DNA of 64,000 nt from Terriglobia bacterium. Its GTDB lineage: Bacteria > Acidobacteriota > Terriglobia > Terriglobales > Acidobacteriaceae. Within the stretch, counting starts at the first letter, position 1. Every line of letters begins with the position of its first letter. The translations under genes and the position numbers were made by a program. This document shows positions 1 through 64,000 of this stretch, in pieces. The DNA is taken from assembly GCA_032252755.1 (NCBI GenBank), contig JAVUPY010000093.1:62001-126000 (forward strand), given 5' to 3'. Below the pieces are notes generated by a model. The model saw nothing but the letters and a program-made list of their open reading frames with translations. It was not told the origin of the DNA and ran no database searches.

Positions 1-310
1 GGATGTGCGCCAGTTAGCGGGGGACAGCTCGCGGTGAGAATTGCCAAATGATCGGCACTGTGCCATCCGCTGGGCAGAGGAGAGTCCACGTTACAGAATG
101 GCACGATGGTGGCACCGCCTACATATCGACGCGAGAGATGCCCAGCTTCCTCATTCGAGCCTGGAGCGTTGTCCGTTTCATGCCAAGCCGTGACGCTGGG
201 CTCGCGGACCAGCAAGTCCGCGATTTCCTTGCGCACGCCTTCGGCTTCGAACTGTCTGAAGATCAGAGGCTTTTTTCCCCGTAAGACCCTTTCAGCGACA
301 CTGCCCTGAA
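1..310. other. No supported gene at left edge
   Basis: Several overlapping frames stay open here, including a minus-strand frame open from about position 320 to the window edge, but none has a recognisable motif, start codon with ribosome binding site, or homology that I can name. It lies beside an integrase relic and may be decayed mobile DNA. Treated as unassigned. Confidence 0.4.
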
Positions 311-749
311 ATGCAAAAAACCAAATCTTCCCGAATCAAGCCGCAGCTTTTGGGGAAGTCCAACCCATGGACGCGAACCATGTCGCCATTGGGCGAGGCC
401 GTGTGGCTCGTGGCCGTCACGTGCATCCGCCCGGAGGAGCTGGCCTTCAAATGGTCGGATCTCGACGTGGAGAAGTGCCAGCTGTGGATTCGACGTGCGG
501 TGAATCGCAGCAAGCTTCACACGCCGAAGTATCACCGCGCCAACCGTCCGATTCAGCTTACGCCGGGAGATGTGAAGCGCCCTGCTGAAGCTGAAGAAGT
601 GGATGAAGGCAGGTGATGACGACTGGATGTTTCCGCACAGCCGTAAGACAGGCCTGATCTGCCACGAGCAGATTAAATGGGCAAGAAGGTTCAGCCCGTC
701 GCATGCGAACTCGGCCTTCCGGAACTGGCAGCCAAACGCCAGCCAGTAA
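311..749 (+). pseudogene. Tyrosine recombinase (integrase) relic, frameshifted
   Basis: Reading from 311, the frame gives a phage-integrase catalytic-domain segment with the motif IRPEELAFKWSDLD, in which the Arg of the R-x-x-E box is visible. Near 580 the homologous reading shifts frame and continues as LLKLKKWMKAGDDDWMFPHS, ending at a TAA at 747-749. No HxxR or terminal Tyr box follows, so the gene is both frameshifted and C-terminally incomplete. It points at the 3' end of the adjacent minus-strand tRNA-Cys, the usual arrangement for an element that inserted into a tRNA. It is inferred to be the remnant of an old integration and not an active gene. Confidence 0.7.
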
Positions 750-782
750 TCGAAAGTGGATTATGTAAGTGCTTGAAAAGGT

Positions 783-857
<75 letters not shown>

Positions 858-895
858 GTTTGGAGGGCAGCTTCTTTGCATTATATAAGCTTTTG

Positions 896-970
896 TGGAG
901 GCGCGGACCGGAGTCGAACCGGTGATGGAGGTTTTGCAGACCTCTGCCTTACCAACTTGGCTACCGCGCC
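896..970 (-). tRNA. tRNA-Cys (GCA), second copy, CCA encoded
   Basis: It has the same acceptor and anticodon stems as the tRNA-Cys at 783, with anticodon GCA, but a T-stem CCGG/CCGG around TTCGACT and one extra D-loop base. CCA is encoded. The two genes are 38 bp apart, so they are either a tandem duplication that has diverged or a duplication left by integration. Both fold as functional tRNAs. Confidence 0.95.
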
Positions 971-1021
971 TTGATCGCGCAAGACAAAGAAAATGGCCGA
1001 AAACTCGGCCACTGGATTCTC

Positions 1022-1096
<75 letters not shown>

Positions 1097-1108
1097 TCGG
1101 TATCATTT

Positions 1109-1137
1109 ATAGTAGCAACCCAGCTAAGAGGGGTCAA
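1109..1137 (-). promoter_or_regulatory. Sigma-70-type promoter of the tRNA cluster
   Basis: On the minus strand, TTGACC (plus 1132-1137) is followed after exactly 17 bp by TACTAT (plus 1109-1114), and tRNA-Gly starts a few bases later. The boxes and spacing match a housekeeping promoter. Confidence 0.75.
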
Positions 1138-1249
1138 CTTTGCCCGGATTCGCACTTCAGGCGATCACCCCACAAAACAGAATCAACCGTACCACGGCAG
1201 AGTCGTTGCGAGAGGTCTTTGGTCCGCGCTGATCCCCGAAAATTCGTGG

Positions 1250-1948
1250 TCAAGGTTTCCACTGTGGATCTAGCGATGGATCCACGAGCTCGCCGTCCCG
1301 CATATGCAGGATGCGGTCGCCGAATTTCGCGGCCTCGGGGTTGTGCGTGATCATCAGCACGGTTTGCCCAAGGTCCTTGTTCGATTGCCGAAGCATGGCT
1401 AGCACCGCCTCGGAGTTCTTCGTATCGAGATTGCCGGTCGGTTCGTCCGCCAGTACGATCGAGGGTTTATTAATGAGCGCTCGTGCCAGTGCCACGCGCT
1501 GCTGCTCGCCGCCGCTCAGTTCCGACGGTCGATGATCGAGACGCTTGGCAATGCCCAGCAATTCCGTTATTCGAGTAAAGAACGCAGCATCGTCGTTCGC
1601 GTGCTCGCCTGCGATATCACGAGCGATTTCAATGTTGTCGCGAGCTGTAAGCGTTGGCAGCAGGTTGAATTTCTGGAACACGAAACCGATCTTCTGCTTA
1701 CGCAGCTTGGTCCGCTCGGCATCGCTGAGCTGCGCAAAATCGGCGCCCCCCACGATCACGCGCCCTGCGTCCGCTCGCGTGAGCCCGCCCAACATGTAAA
1801 AGAGCGTCGATTTGCCGCTCCCAGACGGCCCGACTATGCTGATGAACTCGCTCGGTTCGGCCGAAAATGACACACCTCGGACGGCGGGAACATCGACCTT
1901 CCCAATCTTGTAAGTCTTGTAGACGTTCTCGACGACAATTGGCAGCAT
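1250..1948 (-). CDS. ABC transporter ATP-binding protein, LolD/MacB type
   Basis: A 232-aa cytoplasmic ATPase of the family that powers lipoprotein release or MacB-type export. Walker A GPSGSGKST is at residues 40-48, the ABC signature LSGGEQQ at 144-150, Walker B IVLADEP at about 164-170 and the switch His at about 202, so every ATPase motif is intact. The ATG at 1948 was chosen because it begins the family-typical N-terminus; upstream codons are poor starts. No FtsX/MacB permease lies next to it here: the downstream side is the tRNA cluster and the upstream side a secreted protein. The partner must be encoded elsewhere. Family assignment is firm; substrate is unknown. Confidence 0.88.
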   Translation of the reverse strand: MLPIVVENVYKTYKIGKVDVPAVRGVSFSAEPSEFISIVGPSGSGKSTLFYMLGGLTRADAGRVIVGGADFAQLSDAERTKLRKQKIGFVFQKFNLLPTLTARDNIEIARDIAGEHANDDAAFFTRITELLGIAKRLDHRPSELSGGEQQRVALARALINKPSIVLADEPTGNLDTKNSEAVLAMLRQSNKDLGQTVLMITHNPEAAKFGDRILHMRDGELVDPSLDPQWKP

Positions 1949-2060
1949 GTGAACATAACAGTCTACACGATGCGTTTTCGGCACCTGTGCGACTCCACGG
2001 CAGAGCTGCTCAATTAAGAAAGGCGCATCTCCCGATGCGCCTTCGACGAAGCCTCGCTGC

Positions 2061-3041
2061 TTACCAGGCAATCAGCCGCATCTTGTCGATCCAGGTCTGG
2101 TAGTCGGTCATGGTGCTGTTTCCATCCATCTGGAAAGCCGTATTCAACTCGTACGCACTCGCGCTCTTCGGATAGTAGGACCGGTTGATATAGCTCTTCT
2201 TCCCATTCAGTGTGACCGCGATGAACAGTGCTTTGCCTCCCACTGTGCGCTGGAATTCCAGCACAAGATGGTTCCACGTGTAAGCCTGCGGCGTGCTGCA
2301 CGGAATCCCCGTTTTTACCCAAACGTGATTGGCCGTGTCCCACACGTCCCAATCCTTGTGGTCTTTGTAGTCGCATTGGGTTCCAAAGATGTACTTCTGC
2401 CCGTTCAGAGACTGGTTGACATCGAACTCCAATGCCTGCGAAGCCGAGGGATTCTTCAGGTAGAAGTAGAGATCGTAAACGAAGTTCCGCACCGAGCTGT
2501 TGCCGCCCAACTGCCGCCACCACAGCGCCGACGAGTACGGGTTCGATCCACCCAGAAAGAACGTTGCCGATTTGCCATCCAGGGAAGGGCTGCTCTGGTC
2601 AATGGCCATCGAATAGTCAGCGCTCGGTCCATTGCCACCTTGTCCAGCGCAAGCGTCACAAGAGGACCATCCGGTCATCTGATCAATGTTGTTGTAATAG
2701 GTGGCATTCGACGGGATTGTTGTCGAGGTGCTGGTAACCTTGATGGTTAGCGCTTGTTTCTGAACATAGCCCGTCGAATCCCATGACTGCACAACGACGT
2801 AGTGACTGCCCGTCGACGCGGATATATAGGTGTCCACCTTCGCGGCGTTGACCTTGTACTTGAGAACGTTGTCGAAATAAACCGCCATCGCTGTAATGGT
2901 ATGAGTAGAACTGCTGCTTGCAACCACATGAACGGGTGAACCAACGCTTGATCCTGTGCTGGGTGATGAAACGGTGACGCTGGCAAATGACGCACACGCC
3001 AGCGTGATGATTGCGAACACAACACGAAGTGCAGTTCTCAC
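2061..3041 (-). CDS. Secreted Ig-like domain protein
   Basis: A 326-aa predicted secreted protein. A GTG at 3041 is preceded by GGAG at suitable spacing and opens onto a signal peptide (RTALRVVFAIITLACASFA). It is followed by a Ser/Thr-rich Ig-like module of about 90 residues (SSPSTGSSVGSPVHV...) of the type often seen in Acidobacteria, then a longer Trp/Tyr- and Asn-rich segment with several Cys (CDAC, TQCDYKDHKDWDVW) resembling a beta-sandwich lectin-like domain. I recognise no catalytic residues. It is probably exported to the envelope or medium; ligand unknown. It ends about 110 bp before the ABC ATPase on the same strand. Confidence 0.7.
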   Translation of the reverse strand: MRTALRVVFAIITLACASFASVTVSSPSTGSSVGSPVHVVASSSSTHTITAMAVYFDNVLKYKVNAAKVDTYISASTGSHYVVVQSWDSTGYVQKQALTIKVTSTSTTIPSNATYYNNIDQMTGWSSCDACAGQGGNGPSADYSMAIDQSSPSLDGKSATFFLGGSNPYSSALWWRQLGGNSSVRNFVYDLYFYLKNPSASQALEFDVNQSLNGQKYIFGTQCDYKDHKDWDVWDTANHVWVKTGIPCSTPQAYTWNHLVLEFQRTVGGKALFIAVTLNGKKSYINRSYYPKSASAYELNTAFQMDGNSTMTDYQTWIDKMRLIAW

Positions 3042-3359
3042 GACTGTTCTCCGGCGGGGGAATGTGCCGACCTTCCTGAGACTATCTGCTCGGCGCAAAA
3101 GTATGCAGCCGCAATTCGGCCTAGTGAACTCCGGGTTCTGCCCTTATTTCCCATCCGGCAAACTACTTAACCCCGAACTAAACAAGAGAAGCGCAGTGCC
3201 GCAGGACGCCATGGAATACAAGGAGATAGTCACATTTTCCCGAGCCAGGTGATGTGGCTTGGGAGCTTGCCCAATGCAGGAGGGTGAAACCGGGCCTTGC
3301 ACAGGCATCAGGGCTTTTACCGAGGCGCTTTGGGGATATTCGCTGCGACTGAGATTGGC

Positions 3360-3773
3360 TTACGAAGCAGCGCTCATGTCGCCGGACTCCGGCAAAGCAC
3401 GCTTTGGTCCGCGCTTCTTGATCAGCAGAACGCGAATGCGCTCCAGCAATTCGGCCGGAGAATACATGCCCTTGGGAAGGAAGACATCGGCGACGGTGTC
3501 GCGCTCGTAGCCTTTTACCGTGCCGGAAAAGAGAATCGCCGGCGTCATCGGTGACTGCTTCTTGACCCGAGCGATCAGTTCCGCGCCATCGAGTCCCGGC
3601 ATAACAAGGTCGCTGAGGATCAGGTCGATGCCACCCTGGTGGAAAATCCGCAGTGCTTCCTCCGCGTTCGTGCAGGTCACGACACGATAGCCACGCGTCT
3701 CCAGCATCACTTTTCGTATGGAGAGCGACTGCTCGTTATCGTCGACACAGAGGATCGTACGTTTAGGCTTCAT
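3360..3773 (-). CDS. Single-domain response regulator (CheY-like receiver)
   Basis: A 137-aa receiver domain with no output domain. The acidic pair is Asp11-Asp12 (VDDNEQ), the phospho-acceptor Asp55 (LILSDLVMPG), the switch Ser/Thr at 83-85 and the conserved Lys101 (FLPKG). The ATG at 3773 follows AGGAAA; a longer reading from 3866 adds a low-complexity leader not typical of the family. No histidine kinase is adjacent, so it acts as a stand-alone phosphorelay or scaffold component. The 319 bp upstream to the secreted protein hold no gene I can support. Confidence 0.88.
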   Translation of the reverse strand: MKPKRTILCVDDNEQSLSIRKVMLETRGYRVVTCTNAEEALRIFHQGGIDLILSDLVMPGLDGAELIARVKKQSPMTPAILFSGTVKGYERDTVADVFLPKGMYSPAELLERIRVLLIKKRGPKRALPESGDMSAAS

Positions 3774-3929
3774 CGATTTTCCTGAACTTGCCGGACGCAC
3801 GCGGTGGGTTCGTGGCGTAGTTATTTGTGCGAACTGCATAGTAGCCAGAGAATCGTACTCTGGCAAGCGCCGAATGTGACTCGGAAAATAAAAAAGTAAG
3901 GTCCGAGAATTCCCGCGACGCGAGCGTTC

Positions 3930-4826
3930 TTATGCTATCCCCAAAACCGCTTCGCCCCGAAATACCTGCACCGCGCTTCCCCCAATGCGCACGTCTACCA
4001 CGAAGTCATTCTCGCGCTTTGCGCGCATGTAAATCTTGCTCGGCCGCAGCATCTCGATGCCTTGCTCAATCATCCCCTGCTTCTCGCTCGCCAGGACTCC
4101 GTGGCGCACCGCCCAACCCGTGCAGCAGCCCGCAGCCGAACCCGTCGCTGGGTCTTCGCCGTTGTAGAAAATCATCCTCGCGTGCAATGTTGCCTCGCGA
4201 TCGATTGTCTCCCGACACACCAGGTAAAAAAACTTCGCGTCGGTCCGCTTCAAATACTCCGCCGCTTTGGGCCAGTAGAGGGAAAACGTCTGCAGTGTCT
4301 TCAGCGAACGCAATGGCACGATTGCGAATGCCATGCCCGTCGAAACTGTCTGCACCGGCGCCGAAGGATCCAGTTCGCTCACTTCGAGTCCGAGGGCCTT
4401 TGCCGCCGTTTCGGGATCATGAATCTGTCCGAACACGGGGTCCTTCTGCCGCATTTCGCCGAAGACCAGTCGTCCATTGTCGCGCCGGAACTCCAGCGGA
4501 ATCTTCCCCACCGGAAGGTCCAGCGTAACAGCGTCCACGCCGCGGCTCGCCGCCAGGTACCACCCCGTACCGAGCGTCGGATGCCCCGCAAATCGCAACT
4601 CCTCCTGAGTCGTGAAGATGCGCACCTTCACGCCTTCCGCGGCTTCCACTTCGGCCGCACGCGGAAGAATGAAAGTCGTCTCCGAAAGATTCGTCTCGCG
4701 GGCCAGCGCCTGCATCTCTTCCGAGGAGAGCCCGGTGGCATCGGTGAAGACCGCCAACTGGTTTCCCTCCAGCGGACGCGAAGCGAAAACATCCATCTGC
4801 ACGTAAGAAAAGTGTCGGTCTGCCAT
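3930..4826 (-). CDS. PhzF family isomerase
   Basis: A 298-aa enzyme of the PhzF/diaminopimelate-epimerase fold, which usually catalyses proton transfer on small hydroxy- or amino-acid-like substrates. The family signatures are clear: GNQLAV near the N-terminus, the catalytic Glu in NLSETTF at about residue 49, ELRFAGHPTLG at 76-86, and DPATGSAAG at about 225-233. Full length for the family. It stands alone between the response regulator and tRNA-Sec, so no pathway can be read from context, and phenazine synthesis is unlikely without phz neighbours. Substrate unknown. Confidence 0.9.
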   Translation of the reverse strand: MADRHFSYVQMDVFASRPLEGNQLAVFTDATGLSSEEMQALARETNLSETTFILPRAAEVEAAEGVKVRIFTTQEELRFAGHPTLGTGWYLAASRGVDAVTLDLPVGKIPLEFRRDNGRLVFGEMRQKDPVFGQIHDPETAAKALGLEVSELDPSAPVQTVSTGMAFAIVPLRSLKTLQTFSLYWPKAAEYLKRTDAKFFYLVCRETIDREATLHARMIFYNGEDPATGSAAGCCTGWAVRHGVLASEKQGMIEQGIEMLRPSKIYMRAKRENDFVVDVRIGGSAVQVFRGEAVLGIA

Positions 4827-4977
4827 CTCTTCAGACTATTCCGCGCCGGCAAGATTCTCAATCTGCAAATCTGCACCTAGACACTGACTCGCACGACGCC
4901 GTGTTCTTCCCCCCAAACCTGCGCTGACGCACTAACGTCGCCTTCACCCGATGTTGTAAATTATTTAGATCGAATGC

Positions 4978-5076
4978 GGAAGCGCATGGGATCCGGTGAT
5001 CCTCCCGGTCTTCAAAACCGGCGCGAGGCATCTTCGCGATGTCTTGGGTGTGTTCGACTCGCACACGCTTCCGCCA
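4978..5076 (+). tRNA. selC: Selenocysteine tRNA (UCA anticodon)
   Basis: A 99-nt tRNA with anticodon TCA in the loop CTTCAAA, a very long variable arm (stem around AGGCATC/GATGTCT with a TTCG loop), a long acceptor (GGAAGCG/CGCTTCC plus one further position), T-loop TTCGACT and an encoded GCCA 3' end. These are the hallmarks of tRNA-Sec. It implies that the host inserts selenocysteine at UGA, although no selA, selB or selD lies in the window. Its last 24 bp are repeated at 17585-17608, marking it as the attachment site of the downstream island. Confidence 0.93.
5053..5076 (+). repeat. attL: 24-bp direct repeat in tRNA-Sec 3' end
   Basis: Identical to 17585-17608. It begins TTCGACTCGC in the T-loop and ends at the encoded CCA. 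Flanking bases differ on both sides, so the core identity is 24 bp. Confidence 0.93.
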
Positions 5077-5088
5077 AATTTCAAGGGG

Positions 5089-6228
5089 TTAGCTGGGGCT
5101 GCAATCAGTTCCGCAATCAGTTTGCGGCAGGGGGCTCAAGGCCAACCTAGCAACTTTTGAGCTTGCCTGTTCCATCTCGTCCGTCACCACGTCGCCGTAC
5201 ACGTTCATGGTGGTTCGGATGTCCGCGTGACGCATTAGCTTTTGCTGCACGGCAACAGTCGTACCCACAGCATCCAGCCAAGAGCGGTAGGTGTGCCGCA
5301 TAACGTGAGTGCTCACGCCGATCACACCCGAAACCTTCCCCGCCTTCTTGTATGCATCATTGAGACTGTCAGCAGAATATGGACGGCGGCCAACACTGGC
5401 CGGTGATGCGAATACCCAATCATCGGCTGCCTTAAACTCCGTCTCTTGCTTCCACGCTTTCAGAACATCCAACATCTCCGCATCGATAGGCAAAGCCCGA
5501 TCCGAGTATTCGGTCTTTGTTTCACCTACTCGCTGCCGGACGATGCTGCGTTGAATGCGAAGGGACCCATTAAGCCAATCCACGTCTGACCATTTCAACC
5601 CGAGTGTTTCCGATATTCGCAATCCGAAACATACGCAGGTCAATGCCATCGTCCGGAAAGGCTCTTCCAAGCGCTCAAGCAGTCTACGGAATTCCTCCAC
5701 AGTCAGACTGCGCGGCTTACGCACCCGCTTGGATGCGCCCGGAATTGTTACAAGGCTCATGGGGTTGCGAGCCGTGGGAACATCTCCGCGCCACATTGCG
5801 AAGTCCCATAGCAGCCCAATTAAGAAGCGGATAGATGACCGGCTTCGCGGGGTGAGGTTCAATGACATTAGCCACAGCTCTACAGGCCGCGCCTGCAGCT
5901 CAGTGATCGATGAAGCACCCCAACGCGGTTGCACGTAGAGACGTAACCACACATCGTATGACCGCCGCGTGCTGTAGCGTTTCGGCATCTTCTCTGCCCG
6001 ATACTGCTCTATCAATGTGGCGACGGTTGGCACTCCCGCCACGGGCTCTTTCTTAAGTGAATTTCGGAGAAGCTCTGCGGCCCGCCGCGCATCCCCTTTC
6101 TTGGGAAAGTCGCGCAGTGCGCCGATCGTTCGTGTTCTTCTGCTTCCGTTTTCGCAGAACAGGAAATTCCAGACCTTCCGACGTTTGTCGAAGACGACAC
6201 TTCCTTGTTGATACCGTGCTCGCTTCAC
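5089..6228 (-). CDS. int: Tyrosine recombinase, island integrase
   Basis: A 379-aa site-specific recombinase that would integrate and excise the island at tRNA-Sec. An N-terminal arm-binding region (residues 1-70) and SAM-like core-binding domain (about 70-165) precede the catalytic domain. Catalytic residues are all present: Arg204 (FGLRISE), Lys238, His308-x-x-Arg311 (THVMRHTY), His334 (LMRHADI) and Tyr344 (MNVYGD). GTG at 6228 is chosen because it overlaps the stop of the upstream excisionase-like gene by 4 bp (GTGA) and follows GGAG; a longer reading would overlap that gene further. The gene ends 12 bp from the tRNA-Sec 3' end, the classic position for a tRNA-targeting integrase. Confidence 0.95.
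   Translation of the reverse strand: MKRARYQQGSVVFDKRRKVWNFLFCENGSRRTRTIGALRDFPKKGDARRAAELLRNSLKKEPVAGVPTVATLIEQYRAEKMPKRYSTRRSYDVWLRLYVQPRWGASSITELQARPVELWLMSLNLTPRSRSSIRFLIGLLWDFAMWRGDVPTARNPMSLVTIPGASKRVRKPRSLTVEEFRRLLERLEEPFRTMALTCVCFGLRISETLGLKWSDVDWLNGSLRIQRSIVRQRVGETKTEYSDRALPIDAEMLDVLKAWKQETEFKAADDWVFASPASVGRRPYSADSLNDAYKKAGKVSGVIGVSTHVMRHTYRSWLDAVGTTVAVQQKLMRHADIRTTMNVYGDVVTDEMEQASSKVARLALSPLPQTDCGTDCSPS
5101..5122 (+). repeat. Paired GCAATCAGTT repeats, left end (arm-type site candidate)
   Basis: GCAATCAGTT occurs at 5101-5110 and again at 5113-5122, spaced 12 bp start to start (about one helical turn). The same word pair occurs at the other island end. The pair lies inside the last codons of the integrase gene, encoding a repeated TDCGTDC. 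Likely integrase arm-binding sites. Confidence 0.6.
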
Positions 6229-6500
6229 TTTTCCACTCCTTTCGTAACGAGCACAGACGGCGGAGTGGAGCATAGCACGTCTAGGTCTTGCCCCAAGAGG
6301 GCGGCATCCAAATCGGCTTTCCTAAACCTCCAGACGCGGCGCTTAGTCCCAGAGAGCGGATAGCCTCGATACTTCTTTTCTCTAACCCAAAGCAGCAATG
6401 TCCGGGGTTTTACCTTCAGGTAGCTGGCCGCTTCCTCAGCAGTCAACCATTCCTCGTCTGCCAGCCCGATAACTCTCTGCATTATTCCTGCGCTTCGCAT
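6225..6500 (-). CDS. Excisionase-like MerR-type HTH protein
   Basis: A 91-aa small DNA-binding protein. Its core, LTAEEAASYLKVKPRTLLLW followed by a wing-like KYRGYPLSGTKRRVWRFRKADLDAAL, is the winged helix-turn-helix of the excisionase/AlpA/MerR-like family that bends DNA at attachment sites or regulates the integrase. It precedes the integrase with a 4-bp stop/start overlap, so the two are translationally coupled. A role in excision is inferred from the fold and position. An internal ATG at 6482 is an alternative start. Confidence 0.82.
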   Translation of the reverse strand: MRSAGIMQRVIGLADEEWLTAEEAASYLKVKPRTLLLWVREKKYRGYPLSGTKRRVWRFRKADLDAALLGQDLDVLCSTPPSVLVTKGVEK

Positions 6501-6646
6501 GTCTGCGGATGCCCCTCACACTTTGTCGTAGGCTGCAGCGACAGCGTAGCCGTTGCGTGTCGTCGCGTCTCACCTAACTTCGCTTGAAAACCGCGAGAGT
6601 GGAACCGCGTTTTGGTTGCCGATTGGTGGCGTTTAGGTGGGAGTGC

Positions 6647-7261
6647 CTAAGACTTATTCGGCTTGGGATACTTGCTAATATAATCGCGAATGTTCTTTGC
6701 AGCTTCAGGATGCGGCTTACGCTTGCCCCTCTCCCACTCGCAGACGGCCTTGTGATCGTATCCTATCTCTTCAGCCGCTTTCCGTTGTGAATGACCAGCC
6801 CGAAGGCGGGCGGCGCGAAGTTCTTCTCTAAGACTTTCATCGGACAGAACATCCGGTGATGAATGCCCTTCGATTTCGAGTTTCTTGGCAGCAAATCTAA
6901 GAATGTCGTTGGCCCGCGCCAGATGTTCAAATCTGAAATCCAGCAGCACGTCGGTTCCATCAGGCCTGTAGGCACTTGCACTGCTGGAGGCTTCTTCGTA
7001 ATCGTCCACCTTAAACTCGAAACCTTGCCGAATGCGTCGAAATTCCGAAACTGCGGCTGGAATCTTGTCTTCGAGCAGCGAAAGGCAGTATTCCGCTCTA
7101 CCTATCCAGTCGTGGATTTGAGCCGAGGATGTACCCGCACTTCCATCAGAGATTTTGCTGCCTGCAGCGATCAGGTGTTCTATCTCTTTCAGCAGTTGCG
7201 CGTAAGACTTGCCGGACAACTGCGTCTCCATCGCCTCGTCTTGCGGCCCTGATTCAGGCAT
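6647..7261 (-). CDS. XRE-family HTH protein with novel N-terminal region
   Basis: A 204-aa protein. The C-terminal 60 residues are a clear Cro/CI-type helix-turn-helix (REELRAARLRAGHSQRKAAE, then VCEWERGKRKPHPEAAKNI). The first 140 residues are mostly helical, acidic and unrecognised; they contain EYCLSLLEDKIPAAVSEFRR and may be a sensing or oligomerisation region. It lies 146 bp upstream of the excisionase-like gene on the same strand and could control the integration module. Function as a regulator is inferred from the HTH alone. Confidence 0.75.
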   Translation of the reverse strand: MPESGPQDEAMETQLSGKSYAQLLKEIEHLIAAGSKISDGSAGTSSAQIHDWIGRAEYCLSLLEDKIPAAVSEFRRIRQGFEFKVDDYEEASSSASAYRPDGTDVLLDFRFEHLARANDILRFAAKKLEIEGHSSPDVLSDESLREELRAARLRAGHSQRKAAEEIGYDHKAVCEWERGKRKPHPEAAKNIRDYISKYPKPNKS

Positions 7262-7501
7262 TCAGTAAATGAGAATAGCATTTGCCCAACCCCTCGGTCA
7301 GGTTGAAAGCAGCTTTGGCGTTTGCGTATGTTGAACCACTCGACCAAACGTGTCAATTTGTCAATTACCGCTGGAGATGCAACTGGTTGCAGCGACGACT
7401 CTCCGGCGTCTCCACTTCCCTTTAATGAAGGGTACGGAATGAGGCACAAGCATTTTGGGGGCTGGGGAAGACCTATTCTAGGTACGGAGGGGTAACGAGG
7501 A

Positions 7502-8152
7502 TTAGTCACCAGCTGCAAACTGTGAACACAGGGCGCCCGCACGAGAATGATTGCGGTACGTTTTCCAAGTTGGCTGATAGGTATCGTCAGCCTGATTGCC
7601 CCAACACACCCACCCTTCTCGTTCGCCTCGGGCGAACAGTTCCAGATATGGACCCCGACTACACGCTTCCAGAATTCGATATTGTTCGTCAGGTTTTCGG
7701 GAATGCTCGCGCTTTCTGCTGGAGAGATAGTTGACTTGCGTCCTACCCGCCTTAAGCGTCCGAGCGTTCTTTCCGCGAATGCCAAAAAGAAGTAGTTCAG
7801 TGACATTGCGGAAATAGAATCCAACACCACGGCCATCAGACCCGCCATCTTTCCGGATCTTATGCCACACGAGATTGCTCTTGTATTGGAAGCCCCAAGC
7901 GTTCAGCACCTCGATGCCCCAAGGGAGAAGGGCATTGGGCACCCATAAATAGAGGTGGCACACTTCATCAGCAGCCTCCATTACCGGGAGGGTTTTGATC
8001 TCATCGAAGGTGAGCGTCGCGTATCGAGACAGCCGCTTATGTTCTGGCGCAATCTTGCCTGTTCTGTTCTGAAACTGCCACGGTGGGTCGACCAATATGG
8101 TTCCAAATTTCCTTCCGGCTAGAAATCTATTCAGATCGTCAGCTGCGTTCAT
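7502..8152 (-). CDS. MT-A70 family adenine methyltransferase
   Basis: A 216-aa S-adenosylmethionine-dependent N6-adenine methyltransferase. The catalytic DPPW motif is at residues 22-25 right after the GTILV strand, followed by the family's LYLWVPNALLPWGIEVLNAW and NLVWHKIRK blocks and a C-terminal PYLELFARGEREGWVCWGN. The ATG at 8152 follows GGGAGAAG. It overlaps the upstream ParC-like gene by 4 bp (ATGA), so the two are co-translated. Small MT-A70 enzymes are often paired with BglII/BstYI-type endonucleases, and such an enzyme lies 2.6 kb away on the opposite strand. It probably protects host DNA; target sequence unknown. Confidence 0.9.
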   Translation of the reverse strand: MNAADDLNRFLAGRKFGTILVDPPWQFQNRTGKIAPEHKRLSRYATLTFDEIKTLPVMEAADEVCHLYLWVPNALLPWGIEVLNAWGFQYKSNLVWHKIRKDGGSDGRGVGFYFRNVTELLLFGIRGKNARTLKAGRTQVNYLSSRKREHSRKPDEQYRILEACSRGPYLELFARGEREGWVCWGNQADDTYQPTWKTYRNHSRAGALCSQFAAGD

Positions 8153-8523
8153 TGTTCTTCTCCCGTCGGTTGAAACTGAAATGGCTGTTGTTGCAGTCTG
8201 GTTCTCGTCCGACGCAGTGCTTCGGCCCGGTCTGGGCGTGGCTTTCGTAGTCGCCCGGGCTCATGTCCGCTCATGTCAACATCAAACCGTGGCAGTCCGA
8301 TATCTCTGATAAACGCTCCGGCGGTGTCAAGCGACGCAAATAGCCGAATCGCACCCCGAGTCGTAGCGAGAGTCCGCTCTCCAGTTGCAAACCGCAAGGA
8401 AACCGAAAACCCCTTCGCTTGGCCGGTTACGGTGGCTACTACATTTGGCGATGCCTGTATCAACTCCCGGAGGACTGGTTCTTTGATGGTGCTATTCGGT
8501 TCCATCGAGTCGGATAATAACAT
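8149..8523 (-). CDS. ParC-like partition-associated small protein
   Basis: A 124-aa protein resembling small partition-associated (ParC-type) proteins of plasmids and integrative elements: a block TVTGQAKGFSVSLRFATGER, then TRGAIRLFASLDTAGAFIRD, then GLPRFDVDMSGHEPG, ending in a basic, Arg/Gln-rich tail. No catalytic motif. The resemblance is recalled from family consensus patterns, not computed. The start could be the ATG at 8523 or 8505; neither has a strong ribosome binding site. It is coupled by a 4-bp overlap to the methyltransferase, which is unusual company for a partition-type gene and suggests a role in element maintenance. Confidence 0.55.
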   Translation of the reverse strand: MLLSDSMEPNSTIKEPVLRELIQASPNVVATVTGQAKGFSVSLRFATGERTLATTRGAIRLFASLDTAGAFIRDIGLPRFDVDMSGHEPGRLRKPRPDRAEALRRTRTRLQQQPFQFQPTGEEQ

Positions 8524-8727
8524 TGATAGCTGTGCAAAATACGAAAAGATACGCGCAAATAACGTTAACTGCTGTTATCGCCCAATCGGATCAATTCGGT
8601 TGCAGTGTGGGCGAATGAATAGCGAAAGTCAACTGGAAATGATCAGTCTGCTGGCAGCGCAGATTCCCGACATGTGATACGCATCGTCTGTTTGAGCCGC
8701 ACTAGCTTTGAGGTTCTCTGGAGGTGG

Positions 8728-9876
8728 TCAGCTCTCAACGCCCTTCCAAATCGCGGATTCTGAGATTCTTGTGTCGGCTTGCAGCTTCCTGTACAACTCA
8801 GATTGGCCGCTCGTTCCCGGCTTAAAGCGATCTGGAGTAAAGTCATCGCTTTCAAGCTTGACTCGGTCAAATATGGCTTTGAATTCGGCTGTAGGAATGA
8901 CCATATCGCGAGCCACGGTGAGATATGCTAGAGGCAAAAACCTCATCAAAGCTCTGTAACCCGTTGTACGATTTAGGACGATTCCAGTCCTCTTCAGCTC
9001 CCACGCTTCTGGCCAGCGTTGAGCGACTGCAGTGAAGTAGTTCCACATAACACGAGCAATCTCGGCATCTCGCTCCTGTACGAACAAATTGCGGAAGATC
9101 AGTTTCTTCACCCGCACAGCATCTGGCGGTATTTCAGGTAGGGTCTTACCTCTCTTGAGCAGGTCGCGATCTTCCATAGCTGTGATGTCATTGCTTGTGA
9201 TGTATCGAATTAGTGGTTGAATGAACGCCGCCTGCGTGAGGCTCTCATTCGGGTGACCTGTGGCTGTGCCCAATATCATGATCCGCCTGAAAAAGGGGCT
9301 CCCTTCACGAGTATTGAGAAGTCGAGCAATGTTATGGCAGGTCTTTTGTGGGCTTCGTGTCTCCGCAAATTCATAAAGGTCGAACACAAGGGACTTACTG
9401 ACCGGTGTCTGTTTCAGATTGATCGTCGCGAAGAGTAACGCTTGATCCTCCATATCCATATCAACAAACATTGTGACGTTAAGTTGAAATGTCGGACCCT
9501 CGTATGCGACTAATCCTTGAATGCGGTGTTGACCGTCGATGATTTTGGCCACATTCCCGTCATTCCTAATCCTCATCACATGGGTTCGTTCGTCATACTC
9601 CGCGTCATCAGCATTTATCGCGATGATTATTCCGGTTGGGAACGAAGCATCCACACTGTTGACATATTTTTGGAGTTCCTCAACACGCTTGTTGGAAAGT
9701 GGACGTTGTATCCCGGAAATTATCTCGATGTCCCGTTCGCCCTTCTCTATTCGTCTCCGATCCGCGAAGGAGATCCTCACGAGATCATGGCAATCGATTG
9801 CACCAATGTAGAACTTGCCGATTGGCTGCACCAATTCAATGCATGAAACGGTAATCCACTGCTCCGTCGGAGTCAT
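8728..9876 (-). CDS. DGQHR-domain protein (DndB/DpdB-like)
   Basis: A 382-aa protein with the DGQHR signature at residues 114-118 (AKIIDGQHRIQGL) and the second family block FATINLKQTPVSKSL. This ParB/sulfiredoxin-like fold occurs in DndB, the regulator of DNA phosphorothioation, and in DpdB of the 7-deazaguanine DNA modification system. No dnd or dpd partners are in the island, so this is an orphan. Instead its start overlaps the stop of a four-helix membrane protein by 4 bp (ATGA, 9873-9876), so the two form a translationally coupled pair. A defence or DNA-sensing role is inferred from family and island context. Confidence 0.85.
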   Translation of the reverse strand: MTPTEQWITVSCIELVQPIGKFYIGAIDCHDLVRISFADRRRIEKGERDIEIISGIQRPLSNKRVEELQKYVNSVDASFPTGIIIAINADDAEYDERTHVMRIRNDGNVAKIIDGQHRIQGLVAYEGPTFQLNVTMFVDMDMEDQALLFATINLKQTPVSKSLVFDLYEFAETRSPQKTCHNIARLLNTREGSPFFRRIMILGTATGHPNESLTQAAFIQPLIRYITSNDITAMEDRDLLKRGKTLPEIPPDAVRVKKLIFRNLFVQERDAEIARVMWNYFTAVAQRWPEAWELKRTGIVLNRTTGYRALMRFLPLAYLTVARDMVIPTAEFKAIFDRVKLESDDFTPDRFKPGTSGQSELYRKLQADTRISESAIWKGVES

Positions 9877-10421
9877 TGAGGATTCTCTAAACTGTCGAAG
9901 TCATCCGACAGCTTCTTTTCCTTTTGCTTAGCTATACCCCTGACATTTGGGCTTATCCGCTGCTGATCAAGCAAAAAGACCAGAAACGAAAAAAACAGAC
10001 TGAACGTCAACAATCCCAAAGAAAATCGCACGATGAACTCGTTGTTGACCGTGGCTGGCAAGCTTAGGAGATTCGCTGTCTTGATTGCCGCGTATAGTGC
10101 AATGGAACTCATCAGTGTCAAAATCGCGAAAAGGGCGAACATCTCGCGATGAACAAAAGGGAATGTTTCTGTGTCTTTGGAAATTAACCTCGTGGAAGCA
10201 GCAATCAAAGTTGCGGCGTAGATTACAAATTCGCCGTGGACCACAAAGTCATGCCAGTCGAAAGACTTGGTGGAAAGCCCCCAGACCAGCAGCAATCCAA
10301 TGATCACGGGCAGAAAACCACATCCAACTGTGTATGCAAGCCACTTGCCGGAATTTCGCCAGTTCTCACGACTGCAGGTTCGTATAGCGGAAAAGAGATT
10401 CACTGGATTAACCGGTGCCAT
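9873..10421 (-). CDS. Four-helix membrane protein coupled to the DGQHR gene
   Basis: A 182-aa integral membrane protein of unknown family. Four hydrophobic helices are visible: WLAYTVGCGFLPVIIGLLLV, VIYAATLIAASTRLI, EMFALFAILTLMSSIALYAA and FSLGLLTFSLFFSFLVFLL. A charged C-terminal tail (KQKEKKLSDDFDSLENPQ) follows. The ATG at 10421 is preferred to a TTG at 10463, which lacks a ribosome binding site. It is first in a two-gene unit, with a 4-bp overlap to the DGQHR gene. The arrangement resembles a sensor/effector pair, but no known effector domain is identifiable. Confidence 0.75.
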   Translation of the reverse strand: MAPVNPVNLFSAIRTCSRENWRNSGKWLAYTVGCGFLPVIIGLLLVWGLSTKSFDWHDFVVHGEFVIYAATLIAASTRLISKDTETFPFVHREMFALFAILTLMSSIALYAAIKTANLLSLPATVNNEFIVRFSLGLLTFSLFFSFLVFLLDQQRISPNVRGIAKQKEKKLSDDFDSLENPQ

Positions 10422-10739
10422 AATCTGAGTGCCGTCCTGAAGCTGCCGATACTTTAAGGACAATGAGTTCTGCTCTTGGTCCTAGCTGCTGGGATTTAAG
10501 GGGGAGCGAATTGCCAGCCGCCGCCCCTATCGATTCCGCCCGAAGGCTAAAACCCTTATAGTATCCGCTCAGCGCCATACAGGCGAGCTTTTCCCTGCTC
10601 GTGTTGCAGAAGTGCTATTCATTCCTAAATTGCCCCGGGCTCTCGTAGATCACTGTTATCAGATAGCTTAATCGCACCACATCCGCAATTCGCGTTTACA
10701 ATTCAGAATTTCGCGAAGTACACTGGGCCTGTAACCATC

Positions 10740-11534
10740 ATGTTGGAGAGGCTCAGGGAACGCGGGTTTGAAGTACAGTGCGAATCGCACGCGGCGGCGA
10801 TTCTGGACCGAGATTTCCCAGCCGCTCTCACTGATATTGAACAAGCATTGCTCAACTTCGAGGTGCCCATCACCGAGATCATTGGCTCCGGCGGAGGTGA
10901 GACAAAGGGAACCCAGCGACTCCGTCGCGCTCTTACTGACTTGGGTTGGCCATACCGCAGCTACGAAATCAGAAAGACTATCAATGATGTGCCGAGGGAA
11001 TCGGTTTCCCACGAAGTCGATCATGTGAAAGCATTTACGGGTGAATGGGAAGGCACAAAAGAAATTGCCCTTGAAATCGAGTGGAACAACAAAGATCCGT
11101 TCTTTGATCGCGACTTGGAGAACTTTAAGCGACTGCACGCGGAAGGGGCAATCAGCCTTGGCGTTGTAATCACACGCGGAACATCTCTGCAACGGGGGAT
11201 GCGTGACATCGTACTCCGTTATGCACAGGACCGGCATATAGATACATTCGAGGATTTGGCTCGCATGGGGTTGGGACTTACGGCACCGCAACGAGCGGAT
11301 GTCGAGCGTAGGTTCAGACGCACCGAAGATTTTCCTGCGTCGTGGGCGAGTGTCTTTGTTGCTAGTAAATTCGGCGAAGCAACAACGCATTGGAGAAAAC
11401 TGATGGACAGAGTCAGTCGTGGCGTTGGTAGTCCCTGTCCATTACTGTTGATCGGTTTCCCCGCTCAAATCGTGACCTTCCGCGAAGCTGAACCCGCCGA
11501 TGACGAAGCTGCCCCTATTGACGAGATTTTATGA
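10740..11534 (+). CDS. BglII/BstYI-like type II restriction endonuclease
   Basis: A 264-aa endonuclease of the BglII-like branch of the PD-(D/E)XK fold. The family-diagnostic segment IALEIEWNNKDPFFDRDL supplies Glu112 and Glu114, with an upstream acidic residue at about Asp94. The block GGGETKGTQRLRRAL is also typical. Length is complete for the family. The ATG at 10740 lacks a visible Shine-Dalgarno, and the frame is open further upstream, so the start is provisional. It is transcribed away from the MTase/DGQHR block; the MT-A70 methyltransferase is the probable partner. Expression may be timed by the XRE regulator at 12235. Confidence 0.87.
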   Translation: MLERLRERGFEVQCESHAAAILDRDFPAALTDIEQALLNFEVPITEIIGSGGGETKGTQRLRRALTDLGWPYRSYEIRKTINDVPRESVSHEVDHVKAFTGEWEGTKEIALEIEWNNKDPFFDRDLENFKRLHAEGAISLGVVITRGTSLQRGMRDIVLRYAQDRHIDTFEDLARMGLGLTAPQRADVERRFRRTEDFPASWASVFVASKFGEATTHWRKLMDRVSRGVGSPCPLLLIGFPAQIVTFREAEPADDEAAPIDEIL

Positions 11535-11662
11535 ACCCACTGAGTCTTCCTACTTATGTACTGTCGGGCTCCAGGTCACCCCTTAACCAGCATTTGTCAA
11601 TTATGGAAATTGATTGCAGCAGCGCGCTTCCCGCAGTGTTGAAAGGGTAAGTGCAACAAGCG

Positions 11663-12154
11663 TTATTTCACTTCATTACGGCACGATGTCTTGTAGTGCT
11701 CTTCAAACCAACCAGCCTCATGCCTGAGTGAGCCGTCCCCATCTCTTTCAAATGTGGTCCAACTTGCAGATTCAGCCGGATTGCCATCAAGATCGAGGGT
11801 CAAGACAGAGTAGAAACGGGTGTAACCAGCATACCCACCGAAGCGGTTCTTGGAGTTGACTTCACCACAGAGGGTGTAACTGCCCACCATGTCCTCGCCT
11901 GTGTCGCAAGCGTGCGTGATCACCGCACGGAAGAGTTCGACGTTTCTGAACTGCGCGGAGTCCGGGTCTACCAATTCTCGTTTTACCCGTTCTTTCATGT
12001 AGACATCGCCGTTTTGGCCAAGCTTTTCGGCTGCTTCTACCAACTGTTGGCAGGCACTCTTCTCGTGCACTGATCCAACCTTCGGCGACTTACAACCAAC
12101 CAAAGTGAAGGTGGTTGCAAATACCATGAATATGACGTAATTAGTACGATTCAT
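11663..12154 (-). CDS. Small lipoprotein
   Basis: A 163-aa predicted lipoprotein: hydrophobic leader MNRTNYVIFMVFATTFTLVG followed by Cys21 (lipobox LVGC). The start is firm, with AGGAGG 6 bp upstream. The mature part contains LVDPDSAQFRNV and CGEVNSKNRFGGYAGYTRF, a pattern I have seen in uncharacterised phage- and element-borne lipoproteins. A surface-exclusion or envelope role is possible but only inferred from its presence on a mobile island. Confidence 0.7.
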   Translation of the reverse strand: MNRTNYVIFMVFATTFTLVGCKSPKVGSVHEKSACQQLVEAAEKLGQNGDVYMKERVKRELVDPDSAQFRNVELFRAVITHACDTGEDMVGSYTLCGEVNSKNRFGGYAGYTRFYSVLTLDLDGNPAESASWTTFERDGDGSLRHEAGWFEEHYKTSCRNEVK

Positions 12155-12234
12155 CTATCCTCCTACGTCTGAATTCAAGCGTTTGTCGTCTTTGGCCGAT
12201 TTATCGGCGAAAGACTACACTCCATTATTGTGGC

Positions 12235-12453
12235 GTGTCCACGCCAAATATCACGATGCGGTTTGGAATCCGCTTGCGGCACCTTCGCAGGAAAAACGGC
12301 TGGACTCAAGTAGTCATGGCGGACACAGTGGGTATTGATCGCAGCTACATCTCGGACATGGAGTGCGGGAAGAAGAACGTTTGCTTGCCGACACTCGAGA
12401 TCATTGCGCAAGCATTTGGGATGACGATCGCACAGCTTCTGAAGGGTTTGTAA
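12235..12453 (+). CDS. Small XRE-family regulator (controller-like)
   Basis: A 72-aa protein that is almost entirely a Cro/CI helix-turn-helix: LRHLRRKNGWTQVVMADTVG, then RSYISDMECGKKNVCLPTLE and IIAQAFGMTIAQLL. Size and sequence style match controller (C) proteins of restriction-modification systems. It starts at GTG 12235 or ATG 12256; no strong ribosome binding site separates the two. It lies divergent from the lipoprotein gene, sharing an 80-bp promoter region, and 700 bp beyond the restriction enzyme. Control of the R-M genes is plausible but not demonstrated. Confidence 0.78.
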   Translation: MSTPNITMRFGIRLRHLRRKNGWTQVVMADTVGIDRSYISDMECGKKNVCLPTLEIIAQAFGMTIAQLLKGL

Positions 12454-12507
12454 GTTGTAGTCACACAATCGAGCAATCAATAATCTTTCAGCCCCCTCTT
12501 TCGATTT

Positions 12508-13113
12508 TTAGAAGATCGTCATAAGAGCACTCGCCGTCGCCCGTGAAGCCTGCTGGTCTGTTGTGGTTACGTAACGCATCGTGCTGTTTATGCTTTTGTG
12601 CCCGAGTTGCCGCTGAACCAGTGCCAGGTTTGTATTGGCGGCTACCAAGTGACTGGCCAAGCTGTGTTTCGCAACGTGGGGATGTCGTTTCTCTGGTGGT
12701 AAGCCCGCTGCTTCTGCAACCGAACGGAAAATCCTGAAAAACTGGCTCCGGTCAAGCCGTCCGCCTTTCTGACTTAGAAATAGATAGTCAGACCCGTCAT
12801 TCGGGCGTTCTCTCAGCCATTCCCGGAGTGCCCGGTGCTCATTCAACAGCGGCTCTCCTCGGTGCTCCGCGATAGCCTGAGTTGTGCGAAGCGAGCCTTT
12901 TAACCTTTGGATAACGATGTCACCGTTTCTGAGATCGACATCGGCCAACCGCAGATTGCAGACCTCCGATGCGCGAAGCCCGTGTTTATACGCAACCAAA
13001 CACATAGCCCATTCCCGCGTTCGCTTCGCCTTTGCCGCTCGCAGAAGTGCTAAGACCTCAGCGGGTTCAAGATGGATCATCGAGTGGTTCCGACCTGTTC
13101 GGGACTCTGTCAT
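12508..13113 (-). CDS. Catalytic-domain-only tyrosine recombinase
   Basis: A 201-aa recombinase lacking the N-terminal core-binding domain, similar in size to FimB/FimE invertases. Arg47 (YKHGLRASE), Lys72, His146, His172 (LGHKS) and Tyr181 (MRYVT) are present. The position of the second catalytic Arg in the HxxR box is Lys149 (PHVAKHS), a substitution that occurs in some integrase-like families. It could invert a promoter, resolve multimers, or be the relic integrase of an element nested in the island. It follows the SWIM-domain gene on the same strand after a 123-bp gap. Confidence 0.85.
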   Translation of the reverse strand: MTESRTGRNHSMIHLEPAEVLALLRAAKAKRTREWAMCLVAYKHGLRASEVCNLRLADVDLRNGDIVIQRLKGSLRTTQAIAEHRGEPLLNEHRALREWLRERPNDGSDYLFLSQKGGRLDRSQFFRIFRSVAEAAGLPPEKRHPHVAKHSLASHLVAANTNLALVQRQLGHKSINSTMRYVTTTDQQASRATASALMTIF

Positions 13114-13236
13114 TTGATTCCTCCGTGAAATGCAACTTTATGTAGTGGGGCCATCAGCCTATGTGCTCCCTTAATTCTTTTGGTTGGAACTTTCCAGAAT
13201 CGAGGAATGCACCAGAATGGATAGTTTGTTGTATTT

Positions 13237-14382
13237 TCATCGGCTTTTCTCTTCAGTTGCAACCGTTTCGATTACTAGCCCATCGCGGCACCAAAACTCG
13301 GGGCGCCATTCGTCATTTGGATCAACCCTGCCGTAAAATTCAAACGCCTTGCATACGGCGTACATGTGGTGCCACATGCCCGCGAAGCGGACGTCGTCGC
13401 CTGCGCTGTGAAAACCATCCACACACCAGCGCGGGATCGGCTCAGGGTTTTTCCATCTCTCGTTCGCATCATCTAGCATTTGGGCAACCTCATTCGCCGT
13501 AACTGGCTCGATCGCATCGGCCACAGGAGTTACGCCGCCTGCCATTAACCATGCTGCTTGACAGAGGAAATTGTTGTCGCCGGATAGCGCCGACTTTGAT
13601 CGGAGGTGAATGTGTGCTAAGGCTTCGGCCAGTGGATGTCGATACTTTTTCGCCAACCCCAAAATCGCTTCCGCCTGCTTCGTGCTTCCCATTCGTGCAT
13701 CTGAGAGACCCATCACACCGGCCAAGGCAGTCGTCTTTTTCTTTTCTTCAAGACCTCGCTCAATGAGCTTGATCATGTTTTCAGGAGTACGTGGCAGTGC
13801 CGAGTATGCGAGTTCGCGTTGCCCGATCATGCCGGAGTAAATGTAATCGGGGCCGCCTGTTGACGGGTCCCACCAGCAAGGAACTTTGCAGATTCGGACT
13901 GCTTCAGTGGCGAGGTCAGCAACAGAAGTTTCTCCTCGCCTGCAGAGCACCCGAAAGTTGTCAGATACAGCTTCCATGACCGCAATGGAGTGCCCGTCTT
14001 CCGCCGATCCGATTAGCAGTCGTCTCGCCGTTCGGAACCGAAATTCCCGTTCGGTGAACTTGTCGAGATAGACGAGCCAGTAGACTGCATCCTCGTTGCG
14101 ACGAAGCCGAAGCGACTTCACAAGGGCGCTGAGTGCCTGCGAAAAAGTCGGATGGCTACTAGGACGAAAGGCACGCACGCGATAAAGGCCGACTGCGCCC
14201 AGATGCTGGCAATTGCCACGTCCGTCGGAAAACTCCGCGCAATCACAGGTCCTGTCCGCTAGAGAGATGGTGTTCCATTCATCTCCGCTAAACGCCTTCA
14301 GGCGCAGGATGGTGCTCGATTGACGACTTCTTCCTCCGGATGGTGCAAATGGCAAGCGCTGTTGTAGCGGGCTGTAGAGCAT
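13237..14382 (-). CDS. SWIM zinc finger joined to RarA/MgsA-like C-terminal domain
   Basis: A 381-aa protein with an unusual domain pair. Residues 46-60 form a SWIM-type zinc finger, CxC(x9)CxH (Cys46, Cys48, Cys58, His60). Residues about 80-150 resemble the C-terminal clamp-loader-lid region of RarA/MgsA, with LRRNEDAVYWLVYLDKF and ARRLLIGSAEDGHSIAVMEA closely following the RarA pattern of YWLARML and ARRLVRFASEDIG. The AAA+ ATPase that normally precedes this region is missing. The C-terminal 170 residues are Trp-rich and unassigned. It is likely nucleic-acid binding, perhaps sensing replication forks. It lies 56 bp downstream of a DUF3800 gene, on the same strand. Confidence 0.72.
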   Translation of the reverse strand: MLYSPLQQRLPFAPSGGRSRQSSTILRLKAFSGDEWNTISLADRTCDCAEFSDGRGNCQHLGAVGLYRVRAFRPSSHPTFSQALSALVKSLRLRRNEDAVYWLVYLDKFTEREFRFRTARRLLIGSAEDGHSIAVMEAVSDNFRVLCRRGETSVADLATEAVRICKVPCWWDPSTGGPDYIYSGMIGQRELAYSALPRTPENMIKLIERGLEEKKKTTALAGVMGLSDARMGSTKQAEAILGLAKKYRHPLAEALAHIHLRSKSALSGDNNFLCQAAWLMAGGVTPVADAIEPVTANEVAQMLDDANERWKNPEPIPRWCVDGFHSAGDDVRFAGMWHHMYAVCKAFEFYGRVDPNDEWRPEFWCRDGLVIETVATEEKSR

Positions 14383-14438
14383 GTAATTGTCCCTTGGGGA
14401 ACCTATGCTTCAAGAAACTTTTCGATGTCAAAGGAAAT

Positions 14439-15329
14439 TTACTTTTGCTGCGGAATGTTTTTGGCTGGAGCCTTGTCTGCCTCGTGTTGAGGTTCGTAAT
14501 TCCAGAAGTTCAGTGGATGAGATTGTTTTCGTGTGCGGAGTCCGCGACTACTACGGAACGATATAGGCATCCTGTGTTTCTTCATGATTCCTTCAAGCTC
14601 ATACAGCACAGTGCATTTCTCGGACTCGCCACCAGTGAACTTTTCCTTCGCTCGGTAAAGGTGCTCTTGTCCTGTGTTCTCGTCAAACCATTCTCGGTAA
14701 CGATCAAAGCGTTCTCGTGAGAATACAGCCATCCCGACGAAAAGATCAGCCACTTGGATTAGGGGATATTCATGCGAGCAGCACGGTTGCAGTTGCAGAA
14801 TAGAAAACTCGCGCTGAAACATGACCTTGAAGGACTCAGGGTTACGCAACATCCGAGAAGACATGCTCGCCCGATACAAGTATTCGTCCAGCCCGTTCCA
14901 GTTCACCGAATCCTGCTCGTCCGGATAAAGCCGCCAACATGCGCCCACCGGCCATTTTGTGCGTAGGACGTTGCGAAAGAGGTGATAGTACATGCGATGG
15001 AAGTTGGCCTGATCATCACGGCTCCTGACGTTGTGCCGCGAGTCCTTGGTGTCCCACGTCAACGCATCAATCCGAATAGTCCCGAGCCTACGTACGACCC
15101 ACTCGATTATTCTGACCGCAGCAAACCTGTCGCGCGCTGTTCGCAGTTTGCTCCACTTGAATTCGGTCACGCCGCTCTCGGCCAACAGGTTGGAGACCTC
15201 ATGCTGAGCAGGCATAAGATGCTCTGCTGGAAGCGTAATGATCCCTAATCCCCGAAAACGCCCAATGTTCTGCTGGCTCTCATCGGAGAACGCTAAGTGC
15301 GTTGGTGTCGGTATCGCCACGATCTGCAT
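14439..15329 (-). CDS. DUF3800 protein (RNase H-like fold)
   Basis: A 296-aa member of DUF3800. It shows the family's N-terminal acidic pair in LAFSDES (Asp16-Glu17), a middle IDALTWDTKD strand and the late LIQVADLFVG motif that supplies another acidic residue, as expected for a two-metal RNase H-like centre. DUF3800 proteins are common on mobile elements and in defence islands, but their activity is poorly defined. It is the first gene of a probable operon with the SWIM/MgsA-like protein. The basic C-terminal tail (residues 255-296) may bind nucleic acid. Confidence 0.78.
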   Translation of the reverse strand: MQIVAIPTPTHLAFSDESQQNIGRFRGLGIITLPAEHLMPAQHEVSNLLAESGVTEFKWSKLRTARDRFAAVRIIEWVVRRLGTIRIDALTWDTKDSRHNVRSRDDQANFHRMYYHLFRNVLRTKWPVGACWRLYPDEQDSVNWNGLDEYLYRASMSSRMLRNPESFKVMFQREFSILQLQPCCSHEYPLIQVADLFVGMAVFSRERFDRYREWFDENTGQEHLYRAKEKFTGGESEKCTVLYELEGIMKKHRMPISFRSSRGLRTRKQSHPLNFWNYEPQHEADKAPAKNIPQQK

Positions 15330-15515
15330 GGTACAGCGCGATCCTCAGTAAGGCACTGAATTCCTTCATGCGCGTTTCAGTCCGGAGTTCGGGAACGAAA
15401 GTCTCTTTGAATCGAACTTGTCATCACGATCCAATGTGAAGGATTTGGAAATTGATTGCACCGCTTGACAAACCCCGCCCTTGTGCGAAGCTACTGTGCC
15501 GGGGAGAGATTCTGC

Positions 15516-16034
15516 ATGAGTCGAACTGCGAACTTTTCACGTACCCTCTGTGACACGCTGAATGGTAGCGGCACCGCATACAAATGGAGGATCGGAACGC
15601 CTCCTTATCCCTGCGACAATAAGGAATGCGTGGACGTAATCGGCGAGAACCGAGACAGGATCGTTCTGATCGAAGTGGAGCTGCGTAGAACCGCCCCGGT
15701 CACAAACATCGTAAAGATTTGGAAATGGCTGGCTGAGAAAAATCTCTATCTCGGCAAGTACGTTCTCGTCGTGCAGACGTTCTCCGCGTACTATGACGGC
15801 CAGCCATCCTTTCAACGTGACAACGCGATCTTCCTCGGCGAAGAGATGCAGCTCATTCTTGGCGAAAGCCGAGTGAGATACCTTCCCGTCAACTTCCCGT
15901 ACTCGCCATACAAAAAGCGCGTCACCTCATCCGTTACGGAGGGAGGCGGCGCGATGCGCCGTGCGGCCCGTGAGCTTGCCACAACCCTTGCTTCGGCGGT
16001 TGATCGACCCCGCATCTTGACGGCTGCGACCTAA
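15516..16034 (+). CDS. Putative PD-(D/E)XK-like protein
   Basis: A 172-aa protein of unknown family. ATG 15516 follows GGGGAGAG at good spacing; earlier codons are not supported. The segment VDVIGENRDRIVLIEVELRR places Asp40 and Glu53-x-Glu55 in the order expected of a restriction-endonuclease-like core (acidic residue, strand, E-x-E/K). The rest is a mixed alpha/beta region ending in an Ala/Arg-rich tail. It is divergent from the DUF3800 gene. A nuclease role is an inference from a short motif and defence-type context, so it stays tentative. Confidence 0.5.
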   Translation: MSRTANFSRTLCDTLNGSGTAYKWRIGTPPYPCDNKECVDVIGENRDRIVLIEVELRRTAPVTNIVKIWKWLAEKNLYLGKYVLVVQTFSAYYDGQPSFQRDNAIFLGEEMQLILGESRVRYLPVNFPYSPYKKRVTSSVTEGGGAMRRAARELATTLASAVDRPRILTAAT

Positions 16035-16100
16035 GAGGAGTCGGCAGTCCATTTCCGACAGTCAAGAAGGCAATGGCTTCTGTTATCGAGTGGACTCGAT

Positions 16101-16355
16101 ATGAGAGCTAGTGAAAAAGATGTCGATAGAGTATTGGGATAGAGCCGTAGAAGCTTCATTGGTGCTGCTGGGACGGGTTATAAGGTCTTGGCCGCCCATA
16201 GTTGGTGGGATGAGTTGAGACATTACAGGTCAATCTACAGAGTTATCCGACAAGAATTTCCGGGGATTGAGGAACTGCGACACCGCTTCTTTTGGCAATT
16301 GATTGCGCGAATTGACAAATTCACTGCAAAGGTTGACCCTCTACAATTCCGCTGA
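16101..16355 (+). pseudogene. Short ORF interrupted by an amber codon
   Basis: From ATG 16101 the frame reads MRASEKDVDRVLG, hits TAG at 16140-16142, then continues without another stop for 70 codons with protein-like composition (AAHSWWDELRHYRSIYRVIR, then EFPGIEELRHRFFWQLIARI). It ends at TGA 16353-16355, overlapping the 3' end of the convergent gene by 15 bp. Either a degraded gene or a shorter one using an internal TTG start. No family recognised. Confidence 0.4.
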
Positions 16356-17441
16356 GACCTGAGTTTTTTCCGCAGCATCAAGGTCCGCCCACATCTTCTC
16401 GGCCTCTTTCTCAGTGCCGTAGAGCAGAATGTGCAGTTGTTCGACATTTGGTTTGAATGGCTTTTCCTTTGCCGTCACCGATAGTTTCGACCCGTATGCA
16501 TTGTGCTCAAGAAGTTCTGCCGACCCCTGATTTGCTGTGGTGGGAGGTATGGTTTTGTCCGACGTACCCATGTACAAGTTGACTGCTACGGCGTGGTGCT
16601 TCAGCAAGAACCCGATGTGGGGGGCGGTTGGGAACGATCCCACTCCGGACATCGCTGACGCCTTCGTGGCGAATTTCCACCAGTTATTCACGGCGTACTG
16701 AATGACGTCCTTGGTCTGCGCTCCCACTTTGTCTGCGAGCATCTTCAGTTGTCCGCGGTCTCGTCCCGTCAACTGCTTTTGAAAGCCTCCGCCAACGCTC
16801 GCAATGCGAGACTGCCAGAATGAGACGAGACTTGAGAGGGGCACCGCCTCGTTCTGTAACAATTTCATCTTTTCTTCTTGCTCTTGTTGTTCGGTCTTTT
16901 CTCCCTCTTCCTCCTGCTGCTTGTTCTTGGTTTTCTCCTGTTCGTTCTTTGCGCAGTTCACTGCGCAGGTTCTTATGTCGGTAATCTCTGTTGTTATTTC
17001 TGTATATGGCTGTACCTTAGGGGTACACCCCACTGTACCCTTTAGGGTCATCTCGGTTTGTCCTTTGGCCCCTTCGCTTGCTAGCCCAAGAGCCTTCTGC
17101 AGGTTCTCCTGCAAAAGACGGGTGTGGCTCATGGCAATTCCTCCAAATTTCATGACCCGGACTTCCACGAGACCTTTCTGTTTCAACACAGACATGGCCC
17201 GCAGATACTGCTTGCGGGTGATCCCGCACTCTGTCATCCATTCTTCTCGAGTCTTCGCCACCCACAAGAAGCCCTGACGCCGGACGCGCAGTTTGCTTTT
17301 GCCCACCTTGTTTGGCTCGTGCCAAAACACGATTTGGGACAGCAAAGCTCCTACAATCAAATCGCCGCCAATTTTAATGAGTTCCGGTCTTATTACGATT
17401 GGTTGTTGCGCGATGAGGATAGCGCCAAGACTATTCGACAT
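16341..17441 (-). CDS. Winged-helix replication-initiator-like protein
   Basis: A 366-aa protein next to the right attachment site. The N-terminal region (GDLIVGALLSQIVFWHEPNK, then WVAKTREEWMTECGITRKQY) resembles the winged-helix DNA-binding domain of phage and plasmid replication proteins. A low-complexity Glu/Gln/Lys linker (about residues 180-205) follows, then a helical C-terminal half (LSSLVSFWQSRIASVGGGFQ, DVIQYAVNNWWKFATK) reminiscent of helicase-loader partners. ATG 17441 follows GAGG; an upstream TTG would give an atypical leader. It suggests that the island can replicate after excision, but this is inferred. Confidence 0.62.
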   Translation of the reverse strand: MSNSLGAILIAQQPIVIRPELIKIGGDLIVGALLSQIVFWHEPNKVGKSKLRVRRQGFLWVAKTREEWMTECGITRKQYLRAMSVLKQKGLVEVRVMKFGGIAMSHTRLLQENLQKALGLASEGAKGQTEMTLKGTVGCTPKVQPYTEITTEITDIRTCAVNCAKNEQEKTKNKQQEEEGEKTEQQEQEEKMKLLQNEAVPLSSLVSFWQSRIASVGGGFQKQLTGRDRGQLKMLADKVGAQTKDVIQYAVNNWWKFATKASAMSGVGSFPTAPHIGFLLKHHAVAVNLYMGTSDKTIPPTTANQGSAELLEHNAYGSKLSVTAKEKPFKPNVEQLHILLYGTEKEAEKMWADLDAAEKTQVSAEL

Positions 17442-17482
17442 ACTTCGTGCCTCGTTTTCGGGGAGCAAACGGTGAGTCTCGT

Positions 17483-17503
17483 GCAATCAGTCTGCAATCA
17501 GTT
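17483..17503 (+). repeat. Paired GCAATCAGT repeats, right end (arm-type site candidate)
   Basis: GCAATCAGT at 17483-17491 and GCAATCAGTT at 17494-17503, spaced 11 bp. The same word is paired at 5101-5122 near the left end, in the same orientation. Likely recognised by the integrase N-terminal domain. Confidence 0.6.
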
Positions 17504-17584
17504 AACGTGAACCACCCTGCTCTTGCGTATACTTCCGTTGCCGTCCGTGCTCTGTAAGTACTTCTGTTTACGTTTGCAGGCGGA

Positions 17585-17608
17585 TTCGACTCGCACACGC
17601 TTCCGCCA
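17585..17608 (+). repeat. attR: 24-bp copy of tRNA-Sec 3' end
   Basis: Exact copy of 5053-5076, from the T-loop to CCA, without the rest of a tRNA. It marks the distal island boundary; typical core genes resume to its right. Confidence 0.93.
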
Positions 17609-17790
17609 TTTTCATCCGAGTTTCACTCTCTTCGCTGCAGTGCAGCGGCGATCACTTTCAACCCTACTGAGCCTGTCCTTTTCCGCCGCCCTCGATTTCC
17701 ACATCCAGCCCCCGATTCATGGTCCCCCACAGCACAACAGGCGCCCCATCGCACACATCTCACCCGATAAATCCCAGAGGAGAGTTCCGT

Positions 17791-18297
17791 ATGGCCCTGT
17801 TTTCCATGGATATCAACAACCTCAAAGAATTATTCATTGCGCAATTGCGAGGCCTGTATGACGGTGAGGACCAGATCATTGATGCCTTGCCGAAACTGAT
17901 CGAGAAGGCGAACAGCCCTGAACTGAAGAGAGCTTTGCAGCAGCACCTCGACATCACACGTCAGCAGAAGGCCCGCCTGGACCAGATCTTCCAGGGCCTC
18001 GGCGAAAATGCCTCGGGACAGAGTTCGAAGGGACTGAAAGGCATTATCTCCGAAGGCGACAGCCTGGTGTCTGACGCCGAGAACGCTTCAGTACGCGACG
18101 CCACCATCATCGCCGCTGCACAGAGAGTCGAGCACTTCGAAATCGCCGGCTACGGGACGGTCAGAACCTACGCCCAGCAGCTGGGAAGACCGGAGTTCGC
18201 GCGGATCCTCGAACAGATCTTCAGCGAGGAGAAAGAAGCCGATCAGAAGCTGAGCGAAATCGCCGCCAGCATCAACATCGAAGCCAAGGCAGCTTAG
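17791..18297 (+). CDS. YciE/YciF family (DUF892) ferritin-like protein
   Basis: A 168-aa four-helix-bundle protein of the DUF892/YciE family, associated with stress responses and thought to bind a di-iron centre. Acidic and His ligands are in place: LYDGEDQIIDALPKLIEKA, an internal LQQHLDITRQQ, RVEHFEIAGYGTVRTYAQQL and FSEEKEADQKLSEIA. ATG 17791 is fixed by AGAGGAG upstream; the longer frame from 17719 is not supported. It is the first core gene after the island's right boundary and is followed by hairpins shared with a convergent gene. Confidence 0.92.
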   Translation: MALFSMDINNLKELFIAQLRGLYDGEDQIIDALPKLIEKANSPELKRALQQHLDITRQQKARLDQIFQGLGENASGQSSKGLKGIISEGDSLVSDAENASVRDATIIAAAQRVEHFEIAGYGTVRTYAQQLGRPEFARILEQIFSEEKEADQKLSEIAASINIEAKAA

Positions 18298-18308
18298 TTA
18301 AACCAGGA

Positions 18309-18380
18309 CCCATCCAGCAATGCCCCCGGATGGGACCATTAAAGCCAGACGGCAATCGGCTCGAACCTTTGCCGTCCGGC
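18309..18380. terminator. Two hairpins between convergent genes
   Basis: CCCATCC (18309-18315) pairs with GGATGGG (18328-18334), and GCCAGACGGCAA (18344-18355) pairs with TTGCCGTCCGGC (18369-18380), one mismatch. Neither has a long T-run, but they lie between convergent genes and could end transcription in both directions. Confidence 0.5.
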
Positions 18381-18425
18381 TGCTCTCAGACCAAACGTTA
18401 GTCTGGTCTTCCCCCGAGAAGGTGG

Positions 18426-21230
18426 CTACTTCTCAAAAATCTCCAGTACTGGATACATGGTCGTGGTCTCCGTAGAGATGAGTACAACCTTGTTTGGAGA
18501 AATTATGAGGAACTTCTCTTCGTATGTTCCGAACGTCGTTTGGTCTGCGCTGCCATCACCTGTTGCGCCGTTTTCAACGGCATACGAGCCGCCCACCGAC
18601 TGGTCCGGGTCATTCCTCTCGTCGGGACCGGAGTAGTCCCTCATCATGTCCCAGTTTCCATCTCCGTGGAAGTTTCTGAGCCCGGCGTCATGAACAACGT
18701 TGTTGGTGGCAGAATCCGAACTGCCCCCAAAATACTCCCCATTGAGAGTTTCGTTCGTGAAGGGAGTGCCGCTCTGGGGTTCGAAGAAACCGAATCGTAC
18801 GTCCCCACCCTCGGGAGTGTCATATTGGAGGATGAAGCCGGTGTTCGGGGCGACCAGGTATGCAATATACGAGGTGCCGTAAAAGATACTCAGGTCCATA
18901 GTTGTGCGACCGGAGGATTCGACTGTGGAGTAAACGCTGGTTCCGGCTCTGGCCCATTGACCGCCCCAGTTCTCCTCGTACATGCCCTGGCCTAAGCCGT
19001 TGGTCAGCGCAACTTGGGCAATTCCTGCGATGGTGCGGACAGGCGTCAGTGCCCTGCGAATACCCGTCATGTAGACGACTATCCCGCCGTTGAGCGATGC
19101 CGTTGAATACGGTTGTCCCGTTTGCTTCAAGATTGTTCCAATCAACAGAGGTGAATCAAATCCGATCGTGTCGGCCACCATCACGTAGAGCTCGCTGGCG
19201 TTTACCATGTAGAAGCTGAAGTTGATATTGGTTCCACTGGCAGAAACGGCAAATGTGCCACGTCCAGACGACATCCCGGTTGTCGAACTCATGGCCAGCG
19301 AACCGGTGAATGTCGCATGCCCGCTTGGTCCTCCCGAGCTGGACGAATCCAGGCTCGTGTTGCTGACGCCACCAGCACCATCCAGGTGACCTCGCGCAAT
19401 TGCCGCGTTTCTTTCATCTCCTGACACGGCCAGTCCGGATACGCCCATGACGTAATCGCCACTCAATTTAGGAAGCGAGAAATCAGAGGACGTCTGGCGT
19501 TTGAACCACCCGGAACCGTACCGGCCCGTCTCTTCAAACAAGATGAAATGACCACGGTCGCCCGTCGAACTGAGCGCAAACCGGAACTGGAAAGATTCGG
19601 TCGTGGTCAGAGTCATTACGCCGCGGTTTTCGTCGCTATTCACCTGGTACGTTCCCGTCAGCGCCTGCTTGATCGCATGGTACGTATGCCCCGTCGCATT
19701 CATGCCGTTCATGTCGATCAGGCCCGTGATGTGCCCATTGCCGTCCGCAGTCATGCTGCCGATCGCGTCAAGCGGTTTGCCGGTCGCATCCCAGCCTGTG
19801 AACGTGAACGCATACATGCCGCTTAGTTTCAAGTTCGGATCATTGATGACGGTGACCGTCGCGGTATCTGTCCGTGACGGATCGGCAACGGCTGCCGCCT
19901 TGATCGTCACTGTGGCTGGACTTGGAACCGTCGCAGGCGCTGTGTAGAGTCCCGTCGAATTGATTGTGCCGCAACTATTGCCGGTGCAACCCGTTCCGGA
20001 GACACTCCACGTTACGTTGCTGTTCGTTCCGCCCTGCACCGTGGCGCTGAACTGTTTAGTAGTACCGATATTGACGTTGGCTGTCTTTGGCGAAACCGTC
20101 ACCGTGATCGGCTTCAGAGTGACGACACCCACGTCCGCCTTCGAATTGTCCGCCACCGAAGTCGCGACCACGTTCACCGTGAACTCGCTCGAGATGGACG
20201 ATGGCGCCGTGTAGAGTCCGTTCGCATCCACCGTCCCGCAGGCTCCTCCACCGCACGAAGTTCCGGAAACGCTCCAGGTAACGGTTTTGTTCACATGATT
20301 TGCGACCGTGGCGCCGAACTGATGTGTGTCTTCCGGATACAGACTCACGGTATCGGGTGAGACGCCGATTACTATGGGATCCATCGTCACAACCGACTGC
20401 GCGGTCTTCGTATTGTCGAACGCCGAGATCGCCTTGACGATCGCCGACTGATGCGTCGTCACCAGGCTGGGTGCGTGATACATCCCCGACGCAATGCTGC
20501 CCAAGCCATTCAGGTTCCAGGTGACCCCGTTCTGTCCCGTAGGTGCGTACGAAACCGTTGGCGTGAACTGCTGGGTCGCTCCCGCTTCCATCGTCATGTC
20601 GCCCGGCGCAAGTGTGACTACCGGGGCCTTCAGAGTTACCGTGACCGTTGCCTTCTTTGTACTGTCGAAGTCGGAGGTTGCGGTCACGGTGACGGTCGCG
20701 TCCGTGGTGACCTTCGCCGGAGCAGAATAAAGACCGTTGGCATCGATGGTTCCGCCACCGGTGACGCTCCAGGTGGCGGTAGTATGCCCGCTCGGTGCAT
20801 CATCAACACTCACCGTGAACTGCTTAGTGTCAGCGCTGATCAGGGTCAAGCTGCTGTTCGGCGACACCGAAATAGCCACCGCCGACTGGGTCACCGTCGC
20901 GGTCCCGACAATGTTCGTGTCTTCCTGCGAAGTCGCTTTCACCGTCACCGTCGTGTCCGACGGAATCAATGCCGGGGCGGTGTACAGGCCGCTGCTGTTG
21001 ATCGTTCCACAACTCGAGGTCGAGCAGGTAACGCTCCAGGCAACCGCCGAGTTCAACGCGCCCGTCACTGAAACTGTGAACTGTTGAGTCTGCCCCGCGA
21101 TGACATTCGCGGTCGATGGAGAAACGGCCACGCGGACTTGGCCGCCGTCAGTCCCGCCACCACCTCCCCCACAGCTCATCACCAGCAGACCCAGGGAGAA
21201 TAGAAATAAGACTGCAAGATTCTGCTTCAT
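18426..21230 (-). CDS. Ig-repeat lipoprotein (five BIG-like repeats)
   Basis: A 934-aa predicted lipoprotein: leader MKQNLAVLFLFSLGLLVMSC with the lipobox Cys followed by a Gly run. About five Ig-like repeats of 80-90 residues follow (each starting with a TVSP-type strand and containing TKQFTATV, VTWSVSG, GTINSTGLYTAP and ATVTIKAAA variants) to about residue 465. The C-terminal half is a different beta-rich region with repeated ADGNGHITGLIDMNG-type motifs. It is a surface or periplasmic adhesion-like protein; no catalytic site is seen. It is paralogous to the next gene on the same strand, 120 bp upstream, which suggests duplication and repeat-number change. Confidence 0.8.
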   Translation of the reverse strand: MKQNLAVLFLFSLGLLVMSCGGGGGGTDGGQVRVAVSPSTANVIAGQTQQFTVSVTGALNSAVAWSVTCSTSSCGTINSSGLYTAPALIPSDTTVTVKATSQEDTNIVGTATVTQSAVAISVSPNSSLTLISADTKQFTVSVDDAPSGHTTATWSVTGGGTIDANGLYSAPAKVTTDATVTVTATSDFDSTKKATVTVTLKAPVVTLAPGDMTMEAGATQQFTPTVSYAPTGQNGVTWNLNGLGSIASGMYHAPSLVTTHQSAIVKAISAFDNTKTAQSVVTMDPIVIGVSPDTVSLYPEDTHQFGATVANHVNKTVTWSVSGTSCGGGACGTVDANGLYTAPSSISSEFTVNVVATSVADNSKADVGVVTLKPITVTVSPKTANVNIGTTKQFSATVQGGTNSNVTWSVSGTGCTGNSCGTINSTGLYTAPATVPSPATVTIKAAAVADPSRTDTATVTVINDPNLKLSGMYAFTFTGWDATGKPLDAIGSMTADGNGHITGLIDMNGMNATGHTYHAIKQALTGTYQVNSDENRGVMTLTTTESFQFRFALSSTGDRGHFILFEETGRYGSGWFKRQTSSDFSLPKLSGDYVMGVSGLAVSGDERNAAIARGHLDGAGGVSNTSLDSSSSGGPSGHATFTGSLAMSSTTGMSSGRGTFAVSASGTNINFSFYMVNASELYVMVADTIGFDSPLLIGTILKQTGQPYSTASLNGGIVVYMTGIRRALTPVRTIAGIAQVALTNGLGQGMYEENWGGQWARAGTSVYSTVESSGRTTMDLSIFYGTSYIAYLVAPNTGFILQYDTPEGGDVRFGFFEPQSGTPFTNETLNGEYFGGSSDSATNNVVHDAGLRNFHGDGNWDMMRDYSGPDERNDPDQSVGGSYAVENGATGDGSADQTTFGTYEEKFLIISPNKVVLISTETTTMYPVLEIFEK

Positions 21231-21350
21231 AGCTGTTCGCTTTCTCGCCGAATGTAGCTGTGTCTTTCAGTTCGGCGACAAATACGGTCCCCGGTACACC
21301 CAATAAGTAAGGTCCGACGAACGAGTACGAGACTCGCTCGCCGGAAAGGT

Positions 21351-23432
21351 TCACCTCTTGATAATCAGAACCATAGGATTCTCGTCGCCCGGGTCCACCG
21401 ACAGGGCGATCTCAGAGTCGAGTCCAAGCATGTAAAGCACAATCGCGCTCCCGTCTGAGAGGTTTCCTGTCGCCCTTCCATGAAGGCCAAATGCGTACGT
21501 CCCGCCAATCGGTTCTCCAACCGACTGGCCCCCTATGTCGTGAATATCTTGTGTTCCGCTGAAATGGCCGACCCCATCCGAGTAGAGAGAACCGGAAAAC
21601 ATCATCATCTCCGGCGACGGTAGCGCGAATGGACCGGAAACGTAGTCTCCCGAGAACACCGAGTTGTCGTTGGGGGCGCCACCGGGAGCCATTAACCATT
21701 GGAATCCGGCGAGCACATCCGCCCCGGCGCTCGCCATCCAGACGGATCGATCACCCGTTATCAGGTAGAACGTGACAGGAGTTGTCTGTGTCGCGCTGAG
21801 CGGGAGATCGGCAGTGCCGCGGCCATTCGGAGCGATGGTGTAGTTCGCGCTGAGATTCGAACTCGATGTGATGACACCCGCTCGATTTTGGTCGAATACA
21901 CCGTTCTGGAGATGTCCGGCACCATCGCTCGCAAAAGTGCCGGCCAGAACCGTAGATCCTCCGCCCGCGACTTTTCCCGCCATCGCGAAGATCCGCAGTA
22001 TGTCGCCCCAGGAAGCGTTGCTGTAGTTGGCCAGGGCTATCGGGAAAGATTGATAGATCTGTCCCCTCAGCAGCGGGGTGGCGGAACTGATCGGATCCAT
22101 CGAGACCATGAACATGGCCGCAGGCTCCGATGTAACAGGATAGGTTCCCGGAATATGGGACTGCCTGGTATAAACGACATAGAACGCAAAATTGATGGCA
22201 CCCAGCCCCGCGATATTCATGGCAGCGGTGCCCCGGCCGTTCGAATTCACCGCGTAGGTTCCACTCCAGAGGGCGGTGCTCGGCGGGTTCGCAGAACCAT
22301 CGTTGATGTCAATTAATCCGTCGCTGAAATGACCCGCAGCGTCAGAACTGACCCTTCCGACCGCCGCGATGCGCGACCCGGTCGAGCCTGCTCCCACGAG
22401 GCTTAAAACGTACTCGCCCGAAACCGTCGAGTTTGTAAAGCCCAGCGGGTCCTGCCGGGCAAACAGGCCGGAACTGCGCGTTCCAGTGTTGTCGAACTGG
22501 ATCATCCGGGCTTCGCTGGCGTCGGCATTCAGCGCGAAGCGAAATTTGGCGGTCCCCAGCGAACTCGTCAGAACCAATTCGCCGCGACGATCTGCCCCGA
22601 GCGTGTACGTGCCAGTAAACGCAATTTGAGAGTGAGCCCCTGACGCACCGTTGATGTCCTGCAGTCCGTTGAGCAGATGACCATTGCCATCCGCGACGAA
22701 GCTTCCGGCTGTATGCATCGCACCGCCAGCATTAAAGCCGCTCAGCAGGAATGCATAGTGACCATTCAATTCGGCCAGAGAAGAGCCACCAATCGTGACT
22801 ACTGCCGTTCCGCTCTTCGCAGAATCGGCCTGCGACGTTGCGGTGATCGTCACTGTCGCCGGGTTGGGTACCGAAGATGGTGCAGTGTATAGCCCATCCC
22901 CGGTGATCGTCCCGCAGGACGTTCCAGTGCATCCCGATCCTGTTGCAGTCCAGGTGACGGCCGTATTCGAGGTGTTTTGCACCAGAGCCGTGAATTGCTG
23001 GGTACCGCCCAGGGAAACATTGGCGCTGACGGGAGAGACCGACACTGCTATGCCGGCCAGGATCGTCACCGTTGCCGTTGCCGCCTTGGTGGAGTCGTCT
23101 TTCGACGTCGCGAGGACAGTTACAGTAGCTGGACTGGGTACAGCCGACGGCGCGGTATAGAGTCCATTTGCAATCGTGCCGCACGTAGTAGACCCGGAAC
23201 AACCGGAACCGTATACGGTCCAGGTCACCCCATTGTTTACCGGGTTTTGCACCGTTGCCGTGAATTGTTGCGTCTCCCCGGTCCTCACGCTTGCCGTTGT
23301 GGGGCTCACGGTCACGGTGAAGTCCGTCGTCTTATCTTTGCCCCCACCGCCGCCGCCGTCGCTGCTGCCACCACCGCAACCCGTCAGGAAACAAAGAGAC
23401 AAAAGGGAGAGAATTGCCAAACGGTTTCTCAT
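21351..23432 (-). CDS. Ig-repeat lipoprotein (two BIG-like repeats)
   Basis: A 693-aa paralogue of the preceding gene. ATG 23432 begins the signal peptide MRNRLAILSLLSLCFLTGC with its lipobox Cys and a Gly/Ser-rich spacer. Two Ig-like repeats (FTVTVSPTTASVRTGETQQF and the ISVSPVSANVSLGGTQQF type) occupy about residues 35-215. The remainder carries four or five copies of a beta-rich unit with GSFVADGNGHLLNGLQDING-like motifs. The shared architecture with fewer Ig repeats indicates tandem duplication. Role presumed in envelope attachment or carbohydrate contact; not established. Confidence 0.8.
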   Translation of the reverse strand: MRNRLAILSLLSLCFLTGCGGGSSDGGGGGGKDKTTDFTVTVSPTTASVRTGETQQFTATVQNPVNNGVTWTVYGSGCSGSTTCGTIANGLYTAPSAVPSPATVTVLATSKDDSTKAATATVTILAGIAVSVSPVSANVSLGGTQQFTALVQNTSNTAVTWTATGSGCTGTSCGTITGDGLYTAPSSVPNPATVTITATSQADSAKSGTAVVTIGGSSLAELNGHYAFLLSGFNAGGAMHTAGSFVADGNGHLLNGLQDINGASGAHSQIAFTGTYTLGADRRGELVLTSSLGTAKFRFALNADASEARMIQFDNTGTRSSGLFARQDPLGFTNSTVSGEYVLSLVGAGSTGSRIAAVGRVSSDAAGHFSDGLIDINDGSANPPSTALWSGTYAVNSNGRGTAAMNIAGLGAINFAFYVVYTRQSHIPGTYPVTSEPAAMFMVSMDPISSATPLLRGQIYQSFPIALANYSNASWGDILRIFAMAGKVAGGGSTVLAGTFASDGAGHLQNGVFDQNRAGVITSSSNLSANYTIAPNGRGTADLPLSATQTTPVTFYLITGDRSVWMASAGADVLAGFQWLMAPGGAPNDNSVFSGDYVSGPFALPSPEMMMFSGSLYSDGVGHFSGTQDIHDIGGQSVGEPIGGTYAFGLHGRATGNLSDGSAIVLYMLGLDSEIALSVDPGDENPMVLIIKR

Positions 23433-23504
23433 GGCTACTCGCTTTCTGTCGGACCTCTTACTTCGAGTCCGGTATCCAAATGGCCACCTCATTGGCGCCC
23501 GTAC

Positions 23505-23536
23505 AAAAAAGGCGACCGGAATGTCCCCCGGTCGCC
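23505..23536 (-). terminator. Strong rho-independent terminator, minus strand
   Basis: Perfect 9-bp stem GGCGACCGG/CCGGTCGCC (plus 23511-23519 and 23528-23536) with an 8-nt loop. On the minus strand it is followed by six T (plus 23505-23510). It ends transcription entering from the right, ahead of the Ig-repeat gene. Confidence 0.85.
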
Positions 23537-23988
23537 TTCTCCCGTTCAGTTGCTGGAATCGACTGGCGGTTGAATCAGTCGAGGGGTCGCGCTACCTGAC
23601 GAGACGTCGACCATGAGGTCGGAGTGCGGGCGGATTGGTGTTGGCCACGTCGTCCTCCCCGCATCCTTCGCCAGGATCGCCGCCATCCAGCAGACTGAAG
23701 CAAGCTAAGTTCAGCCCGACTGGCGGAGTCTTTGTTTGTCGCTGAGGTCCTGCCCGCACACAGAAAATCTCGGATTCACAACCGGGATTCGGACTGCGGC
23801 TAACTCTCTGGCCGGGAGGACGTGCCAACACCGACGCGAACTATCGCGGTGAGCAATCAGAAATACAAGTTAAAGGGGGTTACAAATCGAACCGGCTGTT
23901 TGTGTAAAACGATCAGCAACTTACGACCCCGTGGCTTGGCCGATTTAACAGTTAAACCGCCACTTGATTCTGAAGTTCTCGGAGTCTC
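23537..23988. other. 450-bp interval with only weak short ORFs
   Basis: The minus-strand terminator at 23505 implies a transcript from this side. Candidates are a 46-codon frame from ATG 23686 to a stop at 23546, ending 9 bp before the hairpin, or read-through from the TolB/TPR gene. The short frame lacks a ribosome binding site and any known motif. A small RNA is equally possible. Confidence 0.35.
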
Positions 23989-25875
23989 TCAACGCAAGCG
24001 AAGTTTCTTCAGTGTTGCGATGTACCTCGGGTCAGAACGGACTGGATCGAAAATCGGATCTACCGCGATGAACGGAAGGTCAGGATCGTGGCGTGCATAG
24101 GCAAGATCGAGGTGCCGGAAGACGTTATCGAACTCGAGAAGTCCCAGAAAGATGTAGGCTTGGTAGACATCAGAGGACACCCCTGTCCCGCGGGTAGCCT
24201 CGATTTCGTTCACTAGTGTGCGGGCTTCATCCTGGCGCCCCATGATTGCGTAGAGACGCCCGAGTCTCCCAATCGAATACTGCTGGTTGGCATTGATGGC
24301 CACTGCCTCTTTGTACTCGCTGATCGCGCTCTCGCGATTTCCCTGTGCCTCATACGCGACACCGAGAATCGCGTGCGAGGAAGCCATCTTCGGATCCATG
24401 TCGAGGATTTCTCGCGCGACGCGACCCGCTTCGCCATAACGCCTTGCAAGATACTCAATAAATGCGAGTTGGTTCGCAGTGGCAAATGACAGCGGATCCA
24501 ATTCCTTGGCCTGCCGCGCCTGCGACCGCGACTCATCGAACCTGCCCAGCGGTGCCAAAGCAACCGCATACCACATGTGAGCCCTTGCATCGCTGGGATT
24601 CAATTGCAGGGCGCGCTGAAAACTCTTTTCCGCAGCAACGTGATCGTAGTCGTACGAGAACTGAACCGTGGCCAGCGCAGCGTACGCTTCCGATATGCTG
24701 TCATCGAGCGCCAGTGCGTGCGTCGCGGATTCCCTTGCACATTTCATGTATTCCGCGGTGTCAGAGAATCCACTGCTTTCCCATCCCATCGTGGCGCACA
24801 CATCGGCAAGCGCGGAGTATGCTGCCGCAAATTGCGGGTCCTTCTGGACAGCCCCTTCAAAGAACTCCGCACTCTTCGCGAGATTCTGTCTCCAGTTCAG
24901 AGTCCCGATCGGCTTCCGGAAGTAGGCTCCTTTCCAATAAAGAAGGTTCGCCTCCGGGTTGCCGCTGTATTGAACAGGTCGGTGTTCCGATTGCCCGTTA
25001 CCGACCATTCGAAGAGCGACCGCGTTCGCAATCTTCTGAGAGACATCGTTCTGCACCATCAGCGGATCATGCCCGGTGCCTTCGAAGTTCTCCGCCCACA
25101 GATGAACCGAGTCGGACGCATTGATCAACTGGGCCGTTACCCGTATCCGGTCTCCCCACTTGCTGACGCTTCCTTCCAGGATTGCGTCCGCTTTCAACTG
25201 GCGCGCAATGGTTGCGATATCGTCTCCGCGCTTGAACCGGGAAGAAGAAGTCCGCGCAATCACGCGGAGATTCTGGTGTTTAGCCAGGTCGGTCGTCACT
25301 TCGTCCAGCAATCCAAAGCACAGGTACTCGTTCTCCGGATCGCTGCTGAGGTTTTCGAATGGCAGAACTGCAATCGTTCGAGGGATCTTGGCAGTTTCCT
25401 GCCGGGTTCGCACACCAAAGTAGGCGCTGATGCCGGTCAGCAAAGCCGTCGCTATCGGCAGCAGTATCCAGGTACGGCTCCAGTGGGATTTCCGAGCAAC
25501 CGCAGTCGAATCAAGCCCACCCTTTTCCGCCCGAAACACCGGAACATATGATCCCCTCGGTAGCTCGACCCGAACGCCCTCAGACTTCCCATTGTTTTCG
25601 TAGTAATGCTCCAGCAGATCTCGAAGACGCTTCGCTTCTACTCGCACCAATGAATCCAGCCGCGGATCGTATGACGCAGGCCGCGCAAACACTTCGACCC
25701 CGATCGTGTATTCCTTTAACCGTTCGCTTCGCCCGGAAAGGGCTTCATTCACAACGAACGTCAAAAAACGCTGCAGTTGTGGAGAGCGAGAGAATTCCAC
25801 CGAAGTGACGATTCGCTGTAGCGCGGCGCGAACGTGGGGTGCAGTGACATCGGCCTGTTCCGTGAACGGCTGCAT
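23989..25875 (-). CDS. TolB-like/TPR signalling protein with N-terminal DNA-binding-like domain
   Basis: A 628-aa single-span membrane protein. The N-terminal ~100 residues (LQRFLTFVVNEALSGRSERL, YTIGVEVFARPASYDPRLDS, VRVEAKRLRDLLEHYY) form a domain typical of Acidobacteria/Proteobacteria TPR regulators. A transmembrane helix (WILLPIATALLTGISAYFGV) follows. Next comes a TolB-N/FlgO-like domain (TIAVLPFENLSSDPENEYLC, then DAILEGSVSKWGDRIRVTAQ) and several TPR units to the C-terminus. ATG 25875 has GAGG upstream; a GTG at 25893 is the alternative. Probably senses periplasmic conditions and signals inward; targets unknown. Transcribed away from the divergent sigma factor gene. Confidence 0.8.
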   Translation of the reverse strand: MQPFTEQADVTAPHVRAALQRIVTSVEFSRSPQLQRFLTFVVNEALSGRSERLKEYTIGVEVFARPASYDPRLDSLVRVEAKRLRDLLEHYYENNGKSEGVRVELPRGSYVPVFRAEKGGLDSTAVARKSHWSRTWILLPIATALLTGISAYFGVRTRQETAKIPRTIAVLPFENLSSDPENEYLCFGLLDEVTTDLAKHQNLRVIARTSSSRFKRGDDIATIARQLKADAILEGSVSKWGDRIRVTAQLINASDSVHLWAENFEGTGHDPLMVQNDVSQKIANAVALRMVGNGQSEHRPVQYSGNPEANLLYWKGAYFRKPIGTLNWRQNLAKSAEFFEGAVQKDPQFAAAYSALADVCATMGWESSGFSDTAEYMKCARESATHALALDDSISEAYAALATVQFSYDYDHVAAEKSFQRALQLNPSDARAHMWYAVALAPLGRFDESRSQARQAKELDPLSFATANQLAFIEYLARRYGEAGRVAREILDMDPKMASSHAILGVAYEAQGNRESAISEYKEAVAINANQQYSIGRLGRLYAIMGRQDEARTLVNEIEATRGTGVSSDVYQAYIFLGLLEFDNVFRHLDLAYARHDPDLPFIAVDPIFDPVRSDPRYIATLKKLRLR

Positions 25876-26013
25876 CGTCCTGGCCTCAAGCACGTCACAG
25901 GGCCCATTTGTGTGAAAGCTTAGGAGGATTCAGCTTCTGAATGCAAGGACTCTTTCTTCCGAACCACCGGCGGACCTGTTTTCGCTAAAATAGTAAAAGG
26001 ACGGTTTGCAGAC

Positions 26014-26874
26014 ATGCGCCCCGAGCTGGCACAGGCAACGCGATTATTGCAAGGCAACAAATCCGCCGATCTTGAGCAAGCGCTCAAGCTTATACAAAAC
26101 ACCGTCTTCTCCTTCAGCATGAGAGTCTGCGGCCACCCCGAAGACGCCGAGGACACCATGCAGGACGTCCTCATCAAGTCGTTGCCCTATCTTCGCAAGA
26201 TCGAAAGCCCGCAGGCGCTCGCCGTGTGGCTCTACAAGGTAACCCGCAACCGCTGCTGGATGAGCCGCCGCCGCAGCAAGTTCGCCCCCGAAGTCACCCT
26301 GTCTCTCGAAGAACTCATGCCGGACAGCGAAGAACTGGCATCGCTCACCTCCCACGACGCGGCCAGCCCCGAGCGTCAGGTTGTAGAGAAGCATGAGGCC
26401 GAACGGGTGCAGCAGGCGGTCCTCCGTATTCCGCCGAAATATCGCCTCGTACTGGTTCTCCACGACATGGAAGACCTCGACACCGACGAGGTCTCGCGGA
26501 TTACCGGCCTGCGTCCCGGGACGGTTCGGGTTCGGCTGCATCGCGCCCGGTTGTTCGTTCGCCGCGAACTCTCGGCCGCGAATTCCAGGCCCAAAGGACA
26601 GTCTCGTCGGAAAAACCGCAAGCCCGTCAGTTGCCGCCAGATGTTCGCCGGCCTCTCCGAATATATTGACAGGCGCGTCGACGACCTTGAGTGCGAGCGC
26701 GTTCAGCAGCACCTGCTGGGCTGCCCCGCGTGCATGGCCTTCGTCAACGATCTCGCCCGTGCCGTCGAACGTTGCAAAGCCTTGGAAACCCCCTGCCAGC
26801 CCAAAACCGCCGACAAGCTTCGTAAGTTATTGATGCAAGAGTATCAACGATACTCCGAGACCCCCGCCCACTAG
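26014..26874 (+). CDS. ECF-type sigma factor with fused C-terminal zinc-finger (anti-sigma-like) domain
   Basis: A 286-aa sigma-70 family protein. Region 2 lies at about residues 30-85 (HPEDAEDTMQDVLIKSLPYL, then VWLYKVTRNRCW). Region 4 is at 130-185 (RIPPKYRLVLVLHDMEDLDT, then ITGLRPGTVRVRLHRARLFV). After a basic linker, residues 205-245 carry a zf-HC2-like motif (His233, Cys237, Cys240 in QQHLLGCPACMAF, with Cys207 or Cys227 as a further ligand), the fold usually found in separate anti-sigma factors. It is therefore a self-contained sigma/anti-sigma-like polypeptide. The RND efflux operon begins 107 bp downstream on the same strand and is a plausible target. Confidence 0.87.
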   Translation: MRPELAQATRLLQGNKSADLEQALKLIQNTVFSFSMRVCGHPEDAEDTMQDVLIKSLPYLRKIESPQALAVWLYKVTRNRCWMSRRRSKFAPEVTLSLEELMPDSEELASLTSHDAASPERQVVEKHEAERVQQAVLRIPPKYRLVLVLHDMEDLDTDEVSRITGLRPGTVRVRLHRARLFVRRELSAANSRPKGQSRRKNRKPVSCRQMFAGLSEYIDRRVDDLECERVQQHLLGCPACMAFVNDLARAVERCKALETPCQPKTADKLRKLLMQEYQRYSETPAH

Positions 26875-26980
26875 GCCGTCCGGCCGAACCGGAAACCCCT
26901 TCCCAAGACCGGAATGTTGCATTTTGTAACATCGCTCTTTGTCACTGCATTTATGGGGTGGAAGTCAGAATATTTCCCCT

Positions 26981-28354
26981 ATGCAGATGAACGGGATTAA
27001 GCTAATTCGGCACTTGTCGCTCGCGCTGGCCGTCGCTATTTCCGCAAGTGCATTTGCACAGCAGGCGCCGCCCCTCACTAAGGCGCAGGCTGTGGCCATC
27101 GCGCTTGAGAAAAACCCTTTCCGCAAAATGGCCCTCGCCGACGAACGCGCGGCCAATGCCGGGATCGGCATGGCACAAAGCTCGCTCTTCCCACGCGTCA
27201 CTTTTTCCGAAACCGCGACCGATGGCAACGATGCGGTGTACGCCTTCGGCACGCGGTTGCGCCAGGCAAGGTTCACGCAGGCCGACTTTGCCATTGACCG
27301 ACTGAACTATCCCGACGCGATCGGCAACTTCTCCAGCAAATTAGGCGGCGAGTGGAACATCTTCAATTCGTTCCAGACCTCGCGCGAGATCAGCCGTGCG
27401 CGCAATCTTCACCTTGCGGCCCAGCAGGCGCTTTCGCGCGCCGACCAGGAAGTGATCTACCGCGTGCTCGACTCCTATTACGGTGTGCTGCTCGCACAGA
27501 AGCAGGTAGAACTCGCCGAGCAAACCCTTAAGACTGCGCAAGCCCTTGTCGATGCCAGCTCTTCACGAGTGCAGGCGGGTACCTCCGTCGAAGCCGATCT
27601 GCTTTCGGCGAAGTTCAACCTCGCCTCGCGCCAGCAGGATCTCATTCGTGCCCGCAGTAACGCCAAACTCTCCCGCACCCGCCTGGAGACGGCTCTCGGT
27701 ACGCGTCTTGCTCCCGGCCAATTACCCAGCGAACCATTACAGGACCGCACGTTTCCCGAGACCGCCTCAGTCGACGAAATCGAATCGCGCGCGCTCAGCC
27801 ATCGCCCCGATATTCAGGCCGTGACCTCGCAGTTGATGGCACAACAGAACGGAGTGAAAGCGGCGCAATCGGCTCTTGGTCCCCAGGTCAACCTCTTCGG
27901 TTCCTGGGAGGCCGACAATCCCCACTTCACTGGCGGTGGAAACAACAACTGGATGGCTGGAGTCGAGGTTCGCTTCGACCTGTTCTCGCGCGACAAGTAC
28001 GCCAAGGTATCTGTCGAGAAGGCCCAGCTTAGCCGCGCCGAGGCAGCCAAGCAGGTCGCTGAAGACAACGTTCGTCTGGATGCACGTCGCGCTTACTTCG
28101 ATTATGACGCCGCTCGCCAGATGCTCGACGTCTCGCGCAGCGCCGTAGCGCAAGCCGAAGAGAGCCTGCGCATCATGCGCGACCGCTACGACAGCGGTTT
28201 GGTGACCATCACCGAATTGCTTCGCGCCGAAGACGCCGATCGCGCCGGCCGCACCAACTACTGGGAATCGGTTTACAAGGACGCCATCAGCTACGCGGCC
28301 CTCCAACTTGCAACCGGGGACTTGAATCCACAAAGCCCGGCGGTGACCCAATGA
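26981..28354 (+). CDS. TolC-family outer-membrane efflux channel
   Basis: A 457-aa outer-membrane factor. A signal peptide (IKLIRHLSLALAVAISASAF) precedes two OEP repeats rich in helices (residues 30-230 and 240-450), e.g. QVELAEQTLKTAQALVDASS and SRSAVAQAEESLRIMRDRYD. Typical length. ATG 26981 starts the signal peptide; 26987 is an alternative. It opens a tripartite efflux operon; its stop overlaps the membrane fusion gene by 4 bp (ATGA). Confidence 0.92.
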   Translation: MQMNGIKLIRHLSLALAVAISASAFAQQAPPLTKAQAVAIALEKNPFRKMALADERAANAGIGMAQSSLFPRVTFSETATDGNDAVYAFGTRLRQARFTQADFAIDRLNYPDAIGNFSSKLGGEWNIFNSFQTSREISRARNLHLAAQQALSRADQEVIYRVLDSYYGVLLAQKQVELAEQTLKTAQALVDASSSRVQAGTSVEADLLSAKFNLASRQQDLIRARSNAKLSRTRLETALGTRLAPGQLPSEPLQDRTFPETASVDEIESRALSHRPDIQAVTSQLMAQQNGVKAAQSALGPQVNLFGSWEADNPHFTGGGNNNWMAGVEVRFDLFSRDKYAKVSVEKAQLSRAEAAKQVAEDNVRLDARRAYFDYDAARQMLDVSRSAVAQAEESLRIMRDRYDSGLVTITELLRAEDADRAGRTNYWESVYKDAISYAALQLATGDLNPQSPAVTQ

Positions 28355-29463
28355 AGAAATATCTCATCATCGTTTTCGCCACTGCAGTTTTCTTCCTGAG
28401 CATGAGCTGTTCCTCCAAAAAGGGAAGCGAGCCCCAGAAACCTGAGAACGCCGGCAAGGTCTCGGTCGTGAAGGTTTCCAACTCGACCATTCCCGATGTC
28501 CTGACCGCGGTCGGCACCGTTCAGGCCGCCGAGACTGCGCAACTTGCGCCGCAGATCATGGGAACCGTCATGGCCGTGCACGTTCGCGAAGGCGATCCCG
28601 TTCGCGCCGGACAGGTCCTCGTCAGCATCGATCCCGCACAGTCTAAGGCATCGCTCGAAGGCGCTCAGGCTGCACTCGCGGCTTCCGATCATCAACTCTC
28701 CGCCGCGCAGACACAGCAGAAACTTGCCGAGGAAACCCTCGCGCGCTACAACACACTGCTCCAGCGAAAGTCCGTCAGTCCGCAGGAGTACGACGAAGTG
28801 AAGGCGCGTGCTCAGTCTGCTGCCGCTGCGGCCGAAACCGCCCGCGCACAACGCCTGCAGGCAAAAGCCGCCGTTGCGCAGGCCCAATCCGGTTTTAACT
28901 ACACTTCAATTCGCGCACCGTTCAATGGGGTCGTCATAGAACGGCGCGTCGACCCGGGCGCGCTCGCCTCCCCCGGCGCGCCCGTTTTGACTGTCGAGTC
29001 CACCGGCCGCTTCCGTCTCGAAGCCACCGTCGACGAAGCCAGCCTTCGCTACGTTCATATGGGCGAAACGGTCCCCGTTTCCCTCGACGCCTATCCGGGC
29101 GAATCGCTGAATGGCCGAGTGACGCAGATCGTTCCCGCCGCCGATCCCACCAGCCGTACGTTTCTCGTGAAACTGGAATTGCCGTCGTCTAAATTTGTTC
29201 GTTCCGGCCTGTTCGGCCGCGCCCAGTTTTCCCGCGGTGAACGCACGGCGATCCTCATCCCCAACACCTCTGTCGTCCACCGAGGCGCTCTCGTCGGCGT
29301 TTTCACCGTAGGACAGAACCAGTTGGCGGAATTGCGCTATGTGACACTGGGGAACTCCGTTGGCGATCGCGTCGAAGTCCTCTCCGGACTTTCTCCGAAT
29401 GACGTCGTGGTTTCCTCGCCCGGTGATCGTGAACTCGGCGGGAAACAGGTCGAGGTGCAGTGA
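28351..29463 (+). CDS. RND efflux periplasmic adaptor (membrane fusion protein)
   Basis: A 370-aa lipoprotein adaptor: leader ending LSMSC with acylated Cys20, then a biotinyl-lipoyl domain ([20 protein letters not shown]), a coiled-coil hairpin (about residues 100-165, Ala/Gln-rich), the second lipoyl half ([20 protein letters not shown]) and beta-barrel and membrane-proximal domains. It bridges the TolC channel and the inner-membrane pump. Start overlaps the TolC gene by 4 bp and its stop overlaps the pump start by 1 bp (TGATG), so all three are translationally coupled. Confidence 0.93.
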
Positions 29464-32400
29464 TGAACCGCTCCTACGGACTTGCCGGAAGAATCGCGCA
29501 CGGCTTCGTCAATTCCAAGCTGACGCCACTCATCATCGGCGCGTCCATCCTGCTCGGCGCCTTCGCCGTGTGGCAGACACCGCGCGAAGAAGAGCCGCAG
29601 ATCATCGTTCCCATGCTCGACGTCATGGTCTCGATGCCGGGGGCGACACCGAAAGAAGTCGAAGAACGCGTCAGCATCCCCATGGAAAAGCTGCTCCGGC
29701 AGGTTCCGAACGTCGAGTACGTCTATTCCATCTCGCGCCCCGGCGCCAGCCTCGTCATCGTTCGCTTCAAGGTCGGCACCAAGGAAGAAGACGCGATCGT
29801 TAAGACCTACAACAAGCTCTACTCGAACTTCAATGAGATACCGCCCGGCGTTTCGCAGCCAATCATCAAAGTTCACTCGATCGATGACGTTCCGATTCTC
29901 GCTCTGACGCTGTGGGGGCCGAACTATGACTCCTACCGTCTCCGTCAGATCGCCGCCGAACTCGAACACACCATCAAGCAGACCGATGACGTCTCCGAGA
30001 CGCACCTGATCGGCGGCTTACCCCGCGCGGTCCGCGTCGTGCTCGACTCCAGCCGCCTTGCAGCCTATGGAGTCCCCGCCGGACAGGTTGTCTCTAGCCT
30101 GCAGGGCGCCAACACTCGTGCCATCGCCGGCAGCTACGCTGAATCCAACACCGAATTCCAGGTCGAAGCCGGACGTTTCCTCGGCACCGCGCAGGATCTC
30201 GCGCAAGTCGTCGTCGGCGTGAAGAACAATCGCCCCGTATATCTGCGAGACGTCGCGACCAGTATCACTGACGGGCCTTCCGAGCCGACCGATTACGTCA
30301 TGTTCAGTTCGGCCGCGGGATCTCCCAACGCGCGGCCCGGCGACTATCCCGCCGTCACCATCACCGTCGCCAAGCGCAAGGGAACCAACGCCACCATCAT
30401 CGCGGAAAAGATCCTGGAGCGTGTGCACGAACTCCGTGGCAACACCATTCCCGCCGATCTCAACATCACAACCACCCGCAACTACGGCAAAACCGCGGAA
30501 GAGAAGTCCAACGAATTGCTGAAACACCTGTTACTGGCAACCTTGTCCGTCACGCTGCTGATCGCAATAGCGCTCGGTTGGCGTGAATCCGGCGTCGTGC
30601 TGCTGGCGGTGCCAGTCACCCTCGCGCTTACGCTCGCGGTCTTCTATCTATACGGCTACACACTCAACCGCGTCACCCTCTTCGCGCTCATCTTTAGCAT
30701 AGGCATCCTCGTCGACGACGCCATCGTCGTCGTCGAAAACATCGTTCGCCACTTCCGCTTGCCGCAAAATCGCGGCCGCTCCCTCATCGATGTCGCCGTC
30801 GAAGCTGTCGACGAAGTCGGCAACCCGACCATCCTCGCCACCTTCGCCGTCATCGGCGCAATCCTGCCCATGGCCTTTGTTCGCGGCCTCATGGGTCCGT
30901 ACATGCGGCCGATTCCGGTGGGCGCATCGGCCGCCATGTTGTTCTCGCTGATCGTGGCCTTCGTCGTCTCGCCCTGGGCGGCGCTGCGCCTTCTGCGTCA
31001 TTACGCGGACTCAGACGGCAGCCATCATCACGAAACCGAGGGCTGGACCACGAAGCTTTACCGTCGCGTGATGACCCCACTCATCTCGGACGCCAAGCAC
31101 CGGTGGTTTTTCCTTGGTGGAGTCGTCGTCCTCCTGCTCGCTGCGATCACGTTCGTCCCGCTCAAATGGGTAAAAGTGAAGATGCTCCCCTTCGACAACA
31201 AGAGCGAGTTCCAAGTCATCGTCAATATGCCCGACGGAACTCCACTCGAGCAGACGACCCGCGTCGCACAAGCGCTGGGTGGCTATCTCGCCAAGCAACC
31301 TGAGATTGCAAACTACCAGATCTATTCGGGAACATCAGGCCCTTACAACTTCAACGGACTCGTCCGTCATTACTACCTGCGCAATCAACCCAACCAGGCC
31401 GACATTCAGGTCAACCTGCTGCCGCAGGGCAAGCGCAGCGAACAGAGCCACGCCATCGCGCGACGCATCCGTCCGGAACTGGACAAGATCGCCGAACCCT
31501 ACGGCGCTCGCATCGAGGTGAGCGAAGTGCCCCCTGGACCGCCGGTACTGCAAACACTCGTTGCTGAGGTCTACGGTCCCGACCTCAACGGCCAGATGAA
31601 GATCGCCGGCCAGATCAAGCAGATCTTTAAACAAACGCCGGGTGTGGTTGACGTCGACTGGTACGTTGAGGATCCGCAAATCAAGTACGACCTCGTCGTC
31701 GATCTCGACAAAGCTGCGCTTCATAGCGTCTCTGCCGCCGACGTTACCCGGACTGTGCAAATCGCTCTTCGTGGAGCCGACGCCGGTCTGCTGCACACGA
31801 CATCAGACCGCGAGGATGTCCCGATTAATGTCCGCCTCAGCCGCGCCGACCGCTCCAGCATCCAGCAACTCCAGGCGATCAAGCTGCCGACTGCCACCGG
31901 CGGCCAGGTCTCGCTGGGCGAAGTTACAACACTGAAAAAGACCACCATCAACAAGAGCATCTATCGCAAGAACATGGAGCGCGTCGTTTACGTCACGGGC
32001 GATGTCGCGGGCGGGGAAGAGAGTCCGGTCTACGCCATCCTCAAAATGAACAAACAACTGGACAAACTGATCGTGCCCGGCGGCTACCACCTCGCACGAT
32101 ACAACGCCGTCCAACCCGCATCGACCGATCGGTACTCGATGAAGTGGGACGGCGAGTGGCAGATCACAATCGAGGTCTTCCGCGACCTCGGGCTGGCCTT
32201 CGCCGCCGTGCTCGTCCTTATATATGTGCTCGTGGTCGGCTGGTTCCGTTCGTTTATCACGCCCCTGGTGATCATGGCGCCGATCCCGCTGACCCTTGTC
32301 GGCATTCTCCCGGCGCACGCCATGCTCGGCGCGTTCTTCACCGCGACCTCGATGATCGGCTTCATCGCCGGCGCCGGGATCATCGTGCGCAACTCCATCA

Positions 32401-32741
32401 TCCTCGTCGACTTCATCGAATTGCGCCGCGCGCAGGGGATGCCGCTCGAAGAAGCCGTGGTCGATGCCGGAGCGGTGCGCTTCCGCCCGATGCTGCTGAC
32501 CGCCGCTGCCGTCGTCGTCGGCGCCAGTGTTATCCTGTTTGACCCGATTTTCCAAGGCTTGGCCGTGTCGCTGATGGCTGGAGAAGTAGCGTCAACCCTG
32601 CTCTCCCGCATGGCCGTGCCGGTCCTGTATTACATGGTGCAAAAGCGCCTGGGCCCCGTGGAACCACACATTCACTCGCCAGAGAACGTCGCAGCCTGCG
32701 AAACGCCGGTGTGCGACGTCCCTGAGCAGAGCAAAGCTTGA
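29463..32741 (+). CDS. RND efflux pump, HAE1-like inner-membrane transporter
   Basis: A 1092-aa proton-driven RND transporter. It shows the twelve-helix layout with two large periplasmic loops: helix 1 ([18 protein letters not shown]), porter-domain block [20 protein letters not shown], and helix 4 with the proton-relay Asp pair in [13 protein letters not shown]. The C-terminal half mirrors this ([40 protein letters not shown]). ATG 29463 is within the stop of the adaptor gene. The N-terminal EEEPQI and the broad loop sequence fit multidrug or hydrophobe export more than CzcA-type metal export, but the substrate is not determinable. Confidence 0.93.
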
Positions 32742-32751
32742 GAGGGAATTT

Positions 32752-32976
32752 ATGACCGTAGAACGTGGACTTCGATTGATGGCCGGGACCTTCATCCTGC
32801 TCTCGGTAGCCCTGGGCTACTGGGTTAGCCCCTACTGGTATCTCTTCACCGCCTTCGTCGGCCTCAACCTGCTTCAGTCCGGATTCACCAACTGGTGTCC
32901 CGCCATGTGGATGTTGCGCAAGGCCGGCCTTCAGGACGCGGTCTGCGCCCCTAAGATAGTCTCCAAAAGCGCTTGA
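32752..32976 (+). CDS. DUF2892 (YgaP-type) small membrane protein
   Basis: A 74-aa inner-membrane protein with two hydrophobic helices (LMAGTFILLSVALGYWV and WYLFTAFVGLNLLQSGFTNW) and the family's NWCPAMWMLRKAGL motif containing a conserved Cys. It starts 11 bp after the RND pump gene and ends just before a hairpin, so it is the last gene of the efflux operon. DUF2892 proteins often accompany rhodaneses or RND pumps; function unknown. Confidence 0.85.
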   Translation: MTVERGLRLMAGTFILLSVALGYWVSPYWYLFTAFVGLNLLQSGFTNWCPAMWMLRKAGLQDAVCAPKIVSKSA

Positions 32977-32990
32977 CCCCGTCTCCGCTC

Positions 32991-33022
32991 CCGCATCTGT
33001 CGTAGTGAACAGATGTGGGGCT
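32991..33022 (+). terminator. Hairpin ending the efflux operon
   Basis: CCGCATCTGT (32991-33000) pairs with ACAGATGTGG (33009-33018), 10 bp with one G-U, followed by GGCTTTCGCTT. The AGATGTGG arm recurs in hairpins at 39092 and 50556, so this is both a terminator and a member of a dispersed palindrome family. Confidence 0.65.
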
Positions 33023-33143
33023 TTCGCTTCGCTTACCACGGCCGGGCACTAGCGTGTCCTAAATTTCCGTTGACGCGAGTCCCGGCCGGGCATACCGTAA
33101 ATATTGGGCCACAAAGAAAACGAGTGTTCGTTTTTTATTATCT

Positions 33144-33788
33144 ATGCCCAAGCTTACTGAACGCGTCCTCGAAAAAAATCAGGTCCACATCGAAGAAGCC
33201 GCCCTCCGCGTCTTCACCCGGCAGGGATTCCACGGTACCTCTGTCCGCGAAATCGCCGCCGAAGCCGGCGTCTCCCTCGGCAATCTCTACAACTACTACA
33301 AGACTAAAGAGGACATCTTCGAGAGCCTGGTCAAGCGTTTCGACCAGCGCATGGCCCGCATCATGGCCACGCGCCTGGCGCCGCTCATCGGTTCTCTCGA
33401 TCCCGCAAATCTCCACAACCTCTCCGGCGTAGTCCGCGAAATCGTGCGCGACCATCCTGACTACTGGCGTCTCATGTACATCGACGTCGTCGAGTTCGGG
33501 AACCGGCATTTCGAGCACATCTTCCGCGATCTCGTCCCCATTCTTCGCCGGCTCAACCCGCAACTCTCGCAGAAGAAGGTGAGTGGAGGCATCGATCCGA
33601 CCGTCGCATTCGCGGCGATCTACCTTCAATTCTTCACCTATTACCTGGTTGAAACCTTATTTGGTGGCAAACAGCACCTCGGCTTGCCCGAAGACGAAGC
33701 CATCGGTCAACTCATCCGGCTCTTCACCGCCGGACTGGGCAGCAACGGCAACGGCAAGCAGGCGCCCGCGAGGCGCAGGAGAAAATGA
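33144..33788 (+). CDS. TetR-family transcriptional regulator
   Basis: A 214-aa regulator. The N-terminal HTH is clear: IEEAALRVFTRQGFHGTSVR, then EIAAEAGVSLGNLYNYYKTK and EDIFESLVKRF. The C-terminal ligand domain is helical with an aromatic-rich stretch (FAAIYLQFFTYYLVETLFGG), fitting a hydrophobic or acyl ligand. Its stop lies 1 bp before the TonB receptor start, so the two are co-transcribed. It probably controls the receptor and acyl-metabolism cluster downstream. Confidence 0.9.
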   Translation: MPKLTERVLEKNQVHIEEAALRVFTRQGFHGTSVREIAAEAGVSLGNLYNYYKTKEDIFESLVKRFDQRMARIMATRLAPLIGSLDPANLHNLSGVVREIVRDHPDYWRLMYIDVVEFGNRHFEHIFRDLVPILRRLNPQLSQKKVSGGIDPTVAFAAIYLQFFTYYLVETLFGGKQHLGLPEDEAIGQLIRLFTAGLGSNGNGKQAPARRRRK

Positions 33789-33789
33789 A

Positions 33790-36700
33790 ATGAAGAAGCT
33801 ATTAGTCGCATTGGCCGCTGCGATGTTGCTGTTCTCCTCAGTAGGCCTCTTCGCGCAGACCTCGACGACGGGCCAGATTGCGGGCACCGTCCTCGATCCC
33901 ACCGGCGCCCTCGTCCCCGGCGCCAAACTCGTCCTCACCAGCGACGCCGGCGTCCAACGCACCATCGATTCCGACGTCTCGGGACATTACACCTTCCCGC
34001 TCCTGCCCCCCGGGCGGTATACGCTCGAAGTGAACGCACCCGGCTTCGCCGTCGCCAACTTTACCGGCGTGGTGGCGAACATCACCGAGACGACTACTCT
34101 GGACGTCGCGCTCAAGGTGAAATCCGCCACCGGCGAGAGCATCGAAGTCAGCGCCGCTCCTCCGCTCGTGCAGTCGGAGAACGCCACCCAGGGCCGCGTC
34201 ATCCAGCAGGAGACAATTCGCCAGCTGCCGCTCCCGACCCGAAACTTCCAGCAACTGCTGACACTTACCCCCGGCACAACCGGTTCTTTGCAGAACTCCT
34301 CTGAACTGGGCCGTGGCGACGCCGTTATCAGTGTCAACGGCCAGCGCACTACGTCGAACTCGGTCGTCATCAACGGCATGGACGCCGCCGCAATCGGCAC
34401 CGGCGGCACACCGAACCTCGCCGTTCCGGCCACCGACTCCTTGCAGGAATTCATCGTGCAGACCAGCCTCTATGACGCCTCCACCGGCCGCAGTACCGGC
34501 GGTGTCGTCGCAGCCGTCACCAAGAGCGGCACCAATCACTGGCACGGTAACATCTACGAATTCCTCCGCAATAAATCACTCAACGCCAACAACTTCTTCC
34601 TGAAGCGACAGGGAACCGAGCGCCCCGACTACAAGCGCAACCAGTTCGGCGGCACCCTCGGCGGCGCAATCGTGAAGGACAAGTTCTTCGTATTCATGTC
34701 CTACCAGGGTACGCGCGAAACCAACGGCACCTCGCTCACGAACTCACTCTCGACCGTCTTCGTTCCCGGATGCCTGACCAACGATCGGTCGACCGCGGCG
34801 CTGTACAAACTGACGGCCACAGTTGCGAATGGTGGCTGTGGCATGGGCATTCTCGGGGCCTACTTCCCCAATGGCTACTTTGATCCAGTCGCGCTAAAAA
34901 TTTTCCAGGCGCAACTGCCCAACGGTCAGTACCTGATTCCATCACCGGTTTCCTCGACCAACAGCGCCACCCCGGTCCCGGTGACAATCCCGACCATCTC
35001 CAAATTTCAGGAAGACCAGTTCAACTTCAATCTCGATTACAAGCTCAGCCAGAACAACACGGTTAGCGGAAAGTTCTTCTGGGCGGACAACCCAACGACG
35101 CAAGGACTTTACAGTTTCGCTGGTGTGCAGAACGCGATCCAGGCTCCGGGTGCCGCAACGCAGGTCAACCTGAAGAACCGCGTTCTCTCCATCAGTGAAA
35201 TGTGGGTCATCAGTCCGACGATGATCAACGACTTCCGCGCTGGCGGAAATGTCATCACCGTCGACAGCATTCCCGACCAACCCTTCACCACGGCGGAGTG
35301 GGGCATCACGAATCCCCTCGGGTTCACCCCCGCGCCAAGCATCAACGTCTCCAACGCGATCGACCTGAATGCGTCCCCACTGGCTTCGAACTTCAGCCAG
35401 AACAAAACCTATACCTTCGGCGACACGCTGACATGGACAAAAGGGAAGCACACTCTGAAGTTTGGCGGCGAATACAAGCGCCAGGTCATCAACTTGCGGT
35501 ATGACGCCTACAACAATGGCCAGCTCTTCTATCTCGATTACGGTACGATGATGAGCGGTTATCCGCTGCTTTCCATTCTCGGAACTGGCGATCCGTATCG
35601 CGCCATTCGTGCCAATGATTTCAACCTGTTCATCCAGGACGACTGGCGTGTCAGTAATCGATTGACCATCAATGCGGGTTTGCGCTGGGACGTTTACGGC
35701 GCCTTTACAGAAGAGAAGGGCCGCTTCGTGGCCTTCGATCCTCGCCTCGCGGAAACCGCCGCTCTTCCGAATCCTGCGCAGTATCTTCCCTACGGCGGTG
35801 TAGCCGTAACTGCCGGATTCGTGCAGGCGGGAAACGGCAACGTTCCGGGAATTCCCAAGGTGCAGGACGGATTGGTGGACACGCCCTACAAGAACTTCGG
35901 GCCGCGCATTGGTTTCGCATTCCGCCCGAACCCCGACAACGATACAGTGGTGATCCGCGGTGGATACGGCATCTATTACGACCGTATCAACGCTCGCAGT
36001 TTCAATAGCCAGGTCTTCAATCCACCGTACAATCTCGTCGGCCTCAACTTATCTAACTTCGTGACCCATCTCATTTCGCCGGCGAACCCGTACGTCCAGG
36101 TTCCCGCGCCGAGTGAGTTTCCAATCGCCTTCAACAACACAACCTACTTCCCGAATGGCGGCCCGCCGTTCTTTCTCCCCGTCGGAGCCTCGGCAACCAC
36201 CAGCGCTGTTCCTGTGAACGGCATCTATCCCGATCGCAGCAATTTCGTCACCCCCTACGTGCAGCAGTACAACTTCGGCGTTCAGTGGGAGGCGCTGAAG
36301 AACACGCTGCTGGACGTCAGCTATGTCGGTTCCATGTCCCACAAGTTGACTCGCCTCTGGAATCTGAATCAATCGACACTTCCGACCAACGTCTACTACG
36401 GACCTTACAGCGGCCCGTATCCGTATGGACTTTCCGGATTGGCCTCTGCCCCTCTCGGTACCTTCGTCCAGCAGACGAGCGGGCAGTCCAGTTACAACTC
36501 GTTGCAGGCCAGCGTTACCAGGCGCTACGCGAACGGCCTGCAGTTTCTCACGAGTTACACCTGGTCCCACTCCATCGATGATTTCTCCGGCGGTGCCGTC
36601 AACGACCTGACCGGCGTCATCGGCGACACTCACCAGAACTATTTCGGCTCGTCGGACTTCGACCGCCGGCACCGCTTCGTCGTCAGCTTCGTCTACGACT

Positions 36701-37197
36701 TGCCCAAGGCGTACCGCGGCGGCGCCGGTTTCCCGAAGCAGGTCCTGAACAACTGGCAGTTGGCCGGAGTCGGCACCTGGCAGAGCGGCGTGCCGTTCAG
36801 CATCATCGGCAACGCCTCGGCATTCGTCGCCGTCTATGCCGATTTCAAACCCGGCGAGACGGTTGGTTCGGCAACCAAGAGTGGCGATGTCGTGTCGCGG
36901 CTGAACAGCTACTTCAACCCGGCCTCGTTCCAGCAGCCCACGGGCGCCAGTTGGGGCAATGTCCCGCGTAACGCTTTCGTCGGTCCCGGGCAGAAGAACC
37001 TCGACCTCTCTCTCGTGAAGTTCTTCCCAATTCGCGAGCAGCAAAAAGTCGAGTTCCGCTCGGAATTCTTCAACGTCTTCAACCACACCAACTTCGCAAA
37101 CCCCGTGAACGTCCTTGCATCTGCGCAATTCGGCCAGATTCTCGCTACGAGCACCGGTCCACGCGTAATCCAGTTCGCGCTGAAGTACAGCTTTTAA
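33790..37197 (+). CDS. TonB-dependent receptor, Oar-like, with carboxypeptidase-like N-terminal domain
   Basis: A 1135-aa outer-membrane receptor. ATG 33790 begins a signal peptide (MKKLLVALAAAMLLFSSVGL). A CnaB/carboxypeptidase regulatory-like domain (GQIAGTVLDPTGALVPGAKL, then GHYTFPLLPPGRYTLEVNAP) follows. A plug domain (about 120-230, VSVNGQRTTSNSVVINGMDA-type) and a 22-strand-type barrel run to the C-terminus, which ends in aromatic FALKYSF as expected for Bam-assembled proteins. This Oar-like architecture is abundant in Acidobacteria. The ligand is unknown; co-transcription with a TetR gene and acyl-processing enzymes suggests a lipid or hydrophobic compound. Confidence 0.92.
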   Translation: MKKLLVALAAAMLLFSSVGLFAQTSTTGQIAGTVLDPTGALVPGAKLVLTSDAGVQRTIDSDVSGHYTFPLLPPGRYTLEVNAPGFAVANFTGVVANITETTTLDVALKVKSATGESIEVSAAPPLVQSENATQGRVIQQETIRQLPLPTRNFQQLLTLTPGTTGSLQNSSELGRGDAVISVNGQRTTSNSVVINGMDAAAIGTGGTPNLAVPATDSLQEFIVQTSLYDASTGRSTGGVVAAVTKSGTNHWHGNIYEFLRNKSLNANNFFLKRQGTERPDYKRNQFGGTLGGAIVKDKFFVFMSYQGTRETNGTSLTNSLSTVFVPGCLTNDRSTAALYKLTATVANGGCGMGILGAYFPNGYFDPVALKIFQAQLPNGQYLIPSPVSSTNSATPVPVTIPTISKFQEDQFNFNLDYKLSQNNTVSGKFFWADNPTTQGLYSFAGVQNAIQAPGAATQVNLKNRVLSISEMWVISPTMINDFRAGGNVITVDSIPDQPFTTAEWGITNPLGFTPAPSINVSNAIDLNASPLASNFSQNKTYTFGDTLTWTKGKHTLKFGGEYKRQVINLRYDAYNNGQLFYLDYGTMMSGYPLLSILGTGDPYRAIRANDFNLFIQDDWRVSNRLTINAGLRWDVYGAFTEEKGRFVAFDPRLAETAALPNPAQYLPYGGVAVTAGFVQAGNGNVPGIPKVQDGLVDTPYKNFGPRIGFAFRPNPDNDTVVIRGGYGIYYDRINARSFNSQVFNPPYNLVGLNLSNFVTHLISPANPYVQVPAPSEFPIAFNNTTYFPNGGPPFFLPVGASATTSAVPVNGIYPDRSNFVTPYVQQYNFGVQWEALKNTLLDVSYVGSMSHKLTRLWNLNQSTLPTNVYYGPYSGPYPYGLSGLASAPLGTFVQQTSGQSSYNSLQASVTRRYANGLQFLTSYTWSHSIDDFSGGAVNDLTGVIGDTHQNYFGSSDFDRRHRFVVSFVYDLPKAYRGGAGFPKQVLNNWQLAGVGTWQSGVPFSIIGNASAFVAVYADFKPGETVGSATKSGDVVSRLNSYFNPASFQQPTGASWGNVPRNAFVGPGQKNLDLSLVKFFPIREQQKVEFRSEFFNVFNHTNFANPVNVLASAQFGQILATSTGPRVIQFALKYSF

Positions 37198-37272
37198 TCT
37201 CAACCCGTCCGGGCGGTCGCATCACGCGGCCGCCCAGGCGGAGCATTCGTGCGTGTTCATAAAGAGATCACA

Positions 37273-38055
37273 ATGAAAGACACTGGGCTCAGGAACAAAG
37301 CTGTAATCGTCACCGGTGCTTCCGCCGGAATCGGCCGTGCCACTGCCCTCCGCTTTGCCGAAGAGGGTGCACGCGTTGCCGCCTGGGACATCTCCGGTCG
37401 CGATTCCGCCGCACTCGTAAAAGACATCGAATCCGCCGGCGGTTCCGCGATTTTCGGCACCGTAAACGTCGCTGACGTCGCCTCCGTCGAAGCCGCAGTT
37501 CGCGAAGTTCGGGAAAAATGGGGCCGCATCGATGTCCTCATCAACAACGCCGGCATCACTCGCGACGCCCAACTAGCAAAGTGGAAAGACGGTGCCCTCG
37601 CCGCGGCGATGACCGACGAGCAGTGGGACGCTGTCATTGGCGTAAACCTGAAGGGCGTCTTCAACTGCACCCGCGCCGTGGTTCCGCATATGATCCAGGG
37701 CGGCGGTGGCGTCATTCTCTCCGCGTCCTCTGTCGTCGGCCTCTACGGAAATTTCGGCCAGACGAACTATGTCGCCACCAAGGCCGGCGTCATTGGCATG
37801 ACCCGCACGTGGGCGCGCGAACTCGGCAAGTACAAAATTCGCGTGAACGCCGTAGCGCCAGGTTTCATCGGCACAGAAATGGTTCGCGCCATGCCGCCAA
37901 AAATTGTTGAAGGCATGGTCGGCCACACGCCGCTCGGTCGTCTCGGCGATCCCGCCGACATCGCCAACGCCTACGTCTGGCTCGCATCCGACCAAGCCTC
38001 TTTCGTCCACGGAACCGTTATCTCCATCGATGGCGGCCTGATCATGGGAACCTAG
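37273..38055 (+). CDS. SDR-family reductase, FabG-like
   Basis: A 260-aa classical short-chain dehydrogenase/reductase. The cofactor motif TGASAGIGRA (Gly-rich), NNAG at about residue 92, catalytic Ser (ILSASSVVGLYG), the YVATKAG Tyr-x-x-x-Lys motif, and the C-terminal SFVHGTVISIDGGLIMG are all intact. It probably reduces a 3-oxoacyl group or oxidises a hydroxyacyl group. ATG 37273 is preferred to an upstream GTG. A GC-rich hairpin (37211-37235) separates it from the receptor gene. Its stop is 2 bp from the KAS III-like start. Confidence 0.9.
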   Translation: MKDTGLRNKAVIVTGASAGIGRATALRFAEEGARVAAWDISGRDSAALVKDIESAGGSAIFGTVNVADVASVEAAVREVREKWGRIDVLINNAGITRDAQLAKWKDGALAAAMTDEQWDAVIGVNLKGVFNCTRAVVPHMIQGGGGVILSASSVVGLYGNFGQTNYVATKAGVIGMTRTWARELGKYKIRVNAVAPGFIGTEMVRAMPPKIVEGMVGHTPLGRLGDPADIANAYVWLASDQASFVHGTVISIDGGLIMGT

Positions 38056-38057
38056 CA

Positions 38058-39050
38058 ATGACTCGATATGCAAAAATCATCTCAACCGGCCGTTACCTGC
38101 CCGAAATCTGCGTGCCCAACGATGTCTTTCGCGAACGCCTGAAAGCCTTCGCGCCCGACTTCGTCGACAAGATGGAAGCAGGCACGGGCATCCGCCAGCG
38201 TTACTACGCGCCCGACAACTGGGCGACCTCAGACGTCGCGTTACCCGCAGCGAAACAAGCCCTCGAGCGCGCAGGGCGCAAGCCGGAAGACGTGGACCTG
38301 ATCATCCTCGGTACCGATTCTCCTGACTACATCACGCCTGCAACTTCGGTCGTACTGCAGGGGAAACTCGGCGCGAAGAACGCCGGCACCTTCGACGTGG
38401 GCTGCGCCTGCGCATCGTTCCCAACGGGACTGAGCATAGCCGCCGGGATGATCGCCACCAACCCGAGCATCAAGACCGTTCTCGTCCTCGGCGTCTATCT
38501 CATGCACAAACTCGCCGACCCCAATGATCCGATGACCTTCTTCTACGGTGACGGCGCGGGTGCTGCCGTACTCGAGGCCAGCGATACTCCGGGCTTTGTC
38601 GCCTCGGCGTTTCTCGCCGACGGTACCTACGCCGACGCCTGGGGAATTTATTCCGGCGGCACCGCCGAGCCCGCCAGCGAAGAATCACTCAAAACTGGCA
38701 GGACGAAAGTGAAGATGACGCGCCGGTATCCCCCCGAAATCAACGACGAGGGATGGCCCAAGCTGGTGCGCATGGTCGCCGAACGCGGCAACTTCAAACT
38801 CAGTGAAATCGATCAACTCATCTTCACGCAGGTACGCAAGCCCACGATCGAACTCGTAATGGAAAAACTCGGCCTGCCGATGTGCAAAACGCACACCATC
38901 ATGGAAGACTATGGTTACACCGGCTCCGCTTGCGTCGGCATGGCGCTCGACTCAGCTATCGAACACAAGAAGATCAAGCCCGGCGACCTCGTCGTCCTGG
39001 TCGGGTCCGGCGTCGGCTACAACCAGGCCGCATGCGCATTCCGCATGTGA
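38058..39050 (+). CDS. KAS III (FabH)-like protein lacking the catalytic His and Asn
   Basis: A 330-aa thiolase-fold protein of the 3-oxoacyl-ACP synthase III family. The nucleophile Cys118 is retained (DVGCACASFPTGLS). In FabH the next catalytic residues are His in PHQAN and Asn in HGNTSA; here the aligned segments read IFTQVRKPT (Thr257) and DYGYTGS (Tyr287). The usual decarboxylative Claisen chemistry is therefore unlikely, and acyl transfer or a different condensation is more plausible. It sits between an SDR and an alpha/beta hydrolase in an acyl-processing cluster. The conserved C-terminal VGSGVGYNQAACAF indicates an otherwise intact fold. Confidence 0.88.
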   Translation: MTRYAKIISTGRYLPEICVPNDVFRERLKAFAPDFVDKMEAGTGIRQRYYAPDNWATSDVALPAAKQALERAGRKPEDVDLIILGTDSPDYITPATSVVLQGKLGAKNAGTFDVGCACASFPTGLSIAAGMIATNPSIKTVLVLGVYLMHKLADPNDPMTFFYGDGAGAAVLEASDTPGFVASAFLADGTYADAWGIYSGGTAEPASEESLKTGRTKVKMTRRYPPEINDEGWPKLVRMVAERGNFKLSEIDQLIFTQVRKPTIELVMEKLGLPMCKTHTIMEDYGYTGSACVGMALDSAIEHKKIKPGDLVVLVGSGVGYNQAACAFRM

Positions 39051-39091
39051 ACGAATAGTTCGTCGGTGCCTCATAACTGCATTTTCCGTGC

Positions 39092-39121
39092 CCCACATCT
39101 GCCGCAGTTAGCAGATGTGGG
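39092..39121 (+). repeat. Palindrome with 11-bp perfect stem between cluster genes
   Basis: CCCACATCTGC (39092-39102) and GCAGATGTGGG (39111-39121) with an 8-nt loop, followed by TCTTCG, not a T-run. Same arm sequence as the hairpin at 32991. It may attenuate or process the operon mRNA. Confidence 0.75.
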
Positions 39122-39135
39122 TCTTCGAGATCAAT

Positions 39136-40092
39136 ATGAAACTCGTGATCATCGCGATTGGCCTTGTCCTCTTCGTAGCGCTCGTCTTCGCCTGCGTCAT
39201 CTTCTTCCGGTATCCCATGGCACTCTTCAACTGGCAGAATCGCCGAGCCCTGAAGTCCGCCGGCTTCGTCGAGAAGTCGATTGCGAGCCCGGTCGGAAAA
39301 CAGACCGTCTGGGAGAAGGGAAGCGGACCCATTCTCGTCCTGCTGCACGGTGCAGGCGATCACGCCGGCTCCTGGTCGAAAGTCGCACCGCAGCTTGCCG
39401 AGAGCTATGACGTCGTGATCCCGGATCTCGCTGGTCACGGCCGCAGCGATCCAGAAACCGGGCCCCTCACTATCGACACCATGCTTAGTGGCCTCGACTC
39501 AGTCATCTCGGCGAAAGCCCCGAGCCAGAAAGTCATCATCGCCGGAAATTCGCTCGGCGCCTGGCTCGCTTTTCTCTACGCGAAAGATCATCCAAATAAA
39601 GTCAATCGCATCATTGCCATTGATGGCGGCCCGATTCGCGGCGAACGCCCCGACCTGGTTCCGCTCCCTACCAATCGCGAACAGGCTGCCAAGCTCTTCG
39701 ACGCCATTCTCGATCCCGGCAGCCCTCATCCGCCCGGCTTCGTTCTCGACGACGTAGTTCGCGCCTCGCACAATGGCCCCATCGGTCGCATGGTCGCCGC
39801 CGGTGCCGCGGACATGTCGAAGCATCTCCTCGATGGAAAGCTCGCTGCTTTCACAACTCCAGTCGACTTGATTTGGGGCGGGTCCGACCGCCTGATACCG
39901 CTCTCCTACGCGCAGCGCATGGACGCCGAACTACCAAACGTCCGTCTCACCACTCTGCCCCGCTGCGGGCACATTCCGCAGCAGGAGTGCCCCATCGCGC
40001 TCACCAAGACATTGACCGATGCACTGCATCAGCCACCGCCGGCCGCGAAGCCGCCCCTCGCATCTGCCGCCTCGAAGGAAGAGAACAAATGA
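39136..40092 (+). CDS. Membrane-anchored alpha/beta hydrolase
   Basis: A 318-aa hydrolase with an N-terminal transmembrane helix (LVIIAIGLVLFVALVFACVI) and then a canonical fold. Oxyanion motif LLHGAGDHAGSW, nucleophile Ser in GNSLGAWLA, acidic residue in WGGSDRLIP and His in LPRCGHIPQQ form the triad. Likely an esterase, thioesterase or lactonase acting at the inner membrane on cluster intermediates. Start at ATG 39136 keeps the helix at the N-terminus. Stop overlaps the acyl-CoA ligase start (ATGA, 40089-40092). Confidence 0.88.
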   Translation: MKLVIIAIGLVLFVALVFACVIFFRYPMALFNWQNRRALKSAGFVEKSIASPVGKQTVWEKGSGPILVLLHGAGDHAGSWSKVAPQLAESYDVVIPDLAGHGRSDPETGPLTIDTMLSGLDSVISAKAPSQKVIIAGNSLGAWLAFLYAKDHPNKVNRIIAIDGGPIRGERPDLVPLPTNREQAAKLFDAILDPGSPHPPGFVLDDVVRASHNGPIGRMVAAGAADMSKHLLDGKLAAFTTPVDLIWGGSDRLIPLSYAQRMDAELPNVRLTTLPRCGHIPQQECPIALTKTLTDALHQPPPAAKPPLASAASKEENK

Positions 40093-41615
40093 TTGCCGGA
40101 GAGATTCTCGGCGAGCGGGTGCGGATTACACCGAACAAGGTCGCGCTCGTCTATGTCCCAACGGGTGAGCGCTTCACCTACTCCGAACTGAACGCACATG
40201 CGACTGCCTGCGCCGCCCATTTCTCTCAACTCGGAATTCAGAAACGCGAGCGCGTCGGCATCCTCGCCCAGAACTGCGTCGAATACATCGTTGCATTTTT
40301 CGCGGCAGGAAAATCCGGCGTCATCCTCGTCCCGCTCAACTACCGTCTCACTCCGCACGAACTCGAAGGCATTGCGCGCGACGCCGGCCTGAAGGCGCTC
40401 CTCTTTGAAAAGCAATACGCAGAAACCGCCAATCTTCTTCGTCAACGCTGCGGAATCGCCAAACTCATCTCGCTGGAAGATCTCCTTGCGACCCAGGTCG
40501 GTTCAGCCGCTGAGCAACCCTGTGCCCCCGAAGACCCATGGTGTCTCCTTTACACCAGCGGTACTACTGGCAAACCCAAGGGCGTCGTCATTCCGCACCG
40601 CCAGATTCTCGCCAATGCACGCAACACCGCCGAAAGCTGGCACCTGCGCGACACCGACATTGCCCCCATCATCACGCCGCTCTGCCACGCCGGCGGCCTC
40701 GCCGTTTTCCTCACACCGCTATTCCTTGTCGGCGGCACCATCGTCCTCCATCGCGGCTTCGACGCTTCCGAAGTCTGGCGTACCCTCGAGCGTGAAAAGT
40801 GCACGGTCTTAATGGCTGTTCCAACCATCTTCAAGATGATGATGGAGGCGCCAGAGTTCGCAACTACCGACATCAGCAATGTCCGATGGATGATTTCCGG
40901 CGGCGCGCCCCTGCCCCTCTACATCGCCGAGACCTATCAACGCCGCGGCATTCTCTTCAAACTGGGTTACGGACTCACCGAAGTCGGTGTGAACTGCTTC
41001 GCCATCTCTGACGAAGATGCTCTCCGCAAGCCCGGTTCCATCGGCAAACCCATCATGTTCACGGAAGGCAAACTTATCAACGCCGAGGGCGGAGAAGTTG
41101 GCCCGAACGAAATCTGCGAACTTTGCCTTCGCGGCGATCACGTTTGCGCCGGGTACTGGAACAATCCCGAAGCTACCGCCGCCGCTCTCGATTCCGAAGG
41201 CTGGTGGCACACCGGCGACACCGCCCGTCGCGACGAACAAGGCTTCTACTACGTCACCGGCCGCGCCAAGGACATGTTCATCTCCGGCGGCGTAAACGTT
41301 TATCCCGCCGAAATCGAATCCGAGTTGCTCCAGCACCCGGCAGTGCAAGATGCCGCCGTCATCGGAGTCCCCGACTCAAAGTGGGGAGATCAAGGGGTGG
41401 CATTCATCGTCCCGAGACCCGCCCAAAACTCTCTCACGGCGAGTGACTTAATCTCCTTCCTTGAGGGCCGTCTGGCGCGTTATAAGGTTCCGAGGGATTT
41501 TGTCTTCACCGACGCACTTCCACGAACGCCCTACGGAAAAGTCGTGAAGGGAGAGTTGGAGGAGAAGTATCGAGTTCTTCACTCACTCAAAGCAGGAACA
41601 GTTCGCAAAGAGTGA
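40089..41615 (+). CDS. AMP-forming acyl-CoA synthetase
   Basis: A 508-aa adenylate-forming ligase that activates a carboxylic acid as acyl-AMP and then the CoA thioester. Motifs: P-loop LYTSGTTGKPKGVVIPH, GYGLTEVGVNCF, the hinge and adenylate-binding HTGDTARRDEQGFYYVTGRAKD and the C-terminal catalytic Lys in LPRTPYGKVVKGEL. ATG 40089 overlaps the hydrolase stop by 4 bp; a longer frame upstream lies in hydrolase coding sequence. It probably feeds activated acids to the thiolase/KAS III pair. Confidence 0.93.
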   Translation: MIAGEILGERVRITPNKVALVYVPTGERFTYSELNAHATACAAHFSQLGIQKRERVGILAQNCVEYIVAFFAAGKSGVILVPLNYRLTPHELEGIARDAGLKALLFEKQYAETANLLRQRCGIAKLISLEDLLATQVGSAAEQPCAPEDPWCLLYTSGTTGKPKGVVIPHRQILANARNTAESWHLRDTDIAPIITPLCHAGGLAVFLTPLFLVGGTIVLHRGFDASEVWRTLEREKCTVLMAVPTIFKMMMEAPEFATTDISNVRWMISGGAPLPLYIAETYQRRGILFKLGYGLTEVGVNCFAISDEDALRKPGSIGKPIMFTEGKLINAEGGEVGPNEICELCLRGDHVCAGYWNNPEATAAALDSEGWWHTGDTARRDEQGFYYVTGRAKDMFISGGVNVYPAEIESELLQHPAVQDAAVIGVPDSKWGDQGVAFIVPRPAQNSLTASDLISFLEGRLARYKVPRDFVFTDALPRTPYGKVVKGELEEKYRVLHSLKAGTVRKE

Positions 41616-41664
41616 CCGTTGTTCCCTCGGCCCCATCGCATCATTGATATCGAAGAGAGGAATC

Positions 41665-42867
41665 ATGAAAAAGATCTACATAGCTGGTTATCATCAGTCG
41701 AAATTCGGCAAGCTCATGGCTATGACTGTTCCCGAGATCATGAAAGCTGCGGTCGAGGGCGCCTGCAAGGAAGCAAACACCACTCCCGAAATGCTCGACG
41801 TCGGCTCGGTTGGTGCCGCCTGCAACATTTCGCTCAACGAGCAAGGCCTGGTCTCCGGCCTCGCAGCCATCGTTCCGGGCTTGGAGGGCAAACCGATCGA
41901 GTCGGTCGAAAACGCCTGTGCCTCTGGCGGACAGGCCATCCTCTCCGTCATTCAGAAACTTCAATGTGGCTGGGGCGACACCGGCATCGCTCTCGGCTAC
42001 GAAAAAATGCGCGACGCCGACGGCAAAATGGATGGCAAACTCGTCGGCAAAGCTCTCGGCGTTTTCTCGCACCCTCGCGATCGCGAGGGCAAAGTCTACA
42101 TCTTCCCGCACATCTTCGCCGAGGTCATGCAGTGCTACATGTCGCACCACGGCGTCACCGAAGCCGACCTCGCTCACATCGCGGTTCGGGAGTACTGCAA
42201 CGCACGCTTCAATCCCTACGCGCAAATGCGCAATGTCGAACTATCCATCGATGGCGCAACCAAGATTGAAGGCATCAATCGTTACATCGTCGACGGCCTG
42301 CCGCTAAAGACCTACGACTGCTCCCAGATCACCGATGGCTACGCCGCTATGATTCTTGCGACGGAGGAAGGACTAAGGAAACTCGGCGTCGCCAAGTCCG
42401 ACTGCGTCGAAATCGCCGGCTATTGGCAGGCTACCGACCCGCTGCTCAAAGAAGGCCGCGACGTTCTGCGTCCGGTCGGAGCGCACAAAGCCATGCGCAA
42501 GGCATACGAAATGGCTGGCGCTATACCGCACGACGTCAACGTCGCCGAAGTCCACGACTGCTTCACCGTCATGGGCGCGATTGGTACCGAGGTGATCGGC
42601 AAGGCTCCGATCGGCAAGGGAGCGCAATATTGGGTCGATGGGAAATCGAAGGTAGATGGCGAGTGCGGAATCAATCTCTCCGGCGGTCTCGTCGCCAAGG
42701 GTCACCCCATCGGCGCGACCGGAGTCGCCATGCTCGGGTGGTGCTACTGGCAACTGCTGGGAAAGGCGCCGAAGGAATTGCAGGTCCGCAATCCCAAAGT
42801 CGCCGCAACCTTCAACATTGGCGGCCCCATTTGCGCCAGCGTCTGCACCGTCCTCAAGCACGCGTAA
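41665..42867 (+). CDS. Thiolase-family protein (SCP2-thiolase/lipid-transfer type)
   Basis: A 400-aa thiolase. Active-site Cys85 in VENACASGGQA, the NEAF-equivalent VAEVHDCFTVMG, and the GLVAKGHPIGATG His motif are present. The last box reads GGPICASVCTVL. The layout, with HDCF where degradative thiolases have NEAF, fits the SCP2-thiolase/lipid-transfer subgroup acting on bulky or branched acyl-CoAs. ATG 41665 lies downstream of GAGAGG. It ends the cluster and is followed by a clear terminator. Confidence 0.9.
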   Translation: MKKIYIAGYHQSKFGKLMAMTVPEIMKAAVEGACKEANTTPEMLDVGSVGAACNISLNEQGLVSGLAAIVPGLEGKPIESVENACASGGQAILSVIQKLQCGWGDTGIALGYEKMRDADGKMDGKLVGKALGVFSHPRDREGKVYIFPHIFAEVMQCYMSHHGVTEADLAHIAVREYCNARFNPYAQMRNVELSIDGATKIEGINRYIVDGLPLKTYDCSQITDGYAAMILATEEGLRKLGVAKSDCVEIAGYWQATDPLLKEGRDVLRPVGAHKAMRKAYEMAGAIPHDVNVAEVHDCFTVMGAIGTEVIGKAPIGKGAQYWVDGKSKVDGECGINLSGGLVAKGHPIGATGVAMLGWCYWQLLGKAPKELQVRNPKVAATFNIGGPICASVCTVLKHA

Positions 42868-42884
42868 ATCACTTCCGGAATTGT

Positions 42885-42924
42885 GCCCTACCCTTGTCGC
42901 GAAGCGACAGGGTGGGGCTTTTTA
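42885..42924 (+). terminator. Rho-independent terminator of the acyl cluster
   Basis: CCCTACCCTTGTCGC / GCGACAGGGTGGGG around GAA, then CTTTTTAATC. The stem is close in sequence to a palindrome inside the beta-mannosidase gene at 45503-45536. Confidence 0.82.
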
Positions 42925-42952
42925 ATCTTTTCAAGAAGTTACAAGAGAAGTT

Positions 42953-43120
42953 CTAGACCCCGTACCGCTTCCACAGTCGGAACCAGGGATTATCGGCGAG
43001 CAGCTTATCGTGCCTTTGGTTCGCCGCTTCGCGGTCGCGCACCTGCAACGGGCGCTTATCCGGAAGGCTGAAGATCCGCTCCAGCCACTCGATTTCCGAG
43101 ATAGTCTTCTCCAAATCCAT
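42953..43120 (-). CDS. Small 55-aa protein
   Basis: A complete short frame from ATG 43120 to TAG 42953: it begins MDLEKTISEIEWLERIFSL, continues DKRPLQVRDREAANQRHDKL and ends NPWFRLWKRYGV. It is amphipathic and highly charged with a Trp-rich C-terminus, a composition typical of real protein, and it fills an otherwise empty 390-bp interval. The upstream ribosome binding site is weak (GACGG). No family recognised. Confidence 0.5.
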   Translation of the reverse strand: MDLEKTISEIEWLERIFSLPDKRPLQVRDREAANQRHDKLLADNPWFRLWKRYGV

Positions 43121-43255
43121 AGCCGTCAGTTAATGGATGCAGATTGCCCATTCAACGATACCGTTGAATACTGCGGAAAATGGAGGATAATCTTCACAAC
43201 CTTTTTTTGGAACGCCTCTTGACATTCGGCATCTTACGAATCAGAGGTTCTGGTT

Positions 43256-43630
43256 ATGAGCACCGCCGGTAGGGACATTGAGCAGGAGATGAGCGTTGTT
43301 CCCCTGCAGCACGCCGTTTTTTGCGTCAATTGTGAAAACGTCAGCAACAGCCCTCATGACATCTGTGAGGTATGCGGCAGCCATTCGCTGGTCAGCCTCT
43401 TCCGAATGCTGGGCGGAACCCTGCGCGGAAAAAACCATGTTCCGGAACTGGTCAAGTACAACCTCGAACTCAGCATACGCGTAAGCGAACTCTCCGCGGC
43501 CGATCTTAACCATGCTATTGAGGTGCTCACGACTCTTGCGCAAGTCAGCAAGGGTCTCCAGACGCTTCACATGAACGTAGAGTCGGTCTTCGATGCCCGG
43601 CCGCAGCACGTCCTCGAAGCCGCGGCCTGA
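43256..43630 (+). CDS. Zinc-ribbon protein
   Basis: A 124-aa protein with a four-Cys zinc ribbon, CVNCENVSNSPHDICEVCG (CxxC at about residues 23-26 and 37-40), followed by a helical region with two heptad-like segments (residues 55-105). No enzymatic motif. Such small acidobacterial zinc-ribbon proteins may mediate protein or nucleic-acid contacts. It stands alone, convergent with the beta-mannosidase gene. Upstream an AT-rich stretch around 43180-43250 is a plausible promoter region. Confidence 0.65.
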   Translation: MSTAGRDIEQEMSVVPLQHAVFCVNCENVSNSPHDICEVCGSHSLVSLFRMLGGTLRGKNHVPELVKYNLELSIRVSELSAADLNHAIEVLTTLAQVSKGLQTLHMNVESVFDARPQHVLEAAA

Positions 43631-43695
43631 TGCGAAGCAGGTAAAACCGCGCCCAGCTTGACCGCGACACTTCCCCGGACACGATGCGCCCAAGC

Positions 43696-46377
43696 TTATT
43701 CTCCTTTCGGCGACTCCCCCGGCGGGAACGCATCGGTAATATTCCGGATCCGCATCGCTCTCTTGATTTCGTCGAGCCCCATTTTGCTCTTCAGAGTAAT
43801 CGTGACCGGCTCGCTAGGGAGCAGATCGAAATAGTTATCGGACAGCGTAACGTCGGCATCCCCAAAGCTAAGATACACATGCCGCGCCAGCACCGCCGAT
43901 TGCAGCTTTAACGAATACTCGCCATTCCCGCCCGCAATCTCCGACTGAATCTTTGGGACCGGCAGCGCCAGGTTCCGCGTGATATCGAACATCATCAGGT
44001 TGCGCGACACTACCTTTCCGCCGACGCTCAAATCGAACGCCGCGAACGCATGTTGCGCATCCGTGCCCTTCAGTAAGTCCTCGCGCTTGAACGTCGCATA
44101 GATTTTGCTCGACAGGTCCGGCACAGTAATCGTCTGCTTGTTTTCGAACAACTGCTTGCCTGAGAAATCCATCACGCGAATGCGAAGTTCCGCCGGCGTC
44201 GCCTGCAATTTGTCCGAGACCACGAACGTCGATACGATCCCGTCCACCTCGAACGGCGAGACCAGCAGGTCGTTATAGAACCGCCGCGCGTAGTACTGCA
44301 GCGCCTTCCATCGCCCGTAATAATCAATGCTCGACCACGATGCCACCGGCCAGCAATCGTTCAGTTGCCAGTAGAGCGAGCCCATCACCCGCGGCATCTG
44401 CCGTCGCAGATGCTCCGCCCCAACCTTGATCGCCTCCGCCTGCAGCACCTGGCTTACATAAATGAACGACTCGAAATCCTTCGGCTCGTGATATTCACGC
44501 AACATGTACGTCCGTATGCGCTCGTTCCCGCCAACGTTCTTCTGATGCTCCTGCATCACCGCCGACAGTAGGTCCAAATCCTTCGGTCCGGCGAACTGCC
44601 TTATCGTCCTCATCTCCGGGAACGACTGGAACCCGTACTCGGACATAAACCGCGGGAACTGCTTTGTGTAATCGTCGATCGGCGCCAGAGCGTGCCACAC
44701 CGCCCAGTAGTGCATGTCGCCGTTGCTCTGCCCATCCGGGTTTGGTTCGAAATTCGACGATGGCGAACTCGGCCAGTACGGGGTCCCATCGCCGTATTCC
44801 GTCACCACGCTCTTGATAATGTCGTGGAACATAATTAAGTAGTCCTGCCAGACCCGCTCGCGCTCCGTCGGCGAAATCGATTCCTTGAACGCCTGCCTGT
44901 CGCCCCAATACTTCCATCCTGTCTCGACCTCGTTGTTACCGTTCCACAGCGCCAGTGACGGATGATCGCGCAACCGCTTCACCTGCTCGATAGTTTCTTC
45001 GCGCACGTTCTTCTGGTACGGCAGATCTCCCGGCACCATCGCTCCACCGAAAATAAAGTCCTGCCACACCATGATTCCGAGTTCATCACAGATATCGTAG
45101 AAGTCATCCGTCTCGTAATATCCGCCGCCCCATGCCCGAACCATGTTCATATGCGCATCTTTTGCCGCCTGCAGAATTCTGCGATGCACCTCCGGCGTGA
45201 CGCTCGGCGCGAAGCTGTCGAACGGAATCACATTCGCGCCCTTCGCGAAGATCGGAATCCCGTTCACGACAAACTCAAAGCTCTTCCCCCACTGGTCCAC
45301 CTGTCGCCGAAGTTCCAGGGACCGCAACCCCGTCCGAACCTGCGCATGATCCGCGCTCGTTTTTCCGCGCCGCACCGTCGCCGTGAATTTATACAGCGCC
45401 TGCGCCCCATATCCGTTCGGATACCACCGGTCCGGCTTCGCAATTTCGAATGGAATCGCCACGTGATTCATGCCTGCATCGAGATGAACCTTCTGCTGTG
45501 CTCCACCCTTATCGTCCGCTTTCGGCGATAGGGTGGGGTTGTTCTCTTCTGCGTACCCGATACTCACATCCACATCCACCGGAGCCTCCGCCAAGATATC
45601 CAGCTCCGCCGAGAGCTTCGCCTTCGCCTCGGTCACCTTGGCCTGATGAATATGGAAGTTGTCGATCCGCACATCATCCCACGCATATAACTCCACCGGC
45701 TGCCATATCCCCTCGGTCACATACCGCGGCCCCCAATCCCACCCATAGTTGTACGGCGCTTTTCTCGTATACGGATCCGTCGCAATCCCCTCCTCGGTCA
45801 CCGTCAACACCTGGCTCACCGTCGGCAGCCGATAGGGAAGCGCCTTCACCTTCGGCAGCATGTACATCACTGGCGAATGGAACACGATGCGCAGCGTATT
45901 GCTCCCCGCGTGCAGCTTGTCTTTTACCGGCACCCGCCAGTGCCGAAACATATTGTCTGCGCTCAAAATCGGTACATCATTCAAGAAAACGTCGGCATAG
46001 GTATCCAGCCCGGCAAACAGCAATTCCAGGTGCCCTCTCTGCAGCATCGCCGGCGTGACCTCGAACTCGGTCTCGTACTCCCAGTCCGTCAGCCCAATCC
46101 ACTGCAGCGTTGGCTCGTTGTCTCCGTAGAACGGATCCGGGATCAGCTTGTTGTGTAGCAGATCGGTCTGCACCACCCCCGGAACCTCCGCCTGGTGCCA
46201 CTGCTCTACCTCTGGATGTCCTTTGTCGTTGATGGCGCGAAAACGCCATCCCTTATCGATCACAATTGAAGTGGATTCCATCCCCAAAGCGCTCGGTATA
46301 AAGGAGAGAAGTAAGAAAGTGACGGCGGGAACAATCGAAACTACGCGAAGAATTGCTTCAGAGGATCGAAGATGCAT
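43696..46377 (-). CDS. Secreted GH2 beta-mannosidase
   Basis: An 893-aa glycoside hydrolase family 2 enzyme removing beta-mannosyl residues from mannan- or glycan-derived oligosaccharides. A signal peptide follows ATG 46377. N-terminal jelly-roll and Ig-like domains (WRFRAINDKGHPEVEQWHQA) precede the TIM barrel (about 340-640) with the acid/base Glu in LWNGNNEVETG and nucleophile Glu in FMSEYGFQSFP. C-terminal beta domains follow. The residues NPTLSPKADDKGG near 280 are encoded by an imperfect palindrome (45503-45536) that looks like an inserted repeat. It is divergent from a sugar transporter gene; the shared 237 bp probably holds both promoters. Confidence 0.93.
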   Translation of the reverse strand: MHLRSSEAILRVVSIVPAVTFLLLSFIPSALGMESTSIVIDKGWRFRAINDKGHPEVEQWHQAEVPGVVQTDLLHNKLIPDPFYGDNEPTLQWIGLTDWEYETEFEVTPAMLQRGHLELLFAGLDTYADVFLNDVPILSADNMFRHWRVPVKDKLHAGSNTLRIVFHSPVMYMLPKVKALPYRLPTVSQVLTVTEEGIATDPYTRKAPYNYGWDWGPRYVTEGIWQPVELYAWDDVRIDNFHIHQAKVTEAKAKLSAELDILAEAPVDVDVSIGYAEENNPTLSPKADDKGGAQQKVHLDAGMNHVAIPFEIAKPDRWYPNGYGAQALYKFTATVRRGKTSADHAQVRTGLRSLELRRQVDQWGKSFEFVVNGIPIFAKGANVIPFDSFAPSVTPEVHRRILQAAKDAHMNMVRAWGGGYYETDDFYDICDELGIMVWQDFIFGGAMVPGDLPYQKNVREETIEQVKRLRDHPSLALWNGNNEVETGWKYWGDRQAFKESISPTERERVWQDYLIMFHDIIKSVVTEYGDGTPYWPSSPSSNFEPNPDGQSNGDMHYWAVWHALAPIDDYTKQFPRFMSEYGFQSFPEMRTIRQFAGPKDLDLLSAVMQEHQKNVGGNERIRTYMLREYHEPKDFESFIYVSQVLQAEAIKVGAEHLRRQMPRVMGSLYWQLNDCWPVASWSSIDYYGRWKALQYYARRFYNDLLVSPFEVDGIVSTFVVSDKLQATPAELRIRVMDFSGKQLFENKQTITVPDLSSKIYATFKREDLLKGTDAQHAFAAFDLSVGGKVVSRNLMMFDITRNLALPVPKIQSEIAGGNGEYSLKLQSAVLARHVYLSFGDADVTLSDNYFDLLPSEPVTITLKSKMGLDEIKRAMRIRNITDAFPPGESPKGE
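45503..45536. repeat. Palindromic element inside the beta-mannosidase frame
   Basis: CCACCCTTATCG (45503-45514) faces CGATAGGGTGG (45526-45536) with a single unpaired T. Its arms resemble the terminator stem at 42885-42924. It is in frame and adds a hydrophilic Pro/Lys/Asp-rich peptide to the encoded enzyme. Confidence 0.6.
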
Positions 46378-46614
46378 TGGTACCCCCGGCAGGCAGACCA
46401 TTCGGGCTGCCGAAGCTTCGCGGCGGATTATACGGCCCCGGGCGCTGAAACGCAGTATTCGGGACAGCGCTAGTCGTTTTCTTGAAAAACAAATAGGCTG
46501 GCCGCACGCTGTGTCGCTAGAATGGGACGATTCTGTTACATTTCATGCTCTTATATCGGCCGTTTTCTGAGCGCTTCTTCCGACAGGTCGAAAGGATGAG
46601 CGCTGGAGGGGTAA

Positions 46615-48072
46615 ATGAATAAGGTGGAGTTGGTCGGGGGAAGGCCCGGCGGTTACAAGACAATTGTTTACGTGATCTGTTCGGTCGCGGCATTGGGCGG
46701 ACTGCTCTTCGGCCTCGACCAGGGATTCATTGCCAACTCTCTTGAGACCATCGAGGCGCACTATCACCTCGGAACTCAGGGTGCCGAGCATTATTCCGCC
46801 ATATTGGCCACCGGCGGTATCGTCGGCGCACTTCTCTCCGGCATCTTCGCTCGCTTCCTCGGGCGCAAGAAGAGCCTCCTTTTTGCCGGCTTCCTCTTCA
46901 CTGCCGCCTCCGCCATCTCGGCTCTGCTCCCGCCGCTTTCGGTGCTCTCGTCATGCCGTTTTGCCCTCGGTTTCGCGGTCGGCGTAGCGTCCTTCGTCGT
47001 TCCGCTTTTTCTCTCCGAGACGGCCCCAGCATCCATCCGTGGCTCCATGGGTACGCTCTTCCAACTGATGATCACGATCGGCATTTTCCTCATCTCGCTG
47101 ACCAACGTCATGATTGCAAGGGCCTTCACAAAAGCCACCACCTCTCTGCCGCTTATGTTCCTGACTATCACTTTGTTCGCGGCTCTCATGTTCCTTGGCG
47201 GCTTTATCCTGCCCGAAAGCCCGCGCTGGCTCATGCTCAAGGGGCGGAAGGAACAGGCGATCGAGGTCCTGCGCCGCACCATGAATACACAGCACGAAAT
47301 CGACGAAGAGATCGCGGAAATCGAGCAGGCCTTGCACGGGCCACAGGGCGCTGGCTTCGGAATCGTGACCCGCGGTTACTTCTTCAAGGTACTGATGGTC
47401 GGCGTTTTTCTGCAGATGTTCCAGCAACTCGTCGGCATTAACATGATGATCTACTATTCGCCAACCATTTTCGGCTATGCGGGAATGAAGGGTCTGCTCG
47501 CTTCAATGACCGTTCCAACCGTGAACATGCTGTTTACCTTCCCGGCGATTCGCCTGGTCGAGAAGTGGGGACGCAAGAAGTTGCTCTACGTCGGCGCGGT
47601 CGCGATGCTTGTCACCATGGTCGCCGCTGGGGTCGCATTCCAAACCATTGGGTCCGCTGCCAACCCTGCAATGATCAGTGGTACTGCGAAGTCTGTGCTG
47701 CTCGTATCGGCGATTCTCTACATCTTCGGCTTCGCCGTCTCCTGGGGACCGGTCGCCTGGCTGGTATGTTCGGAGATATTCCCGCTTGAGGGCCGCGAAG
47801 TCGGCATGACGATCACGACGATGGTTAACTGGACCTTCGCGGGCTTCGTGATGGCCAACGCCCTCTCCTTTATGCAGGCGCACGGAAACGCTTCGATCTT
47901 CTATGTGTTCGCCGGTTTCTGCGTCCTTGCGATTGCGTTCGTCGCCCTGTTCGTGCCGGAGACCAAGGGAATCACTCTCGAAGAAATGGAGTTCAACCTC
48001 AAGAACGGCGTCCGGGTTCGAGACCTTGGCAATCGCGTACCCGCAAAGCCAAACCCGGTCTCCCAAAGCTAA
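46615..48072 (+). CDS. MFS sugar:proton symporter
   Basis: A 485-aa transporter of the sugar porter family with twelve predicted helices. Signature blocks: GGLLFGLDQGFIANS in helix 1, RFLGRKK and the downstream PESPRWL motif after helix 6, QQLVGINMMIYYSPTIFGYA in helix 7, and VPETKGITLEEME at the C-terminus. It imports a hexose; next to a beta-mannosidase, mannose is a likely substrate. ATG 46615 follows GGAGGGG. The divergent intergenic region holds a short palindrome (AGAAT/ATTCT around 46519-46534), a possible operator. Confidence 0.93.
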   Translation: MNKVELVGGRPGGYKTIVYVICSVAALGGLLFGLDQGFIANSLETIEAHYHLGTQGAEHYSAILATGGIVGALLSGIFARFLGRKKSLLFAGFLFTAASAISALLPPLSVLSSCRFALGFAVGVASFVVPLFLSETAPASIRGSMGTLFQLMITIGIFLISLTNVMIARAFTKATTSLPLMFLTITLFAALMFLGGFILPESPRWLMLKGRKEQAIEVLRRTMNTQHEIDEEIAEIEQALHGPQGAGFGIVTRGYFFKVLMVGVFLQMFQQLVGINMMIYYSPTIFGYAGMKGLLASMTVPTVNMLFTFPAIRLVEKWGRKKLLYVGAVAMLVTMVAAGVAFQTIGSAANPAMISGTAKSVLLVSAILYIFGFAVSWGPVAWLVCSEIFPLEGREVGMTITTMVNWTFAGFVMANALSFMQAHGNASIFYVFAGFCVLAIAFVALFVPETKGITLEEMEFNLKNGVRVRDLGNRVPAKPNPVSQS

Positions 48073-48089
48073 ATATCGTTAACATAGTG

Positions 48090-48138
48090 CCCCAGGTTCG
48101 CCGTCCTCTTTTGGACGGTTAACCTGGGTCTTTTCTTT
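48090..48138 (+). terminator. Rho-independent terminator after the transporter gene
   Basis: CCCAGGTT-cg-CCGTCC pairs with GGACGG-tt-AACCTGGG around TCTTTT, then TCTTTTCTTT. A 14-bp interrupted stem with a T-rich tail. Confidence 0.9.
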
Positions 48139-48244
48139 CGGCTCTGCGCGAATCCGCGAAAACCCGCGGTCTGCCTTTCCCCTTGCCCCGCCTTCAACCG
48201 CTATATAGCATTATTCTGAACGGATTCATCTCGAAAGGTTCCCC

Positions 48245-50485
48245 ATGCCGGCCGCCGTTCCCAGCCAACTCAAAGTCATCATCCTCGCCGCCGGAAAAGA
48301 CGCCATCACTCCCGACGGTCATCCCCTCGTCCTGCAAAAACTCGGTGATCAGAGCATCCTGCAATGCGTCGTGCACAATGCCGAGCAGTTGGCCTCGCCT
48401 GACGACATCTACATCGTCGTCGGTTACCGCGAGGATGAAGTCCGTGCCCACCTCGGCACCGACTACCAATATGTCGTCCAGCAGAACCCCAATGGCACCG
48501 GCGCCGCCGTCCGCGAGGTCACCAACCGTCTTCAAGGCTTTCATGGCAATCTCCTCATCCTTTACGGCGATACTCCCCTTTTCCGTCCCGGCTCCATTCG
48601 CGGCCTGCTGAACCGTCATCGTCTTCGCAACGCTCACCTGACATTGCTCTCTGCCATCGTCGATCGCCGTCTCCCCTACGGCCGGATCATCCGCGATGCC
48701 GCTGGACAGATCATAGACATCATCGAGGACACCGAAGCCTCTCCTGAAGTCCGCGCAATTCGCGAACTCAACGTTGGCGCCTACGTCGTGAACGCCGACA
48801 CCATTTCCGCCGCCCTCGCCAAGCTCTCGCCCTCACCCGTCGATGGCGACTTCCGCCTAACCGACAGTGTGCACGAACTCATCCGCTCCGGCCTGCGCGT
48901 TGAAAGCTACCAACTCTTCGATCAGGACGAAGTGCAGGGAATCAACAGCATCCAGGATTTGGAGCACGCGCAATTCATCATCGAAAAGCGCCTCTATCGT
49001 CCCCGCCGCCAGGAAGAACAGAACCTCATCGCCTTCGGCACCGGCGGTTGGCGCGCGCTCATCGGCGAAGGCTTCACCCTGCACAACGTTCGCCGCCTCT
49101 CACAGGCGTTGGCGAACGAGATCACGCGTCAGAGCCTCGAAAAGCGGGGCGTCATCATCGGCTACGACCGCCGCTTCCTCTCCCGCCAGGCTGCCGAAGC
49201 CTCCGCCGAGGTCTTCGCCGGAAACAACATCCCGACCATTCTTCTTCCTGAAGATGCGCCCACTCCGCTCATAACCTACGCGACCGCCATCCAGGGTTCA
49301 GCCTACGGTCTGGCCTTCACCGCCAGCCACAATCCGCCCGAGTGGAACGGCCTCAAGGTCTTCCACGGCGACGGGTCGCTCCTGCTCGACAACGAAACCC
49401 GCCAGATCGAGAAGGAAACCAACCAGCTCACCGCGAACGACGTCATCAAGCTCGAGCTCGACATCGCCCTCGAAGCCGGCATCGTCGAGAAGCGCGACTT
49501 CACCAACGCCTACGTCGACGCAGTCGAAAAGCTCATCGACATGACCGCCATCCGCAACGCCAGCCTCCGCGTCATCGTCGATCCCATGTACGGCGTCGGC
49601 CAACTCACGCTCGGAACCGTCCTCACCGAAGCACGCTGCCGCGTAACCTTCATCCACGAGCGCCACAATCCGCTCTTCGGCGGACGCTCCCCCGCGCCCA
49701 ACCAGGAAGCCCTGCGCCTGCTGAGCTCCGAAATGCACGAATCCAATTACGATCTCGGTCTCGCCATGGACGGCGATGCCGACCGCGTCGCCATCGTAGA
49801 CGAACACGGCCGCTATATCTCCATTAACGACATCCTGCTTCTGTTGTATTGGTACTTGCACGAGATTCGCGGCGAGCGCGGCGGCGTGGTCCGCAATCTT
49901 TCCACCAGCCACCTGCTCGACCGCCTCGCCAACAAATTAGGCGAACAGTGCTACGAAACTCCGGTAGGCTTCAAGCACATTGTGTCCGGCATGTTGGAGC
50001 ACAACGCTCTACTCGGCGGCGAATCCTCCGGCGGCCTCACCATCCGCGGCCACATTCTCGGCAAGGACGGCATCTTCGCCTGCGCCCTCGTCGTCGAAAT
50101 GCTCGCCCGCACCGGCCAGAAAGTCTCCGAACTCCTCGATCGCATCTACGCCCTCACAGGCCGGCTTTATTTTGTCGAAGAGAGCCTGCCCGCAACACCC
50201 GAGATGCGCATCGCCGTCCCCAAAAAGATGAAGGAAGCCCCGAGCACCGCAATCGGACCGTATCACGTCGTCAACATCTCGCACATCGACGGAACCAAAC
50301 TCTATCTGGAAAACGACAACTGGGCGCTGCTTCGCTTTTCCGGCACCGAACCCGTCCTCCGCCTCACCGTCGAAGCCGATACCCAGCAAAAAGCCGAAGA
50401 ACTCCTCGACTGGCTCCGCCAATTCGTCACCGCCGAGAACGGAAAATCCGCGAAGACAATGGCGTCTGGAGATGAAAATCGCTAG
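48245..50485 (+). CDS. Nucleotidyltransferase-phosphohexomutase fusion
   Basis: A 746-aa bifunctional polypeptide. Residues 1-250 are a GlmU/GalU-type nucleotidyltransferase (VIILAAGKDAI, NPNGTGAAVREV, LILYGDTPLF, NVGAYVVNADT) with the canonical GXGXRM loop changed to AAGKDAITPDG. Residues 255-740 are an alpha-D-phosphohexomutase: catalytic Ser loop TASHNPPEWNG (about 359), metal loop DGDADR (about 508) and phosphate loop RFSGTEP (about 697). Together they could isomerise a hexose-1/6-phosphate and activate it to a nucleotide sugar. The fusion joins steps usually made by two proteins. It lies downstream of the sugar transporter but behind its own promoter region. Confidence 0.88.
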   Translation: MPAAVPSQLKVIILAAGKDAITPDGHPLVLQKLGDQSILQCVVHNAEQLASPDDIYIVVGYREDEVRAHLGTDYQYVVQQNPNGTGAAVREVTNRLQGFHGNLLILYGDTPLFRPGSIRGLLNRHRLRNAHLTLLSAIVDRRLPYGRIIRDAAGQIIDIIEDTEASPEVRAIRELNVGAYVVNADTISAALAKLSPSPVDGDFRLTDSVHELIRSGLRVESYQLFDQDEVQGINSIQDLEHAQFIIEKRLYRPRRQEEQNLIAFGTGGWRALIGEGFTLHNVRRLSQALANEITRQSLEKRGVIIGYDRRFLSRQAAEASAEVFAGNNIPTILLPEDAPTPLITYATAIQGSAYGLAFTASHNPPEWNGLKVFHGDGSLLLDNETRQIEKETNQLTANDVIKLELDIALEAGIVEKRDFTNAYVDAVEKLIDMTAIRNASLRVIVDPMYGVGQLTLGTVLTEARCRVTFIHERHNPLFGGRSPAPNQEALRLLSSEMHESNYDLGLAMDGDADRVAIVDEHGRYISINDILLLLYWYLHEIRGERGGVVRNLSTSHLLDRLANKLGEQCYETPVGFKHIVSGMLEHNALLGGESSGGLTIRGHILGKDGIFACALVVEMLARTGQKVSELLDRIYALTGRLYFVEESLPATPEMRIAVPKKMKEAPSTAIGPYHVVNISHIDGTKLYLENDNWALLRFSGTEPVLRLTVEADTQQKAEELLDWLRQFVTAENGKSAKTMASGDENR

Positions 50486-50529
50486 ACGACCAAACTCTTG
50501 AGCATTACCGTTTTACGAAGAACGAAGAA

Positions 50530-51969
50530 CTAGCTCCCCCTCACTAATATCGCCACCCCACATCTCACCTCTAGCAGATGCCTCGCCGCCGCAATCTTCT
50601 CCGCGAGCCTGCTGTCGTCCTTCAATCCTTCTGCATGCACAAGGATTCCATTCTCTGAACGCGTGACCTCGATCCGCTGAATCGCCCCTTCATGAGTCGC
50701 ATCGAGCGCGTTGGCCAACCGAAGCACGCCGCCAATTTTCTGTGCGTTCCGTACCGACCCGGCGTGCAAACCGCCAAGCTCCGCTCGCGGCACGGCGCTC
50801 CAATCGCCGCGATGGTACCGTGCAATGAGCGAGATCATCTTCAACTGCTCATCCGTCCATCCATATGGCCGCTCCAGCTTCTGAATCTTCCTCTGTGTCC
50901 GCCTCTGGTGCCCCTTGTCGCCCTTCCTCTTTCCGACATCGTGCATCACCGCCGCCGCCATCAGCCATCGACGCGCCGCGCTGCCGTTTGCCGGGATTAC
51001 TCCCACCCTCGCCAGCCCGTCGTACAACTGCACTGCCAGCTTCGACACCCTCCGCGTATGCGCGAAATCTGGGTCCAGCACCGAAGCCCAAGCCTGCAAC
51101 CGCCGTATCGTCGCCCGCTCCGCCCGCTCCTCATCTGGCAGCATCGCTCGCCACTTCCGCCAGATCGACTCCGCCCCTTGCGCCCGTTGCCGATATTGCT
51201 CAACCCGCGCCCGCCGTTCCGACGCAGTCCGTTCCGCCCATCGCAGCCGCTCTTCCGGCGTCTCGAACGCGTGTATTTGCACCGCCGTATCCCACAATAC
51301 ATCCAGGTCGTGCACTTCTCCGAGAACATCCTGCACGCCCTTCAACTCGTCGCCAATCTGCTCGTGAATTCTCGGCAGAAAATTCTCGACCACGTACCTA
51401 AACTTCTTCACCCCAATCCGCAACCGGTGCATCGCAACCTTGCTGCGACCGCGCATTGCCGCACGATGCAACTCCCGCGCATGCTCCCACCGCTCCAGCG
51501 CGATCCCCTGGAAGATCTCACCATCCGGCCGAAACCGCCGTACACGCCTCTCCAGCGAAGTTGCCCACTTTTCCCACGACTTGATATCAAACTTCGACAG
51601 CGAATCCGCAGCAGAGGCCTTCAGCGTCTGTTCGAGGGTTGTCGCATCCGCAAGCAGCTTTTGCCCAGCCGGCTCGCCCGGTTCACTCAGCTTCTTGATC
51701 CAATCCATCATCACTTGGCAATCGCGCAGATCGCCCAGGCTGCTGAAGACGCGTTCCCCCTCTCTCCGCATCTTCTTCCACTCCGGCACCGGATCCACCC
51801 GCAGCAGAACCTGGCCCATCGACCGGCATCGCCGCAGCGCGACGCGCAAATCATGCACCGCATCCGGATCGAACCCCTGCTCCGCCTTCGCAGCTTCCTT
51901 CAACACCTGCTGCATCCAGTAGCCGATCCCAGACTTCTTCCCCCGCGCGACATTTCCATTCGCAGCCAT
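50530..51969 (-). CDS. CHAD domain fused to HD (Ppx/GppA C-terminal-like) domain
   Basis: A 479-aa protein. The N-terminal half is a CHAD domain with its conserved basic/His helices (AVHDLRVALRRCRS; MHRLRIGVKKFRYVVENFLP), which bind polyphosphate. The C-terminal half resembles the HD-like region of exopolyphosphatases (LMAAAVMHDVGKRKGDKGHQ, then IARYHRGDW). ATG 51969 has no good ribosome binding site; a TTG at 51984 is an alternative. The combination suggests polyphosphate binding coupled to phosphate-ester hydrolysis or signalling. It is followed on the same strand by nothing and preceded by a Nudix gene. Confidence 0.87.
   Translation of the reverse strand: MAANGNVARGKKSGIGYWMQQVLKEAAKAEQGFDPDAVHDLRVALRRCRSMGQVLLRVDPVPEWKKMRREGERVFSSLGDLRDCQVMMDWIKKLSEPGEPAGQKLLADATTLEQTLKASAADSLSKFDIKSWEKWATSLERRVRRFRPDGEIFQGIALERWEHARELHRAAMRGRSKVAMHRLRIGVKKFRYVVENFLPRIHEQIGDELKGVQDVLGEVHDLDVLWDTAVQIHAFETPEERLRWAERTASERRARVEQYRQRAQGAESIWRKWRAMLPDEERAERATIRRLQAWASVLDPDFAHTRRVSKLAVQLYDGLARVGVIPANGSAARRWLMAAAVMHDVGKRKGDKGHQRRTQRKIQKLERPYGWTDEQLKMISLIARYHRGDWSAVPRAELGGLHAGSVRNAQKIGGVLRLANALDATHEGAIQRIEVTRSENGILVHAEGLKDDSRLAEKIAAARHLLEVRCGVAILVRGS
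50556..50580. repeat. Partial palindrome of the AGATGTGG family
   Basis: CCCCACATCT and, after 7 nt, AGCAGATG. These correspond to the arms of the palindrome at 39092-39121 but with an altered loop. It lies within the last codons of the CHAD-HD gene. Confidence 0.4.
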
Positions 51970-52055
51970 ATCAGGTGATAGCAATTTTAAGTTGTTTTAT
52001 GTGGAAGGGTGTTGATTTTGCTTTTTCGATCCGTGCCAATCCGCGAAATCCGCGG

Positions 52056-52550
52056 TTACGCCGTGCGTCTCTTCCGCCCCAGCATCTCCACCGCGTGATC
52101 CACCACTCGCGCAAACTCCCGCTGATATTTCGGCCGCCTCCGCCTCGACAACCGCCGTTTCGCCTCCTGCGGGCGAAACCACCTCGGGTTTCGATACCGC
52201 TCTTCCGGATCGGTCATTTCGTGAACATGCATCAGGAACGCCGCAATCGCAATTTCGCGTTCCGCCGCGTGGTAGCAGTCGCGATTCTCCTGAAAGTAGA
52301 TCGTGAAATGTTCGTCTGAGACGCGCCCCACCACCCCAGCCTCTTCCCGAGCCTCCAGCGCCGCCGAATCTCGCGGCCCAAGATGCCGCTCCACCGTGCC
52401 CTTCGGAAACGTCCACCGTCCCGACCCCGTCCTGACCAGCAGAAACTCGAGCGAGTCGCCATTCTTGCGATAGCACACCGCCGCCACCTTACGCGGGAAC
52501 GATACCTTCGGGAACGAAGCCGGGCGCCGATTCTGGACCGGAGATGCCAT
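52056..52550 (-). CDS. Nudix hydrolase
   Basis: A 164-aa Nudix-fold hydrolase. The Nudix box is recognisable as KGTVERHLGPRDSAALEARE followed by EAGVVG, keeping the REEAGV core metal ligands; the first part differs slightly from GX5E spacing. It has WTFPKG before the box and WFRPQEAKRRL after it, typical of diphosphoinositol/Ap4A-type members. Substrate is probably a nucleoside diphosphate-linked or diphosphorylated compound. Close to the CHAD-HD gene on the same strand, suggesting a shared phosphate-metabolism theme. Confidence 0.88.
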   Translation of the reverse strand: MASPVQNRRPASFPKVSFPRKVAAVCYRKNGDSLEFLLVRTGSGRWTFPKGTVERHLGPRDSAALEAREEAGVVGRVSDEHFTIYFQENRDCYHAAEREIAIAAFLMHVHEMTDPEERYRNPRWFRPQEAKRRLSRRRRPKYQREFARVVDHAVEMLGRKRRTA

Positions 52551-52765
52551 TCAGAGTTGCACCATTTCTGATGCACCACTCTATGAAATATAGACGCCGC
52601 AAAGCAATGCTCCACGTCACTACGTAATCAACTTTTCACGATTTTTTCATCCGACGCCAACATCCCACCTGCTAATCAGCTTTCACCAGTGTCCAGCCGC
52701 CGAGGTATTCAACGCCTCAAGCCGTAGCCACTTACGCGGCTCCCGTCGACGTCGGTCCGTCGCAC

Positions 52766-52974
52766 ACAAACCGGGCCCGCATCTTTGCCATCAACTTTTT
52801 CAGGGGCGTCGTCACCGGAATTCCCCAGTTCCAGTCATGGCTGGGCGCGTTCTATGTGCTGGAACACAAGCACGAGGGCTACGCCCGCATCTCCGTGCGC
52901 GTCGGCGTGATGGTCGGTGTCATCGCGACCATCTCCCAGATCTTTCCATCCTCTACGAACTGTGTTCCTGGCTG
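52766..52974 (+). pseudogene. Collapsed cytochrome bd oxidase subunit I (cydA) relic
   Basis: A short open frame reads NRARIFAINFFRGVVTGIPQ, resembling the CydA segment in which a helix ends GVVTGIP-EFQ. It then passes directly into WLGAFYVLEHKHEGYARISV and GVMVGVIATISQIFP, resembling a later CydA segment (AGAFYLLRGRHVEFARRSL...QLFPGD). In intact CydA these are about 150 residues apart, so an in-frame deletion has joined them. The frame stops at 52972-52974. No start or flanking cyd genes. The rest of the 475-bp interval (52551-53026) holds nothing I recognise. Confidence 0.5.
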
Positions 52975-53026
52975 ATCAGCTCCGAGGCCGAGCACAGCTC
53001 GCCTGAAGTTGGAAAATTATCTTGGG

Positions 53027-53515
53027 CTATTGTTCGAGCACCAGCCTCATACTCTTGTGATCAATGATGACCCGCGAAAACTTCTTCAAGAAATCTTGGC
53101 CGACTAGTCCATCGACCTTGCCATAGATCTTACGGACGTCTTTCATTTCCATCACAAGGACTGTTAGCTCTACCGAGACCGACTCTCCCACCTGGAGAGC
53201 TACGCGCGCCAGAACAGCGTCACCCCGCATGCCGGGCCCGGAACGGTGAAGCAGAGCCACTTCGATGTCAACCGGGTTTATCCCGCTCGCTTCTTTGGAG
53301 ACGACCGTCCTGTCGGCGCCGGTGTCCAATATGAATTGGTATCTCCTGCCGTCAACGGATACCGGAAGCAGGACGACACCGTGATCCTGGCAGAACTCGA
53401 TCGGGATCGAAAATGTTTTTTGGGATGGCCGATCAGCAACCTGTGTTTGAGCAGGAGTATTGAACAACGCAAGCACCAGCCACAGCAGTGGAGGGTAGAT
53501 TCGCCCAAAGCGCAT
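53027..53515 (-). CDS. Secreted retropepsin-like aspartic protease
   Basis: A 162-aa single-domain aspartic protease. A signal peptide (IYPPLLWLVLALFNTPAQ) precedes the active-site motif FILDTGADRTVVS at about residues 62-74. A downstream VDGLVGQDFLKKF matches the hydrophobic-hydrophobic-Gly motif of the fold. As a monomer of about 110 mature residues it would need to dimerise. ATG 53515 follows GGGAGG at ideal spacing. The 5' region carries a structured leader ending in a terminator-like hairpin. Substrate unknown; periplasmic. Confidence 0.85.
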   Translation of the reverse strand: MRFGRIYPPLLWLVLALFNTPAQTQVADRPSQKTFSIPIEFCQDHGVVLLPVSVDGRRYQFILDTGADRTVVSKEASGINPVDIEVALLHRSGPGMRGDAVLARVALQVGESVSVELTVLVMEMKDVRKIYGKVDGLVGQDFLKKFSRVIIDHKSMRLVLEQ

Positions 53516-53542
53516 ATCTTCCTCCCAACCTTATGGGCAAGC

Positions 53543-53672
53543 AAAAAGCCGACTTACCCTGGGCAGTACTCACGCGACTGCCAGCGGTAACTCGGCGATC
53601 TTCAAGCCCACATCGGGTCGGCCCCGCTCAAAGACCCGTGGCTTTCTGTCCCTCGCTCACGCGAAGTTTGGT
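53543..53672 (-). promoter_or_regulatory. GEMM-like riboswitch candidate with terminator hairpin
   Basis: On the minus strand upstream of the protease gene, GGGACAGAAAGCCACGGGTCT (plus 53632-53652) is very close to the GEMM (c-di-GMP-I/cGAMP) core GGGACGCAAAGCC-ACGGGTCT. It is preceded by a TCGC-GTGA-GCGA hairpin with a GNRA-type loop (plus 53653-53664) and an AACCAAAC strand. A second hairpin GCCGAGTTACC...GGTAAGTCGGC (plus 53548-53596) ends in TTTTT (plus 53543-53547), about 28 bp before the start codon, like an expression platform. Two core bases differ from consensus, so ligand and function are uncertain. Confidence 0.45.
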
Positions 53673-53800
53673 TTTCTGGCGGATTCTCCCGCTAACGAAA
53701 CTGGAAAGCAAGATCATTGTCAGAAGATTATCTGGAATGGCTACGCGACCTTTGGGAGGTTATGCAAATACAATGTCCTCCGTTCGGTTGCGAGGCCTCA

Positions 53801-54286
53801 ATGTATATTCCGAACCAACAAGTTGAAATCGTCCACGCTGCGCCTTCCGATTCCGCTGGCATCCTCGCCTGTCTCGCCGCTGCGTTCGAACCCTATCGCG
53901 AGAGCTACACCGAAGGCGCACTCCACGATACGATCCTGACTCCGAAGACCTTTCGTAATCGACTGGTGCAGAAGAAAATCTTGGTGGCGAAGACCCCCTC
54001 GCGCCAGATCGTCGGCACGATTGCTTGCGAACCACTTGGCAACGGGGAAGGCCATCTGCGCGGTATGGCCGTTGTGCCGGAGTTTCTTGGCTCCGGCCTC
54101 GCGCAACGCCTGCTCGAAACCGCCGAGCAGGAATTGCATCGTGCCGGTTGTAAGGTTGTCACGCTCGACACGACCAAACCTCTGCAAAGAGCGATTCGCT
54201 TCTATGAAAAGAACGGTTATCATGCAACCGGAAAGGTCCAGGACTTCTTCGGTATGCCGCTTCACGAATACAGTAAATCTCTGTGA
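53801..54286 (+). CDS. GNAT-family N-acetyltransferase
   Basis: A 161-aa acetyltransferase. The acetyl-CoA binding motif appears as HLRGMAVVPEFLGSGLAQRL (R/Q-x-x-G-x-G/A variant), followed by the family's C-terminal AIRFYEKNGYHATGKVQDFF. ATG 53801 gives the normal GNAT N-terminus; an in-frame start at 53717 adds an unrelated leader. Substrate unknown. It is divergent from the protease gene, whose leader RNA lies in the shared region. Confidence 0.87.
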   Translation: MYIPNQQVEIVHAAPSDSAGILACLAAAFEPYRESYTEGALHDTILTPKTFRNRLVQKKILVAKTPSRQIVGTIACEPLGNGEGHLRGMAVVPEFLGSGLAQRLLETAEQELHRAGCKVVTLDTTKPLQRAIRFYEKNGYHATGKVQDFFGMPLHEYSKSL

Positions 54287-54434
54287 GTGCGGCGCCGATT
54301 CCCGAGGCCTAAAGACGCAAAACTATTGCTCGTACCTCACAGACGTGGACCTGCCGTCGCAGTAGTATTCCCTGCATCGGCCCCTTCTCAGTCCGAGTCC
54401 TTCGGACCGCAGAACTCACCCGAGGAGGTGTCCC

Positions 54435-54872
54435 TTGGCAACCATGCCAAAAACCGTAACCGCACTGGAAATTAAACAGATAATCCGCAATATCGCGCAG
54501 GAATATGCGAAACACATGAACGCACGCAACGTAGATCAGGTCGTAGCCTTCTATGCTGTTGATGGCCGCGTCCTGGCTCCCTTTAAACCCATGGTGCAGG
54601 GCCACAAAGCAATTCGCCAGCTTGTGGAAGAGATGTTCAAGGAAGCCGATCCGCGCAACCTATCCATTGAAACCCAGAACGTTGAGGTCGCGGAGAATCT
54701 TGCCTTCAGTGATGGAATCTACTCGATGATCGCCACGCTCCCCACCGGGAAGCGCATGGATTATCGTGGAACGTGGGTTACAACCTTACGCCGGGAAGGA
54801 CCAGCGGACTGGAAGATCGTTTCCCACATCTACAATACCGATCTGCCTATGACAGACTTTCTGAAAAAATAG
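54435..54872 (+). CDS. NTF2-like (SnoaL/DUF4440) protein
   Basis: A 145-aa cone-shaped alpha+beta protein: an N-terminal helix (IRNIAQEYAKHMNARNVDQV) with VAFYAVDGRVLAPF and C-terminal strands (GTWVTTLRREGPADWKIVSH). The TTG at 54435 is selected because GAGGAGGTG ends 4 bp upstream; the ATG at 54444 would be too far from it. The pocket of this fold serves varied enzymes or binding proteins; no catalytic pair is obvious. Stand-alone gene. Confidence 0.82.
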   Translation: MATMPKTVTALEIKQIIRNIAQEYAKHMNARNVDQVVAFYAVDGRVLAPFKPMVQGHKAIRQLVEEMFKEADPRNLSIETQNVEVAENLAFSDGIYSMIATLPTGKRMDYRGTWVTTLRREGPADWKIVSHIYNTDLPMTDFLKK

Positions 54873-54988
54873 GCTGACTGTCCGAGGTCGAGGAGCAAAT
54901 CCACGGCCTCGGAAGATTTCATCTTTCCAAAAGCCTCCCCATAAAACGAAAGCGCCGCTAGTATTTCGTCGAAGAGCGAAGAATCGTC

Positions 54989-55726
54989 TCACTGCGAACT
55001 GAGAACCGGGAAGTGAGCGCGCGCTCCCATCATCTCCGGCACGCTCACAAATTCATATCCCTTCTCGCTATACTCCCGCACAAGATTCTCCGTCGCCTTC
55101 ACCGTGTGTGCCCGGCTGATGCCGAACGCAACGTGGCTTCCGTCGTGAAGCAGAATGACATCACCACCCCTTATCTGGGCATGTGCCTTTTGCTCGATCG
55201 ACTCATTCGATTTTGCGCTCCAGTCATAGCAGGTCACGCGCCACATGATCGGCTCCAGCCCCATCGCCCGCGCCGCCTGAAACGTGCCCGGACGTCTTCC
55301 GCCAAATGGTGGACGAAACAGCGTCGGCGTGATCCCGCACGCGTCTTCGACCGCCTTCTGCGTGTCCGCCAATTGTCGCCGCGTCTCCGCCGGTGAACAC
55401 CAGATCAGGTTCGGATGATTCCACGTATGATTCCCGATCGCGTGGCCAGCCTCCACAACCCGCCGCACAATGTCCGGCCCCTGCTTCACATAGCGCCCAA
55501 TCAGGAAGAACGTGGCTTTGACATTGGCTTTCGCCAGCACATCCAGCAACTGTCCCGTATATGGATCATTCGGTCCGTCGTCGTACGTTAGCGCCAGTTG
55601 CTTTGCTCCCTTCGGCAGCCCGACAAAGCTCCGCCCGTAGAGCTGCCACGTCGGAACCATCGATTCCAATCCCGCGAACGTAGCCGCGCCACATACCGCT
55701 GCCGTGCCGAGAAGCGCTTTCAGCAT
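54989..55726 (-). CDS. Polysaccharide deacetylase (NodB homology, CE4)
   Basis: A 245-aa secreted or membrane-tethered deacetylase removing N- or O-acetyl groups from cell-wall or exopolysaccharide sugars. CE4 motifs: TYDDGPNDPYT (catalytic Asp and metal Asp), HTWNHPNL (metal His pair), RPPFGGRRP, and LLHDGS near the C-terminus (catalytic His). N-terminal hydrophobic segment ALLGTAAVCGAATFAGL acts as signal or anchor. Full length. No synthase genes adjacent. Confidence 0.9.
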   Translation of the reverse strand: MLKALLGTAAVCGAATFAGLESMVPTWQLYGRSFVGLPKGAKQLALTYDDGPNDPYTGQLLDVLAKANVKATFFLIGRYVKQGPDIVRRVVEAGHAIGNHTWNHPNLIWCSPAETRRQLADTQKAVEDACGITPTLFRPPFGGRRPGTFQAARAMGLEPIMWRVTCYDWSAKSNESIEQKAHAQIRGGDVILLHDGSHVAFGISRAHTVKATENLVREYSEKGYEFVSVPEMMGARAHFPVLSSQ

Positions 55727-55924
55727 GGAGTGATTCTATCGGGCCATCGTGCCATCGCGCCATCGTGCAATCTGCGGGCGCTGGACTCTCGACGTGCCTT
55801 CTCTCCCCATGCAATGACTTTAAGGTGCCAATGGCACGTTGACCCGATCGCCCGATGAAAAGCGTCCAGCTTCTCATTGCATCTCTGCCCGACAGACGTT
55901 ATTCTCCGGAGTTGGTTCCGAGCC

Positions 55925-56590
55925 ATGGCGAATTTCTTTGAACCACCCCGCTACATAGCCGTCGAAGGTCCCATCCGTGTCGGCAAGAGCACGCTCGCCC
56001 GGGTCATCGCCGAGCGCCTGCACGGACAGCTCATCCACGAACCCGAGGACAATCCTTTCCTCGGCGCCTTCTACGACAACGAACCCGGCGCGGCTTTCCA
56101 GACCCAGTTCTCTTTCCTCATCCAGCGTTTCGAGCAACTGCAGCAACTCGAAGCCGGCCCAAATTCGCGCAAGGTCATCCTCGCCGACTACATCTTCGAA
56201 AAAGACAAGATCTTCGCATACCTAAACCTCACCGACACCGAACTCGCAGTCTACGACCGCTACTACAAATTCTTCCGCCAGCAGCTACCCACCCCCGACC
56301 TCGTCATCTATCTCCAGGCCTCCACCGACGTTCTGCGCAAGCGCGTGAAGAAAAAGAACGCCCCAACCGAGCGCGCCATCAACGACGACTACCTCGAAGA
56401 GGTCGTAAAAGCCTACGAACACTTCTTCTTCCACTACACCTCGAGCGACCTGCTCGTCGTGAACACTTCCGAGATCGACTTCGTAGAACGCTCCGAGGAC
56501 CTGCAACAGCTTCTCCGCCGCGTCAGCGAGCCCATCAAGGGGACGCAGTACTTCCTGCCGCTGGGAACCGATGCAGCGGGAGCCGGATAG
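55925..56590 (+). CDS. Deoxynucleoside kinase family protein
   Basis: A 221-aa kinase phosphorylating a deoxynucleoside (deoxyadenosine/deoxyguanosine-type). P-loop GPIRVGKST at residues 15-23 (an Ile-Arg variant of GxxGxGKST), the DRS-like position as LADYIFEKDKIFA, the substrate-contact Glu in HEPEDNPFL, and the lid RVKKKNAPTERAI. ATG 55925 is chosen as it gives the normal short N-terminus. In many Acidobacteria this gene accompanies folK and pan genes; here panB and panC lie downstream, so it may serve a nucleotide/cofactor supply region. Confidence 0.87.
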   Translation: MANFFEPPRYIAVEGPIRVGKSTLARVIAERLHGQLIHEPEDNPFLGAFYDNEPGAAFQTQFSFLIQRFEQLQQLEAGPNSRKVILADYIFEKDKIFAYLNLTDTELAVYDRYYKFFRQQLPTPDLVIYLQASTDVLRKRVKKKNAPTERAINDDYLEEVVKAYEHFFFHYTSSDLLVVNTSEIDFVERSEDLQQLLRRVSEPIKGTQYFLPLGTDAAGAG

Positions 56591-56721
56591 AGTTAGTCCT
56601 GGCTCAAAGGTGTGCCTCTTGCACAGTTATCCCGGCGTTAAAAAGCATCTCTGCTTCGAATGTCGCCCATCGATTGAAAACCGCATTGACAAGATTTCCA
56701 GAGAACGATTTATTAGTCGTC

Positions 56722-58017
56722 ATGCCTAAGTCCGTTAATCTTCTGTTCCTTGGCATTGCTTTGCTGTCGATGGCTTCCACTGCAGTTTCCCAGCAATCTC
56801 CGGCCAAGACTTTTGTCCTGCAGCAGATTGTTTTCAAAGGAAGCCGTGTTTACCAGGACTCTCAGTTGCTCGCGGCCTCGGGTATGAAGATTGGGGGCAG
56901 CTATTCTCAACAAGACCTGCAGGACTCGGCAAGTAAGCTGAGCTCTACTGGGATGTTCAAGCAGGTTGTGTATCGCTTCAGTGCGACTTCGGCTGAATAC
57001 GACCTTGTCGACAATCCCGCGGTTTTTCCTGTTCGTTTCGATAATTGCGTTTGGATGAGTGACGAACAAATGCTGACAAAGCTGAAAGAGCGCCTGCCCT
57101 TGTTCAACGGAGTGGTCCCGGAAGAGGGAACGCTTGCTGAAGACGTAGAGAAGCAGATGGAGGCCATCCTTGGCGAGAACGGCCTGGTTGCAAAGGTGAT
57201 GTTCGTCCCGCTGATGGGAAGAGGCACGATGACGGCAATGAACTACACGGTGTTGCAGCCAAGGATTGAGGTAGCTGCCGTCGACTTTAGTGGAGCATCG
57301 CCCGACGTATCGGATGCGCTCGAAAAAGCAGTGAGTAAGTATACGGGCAAGGACTACACGCGTGATTTCATATCCAGCATTGTCGAGAACGGCTTGGAAC
57401 CGGTGCTGCTTGAGAAAGGCTACTTGCGCAGTAGCTTCGGCCAGACCAATGTGAAGCTCTTGACGAAGCCGGGAGATCCGGTCGCGAAGGTAGAATTGTC
57501 CGTCCCCGTGGAACCCGGAGTGCAATACCGGATTGCCTCGCTGACGATGAAGGGTAACGATGCCATCGCGAAGGACTCGGCAAAACAGTTGGCGCAGTTT
57601 AAGACGGGCCAGGTAATCAACATGATGGAGTTCCGTTCGGAACTGTCGAAATTGGGAGGCGCTTACCTCGCGAAGGGCTACATGAATGCCAAGGTAAAGG
57701 CCGAGCCCACCTTCGACGATACGGCGCATACTGTCAGTTACGACGTTGAACTCGTGCCTGGCGAGCAATACAAACTGACCAAGCTCGATATTGAGGGACT
57801 GGATGAAAAGCGGCGTGCCAAACTCGAGCCCATCTGGATGCTGAAGGTCGGCGACCCCTACGATGCAAGTTACGCGCCCTCATTTCTGCGGAAGAATGCA
57901 TCCAAACTGGGCTTCCTCAATGGCTATTCTCTGGCTTGGAAGCAGAAGGTAAATGACGATACAAAATCAGTAGAATTGGACATCTTCTTTCGACCGCCCG
58001 GAAGTGTCACACACTAG
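56722..58017 (+). CDS. Secreted POTRA-repeat protein without a beta-barrel
   Basis: A 431-aa exported protein. The signal peptide (VNLLFLGIALLSMASTAVSQ) is followed by several POTRA-like repeats as in BamA/TamA: IVFKGSRVYQDSQLLAAS, then IEVAAVDFSGA, IASLTMKGNDAIAKDSAKQL and LTKLDIEGLDEKRRAKLEPI. Each shows the beta-alpha-alpha-beta-beta pattern. The 16-strand barrel normally following is absent, and the protein ends 24 residues after the last repeat. It could be a periplasmic chaperone or a partner of an outer-membrane protein. It has no close operon partners. Confidence 0.75.
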   Translation: MPKSVNLLFLGIALLSMASTAVSQQSPAKTFVLQQIVFKGSRVYQDSQLLAASGMKIGGSYSQQDLQDSASKLSSTGMFKQVVYRFSATSAEYDLVDNPAVFPVRFDNCVWMSDEQMLTKLKERLPLFNGVVPEEGTLAEDVEKQMEAILGENGLVAKVMFVPLMGRGTMTAMNYTVLQPRIEVAAVDFSGASPDVSDALEKAVSKYTGKDYTRDFISSIVENGLEPVLLEKGYLRSSFGQTNVKLLTKPGDPVAKVELSVPVEPGVQYRIASLTMKGNDAIAKDSAKQLAQFKTGQVINMMEFRSELSKLGGAYLAKGYMNAKVKAEPTFDDTAHTVSYDVELVPGEQYKLTKLDIEGLDEKRRAKLEPIWMLKVGDPYDASYAPSFLRKNASKLGFLNGYSLAWKQKVNDDTKSVELDIFFRPPGSVTH

Positions 58018-58131
58018 AAATACCTGAGCTGATTACGGGAGCAGCGGCACCCCGCGGGCCACGGCGCAAAAGCACCGTCCCCTTTCAGTCCCTCAAATCG
58101 GGACCGATTCGCGGCTTTCCCGCCGAATACT

Positions 58132-58178
58132 GAGTGCTGACTGCTGATTGTTTTCTTTCTTCGCCGCGACTACAATTC
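58132..58178 (+). repeat. Direct repeat, copy 1
   Basis: Starts GAGTGCTGACTGCTGATTG and ends CCGCGACTACAATTCC. The same ~47-bp sequence recurs with a few differences at 58753-58800. Both copies lie upstream of a gene start. Confidence 0.75.
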
Positions 58179-58199
58179 CGCGGGGGCGTAAGCCAGCGC

Positions 58200-58706
58200 A
58201 TGGAGCGGTGCGTATCCATCATCGCGCTGATCATCATTTTCCAGAGCGCAACCATCACTGCGCCCCAAGCGCGATCGCACGTAGGGCGAACTCCCATCAC
58301 TCTGAGTGCAGAGTCACCTAGCAGTGACGCTCTGGATGTGTATGAAGCTGTGTTCTGGTACCGCATACAGCAGCGTGGATGGACGGGTTCATTCTTTTTG
58401 CGCATTGATGGAGTTGATCCCGGTGACGCCTTCCTAGCCCGATTCAGGCGCGCCAAGGCGCCAGTCAAGAAATACTCGGCAGCATATATCGACAACTCGT
58501 TCCCGGCAGTCCGAGATAAGTCCACAGGCGCTGCGGGATACGAACTCTATGTAACTTCCATGGCTTGGATTTCACCCACTAAAGCGGAGGTTCTCGGGGG
58601 AATGTACTGCAGCGCCATCTGCGCCGACGATGGGATCTATTACCTCTCGAAAGAAAAGAACGGAAGATGGGTAGTTACCCGGTACAAGATGAAGAATGTC
58701 TCCTGA
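58200..58706 (+). CDS. Secreted hypothetical protein
   Basis: A 168-aa predicted secreted protein: ATG 58200 begins a signal-like segment (ERCVSIIALIIIFQSATITA). The mature part contains DVYEAVFWYRIQQRGWTGSF and a Cys pair near the C-terminus (GGMYCSAICADDGIYYLS), with ILE-type strands that look like a small beta-rich fold. No family recognised. The gene is flanked by two copies of a ~47-bp repeat, as if duplicated or inserted together with its upstream region in front of panB. Confidence 0.6.
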   Translation: MERCVSIIALIIIFQSATITAPQARSHVGRTPITLSAESPSSDALDVYEAVFWYRIQQRGWTGSFFLRIDGVDPGDAFLARFRRAKAPVKKYSAAYIDNSFPAVRDKSTGAAGYELYVTSMAWISPTKAEVLGGMYCSAICADDGIYYLSKEKNGRWVVTRYKMKNVS

Positions 58707-58752
58707 AGTTGCCCCAAATCCAGATTAAATACTCAGCCATCCATTAAATGCT

Positions 58753-58800
58753 GGGTGCTGACTGCTGATTGCTTTCTTTTTTCCCCGCGACTACAATTCC
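58753..58800 (+). repeat. Direct repeat, copy 2
   Basis: Second copy of the 58132-58178 sequence: GGGTGCTGACTGCTGATTG through CCGCGACTACAATTCC. TACAAT in both copies could act as a -10 element for the gene that follows. Confidence 0.75.
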
Positions 58801-58906
58801 CCCGGCCGCATCCGTATAGGTAGCGGTACCTGAAGTACGAAGCTGTTTGCCCCTCTCTCCGGGGCTACAGGCGGTATCCCGAACGGGAGCTGCACTGGAG
58901 GAAGTT

Positions 58907-59794
58907 GTGAGTCTTACCACCGGCGATTTCCGCACGAAAATCACCACCCAAACCTTACTGGAAAAAAAGCAGCGGGGAGAGAAGATCACCTGCCTGACTG
59001 CCTATGACTACGCCAGCGCCCGTCTCGTCGACGAGGCCGGCATCGACATCATCCTGGTCGGCGACTCGCTCGCCATGACCATGCTCGGCCACGAGAACAC
59101 GCTCTCCGTCACCATGGCCGAAATGCTGCACCACACCAAGGCTGTCCATCGCGGCACCAGGCACGCCTTCCTCATCGCCGACATGCCGTATGCCAGCTAT
59201 CACCTCGACCCCAAGATGGCCGTGAAGAATGCCGCGCGATTTCTAAAGGAAGGCGGCGCTGAGGCGGTCAAACTGGAAGGTGGCGAGAAGCGCGCAGCCC
59301 TCGTTGAGCGATTGCGCGACGCCGAGATCCCCGTCATGGGGCACATCGGACTCACTCCGCAATCCGTTCACATGATGGGCGGCTACAAGGTGCAGGGAAA
59401 AACCCTGAACTCTGTTGAACACCTTATGCGTGACGCGGTCGCCTTGGACCGTGCCGGTGTCTGCTGCCTCGTGCTCGAAGGCATTCCGCGCGAGGTCGCG
59501 GCCATGATCACCGACGAGGTCGAGACACCCACCATCGGCATCGGCGCCGGTCCCGACTGCGACGGCCAGGTCCTGGTCTTCCACGACATCCTGAATCTGA
59601 CATTCGCGCCCCCGGCGAAGTTCGTTCGCCGCTACGCCGACATAGCGAGCGTCATCACCGATGCCCTCAACGCCTACAAGAACGATGTTCAATCCGGCGG
59701 CTACCCCGCCGACCCGGAGAGCTACCATCTCCCCAAGGACACGGCCGCCGCTCTGGAAACCATCCGCACCCGCAAGCGAGCCATGCGAAAATAG
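58907..59794 (+). CDS. panB: 3-methyl-2-oxobutanoate hydroxymethyltransferase (PanB)
   Basis: A 295-aa enzyme making ketopantoate from 2-oxoisovalerate and 5,10-methylene-THF, the first committed step of pantothenate synthesis. Signatures: LTAYDYASARLVDEAGIDII, LVGDSLAMTMLGHENTL (metal Asp), GGAEAVKLEGG, GHIGLTPQSVHMMGGYKVQG and the catalytic Glu in IPREVAAMITDEVETPTIGI. GTG 58907 is fixed by GGAGG 5 bp upstream. panC lies 1.9 kb downstream on the same strand. Confidence 0.96.
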   Translation: MSLTTGDFRTKITTQTLLEKKQRGEKITCLTAYDYASARLVDEAGIDIILVGDSLAMTMLGHENTLSVTMAEMLHHTKAVHRGTRHAFLIADMPYASYHLDPKMAVKNAARFLKEGGAEAVKLEGGEKRAALVERLRDAEIPVMGHIGLTPQSVHMMGGYKVQGKTLNSVEHLMRDAVALDRAGVCCLVLEGIPREVAAMITDEVETPTIGIGAGPDCDGQVLVFHDILNLTFAPPAKFVRRYADIASVITDALNAYKNDVQSGGYPADPESYHLPKDTAAALETIRTRKRAMRK

Positions 59795-59798
59795 TTCC

Positions 59799-60551
59799 AT
59801 GCGGCGAGCGATCGGTTTCGGGCTGGTGCTGTTCTTGACGACCACACCAGCCTTTTCCGTTCAGTCCCCACTCGCATCGCACGAAACCGCTTTCCCTCGC
59901 ACCTCGTACCTCGCACCCGGTCCGCAGGCAACTAAGCCGGTAACTCCAGCGCCCAAGGCCCCTGTATCAAAGTCGTCTTCCGCGAAGCTCTCTCTTCACA
60001 ACTGGAAAACCTACTGCTCCGAAGAAGCCGAATACTGCATCAGCTATCCGCCTGATTGGGAAGTCGTTGGCGACGTTATGGAAGGCAACGGCGTCGTAAT
60101 GGCGCCGCCGCAGAACGGCAAGGACAAAGCCCTGTGGAATGGTGTCACCGTGAGCGTCACCGATCTGCCGGACGAAGAAGGCCAGCAGCCTCCCAGCTTC
60201 GACGATATCGTCAGCGTTGCCCTCAGTGGCCTGCCGGGAAAGAACGTTGAAACGTTACAGCGTTCTCAGATGACGCTCCACGACCGCGATGCCGAACTCA
60301 TCAAGGTCCGCTACAACGACAAGGAAACAAACCAGTCCTGGATCGAAGAAATCGTCTTTATCGACGACCAGCTTGCCATCTACTCCATCGCCCTCCGCGC
60401 CACTCCCAACGACGTCCCTGGCCTCGAAGAAACCTTCCGCCGCATCGTCGCCACATGGCGCCCCAGCGAACCCGAATCCCCTGCACCCGCCCCCAAGCCC
60501 AAGCCTCCTGCCACGAAAGCGCCCCCCGGGTCCAAACCCCCCGGCTCGTAG
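59799..60551 (+). CDS. Secreted hypothetical protein, PsbP/DcrB-like
   Basis: A 250-aa exported protein starting 4 bp after panB. Signal peptide AIGFGLVLFLTTTPAFSV, a Pro/Ala/Lys-rich linker, then a domain (residues 65-220) with YCISYPPDWEVVGDV, LWNGVTVSVTDLPDEEG and EEIVFIDDQLAIYSIALRAT, then FRRIVATWRPS. This resembles PsbP/DcrB-type periplasmic proteins. A Pro-rich tail ends the protein. Not an enzyme of pantothenate synthesis; probably co-transcribed by position only. Confidence 0.65.
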   Translation: MRRAIGFGLVLFLTTTPAFSVQSPLASHETAFPRTSYLAPGPQATKPVTPAPKAPVSKSSSAKLSLHNWKTYCSEEAEYCISYPPDWEVVGDVMEGNGVVMAPPQNGKDKALWNGVTVSVTDLPDEEGQQPPSFDDIVSVALSGLPGKNVETLQRSQMTLHDRDAELIKVRYNDKETNQSWIEEIVFIDDQLAIYSIALRATPNDVPGLEETFRRIVATWRPSEPESPAPAPKPKPPATKAPPGSKPPGS

Positions 60552-60689
60552 CGGCTCACGTCGCACCCCTGCCGCCGTGGGCTTAACGGCTGACGTTCTT
60601 CTAAATTCCCGATTTTTCGGTTCTCCCGATCTTCGGTTCTTCTGTTGCGATTTACATCCCTTTCGCTTCTATTCCCCATCCCACTCAGG

Positions 60690-61610
60690 ATGAATCGGCT
60701 TCTGCTCACACGTTTGTTCCTGATTGTCTTTATCCTTGTCGCTTGCATTGCGTTCTCCCCCTATCTCCACGCCCAGGTCACCATCGCCCAGATCAGCGAT
60801 TCCCACATCGGTCTCGCTCGCGCTCCCGAAGGCGCGAACAATCTCCGCAAGGCCGTGCAGATGATCAACGAACGCCATCCCGATGTCGTGGTCGTTTCCG
60901 GCGACATCGGCGAGCGTCCCAGCGCCTGGGACGAGGCCCGCGACATCCTCAAGGGCCTGCACGCCAAGGTCTACTACATACCCGGCAACCACGACGTCCA
61001 CTCCAACGATGTCGACCGCTACCGCGACGTCTTCGGCCGGGACTACTACAAGTTCCAGGTCAAGTACGTCACCGTCTACATGCTCGATTCGCAGCTATGG
61101 GGCAACTGGGACAATTTCAACGCCCACACCGAGCCGTCGATGCCCCCAGAGACGAAAGCCGAAGGCGAGAAAGAGATCAACTGGCTGGAAAGTCAGGCCG
61201 GCGGTCAGGCTCAAAACGAGGAGCACGGGAAGAATAAGGGCAAGGACCACGACAAAAACAGTGATAATCGCGGCGCGAAGAACGGCGAGGTCGCCATCGC
61301 CGTCCAGCACGTTCCCGCCGAGCGCGACCACGGATTCCCCGACGATCCCAAGCCCTACTGGGTCGTGAACCAACCCTGGCGCAGCCGCGAAGAAGACGCC
61401 CTGAAGAAACTCGGCGTCCACGATGTTCTCGCCGGACACTGGCACATCGGAAAAGTCTTCAACGCCGGCGGCCTTACCTGGCACGTCGCCCCCGCCACCA
61501 GTTGGAGCCCCTTCGGCGGCAAACTCGGCTTCGCCATGAACACCGTTATGCCCGACGGCAAGGTGAAAACCGAGTACGTCTACCTCGATGGCACCACCGA
61601 AACACCGTAA
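60690..61610 (+). CDS. Secreted metallophosphoesterase
   Basis: A 306-aa calcineurin-like phosphoesterase behind a signal peptide (LLTRLFLIVFILVACIAFSP). Dinuclear metal ligands: Asp and His in AQISDSHIG, Asp in VVSGDIGERP, Asn-His in IPGNHDVH, and the His boxes AVQHVPAERDHG and LAGHWHIGK. A Lys/Asp/Asn-rich insert (about residues 175-205) is low complexity. Likely a periplasmic phosphodiesterase or phosphatase; substrate unknown. Lies between panB and panC. Confidence 0.88.
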   Translation: MNRLLLTRLFLIVFILVACIAFSPYLHAQVTIAQISDSHIGLARAPEGANNLRKAVQMINERHPDVVVVSGDIGERPSAWDEARDILKGLHAKVYYIPGNHDVHSNDVDRYRDVFGRDYYKFQVKYVTVYMLDSQLWGNWDNFNAHTEPSMPPETKAEGEKEINWLESQAGGQAQNEEHGKNKGKDHDKNSDNRGAKNGEVAIAVQHVPAERDHGFPDDPKPYWVVNQPWRSREEDALKKLGVHDVLAGHWHIGKVFNAGGLTWHVAPATSWSPFGGKLGFAMNTVMPDGKVKTEYVYLDGTTETP

Positions 61611-61626
61611 GTTGATGTGCAAAGTG

Positions 61627-61675
61627 CAAGGTTCAAGGTGCAAGATGTCTGCCTTTTCTTGTACCTTGAACCTTG
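61627..61675. repeat. 18-bp inverted repeat upstream of panC
   Basis: CAAGGTTCAAGGTGCAAG (61627-61644) and CTTGTACCTTGAACCTTG (61658-61675) pair with one mismatch. Related words (ACCTTGCACC, CCTTGAACCTTGC) reappear at 63956-63988. It could be a terminator-like or REP-type element; there is no T-run. Confidence 0.65.
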
Positions 61676-61736
61676 CGACTTGCACCTTCCGTTTTTCCCT
61701 TCGCGACTTCCGCGGCCTCTGCGTTAATCTTTCTCC

Positions 61737-62603
61737 ATGCGAGTTCTCTCCACCGTCGCCGAGATGCAGGCCGCTTGCCGCCAACTGCGTCAGTCCGGCA
61801 AATCTCTCGGCCTGGTGCCAACGATGGGCGCACTGCATCAGGGACATCTCTCGCTCATCCGCGCCGCCCGAGCTCACAATCAGACCGTCGCCGCATCGAT
61901 ATTCGTGAATCCGCTCCAGTTCGGTCCCAACGAGGACTTCTCCAAGTACCCGCGCACCTTCGACCGCGACCGCCAGTTGCTCGAGACCGAGAAAGTCGAC
62001 CTGCTCTTCGCACCGTCCGCCGAAGAGATGTATCCCAAGGGCGCATCGACGATCGTCTACGTCTCCGGCCTGAGCGAAAAGCTAGATGGCAAGTCGCGCC
62101 CCGGACACTTCCAGGGCGTCACCACCGTCGTCGCCAAGCTGTTCGAAATCGTCCGTCCCGACCGCGCCTACTTTGGCCAGAAGGACGCCGCGCAGGTTGC
62201 CGTGATCCGCAAGATGGTCGATGACCTCAACTTCGATCTTGAAATTGTGGTGTGTCCAATCGTGCGCGAGCAGGACGGCCTCGCCCTCTCCTCACGCAAT
62301 GCTTATCTCTCGCCCGAGCAGCGCAAGCAGGCGCTCGCGCTCTATCGCTCACTGACGCACGTCCAAACCTTCGCCGATCGCGGAGAACGCTCGTCGGCCG
62401 CGCTAATCGAAGCAGGGAAGCAGGTACTCGCCGATGAACCCGGCGTGAAACTTGATTACTTCGAACTCGTCGACTCCAACACCCTGGATCCGGTACCCGA
62501 CATTACGAACGGCGCGCTCGTCGCAGTCGCAGCATGGGTAGGCACAACGCGCCTCATCGACAACATTGTTCTCCACGGCCCCGGCCAGGCCCGCGATCAC
62601 TGA
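61737..62603 (+). CDS. panC: Pantothenate synthetase (PanC)
   Basis: A 288-aa ligase joining pantoate and beta-alanine with ATP. Motifs: TMGALHQGHLSLIRAAR (HIGH-like), FVNPLQFGPNEDF, the pantoate-binding YFGQKDAAQVAVIRKMV, and the KMSKS-equivalent LSSRNAYLS. Start ATG 61737 gives the standard N-terminus. Completes with panB the pathway in this region, although two unrelated secreted-protein genes and an inverted repeat separate them. Confidence 0.96.
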   Translation: MRVLSTVAEMQAACRQLRQSGKSLGLVPTMGALHQGHLSLIRAARAHNQTVAASIFVNPLQFGPNEDFSKYPRTFDRDRQLLETEKVDLLFAPSAEEMYPKGASTIVYVSGLSEKLDGKSRPGHFQGVTTVVAKLFEIVRPDRAYFGQKDAAQVAVIRKMVDDLNFDLEIVVCPIVREQDGLALSSRNAYLSPEQRKQALALYRSLTHVQTFADRGERSSAALIEAGKQVLADEPGVKLDYFELVDSNTLDPVPDITNGALVAVAAWVGTTRLIDNIVLHGPGQARDH

Positions 62604-62705
62604 CGGTTACTTCCGCCGAAGCCGCGATCACGTCAGTCCGAGCGCAGCCGCGCTGCCGTTGAGCAGCGAAGTCGAGGAACCTGCATTCTCCTTGCAACTT
62701 CCTGA

Positions 62706-63875
62706 CTAATCCGTCTTCTCTAACTGCTTCAGCTTCTGCTCGCAGCTCTGCTTGATCCCATCCCTCAACTGCTGTGGAGTCGTAGTATCCGTTTTCAGCA
62801 TCTCCAGCGCCTTCTTCACGTTCACTAGCGCCAGTTCGTTCTGCCCATCAGCAAGATAGGCATCCGAGAGGCTGTCGTAAACGTTCGTCGAGTTTGGATA
62901 GGCCTCAGCATTGAGCTTCAGGATTTCCACCGCGGCCTTCGTGTCGTTCGCCTGCAAGTGCTCATAGCCCATGAGGTTGACGCTCGCTTCCGGGAAGATC
63001 GTCGCCTTCGGATCGCTTTTCCGGGCCTCGGCCAGCATGGCGGAAACCTTCGCTACGCCGCCGGGTTCATCCAGCAAGCTGAGCACTTTCGCCTGTTTAG
63101 AGATCGCCGGCTTCTCTTTTGGAACCGGCGCCTGCCCCGGTGTCTTCAGCAGCGTAGTCACAAACCAGTCACGAATCACACCGACGAACTCCGGATGAAC
63201 CGGGAAGATTTCCGCCCCGTGTCCGCCATTCGGATAACGCACCAGCCTCTTGCCCTCATTCGGCGTCAGCTCGTACAGCCATTCCGTCTCCACTATCGTT
63301 TCCGGGAACTGATCGTCGTCTGCGTACCCGTAAAGCACGGGCATGTTGGATTTCCGGAGAAAGTCGCGTCCCGCAAGGTTCGTCGGGCCGGCCAGCAGCA
63401 CCATCGACTTCACCTCGGGGTGCCGCATCGCCGCCTTGATCGAGTTATCGACGCCGCAGCTCGCTCCCGCGAGTCCAATATCGCCCCGCTTCACCCCTGG
63501 CTGCGATACCACGTATTCGAATGCCGCATCAACATCCGCGGGCCACTTCTGCGCGGAGGCCTGCTTCTCCTGCTGCGTGAGCTGTGCGAACGGCTTACCT
63601 TCGCTCTCGCCGAAATTACGCAGATCGAACGTAAGAACATTAATTCCCGCCGCCGCGAGCTGCTCAGGGAGCGGGTCCCACACCTTGCGATCTCTATTGC
63701 ACTGGTGCAGCAACAGCACGCCCGGCCCAGGCTTCGCCGCCGCAAAGAACGTTGCTTTCAGTTTCGTCCCATCCGCGGAAGTCAGGTCGACCGCGCGCTG
63801 AGACTTAGTTGTTTGTGGAAACGTTGAAATCGCGAATAGGAGAAATGCAGAAATGCAGAACAGCCGACGAGTCAT
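62706..63875 (-). CDS. Secreted alpha/beta hydrolase (dienelactone hydrolase-like) with TPR tail
   Basis: A 389-aa exported protein. After a signal peptide (LFCISAFLLFAISTFPQ) comes a hydrolase domain with LLLHQCNRDRKVWDPL, nucleophile Ser in GLAGASCGVDNSI, an acidic residue near YGYADDDQFPE and His in YPNGGHGAEIF. The last ~110 residues form two TPR-like units (NLMGYEHLQANDTKAAVEIL; YDSLSDAYLADGQNELAL) for protein contact. ATG 63875 starts the signal peptide; upstream codons belong to a non-homologous leader. Substrate unknown. Confidence 0.83.
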   Translation of the reverse strand: MTRRLFCISAFLLFAISTFPQTTKSQRAVDLTSADGTKLKATFFAAAKPGPGVLLLHQCNRDRKVWDPLPEQLAAAGINVLTFDLRNFGESEGKPFAQLTQQEKQASAQKWPADVDAAFEYVVSQPGVKRGDIGLAGASCGVDNSIKAAMRHPEVKSMVLLAGPTNLAGRDFLRKSNMPVLYGYADDDQFPETIVETEWLYELTPNEGKRLVRYPNGGHGAEIFPVHPEFVGVIRDWFVTTLLKTPGQAPVPKEKPAISKQAKVLSLLDEPGGVAKVSAMLAEARKSDPKATIFPEASVNLMGYEHLQANDTKAAVEILKLNAEAYPNSTNVYDSLSDAYLADGQNELALVNVKKALEMLKTDTTTPQQLRDGIKQSCEQKLKQLEKTD

Positions 63876-64000
63876 AGGGTGCCTCCTCAACGGCGGCACC
63901 ATCATACACACGCTGAAGGCGAAAGGGGCAAGGAACAACATAAAACTTTCTCTTTCGCACCTTGCACCTTGGCCCTTGAACCTTGCGCATCGCTACGCCG

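Follow-up and report, generated by a model that had tools for sequence, protein, structure and literature searches.

The locus analysed here raises the question of how a palindrome that also occurs between genes came to lie in frame within the gene of a beta-mannosidase, and whether the peptide that it encodes serves the protein. The whole stretch of DNA under study (64,000 nucleotides, positions C93:62001-126000; hereafter the window) is part of the 5.39-Mb genome of a Terriglobia bacterium, which is represented by 96 contigs. In the window, the palindrome CTACCCTTGTCGCGAAGCGACAGGGTGG is located in an intergenic region (42888-42915), whereas the palindrome CCACCCTTATCGTCCGCTTTCGGCGATAGGGTGG lies inside a beta-mannosidase gene of glycoside hydrolase family GH2 (45503-45536) in the same orientation. 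Two related palindromes had been predicted for these places, and their occurrence exceeds what chance would provide: the pattern ACCCTTN(6-30)AGGGTGGG occurs twice in the window versus 0.02 expected occurrences, a number reached by none of 100 shuffles. The pair is not a product of chance. No Rfam family reached the gathering threshold in the region 42000-47000, and a search of a plasmid collection with the insert region of the GH2 gene gave no matches. The relevant features, with the evidence for each, are as follows:

41644..42867, + strand: thiolase-like open reading frame upstream of the intergenic copy (list of open reading frames; named by eye)
42877..42925, + strand: intergenic copy of the repeat family, including the palindrome proper at 42888-42915 (covariance-model match of 63.3 bits, E 5.7e-13; a training copy of the model)
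43696..46401, − strand: GH2 beta-mannosidase gene, 901 aa (list of open reading frames; Pfam and PDB relatives)
45499..45543, + strand: 45-nt REP-like unit in the GH2 gene (covariance-model match 45492-45546, 59.9 bits, E 4.6e-12)
45503..45536, + strand: palindrome proper in the GH2 gene (window sequence and shuffle test)

The intergenic copy begins 10 nt past the stop codon of the thiolase-like frame, and its hairpin (42888-42915) is followed by GGCTTTTT, as judged by eye. The original prediction held that this palindrome acts as a terminator, which we could not confirm; although both the hairpin and GGCTTTTT are present, a consensus terminator scan of positions 42600-46700 did not include the hairpin among its sites. 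The same scan reported two terminator-like sites versus 3.1 expected from shuffled sequence, and one of them is part of the copy in the GH2 gene (45515-45537, + strand, antisense to the gene). A terminator role of the intergenic hairpin is unproven.

The two palindromes belong to a family that is dispersed over the entire genome. The pattern CCACCCTN(5-30)AGGGTGGG yielded nine forward and seven reverse matches genome-wide, mostly the same sites on both strands, whereas its reversed control matched neither strand (0 and 0). The looser pattern ACCCTN(8-34)AGGGTGG gave 22 and 21 matches, some of which must be due to chance because its control gave 4 and 7. An alignment of 22 copies, including that in the GH2 gene, has the structure GTGCCC-YACCCTT-N-TCGC-loop-GCGA-N-AGGGTGGGGC; the family consensus is GTGCCCYACCCTTNTCGC-loop-GCGANAGGGTGGGGCWGTTC, where one T of the left arm has no partner. 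The covariance model built on this alignment matches at least 64 places at E<0.01, a lower bound because scoring covered 150 of the 2454 candidates from a first look. Among these places, 22 match by construction because they had served to build the model. (There were 65 rows below the threshold, from which C70:37175-37206 was removed as the reverse reading of C70:37167.) Listing the genome copies, the check proposed with the original prediction, thus yields a dispersed family. The copies are mainly non-genic, with 60 of the 64 lacking a coding flag; 16 have a 45-nt form, and the length of 40 is divisible by three if the borders are drawn as in the unit in a glucoamylase gene (see below). This short imperfect palindrome is probably a REP-like, non-autonomous mobile repeat that is copied by a transposase.

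A candidate for such a transposase is encoded in the same genome. Profile searches located six places that match PF01797 (Y1 transposase), among them a RAYT-type open reading frame on contig C88 (L050:3049-3630; PF01797, 43.1 bits) that is flanked by copies of the family on either side (3001-3028 on the + strand and 3646-3673 on the − strand). Its product matches TnpArep (TnpAREP; PDB 4er8_A, E 8.5e-9), and an HVH and a Tyr motif were recognized by eye in the translation. Another Y1 transposase place (C42:54586-54831) lies between copies of a different palindrome, GGTCCTTTCC, as expected if each RAYT serves its own repeat; none of the nine copies of this second REP-like family, which served as a comparison set, lies in coding sequence. 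The dispersal of the first family and the inverted copies around the RAYT-type gene of C88 assign it to the REP-like, RAYT/TIRYT-associated repeats. Two descriptions apply to this arrangement: a RAYT (Y1/HUH) gene with the same repeat on both sides, as in REPs, and a transposase gene between non-GTAG inverted repeats that in some cases form a repeat family, as in TIRtrons. Since the 5' tag before the stem is GTGC in the alignment and not the foot tetranucleotide GT[AG]G given for canonical REPs (PMC6006769), we do not classify the repeat as a GTAG REP.

In the GH2 gene, which runs on the opposite strand, the palindrome is read in antisense direction and in frame as the peptide NNPTLSPKADDKGGA (residues 287-301), close to the gap that had been predicted at about residue 280. 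The peptide is located in the PF00703 domain (residues 244-360), distant from two motifs, NGNNEVE (starting at residue 487) and FMSEYGFQS (starting at residue 585), both of which are present and which we assume to have catalytic roles. When the domain was modelled with AlphaFold from the single sequence, the mean pLDDT was low (59.5), and the peptide formed a coil with pLDDT below 50 between two strands.

Homologues of the GH2 protein were found in 35 of 150 genomes (39 match rows). Among the 38 rows outside the window genome, 29 had loci and entered the alignment, and 27 of these are informative, leaving aside L136, which has no residues in this region, and L159, for which a wrong frame was chosen. 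None of the 27 informative homologues possesses the peptide, so that the case in which relatives carry it without the palindrome, named in the original prediction as its refutation, was not encountered among them. The absence of the peptide thereby agrees with the predicted gap, but the length difference calls for a correction of a simple insertion: the window protein has a segment of 35 residues, compared with 26-32 residues in 26 of the homologues and with 38 residues of unrelated sequence in the remaining one (L145), which amounts to a net gain of 5-9 residues over 25 of the 27 homologues and of 3 over L146, with L145 being 3 residues longer. The closest homologue (genome G044, 69% identity), in whose genome no match of the repeat family was detected at E<=0.001, has a segment of 30 residues, over which the gain is 5. 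Without the 15-residue unit, the segment of the window protein would measure 20 residues. Because the net gain is smaller than the unit, either the insertion went along with a loss of residues from a variable turn or this turn had been unusually short before. Taken by itself, the GH2 case does not show a clean insertion in the alignment.

The GH2 gene is, however, not the sole host of the repeat. A codon-usage test on both flanks places four of the 64 copies inside coding sequence; of 305 random 55-mers in long open reading frames, which this score had itself singled out beforehand as coding-like, the test passes 283. Pfam identifies the hosts as the beta-mannosidase, a radical-SAM protein (peptide NSPTLSPKDGDKGRA), a PF10091 glucoamylase (NYPTLSPNAGDKGGA), and an AMP-ligase/PP-binding/acyltransferase protein (KSPTLSPKDGDKGRA). 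All four copies are antisense, have the 45-nt form, and lie in one frame that would be translated into [NK]xPTLSPxxxDKGxA. The chance that all four in-gene copies would fall among the 16 copies of this form is 1820/635376 (about 0.3%). The predicted peptides are hydrophilic, with mean Kyte-Doolittle values of -0.95 to -1.59, and the arms of all four copies can still pair. The closest relative of the GH2 unit among the 63 other copies is another in-gene copy (39 of 45 positions identical).

Open frames number 5, 3, 4, and 4 in the four units, only two frames are open in all of them, and the chance that four units share one frame is about 2/240. In three of the four units, no other open frame is more hydrophilic than the one in use; in the GH2 unit, an unused open frame exceeds it in hydrophilicity. 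Among the sixteen 45-nt units, the used frame is open in 15, and another four are open in 12-16; in the mixed set of 22 copies, 17 have it open, which is fewer than for four other frames. The units thus offer alternatives to the used frame. The genome contains 16 matches to a profile built from the peptide, and only the four source sequences of the profile are situated in open frames of more than 120 aa (413, 462, 872, and 948 aa versus 25-119 aa for the other 12).

The homologues of the three other proteins were taken from 20 chosen genomes, and 27 of at least 30 loci were used; L220, L221, and L222, which are weaker ligase-like matches, stand outside the alignment, and L218 and L232 represent the same protein. 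The insertion is clean in the glucoamylase, where all seven homologues are shorter, six by exactly 15 residues and the seventh by 12, and where a codon view against four homologues reveals an insert of exactly 45 nt. This clean insert defines the unit as 45 nt, a multiple of three. In the ligase, all 12 homologues are shorter by 15-21 residues, and the insert measures 45 nt relative to L205 and L207 (codon view). The insert of the radical-SAM protein is absent from all eight aligned rows (seven distinct proteins) and comprises 39 residues, 24 of which are outside the 45-nt unit. Whether this remainder could be a decayed second copy was considered by eye, but we make no such claim because the covariance search lists no matches there. 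As with RPEs, the element is thus present in frame in four unrelated proteins whose aligned homologues lack the insert. The prediction that a palindrome of a repeat family encodes an in-frame hydrophilic peptide is borne out, with homologues lacking it and three further genes behaving alike.

The repeat is also present in other genomes. In 12 of 100 searched genomes from the bacterial family, the peptide profile had a match at E<=0.1. The examined matches outside the window genome that are situated in frames of at least 200 aa, a set that leaves out one in G089 (E 0.011, 653 aa), lie near the ends of open reading frames, are flanked on at least one side by sequence with a low coding score, or face a better competing frame. 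The covariance model matched 67 places in G021, 6 in G112, and 36 in G049. A convincing mid-protein copy was not present among the 22 copies checked in these genomes (16, 3, and 3, respectively), which were drawn mainly from peptide matches and part of the model matches and evaluated with a codon model trained on the window. By eye, the copy in L272 forms the C-terminal end of a RAYT-like protein. A pattern scan of named genomes, which may leave out records of the window genome itself, located long-form copies in seven stretches, six of them in Acidobacteria MAG BP7.bin70 and one in Acidobacteriaceae MAG palsa_340.

The best explanation, to which we assign a probability of about 0.87, is that a REP-like mobile repeat associated with a RAYT was inserted in frame into four enzyme genes, where it forms a tolerated hydrophilic linker. 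The RAYT would move a folded, single-stranded unit without duplication of the target, and selection would remove most insertions into genes. A unit of 45 nt would preserve the reading frame and offer frames free of stop codons, and an insertion would survive in a surface loop, which in the mannosidase would be the turn between two strands of PF00703. There, about 6-10 codons of the turn, as estimated from its relatives, may have been lost upon insertion, or the unit may have hit an unusually short turn. Most likely, the peptide has no function in itself and is a linker that the protein tolerates.

That the turn of the GH2 protein merely drifted toward a hydrophilic sequence whose DNA is palindromic by accident might be suspected from the variable length and sequence of the turn among homologues and from the small net gain. 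It is extremely improbable, because the match to the covariance model extends over the non-paired tag and the 3' flank (with the caveat that this copy was in the training set), because the nearest of the 63 other copies is likewise in a gene, and because three other genes contain an insert of the same kind. The same close relationship between two in-gene copies, together with the apparent loss of neighbouring codons in GH2, could also indicate that the copy did not reach the genes by transposition but through recombination or gene conversion involving two palindromes. This route seems unlikely given that the glucoamylase and the ligase, whose genes belong to different families, carry inserts that correspond to 45-nt units and that a transposase gene bracketed by the repeat exists.

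The original prediction considered the palindrome domesticated, which implies a gained function, such as that of a flexible linker, a surface charge, or a hairpin that slows translation, for which the peptide would be kept to the advantage of protein or mRNA. The single frame of the four in-gene copies, their still-pairing arms, and the hydrophilicity of the peptides would agree with such a role; however, the host enzymes are unrelated, no aligned homologue has the peptide, and tolerance combined with the loss of harmful insertions yields an identical pattern. We therefore consider retention for a benefit quite improbable; the data go no further than tolerance, and because a tolerated insertion suffices, domestication is unproven. 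A more speculative and rather doubtful extension of the preferred reading, in which a tolerated repeat is inserted by its transposase, is that the element is coding-competent, its 45-nt form being divisible by three and one antisense frame, open in 15 of 16 such units, yielding a nearly constant hydrophilic peptide, so that the RAYT repeatedly writes the same linker into proteins and the repeat may have been selected for translatability. Should this tentative view be true, the repeat would represent a counterpart of RPEs outside Rickettsia whose transposase is known.

The in-frame insertion of selfish palindromes has been proposed as a source of new protein segments. The genome studied here unites a repeat, a candidate transposase gene, and four predicted in-frame products with repeat-free homologues, so that two ideas can be put to the test, that of a RAYT writing peptides into proteins and that of hosts which do no more than tolerate them.

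Among the papers listed in searches of open-licence literature, judged by titles and abstract openings, none dealt with in-frame palindromes in Acidobacteria. According to the passages of PMC3733652 considered here, intragenic REPs of the GTAG and CGTC families were described in 2013 for several bacteria as multicopy palindromes that are mostly intergenic, with some copies entirely within open reading frames and coding. The present repeat shares these properties with them (PMC3733652) but has the tag GTGC instead of GTAG or CGTC. More than half of the intragenic REP inserts are dimers or groups that code for 20-30 residues, whereas its in-gene copies are single 15-residue units; a common frame, as seen here, is not described in those passages of PMC3733652. 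A resemblance in arrangement, compared by description, exists with TIRYTs and TIRtrons, tyrosine transposases of acidobacteria (Koribacter versatilis ORF1552 and others) that are flanked by non-GTAG inverted repeats, one of which recurs across the Koribacter genome (PMC3733652). In both cases, the transposase gene lies between inverted repeats that form a dispersed family, and the hosts belong to the same phylum as the named genomes that carry the present repeat. The motif GGGGWSAS, which is present in some TIRs, was not recognized by eye in the present consensus, and in-gene copies, which the present repeat has, are not mentioned for TIR families in the text of PMC3733652 used here.

The Rickettsial palindromic elements (RPEs), known before 2013 and cited in PMC3733652, are in-frame insertions in many proteins. 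The likeness to the present repeat, again compared by description and without a claim of kinship, concerns the presence of palindromes in frame in unrelated proteins; the difference concerns the transposase gene, which is bracketed by the repeat in the same genome here, whereas the CGTC repeats (RPE-4 and RPE-6 in R. conorii) have no associated transposase genes according to the same source. TnpAREP cleaves and rejoins REPs, and in-frame REPs inside tnpAREP genes were reported for subclass 2.4 in 2018 (excerpts of PMC6006769). As in that subclass, a repeat unit is present in coding sequence with the frame intact, but the target in subclass 2.4 is the transposase gene itself (PMC6006769), whereas the present repeat entered unrelated enzyme genes. 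Repeats of tyrosine transposases without a GT[AG]G tag have also been described, both as classes 2.6 and 3 (PMC6006769) and as TIRs (PMC3733652), in the parts of these papers on which we draw. The in-frame insertion of REPs is an already published phenomenon, as the portion of PMC3733652 cited above documents, to which the present repeat adds another case; what is unusual here is the common frame and the presence of a candidate transposase in the same genome.

The terminator scan called a terminator-like site at 45515-45537 on the + strand, which forms part of the repeat copy within the beta-mannosidase (GH2) gene and is antisense to that gene. The intergenic copy of the repeat, which the original prediction had read as a terminator, was not among the sites called by the scan, and the frequency of terminator-like calls was no higher than in shuffled sequence.

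A radical-SAM gene of the host genome (G000) also carries the repeat in frame:

L057:453-507 (G000 contig C27), repeat copy inside the radical-SAM gene (ORF 54-1295)

Its insert comprises 39 residues, 15 from the repeat unit and 24 beyond it; the latter are absent from all aligned homologues.

The repeat family is patchily distributed, with 67 matches to its covariance model in genome G021 but none in G044, the genome of the closest GH2 homologue (both at E<=0.001). In genome G112, a repeat copy (L272:393-441, contig C23) encodes the C-terminal residues of a protein judged by eye to be RAYT-like.

The host genome contains a second REP-like family, GGTCCTTTCC-loop-GGAAAGG (n=9 copies), which brackets another RAYT gene; none of the nine copies lies in a coding sequence.

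L069 (G000 contig C42, around 54406-55088), second REP-like family bracketing another RAYT gene

Loci L179, L187, and L189 of the host genome represent a related subfamily of the first repeat, GTGCCCCATCCTRGCC...GGCYAGGGTGGGG, with lower model scores. Two copies of the first repeat (L193:2094-2183 and L165:2065-2155) have a long loop that resembles another palindromic repeat; they look as if one repeat had been inserted into another.
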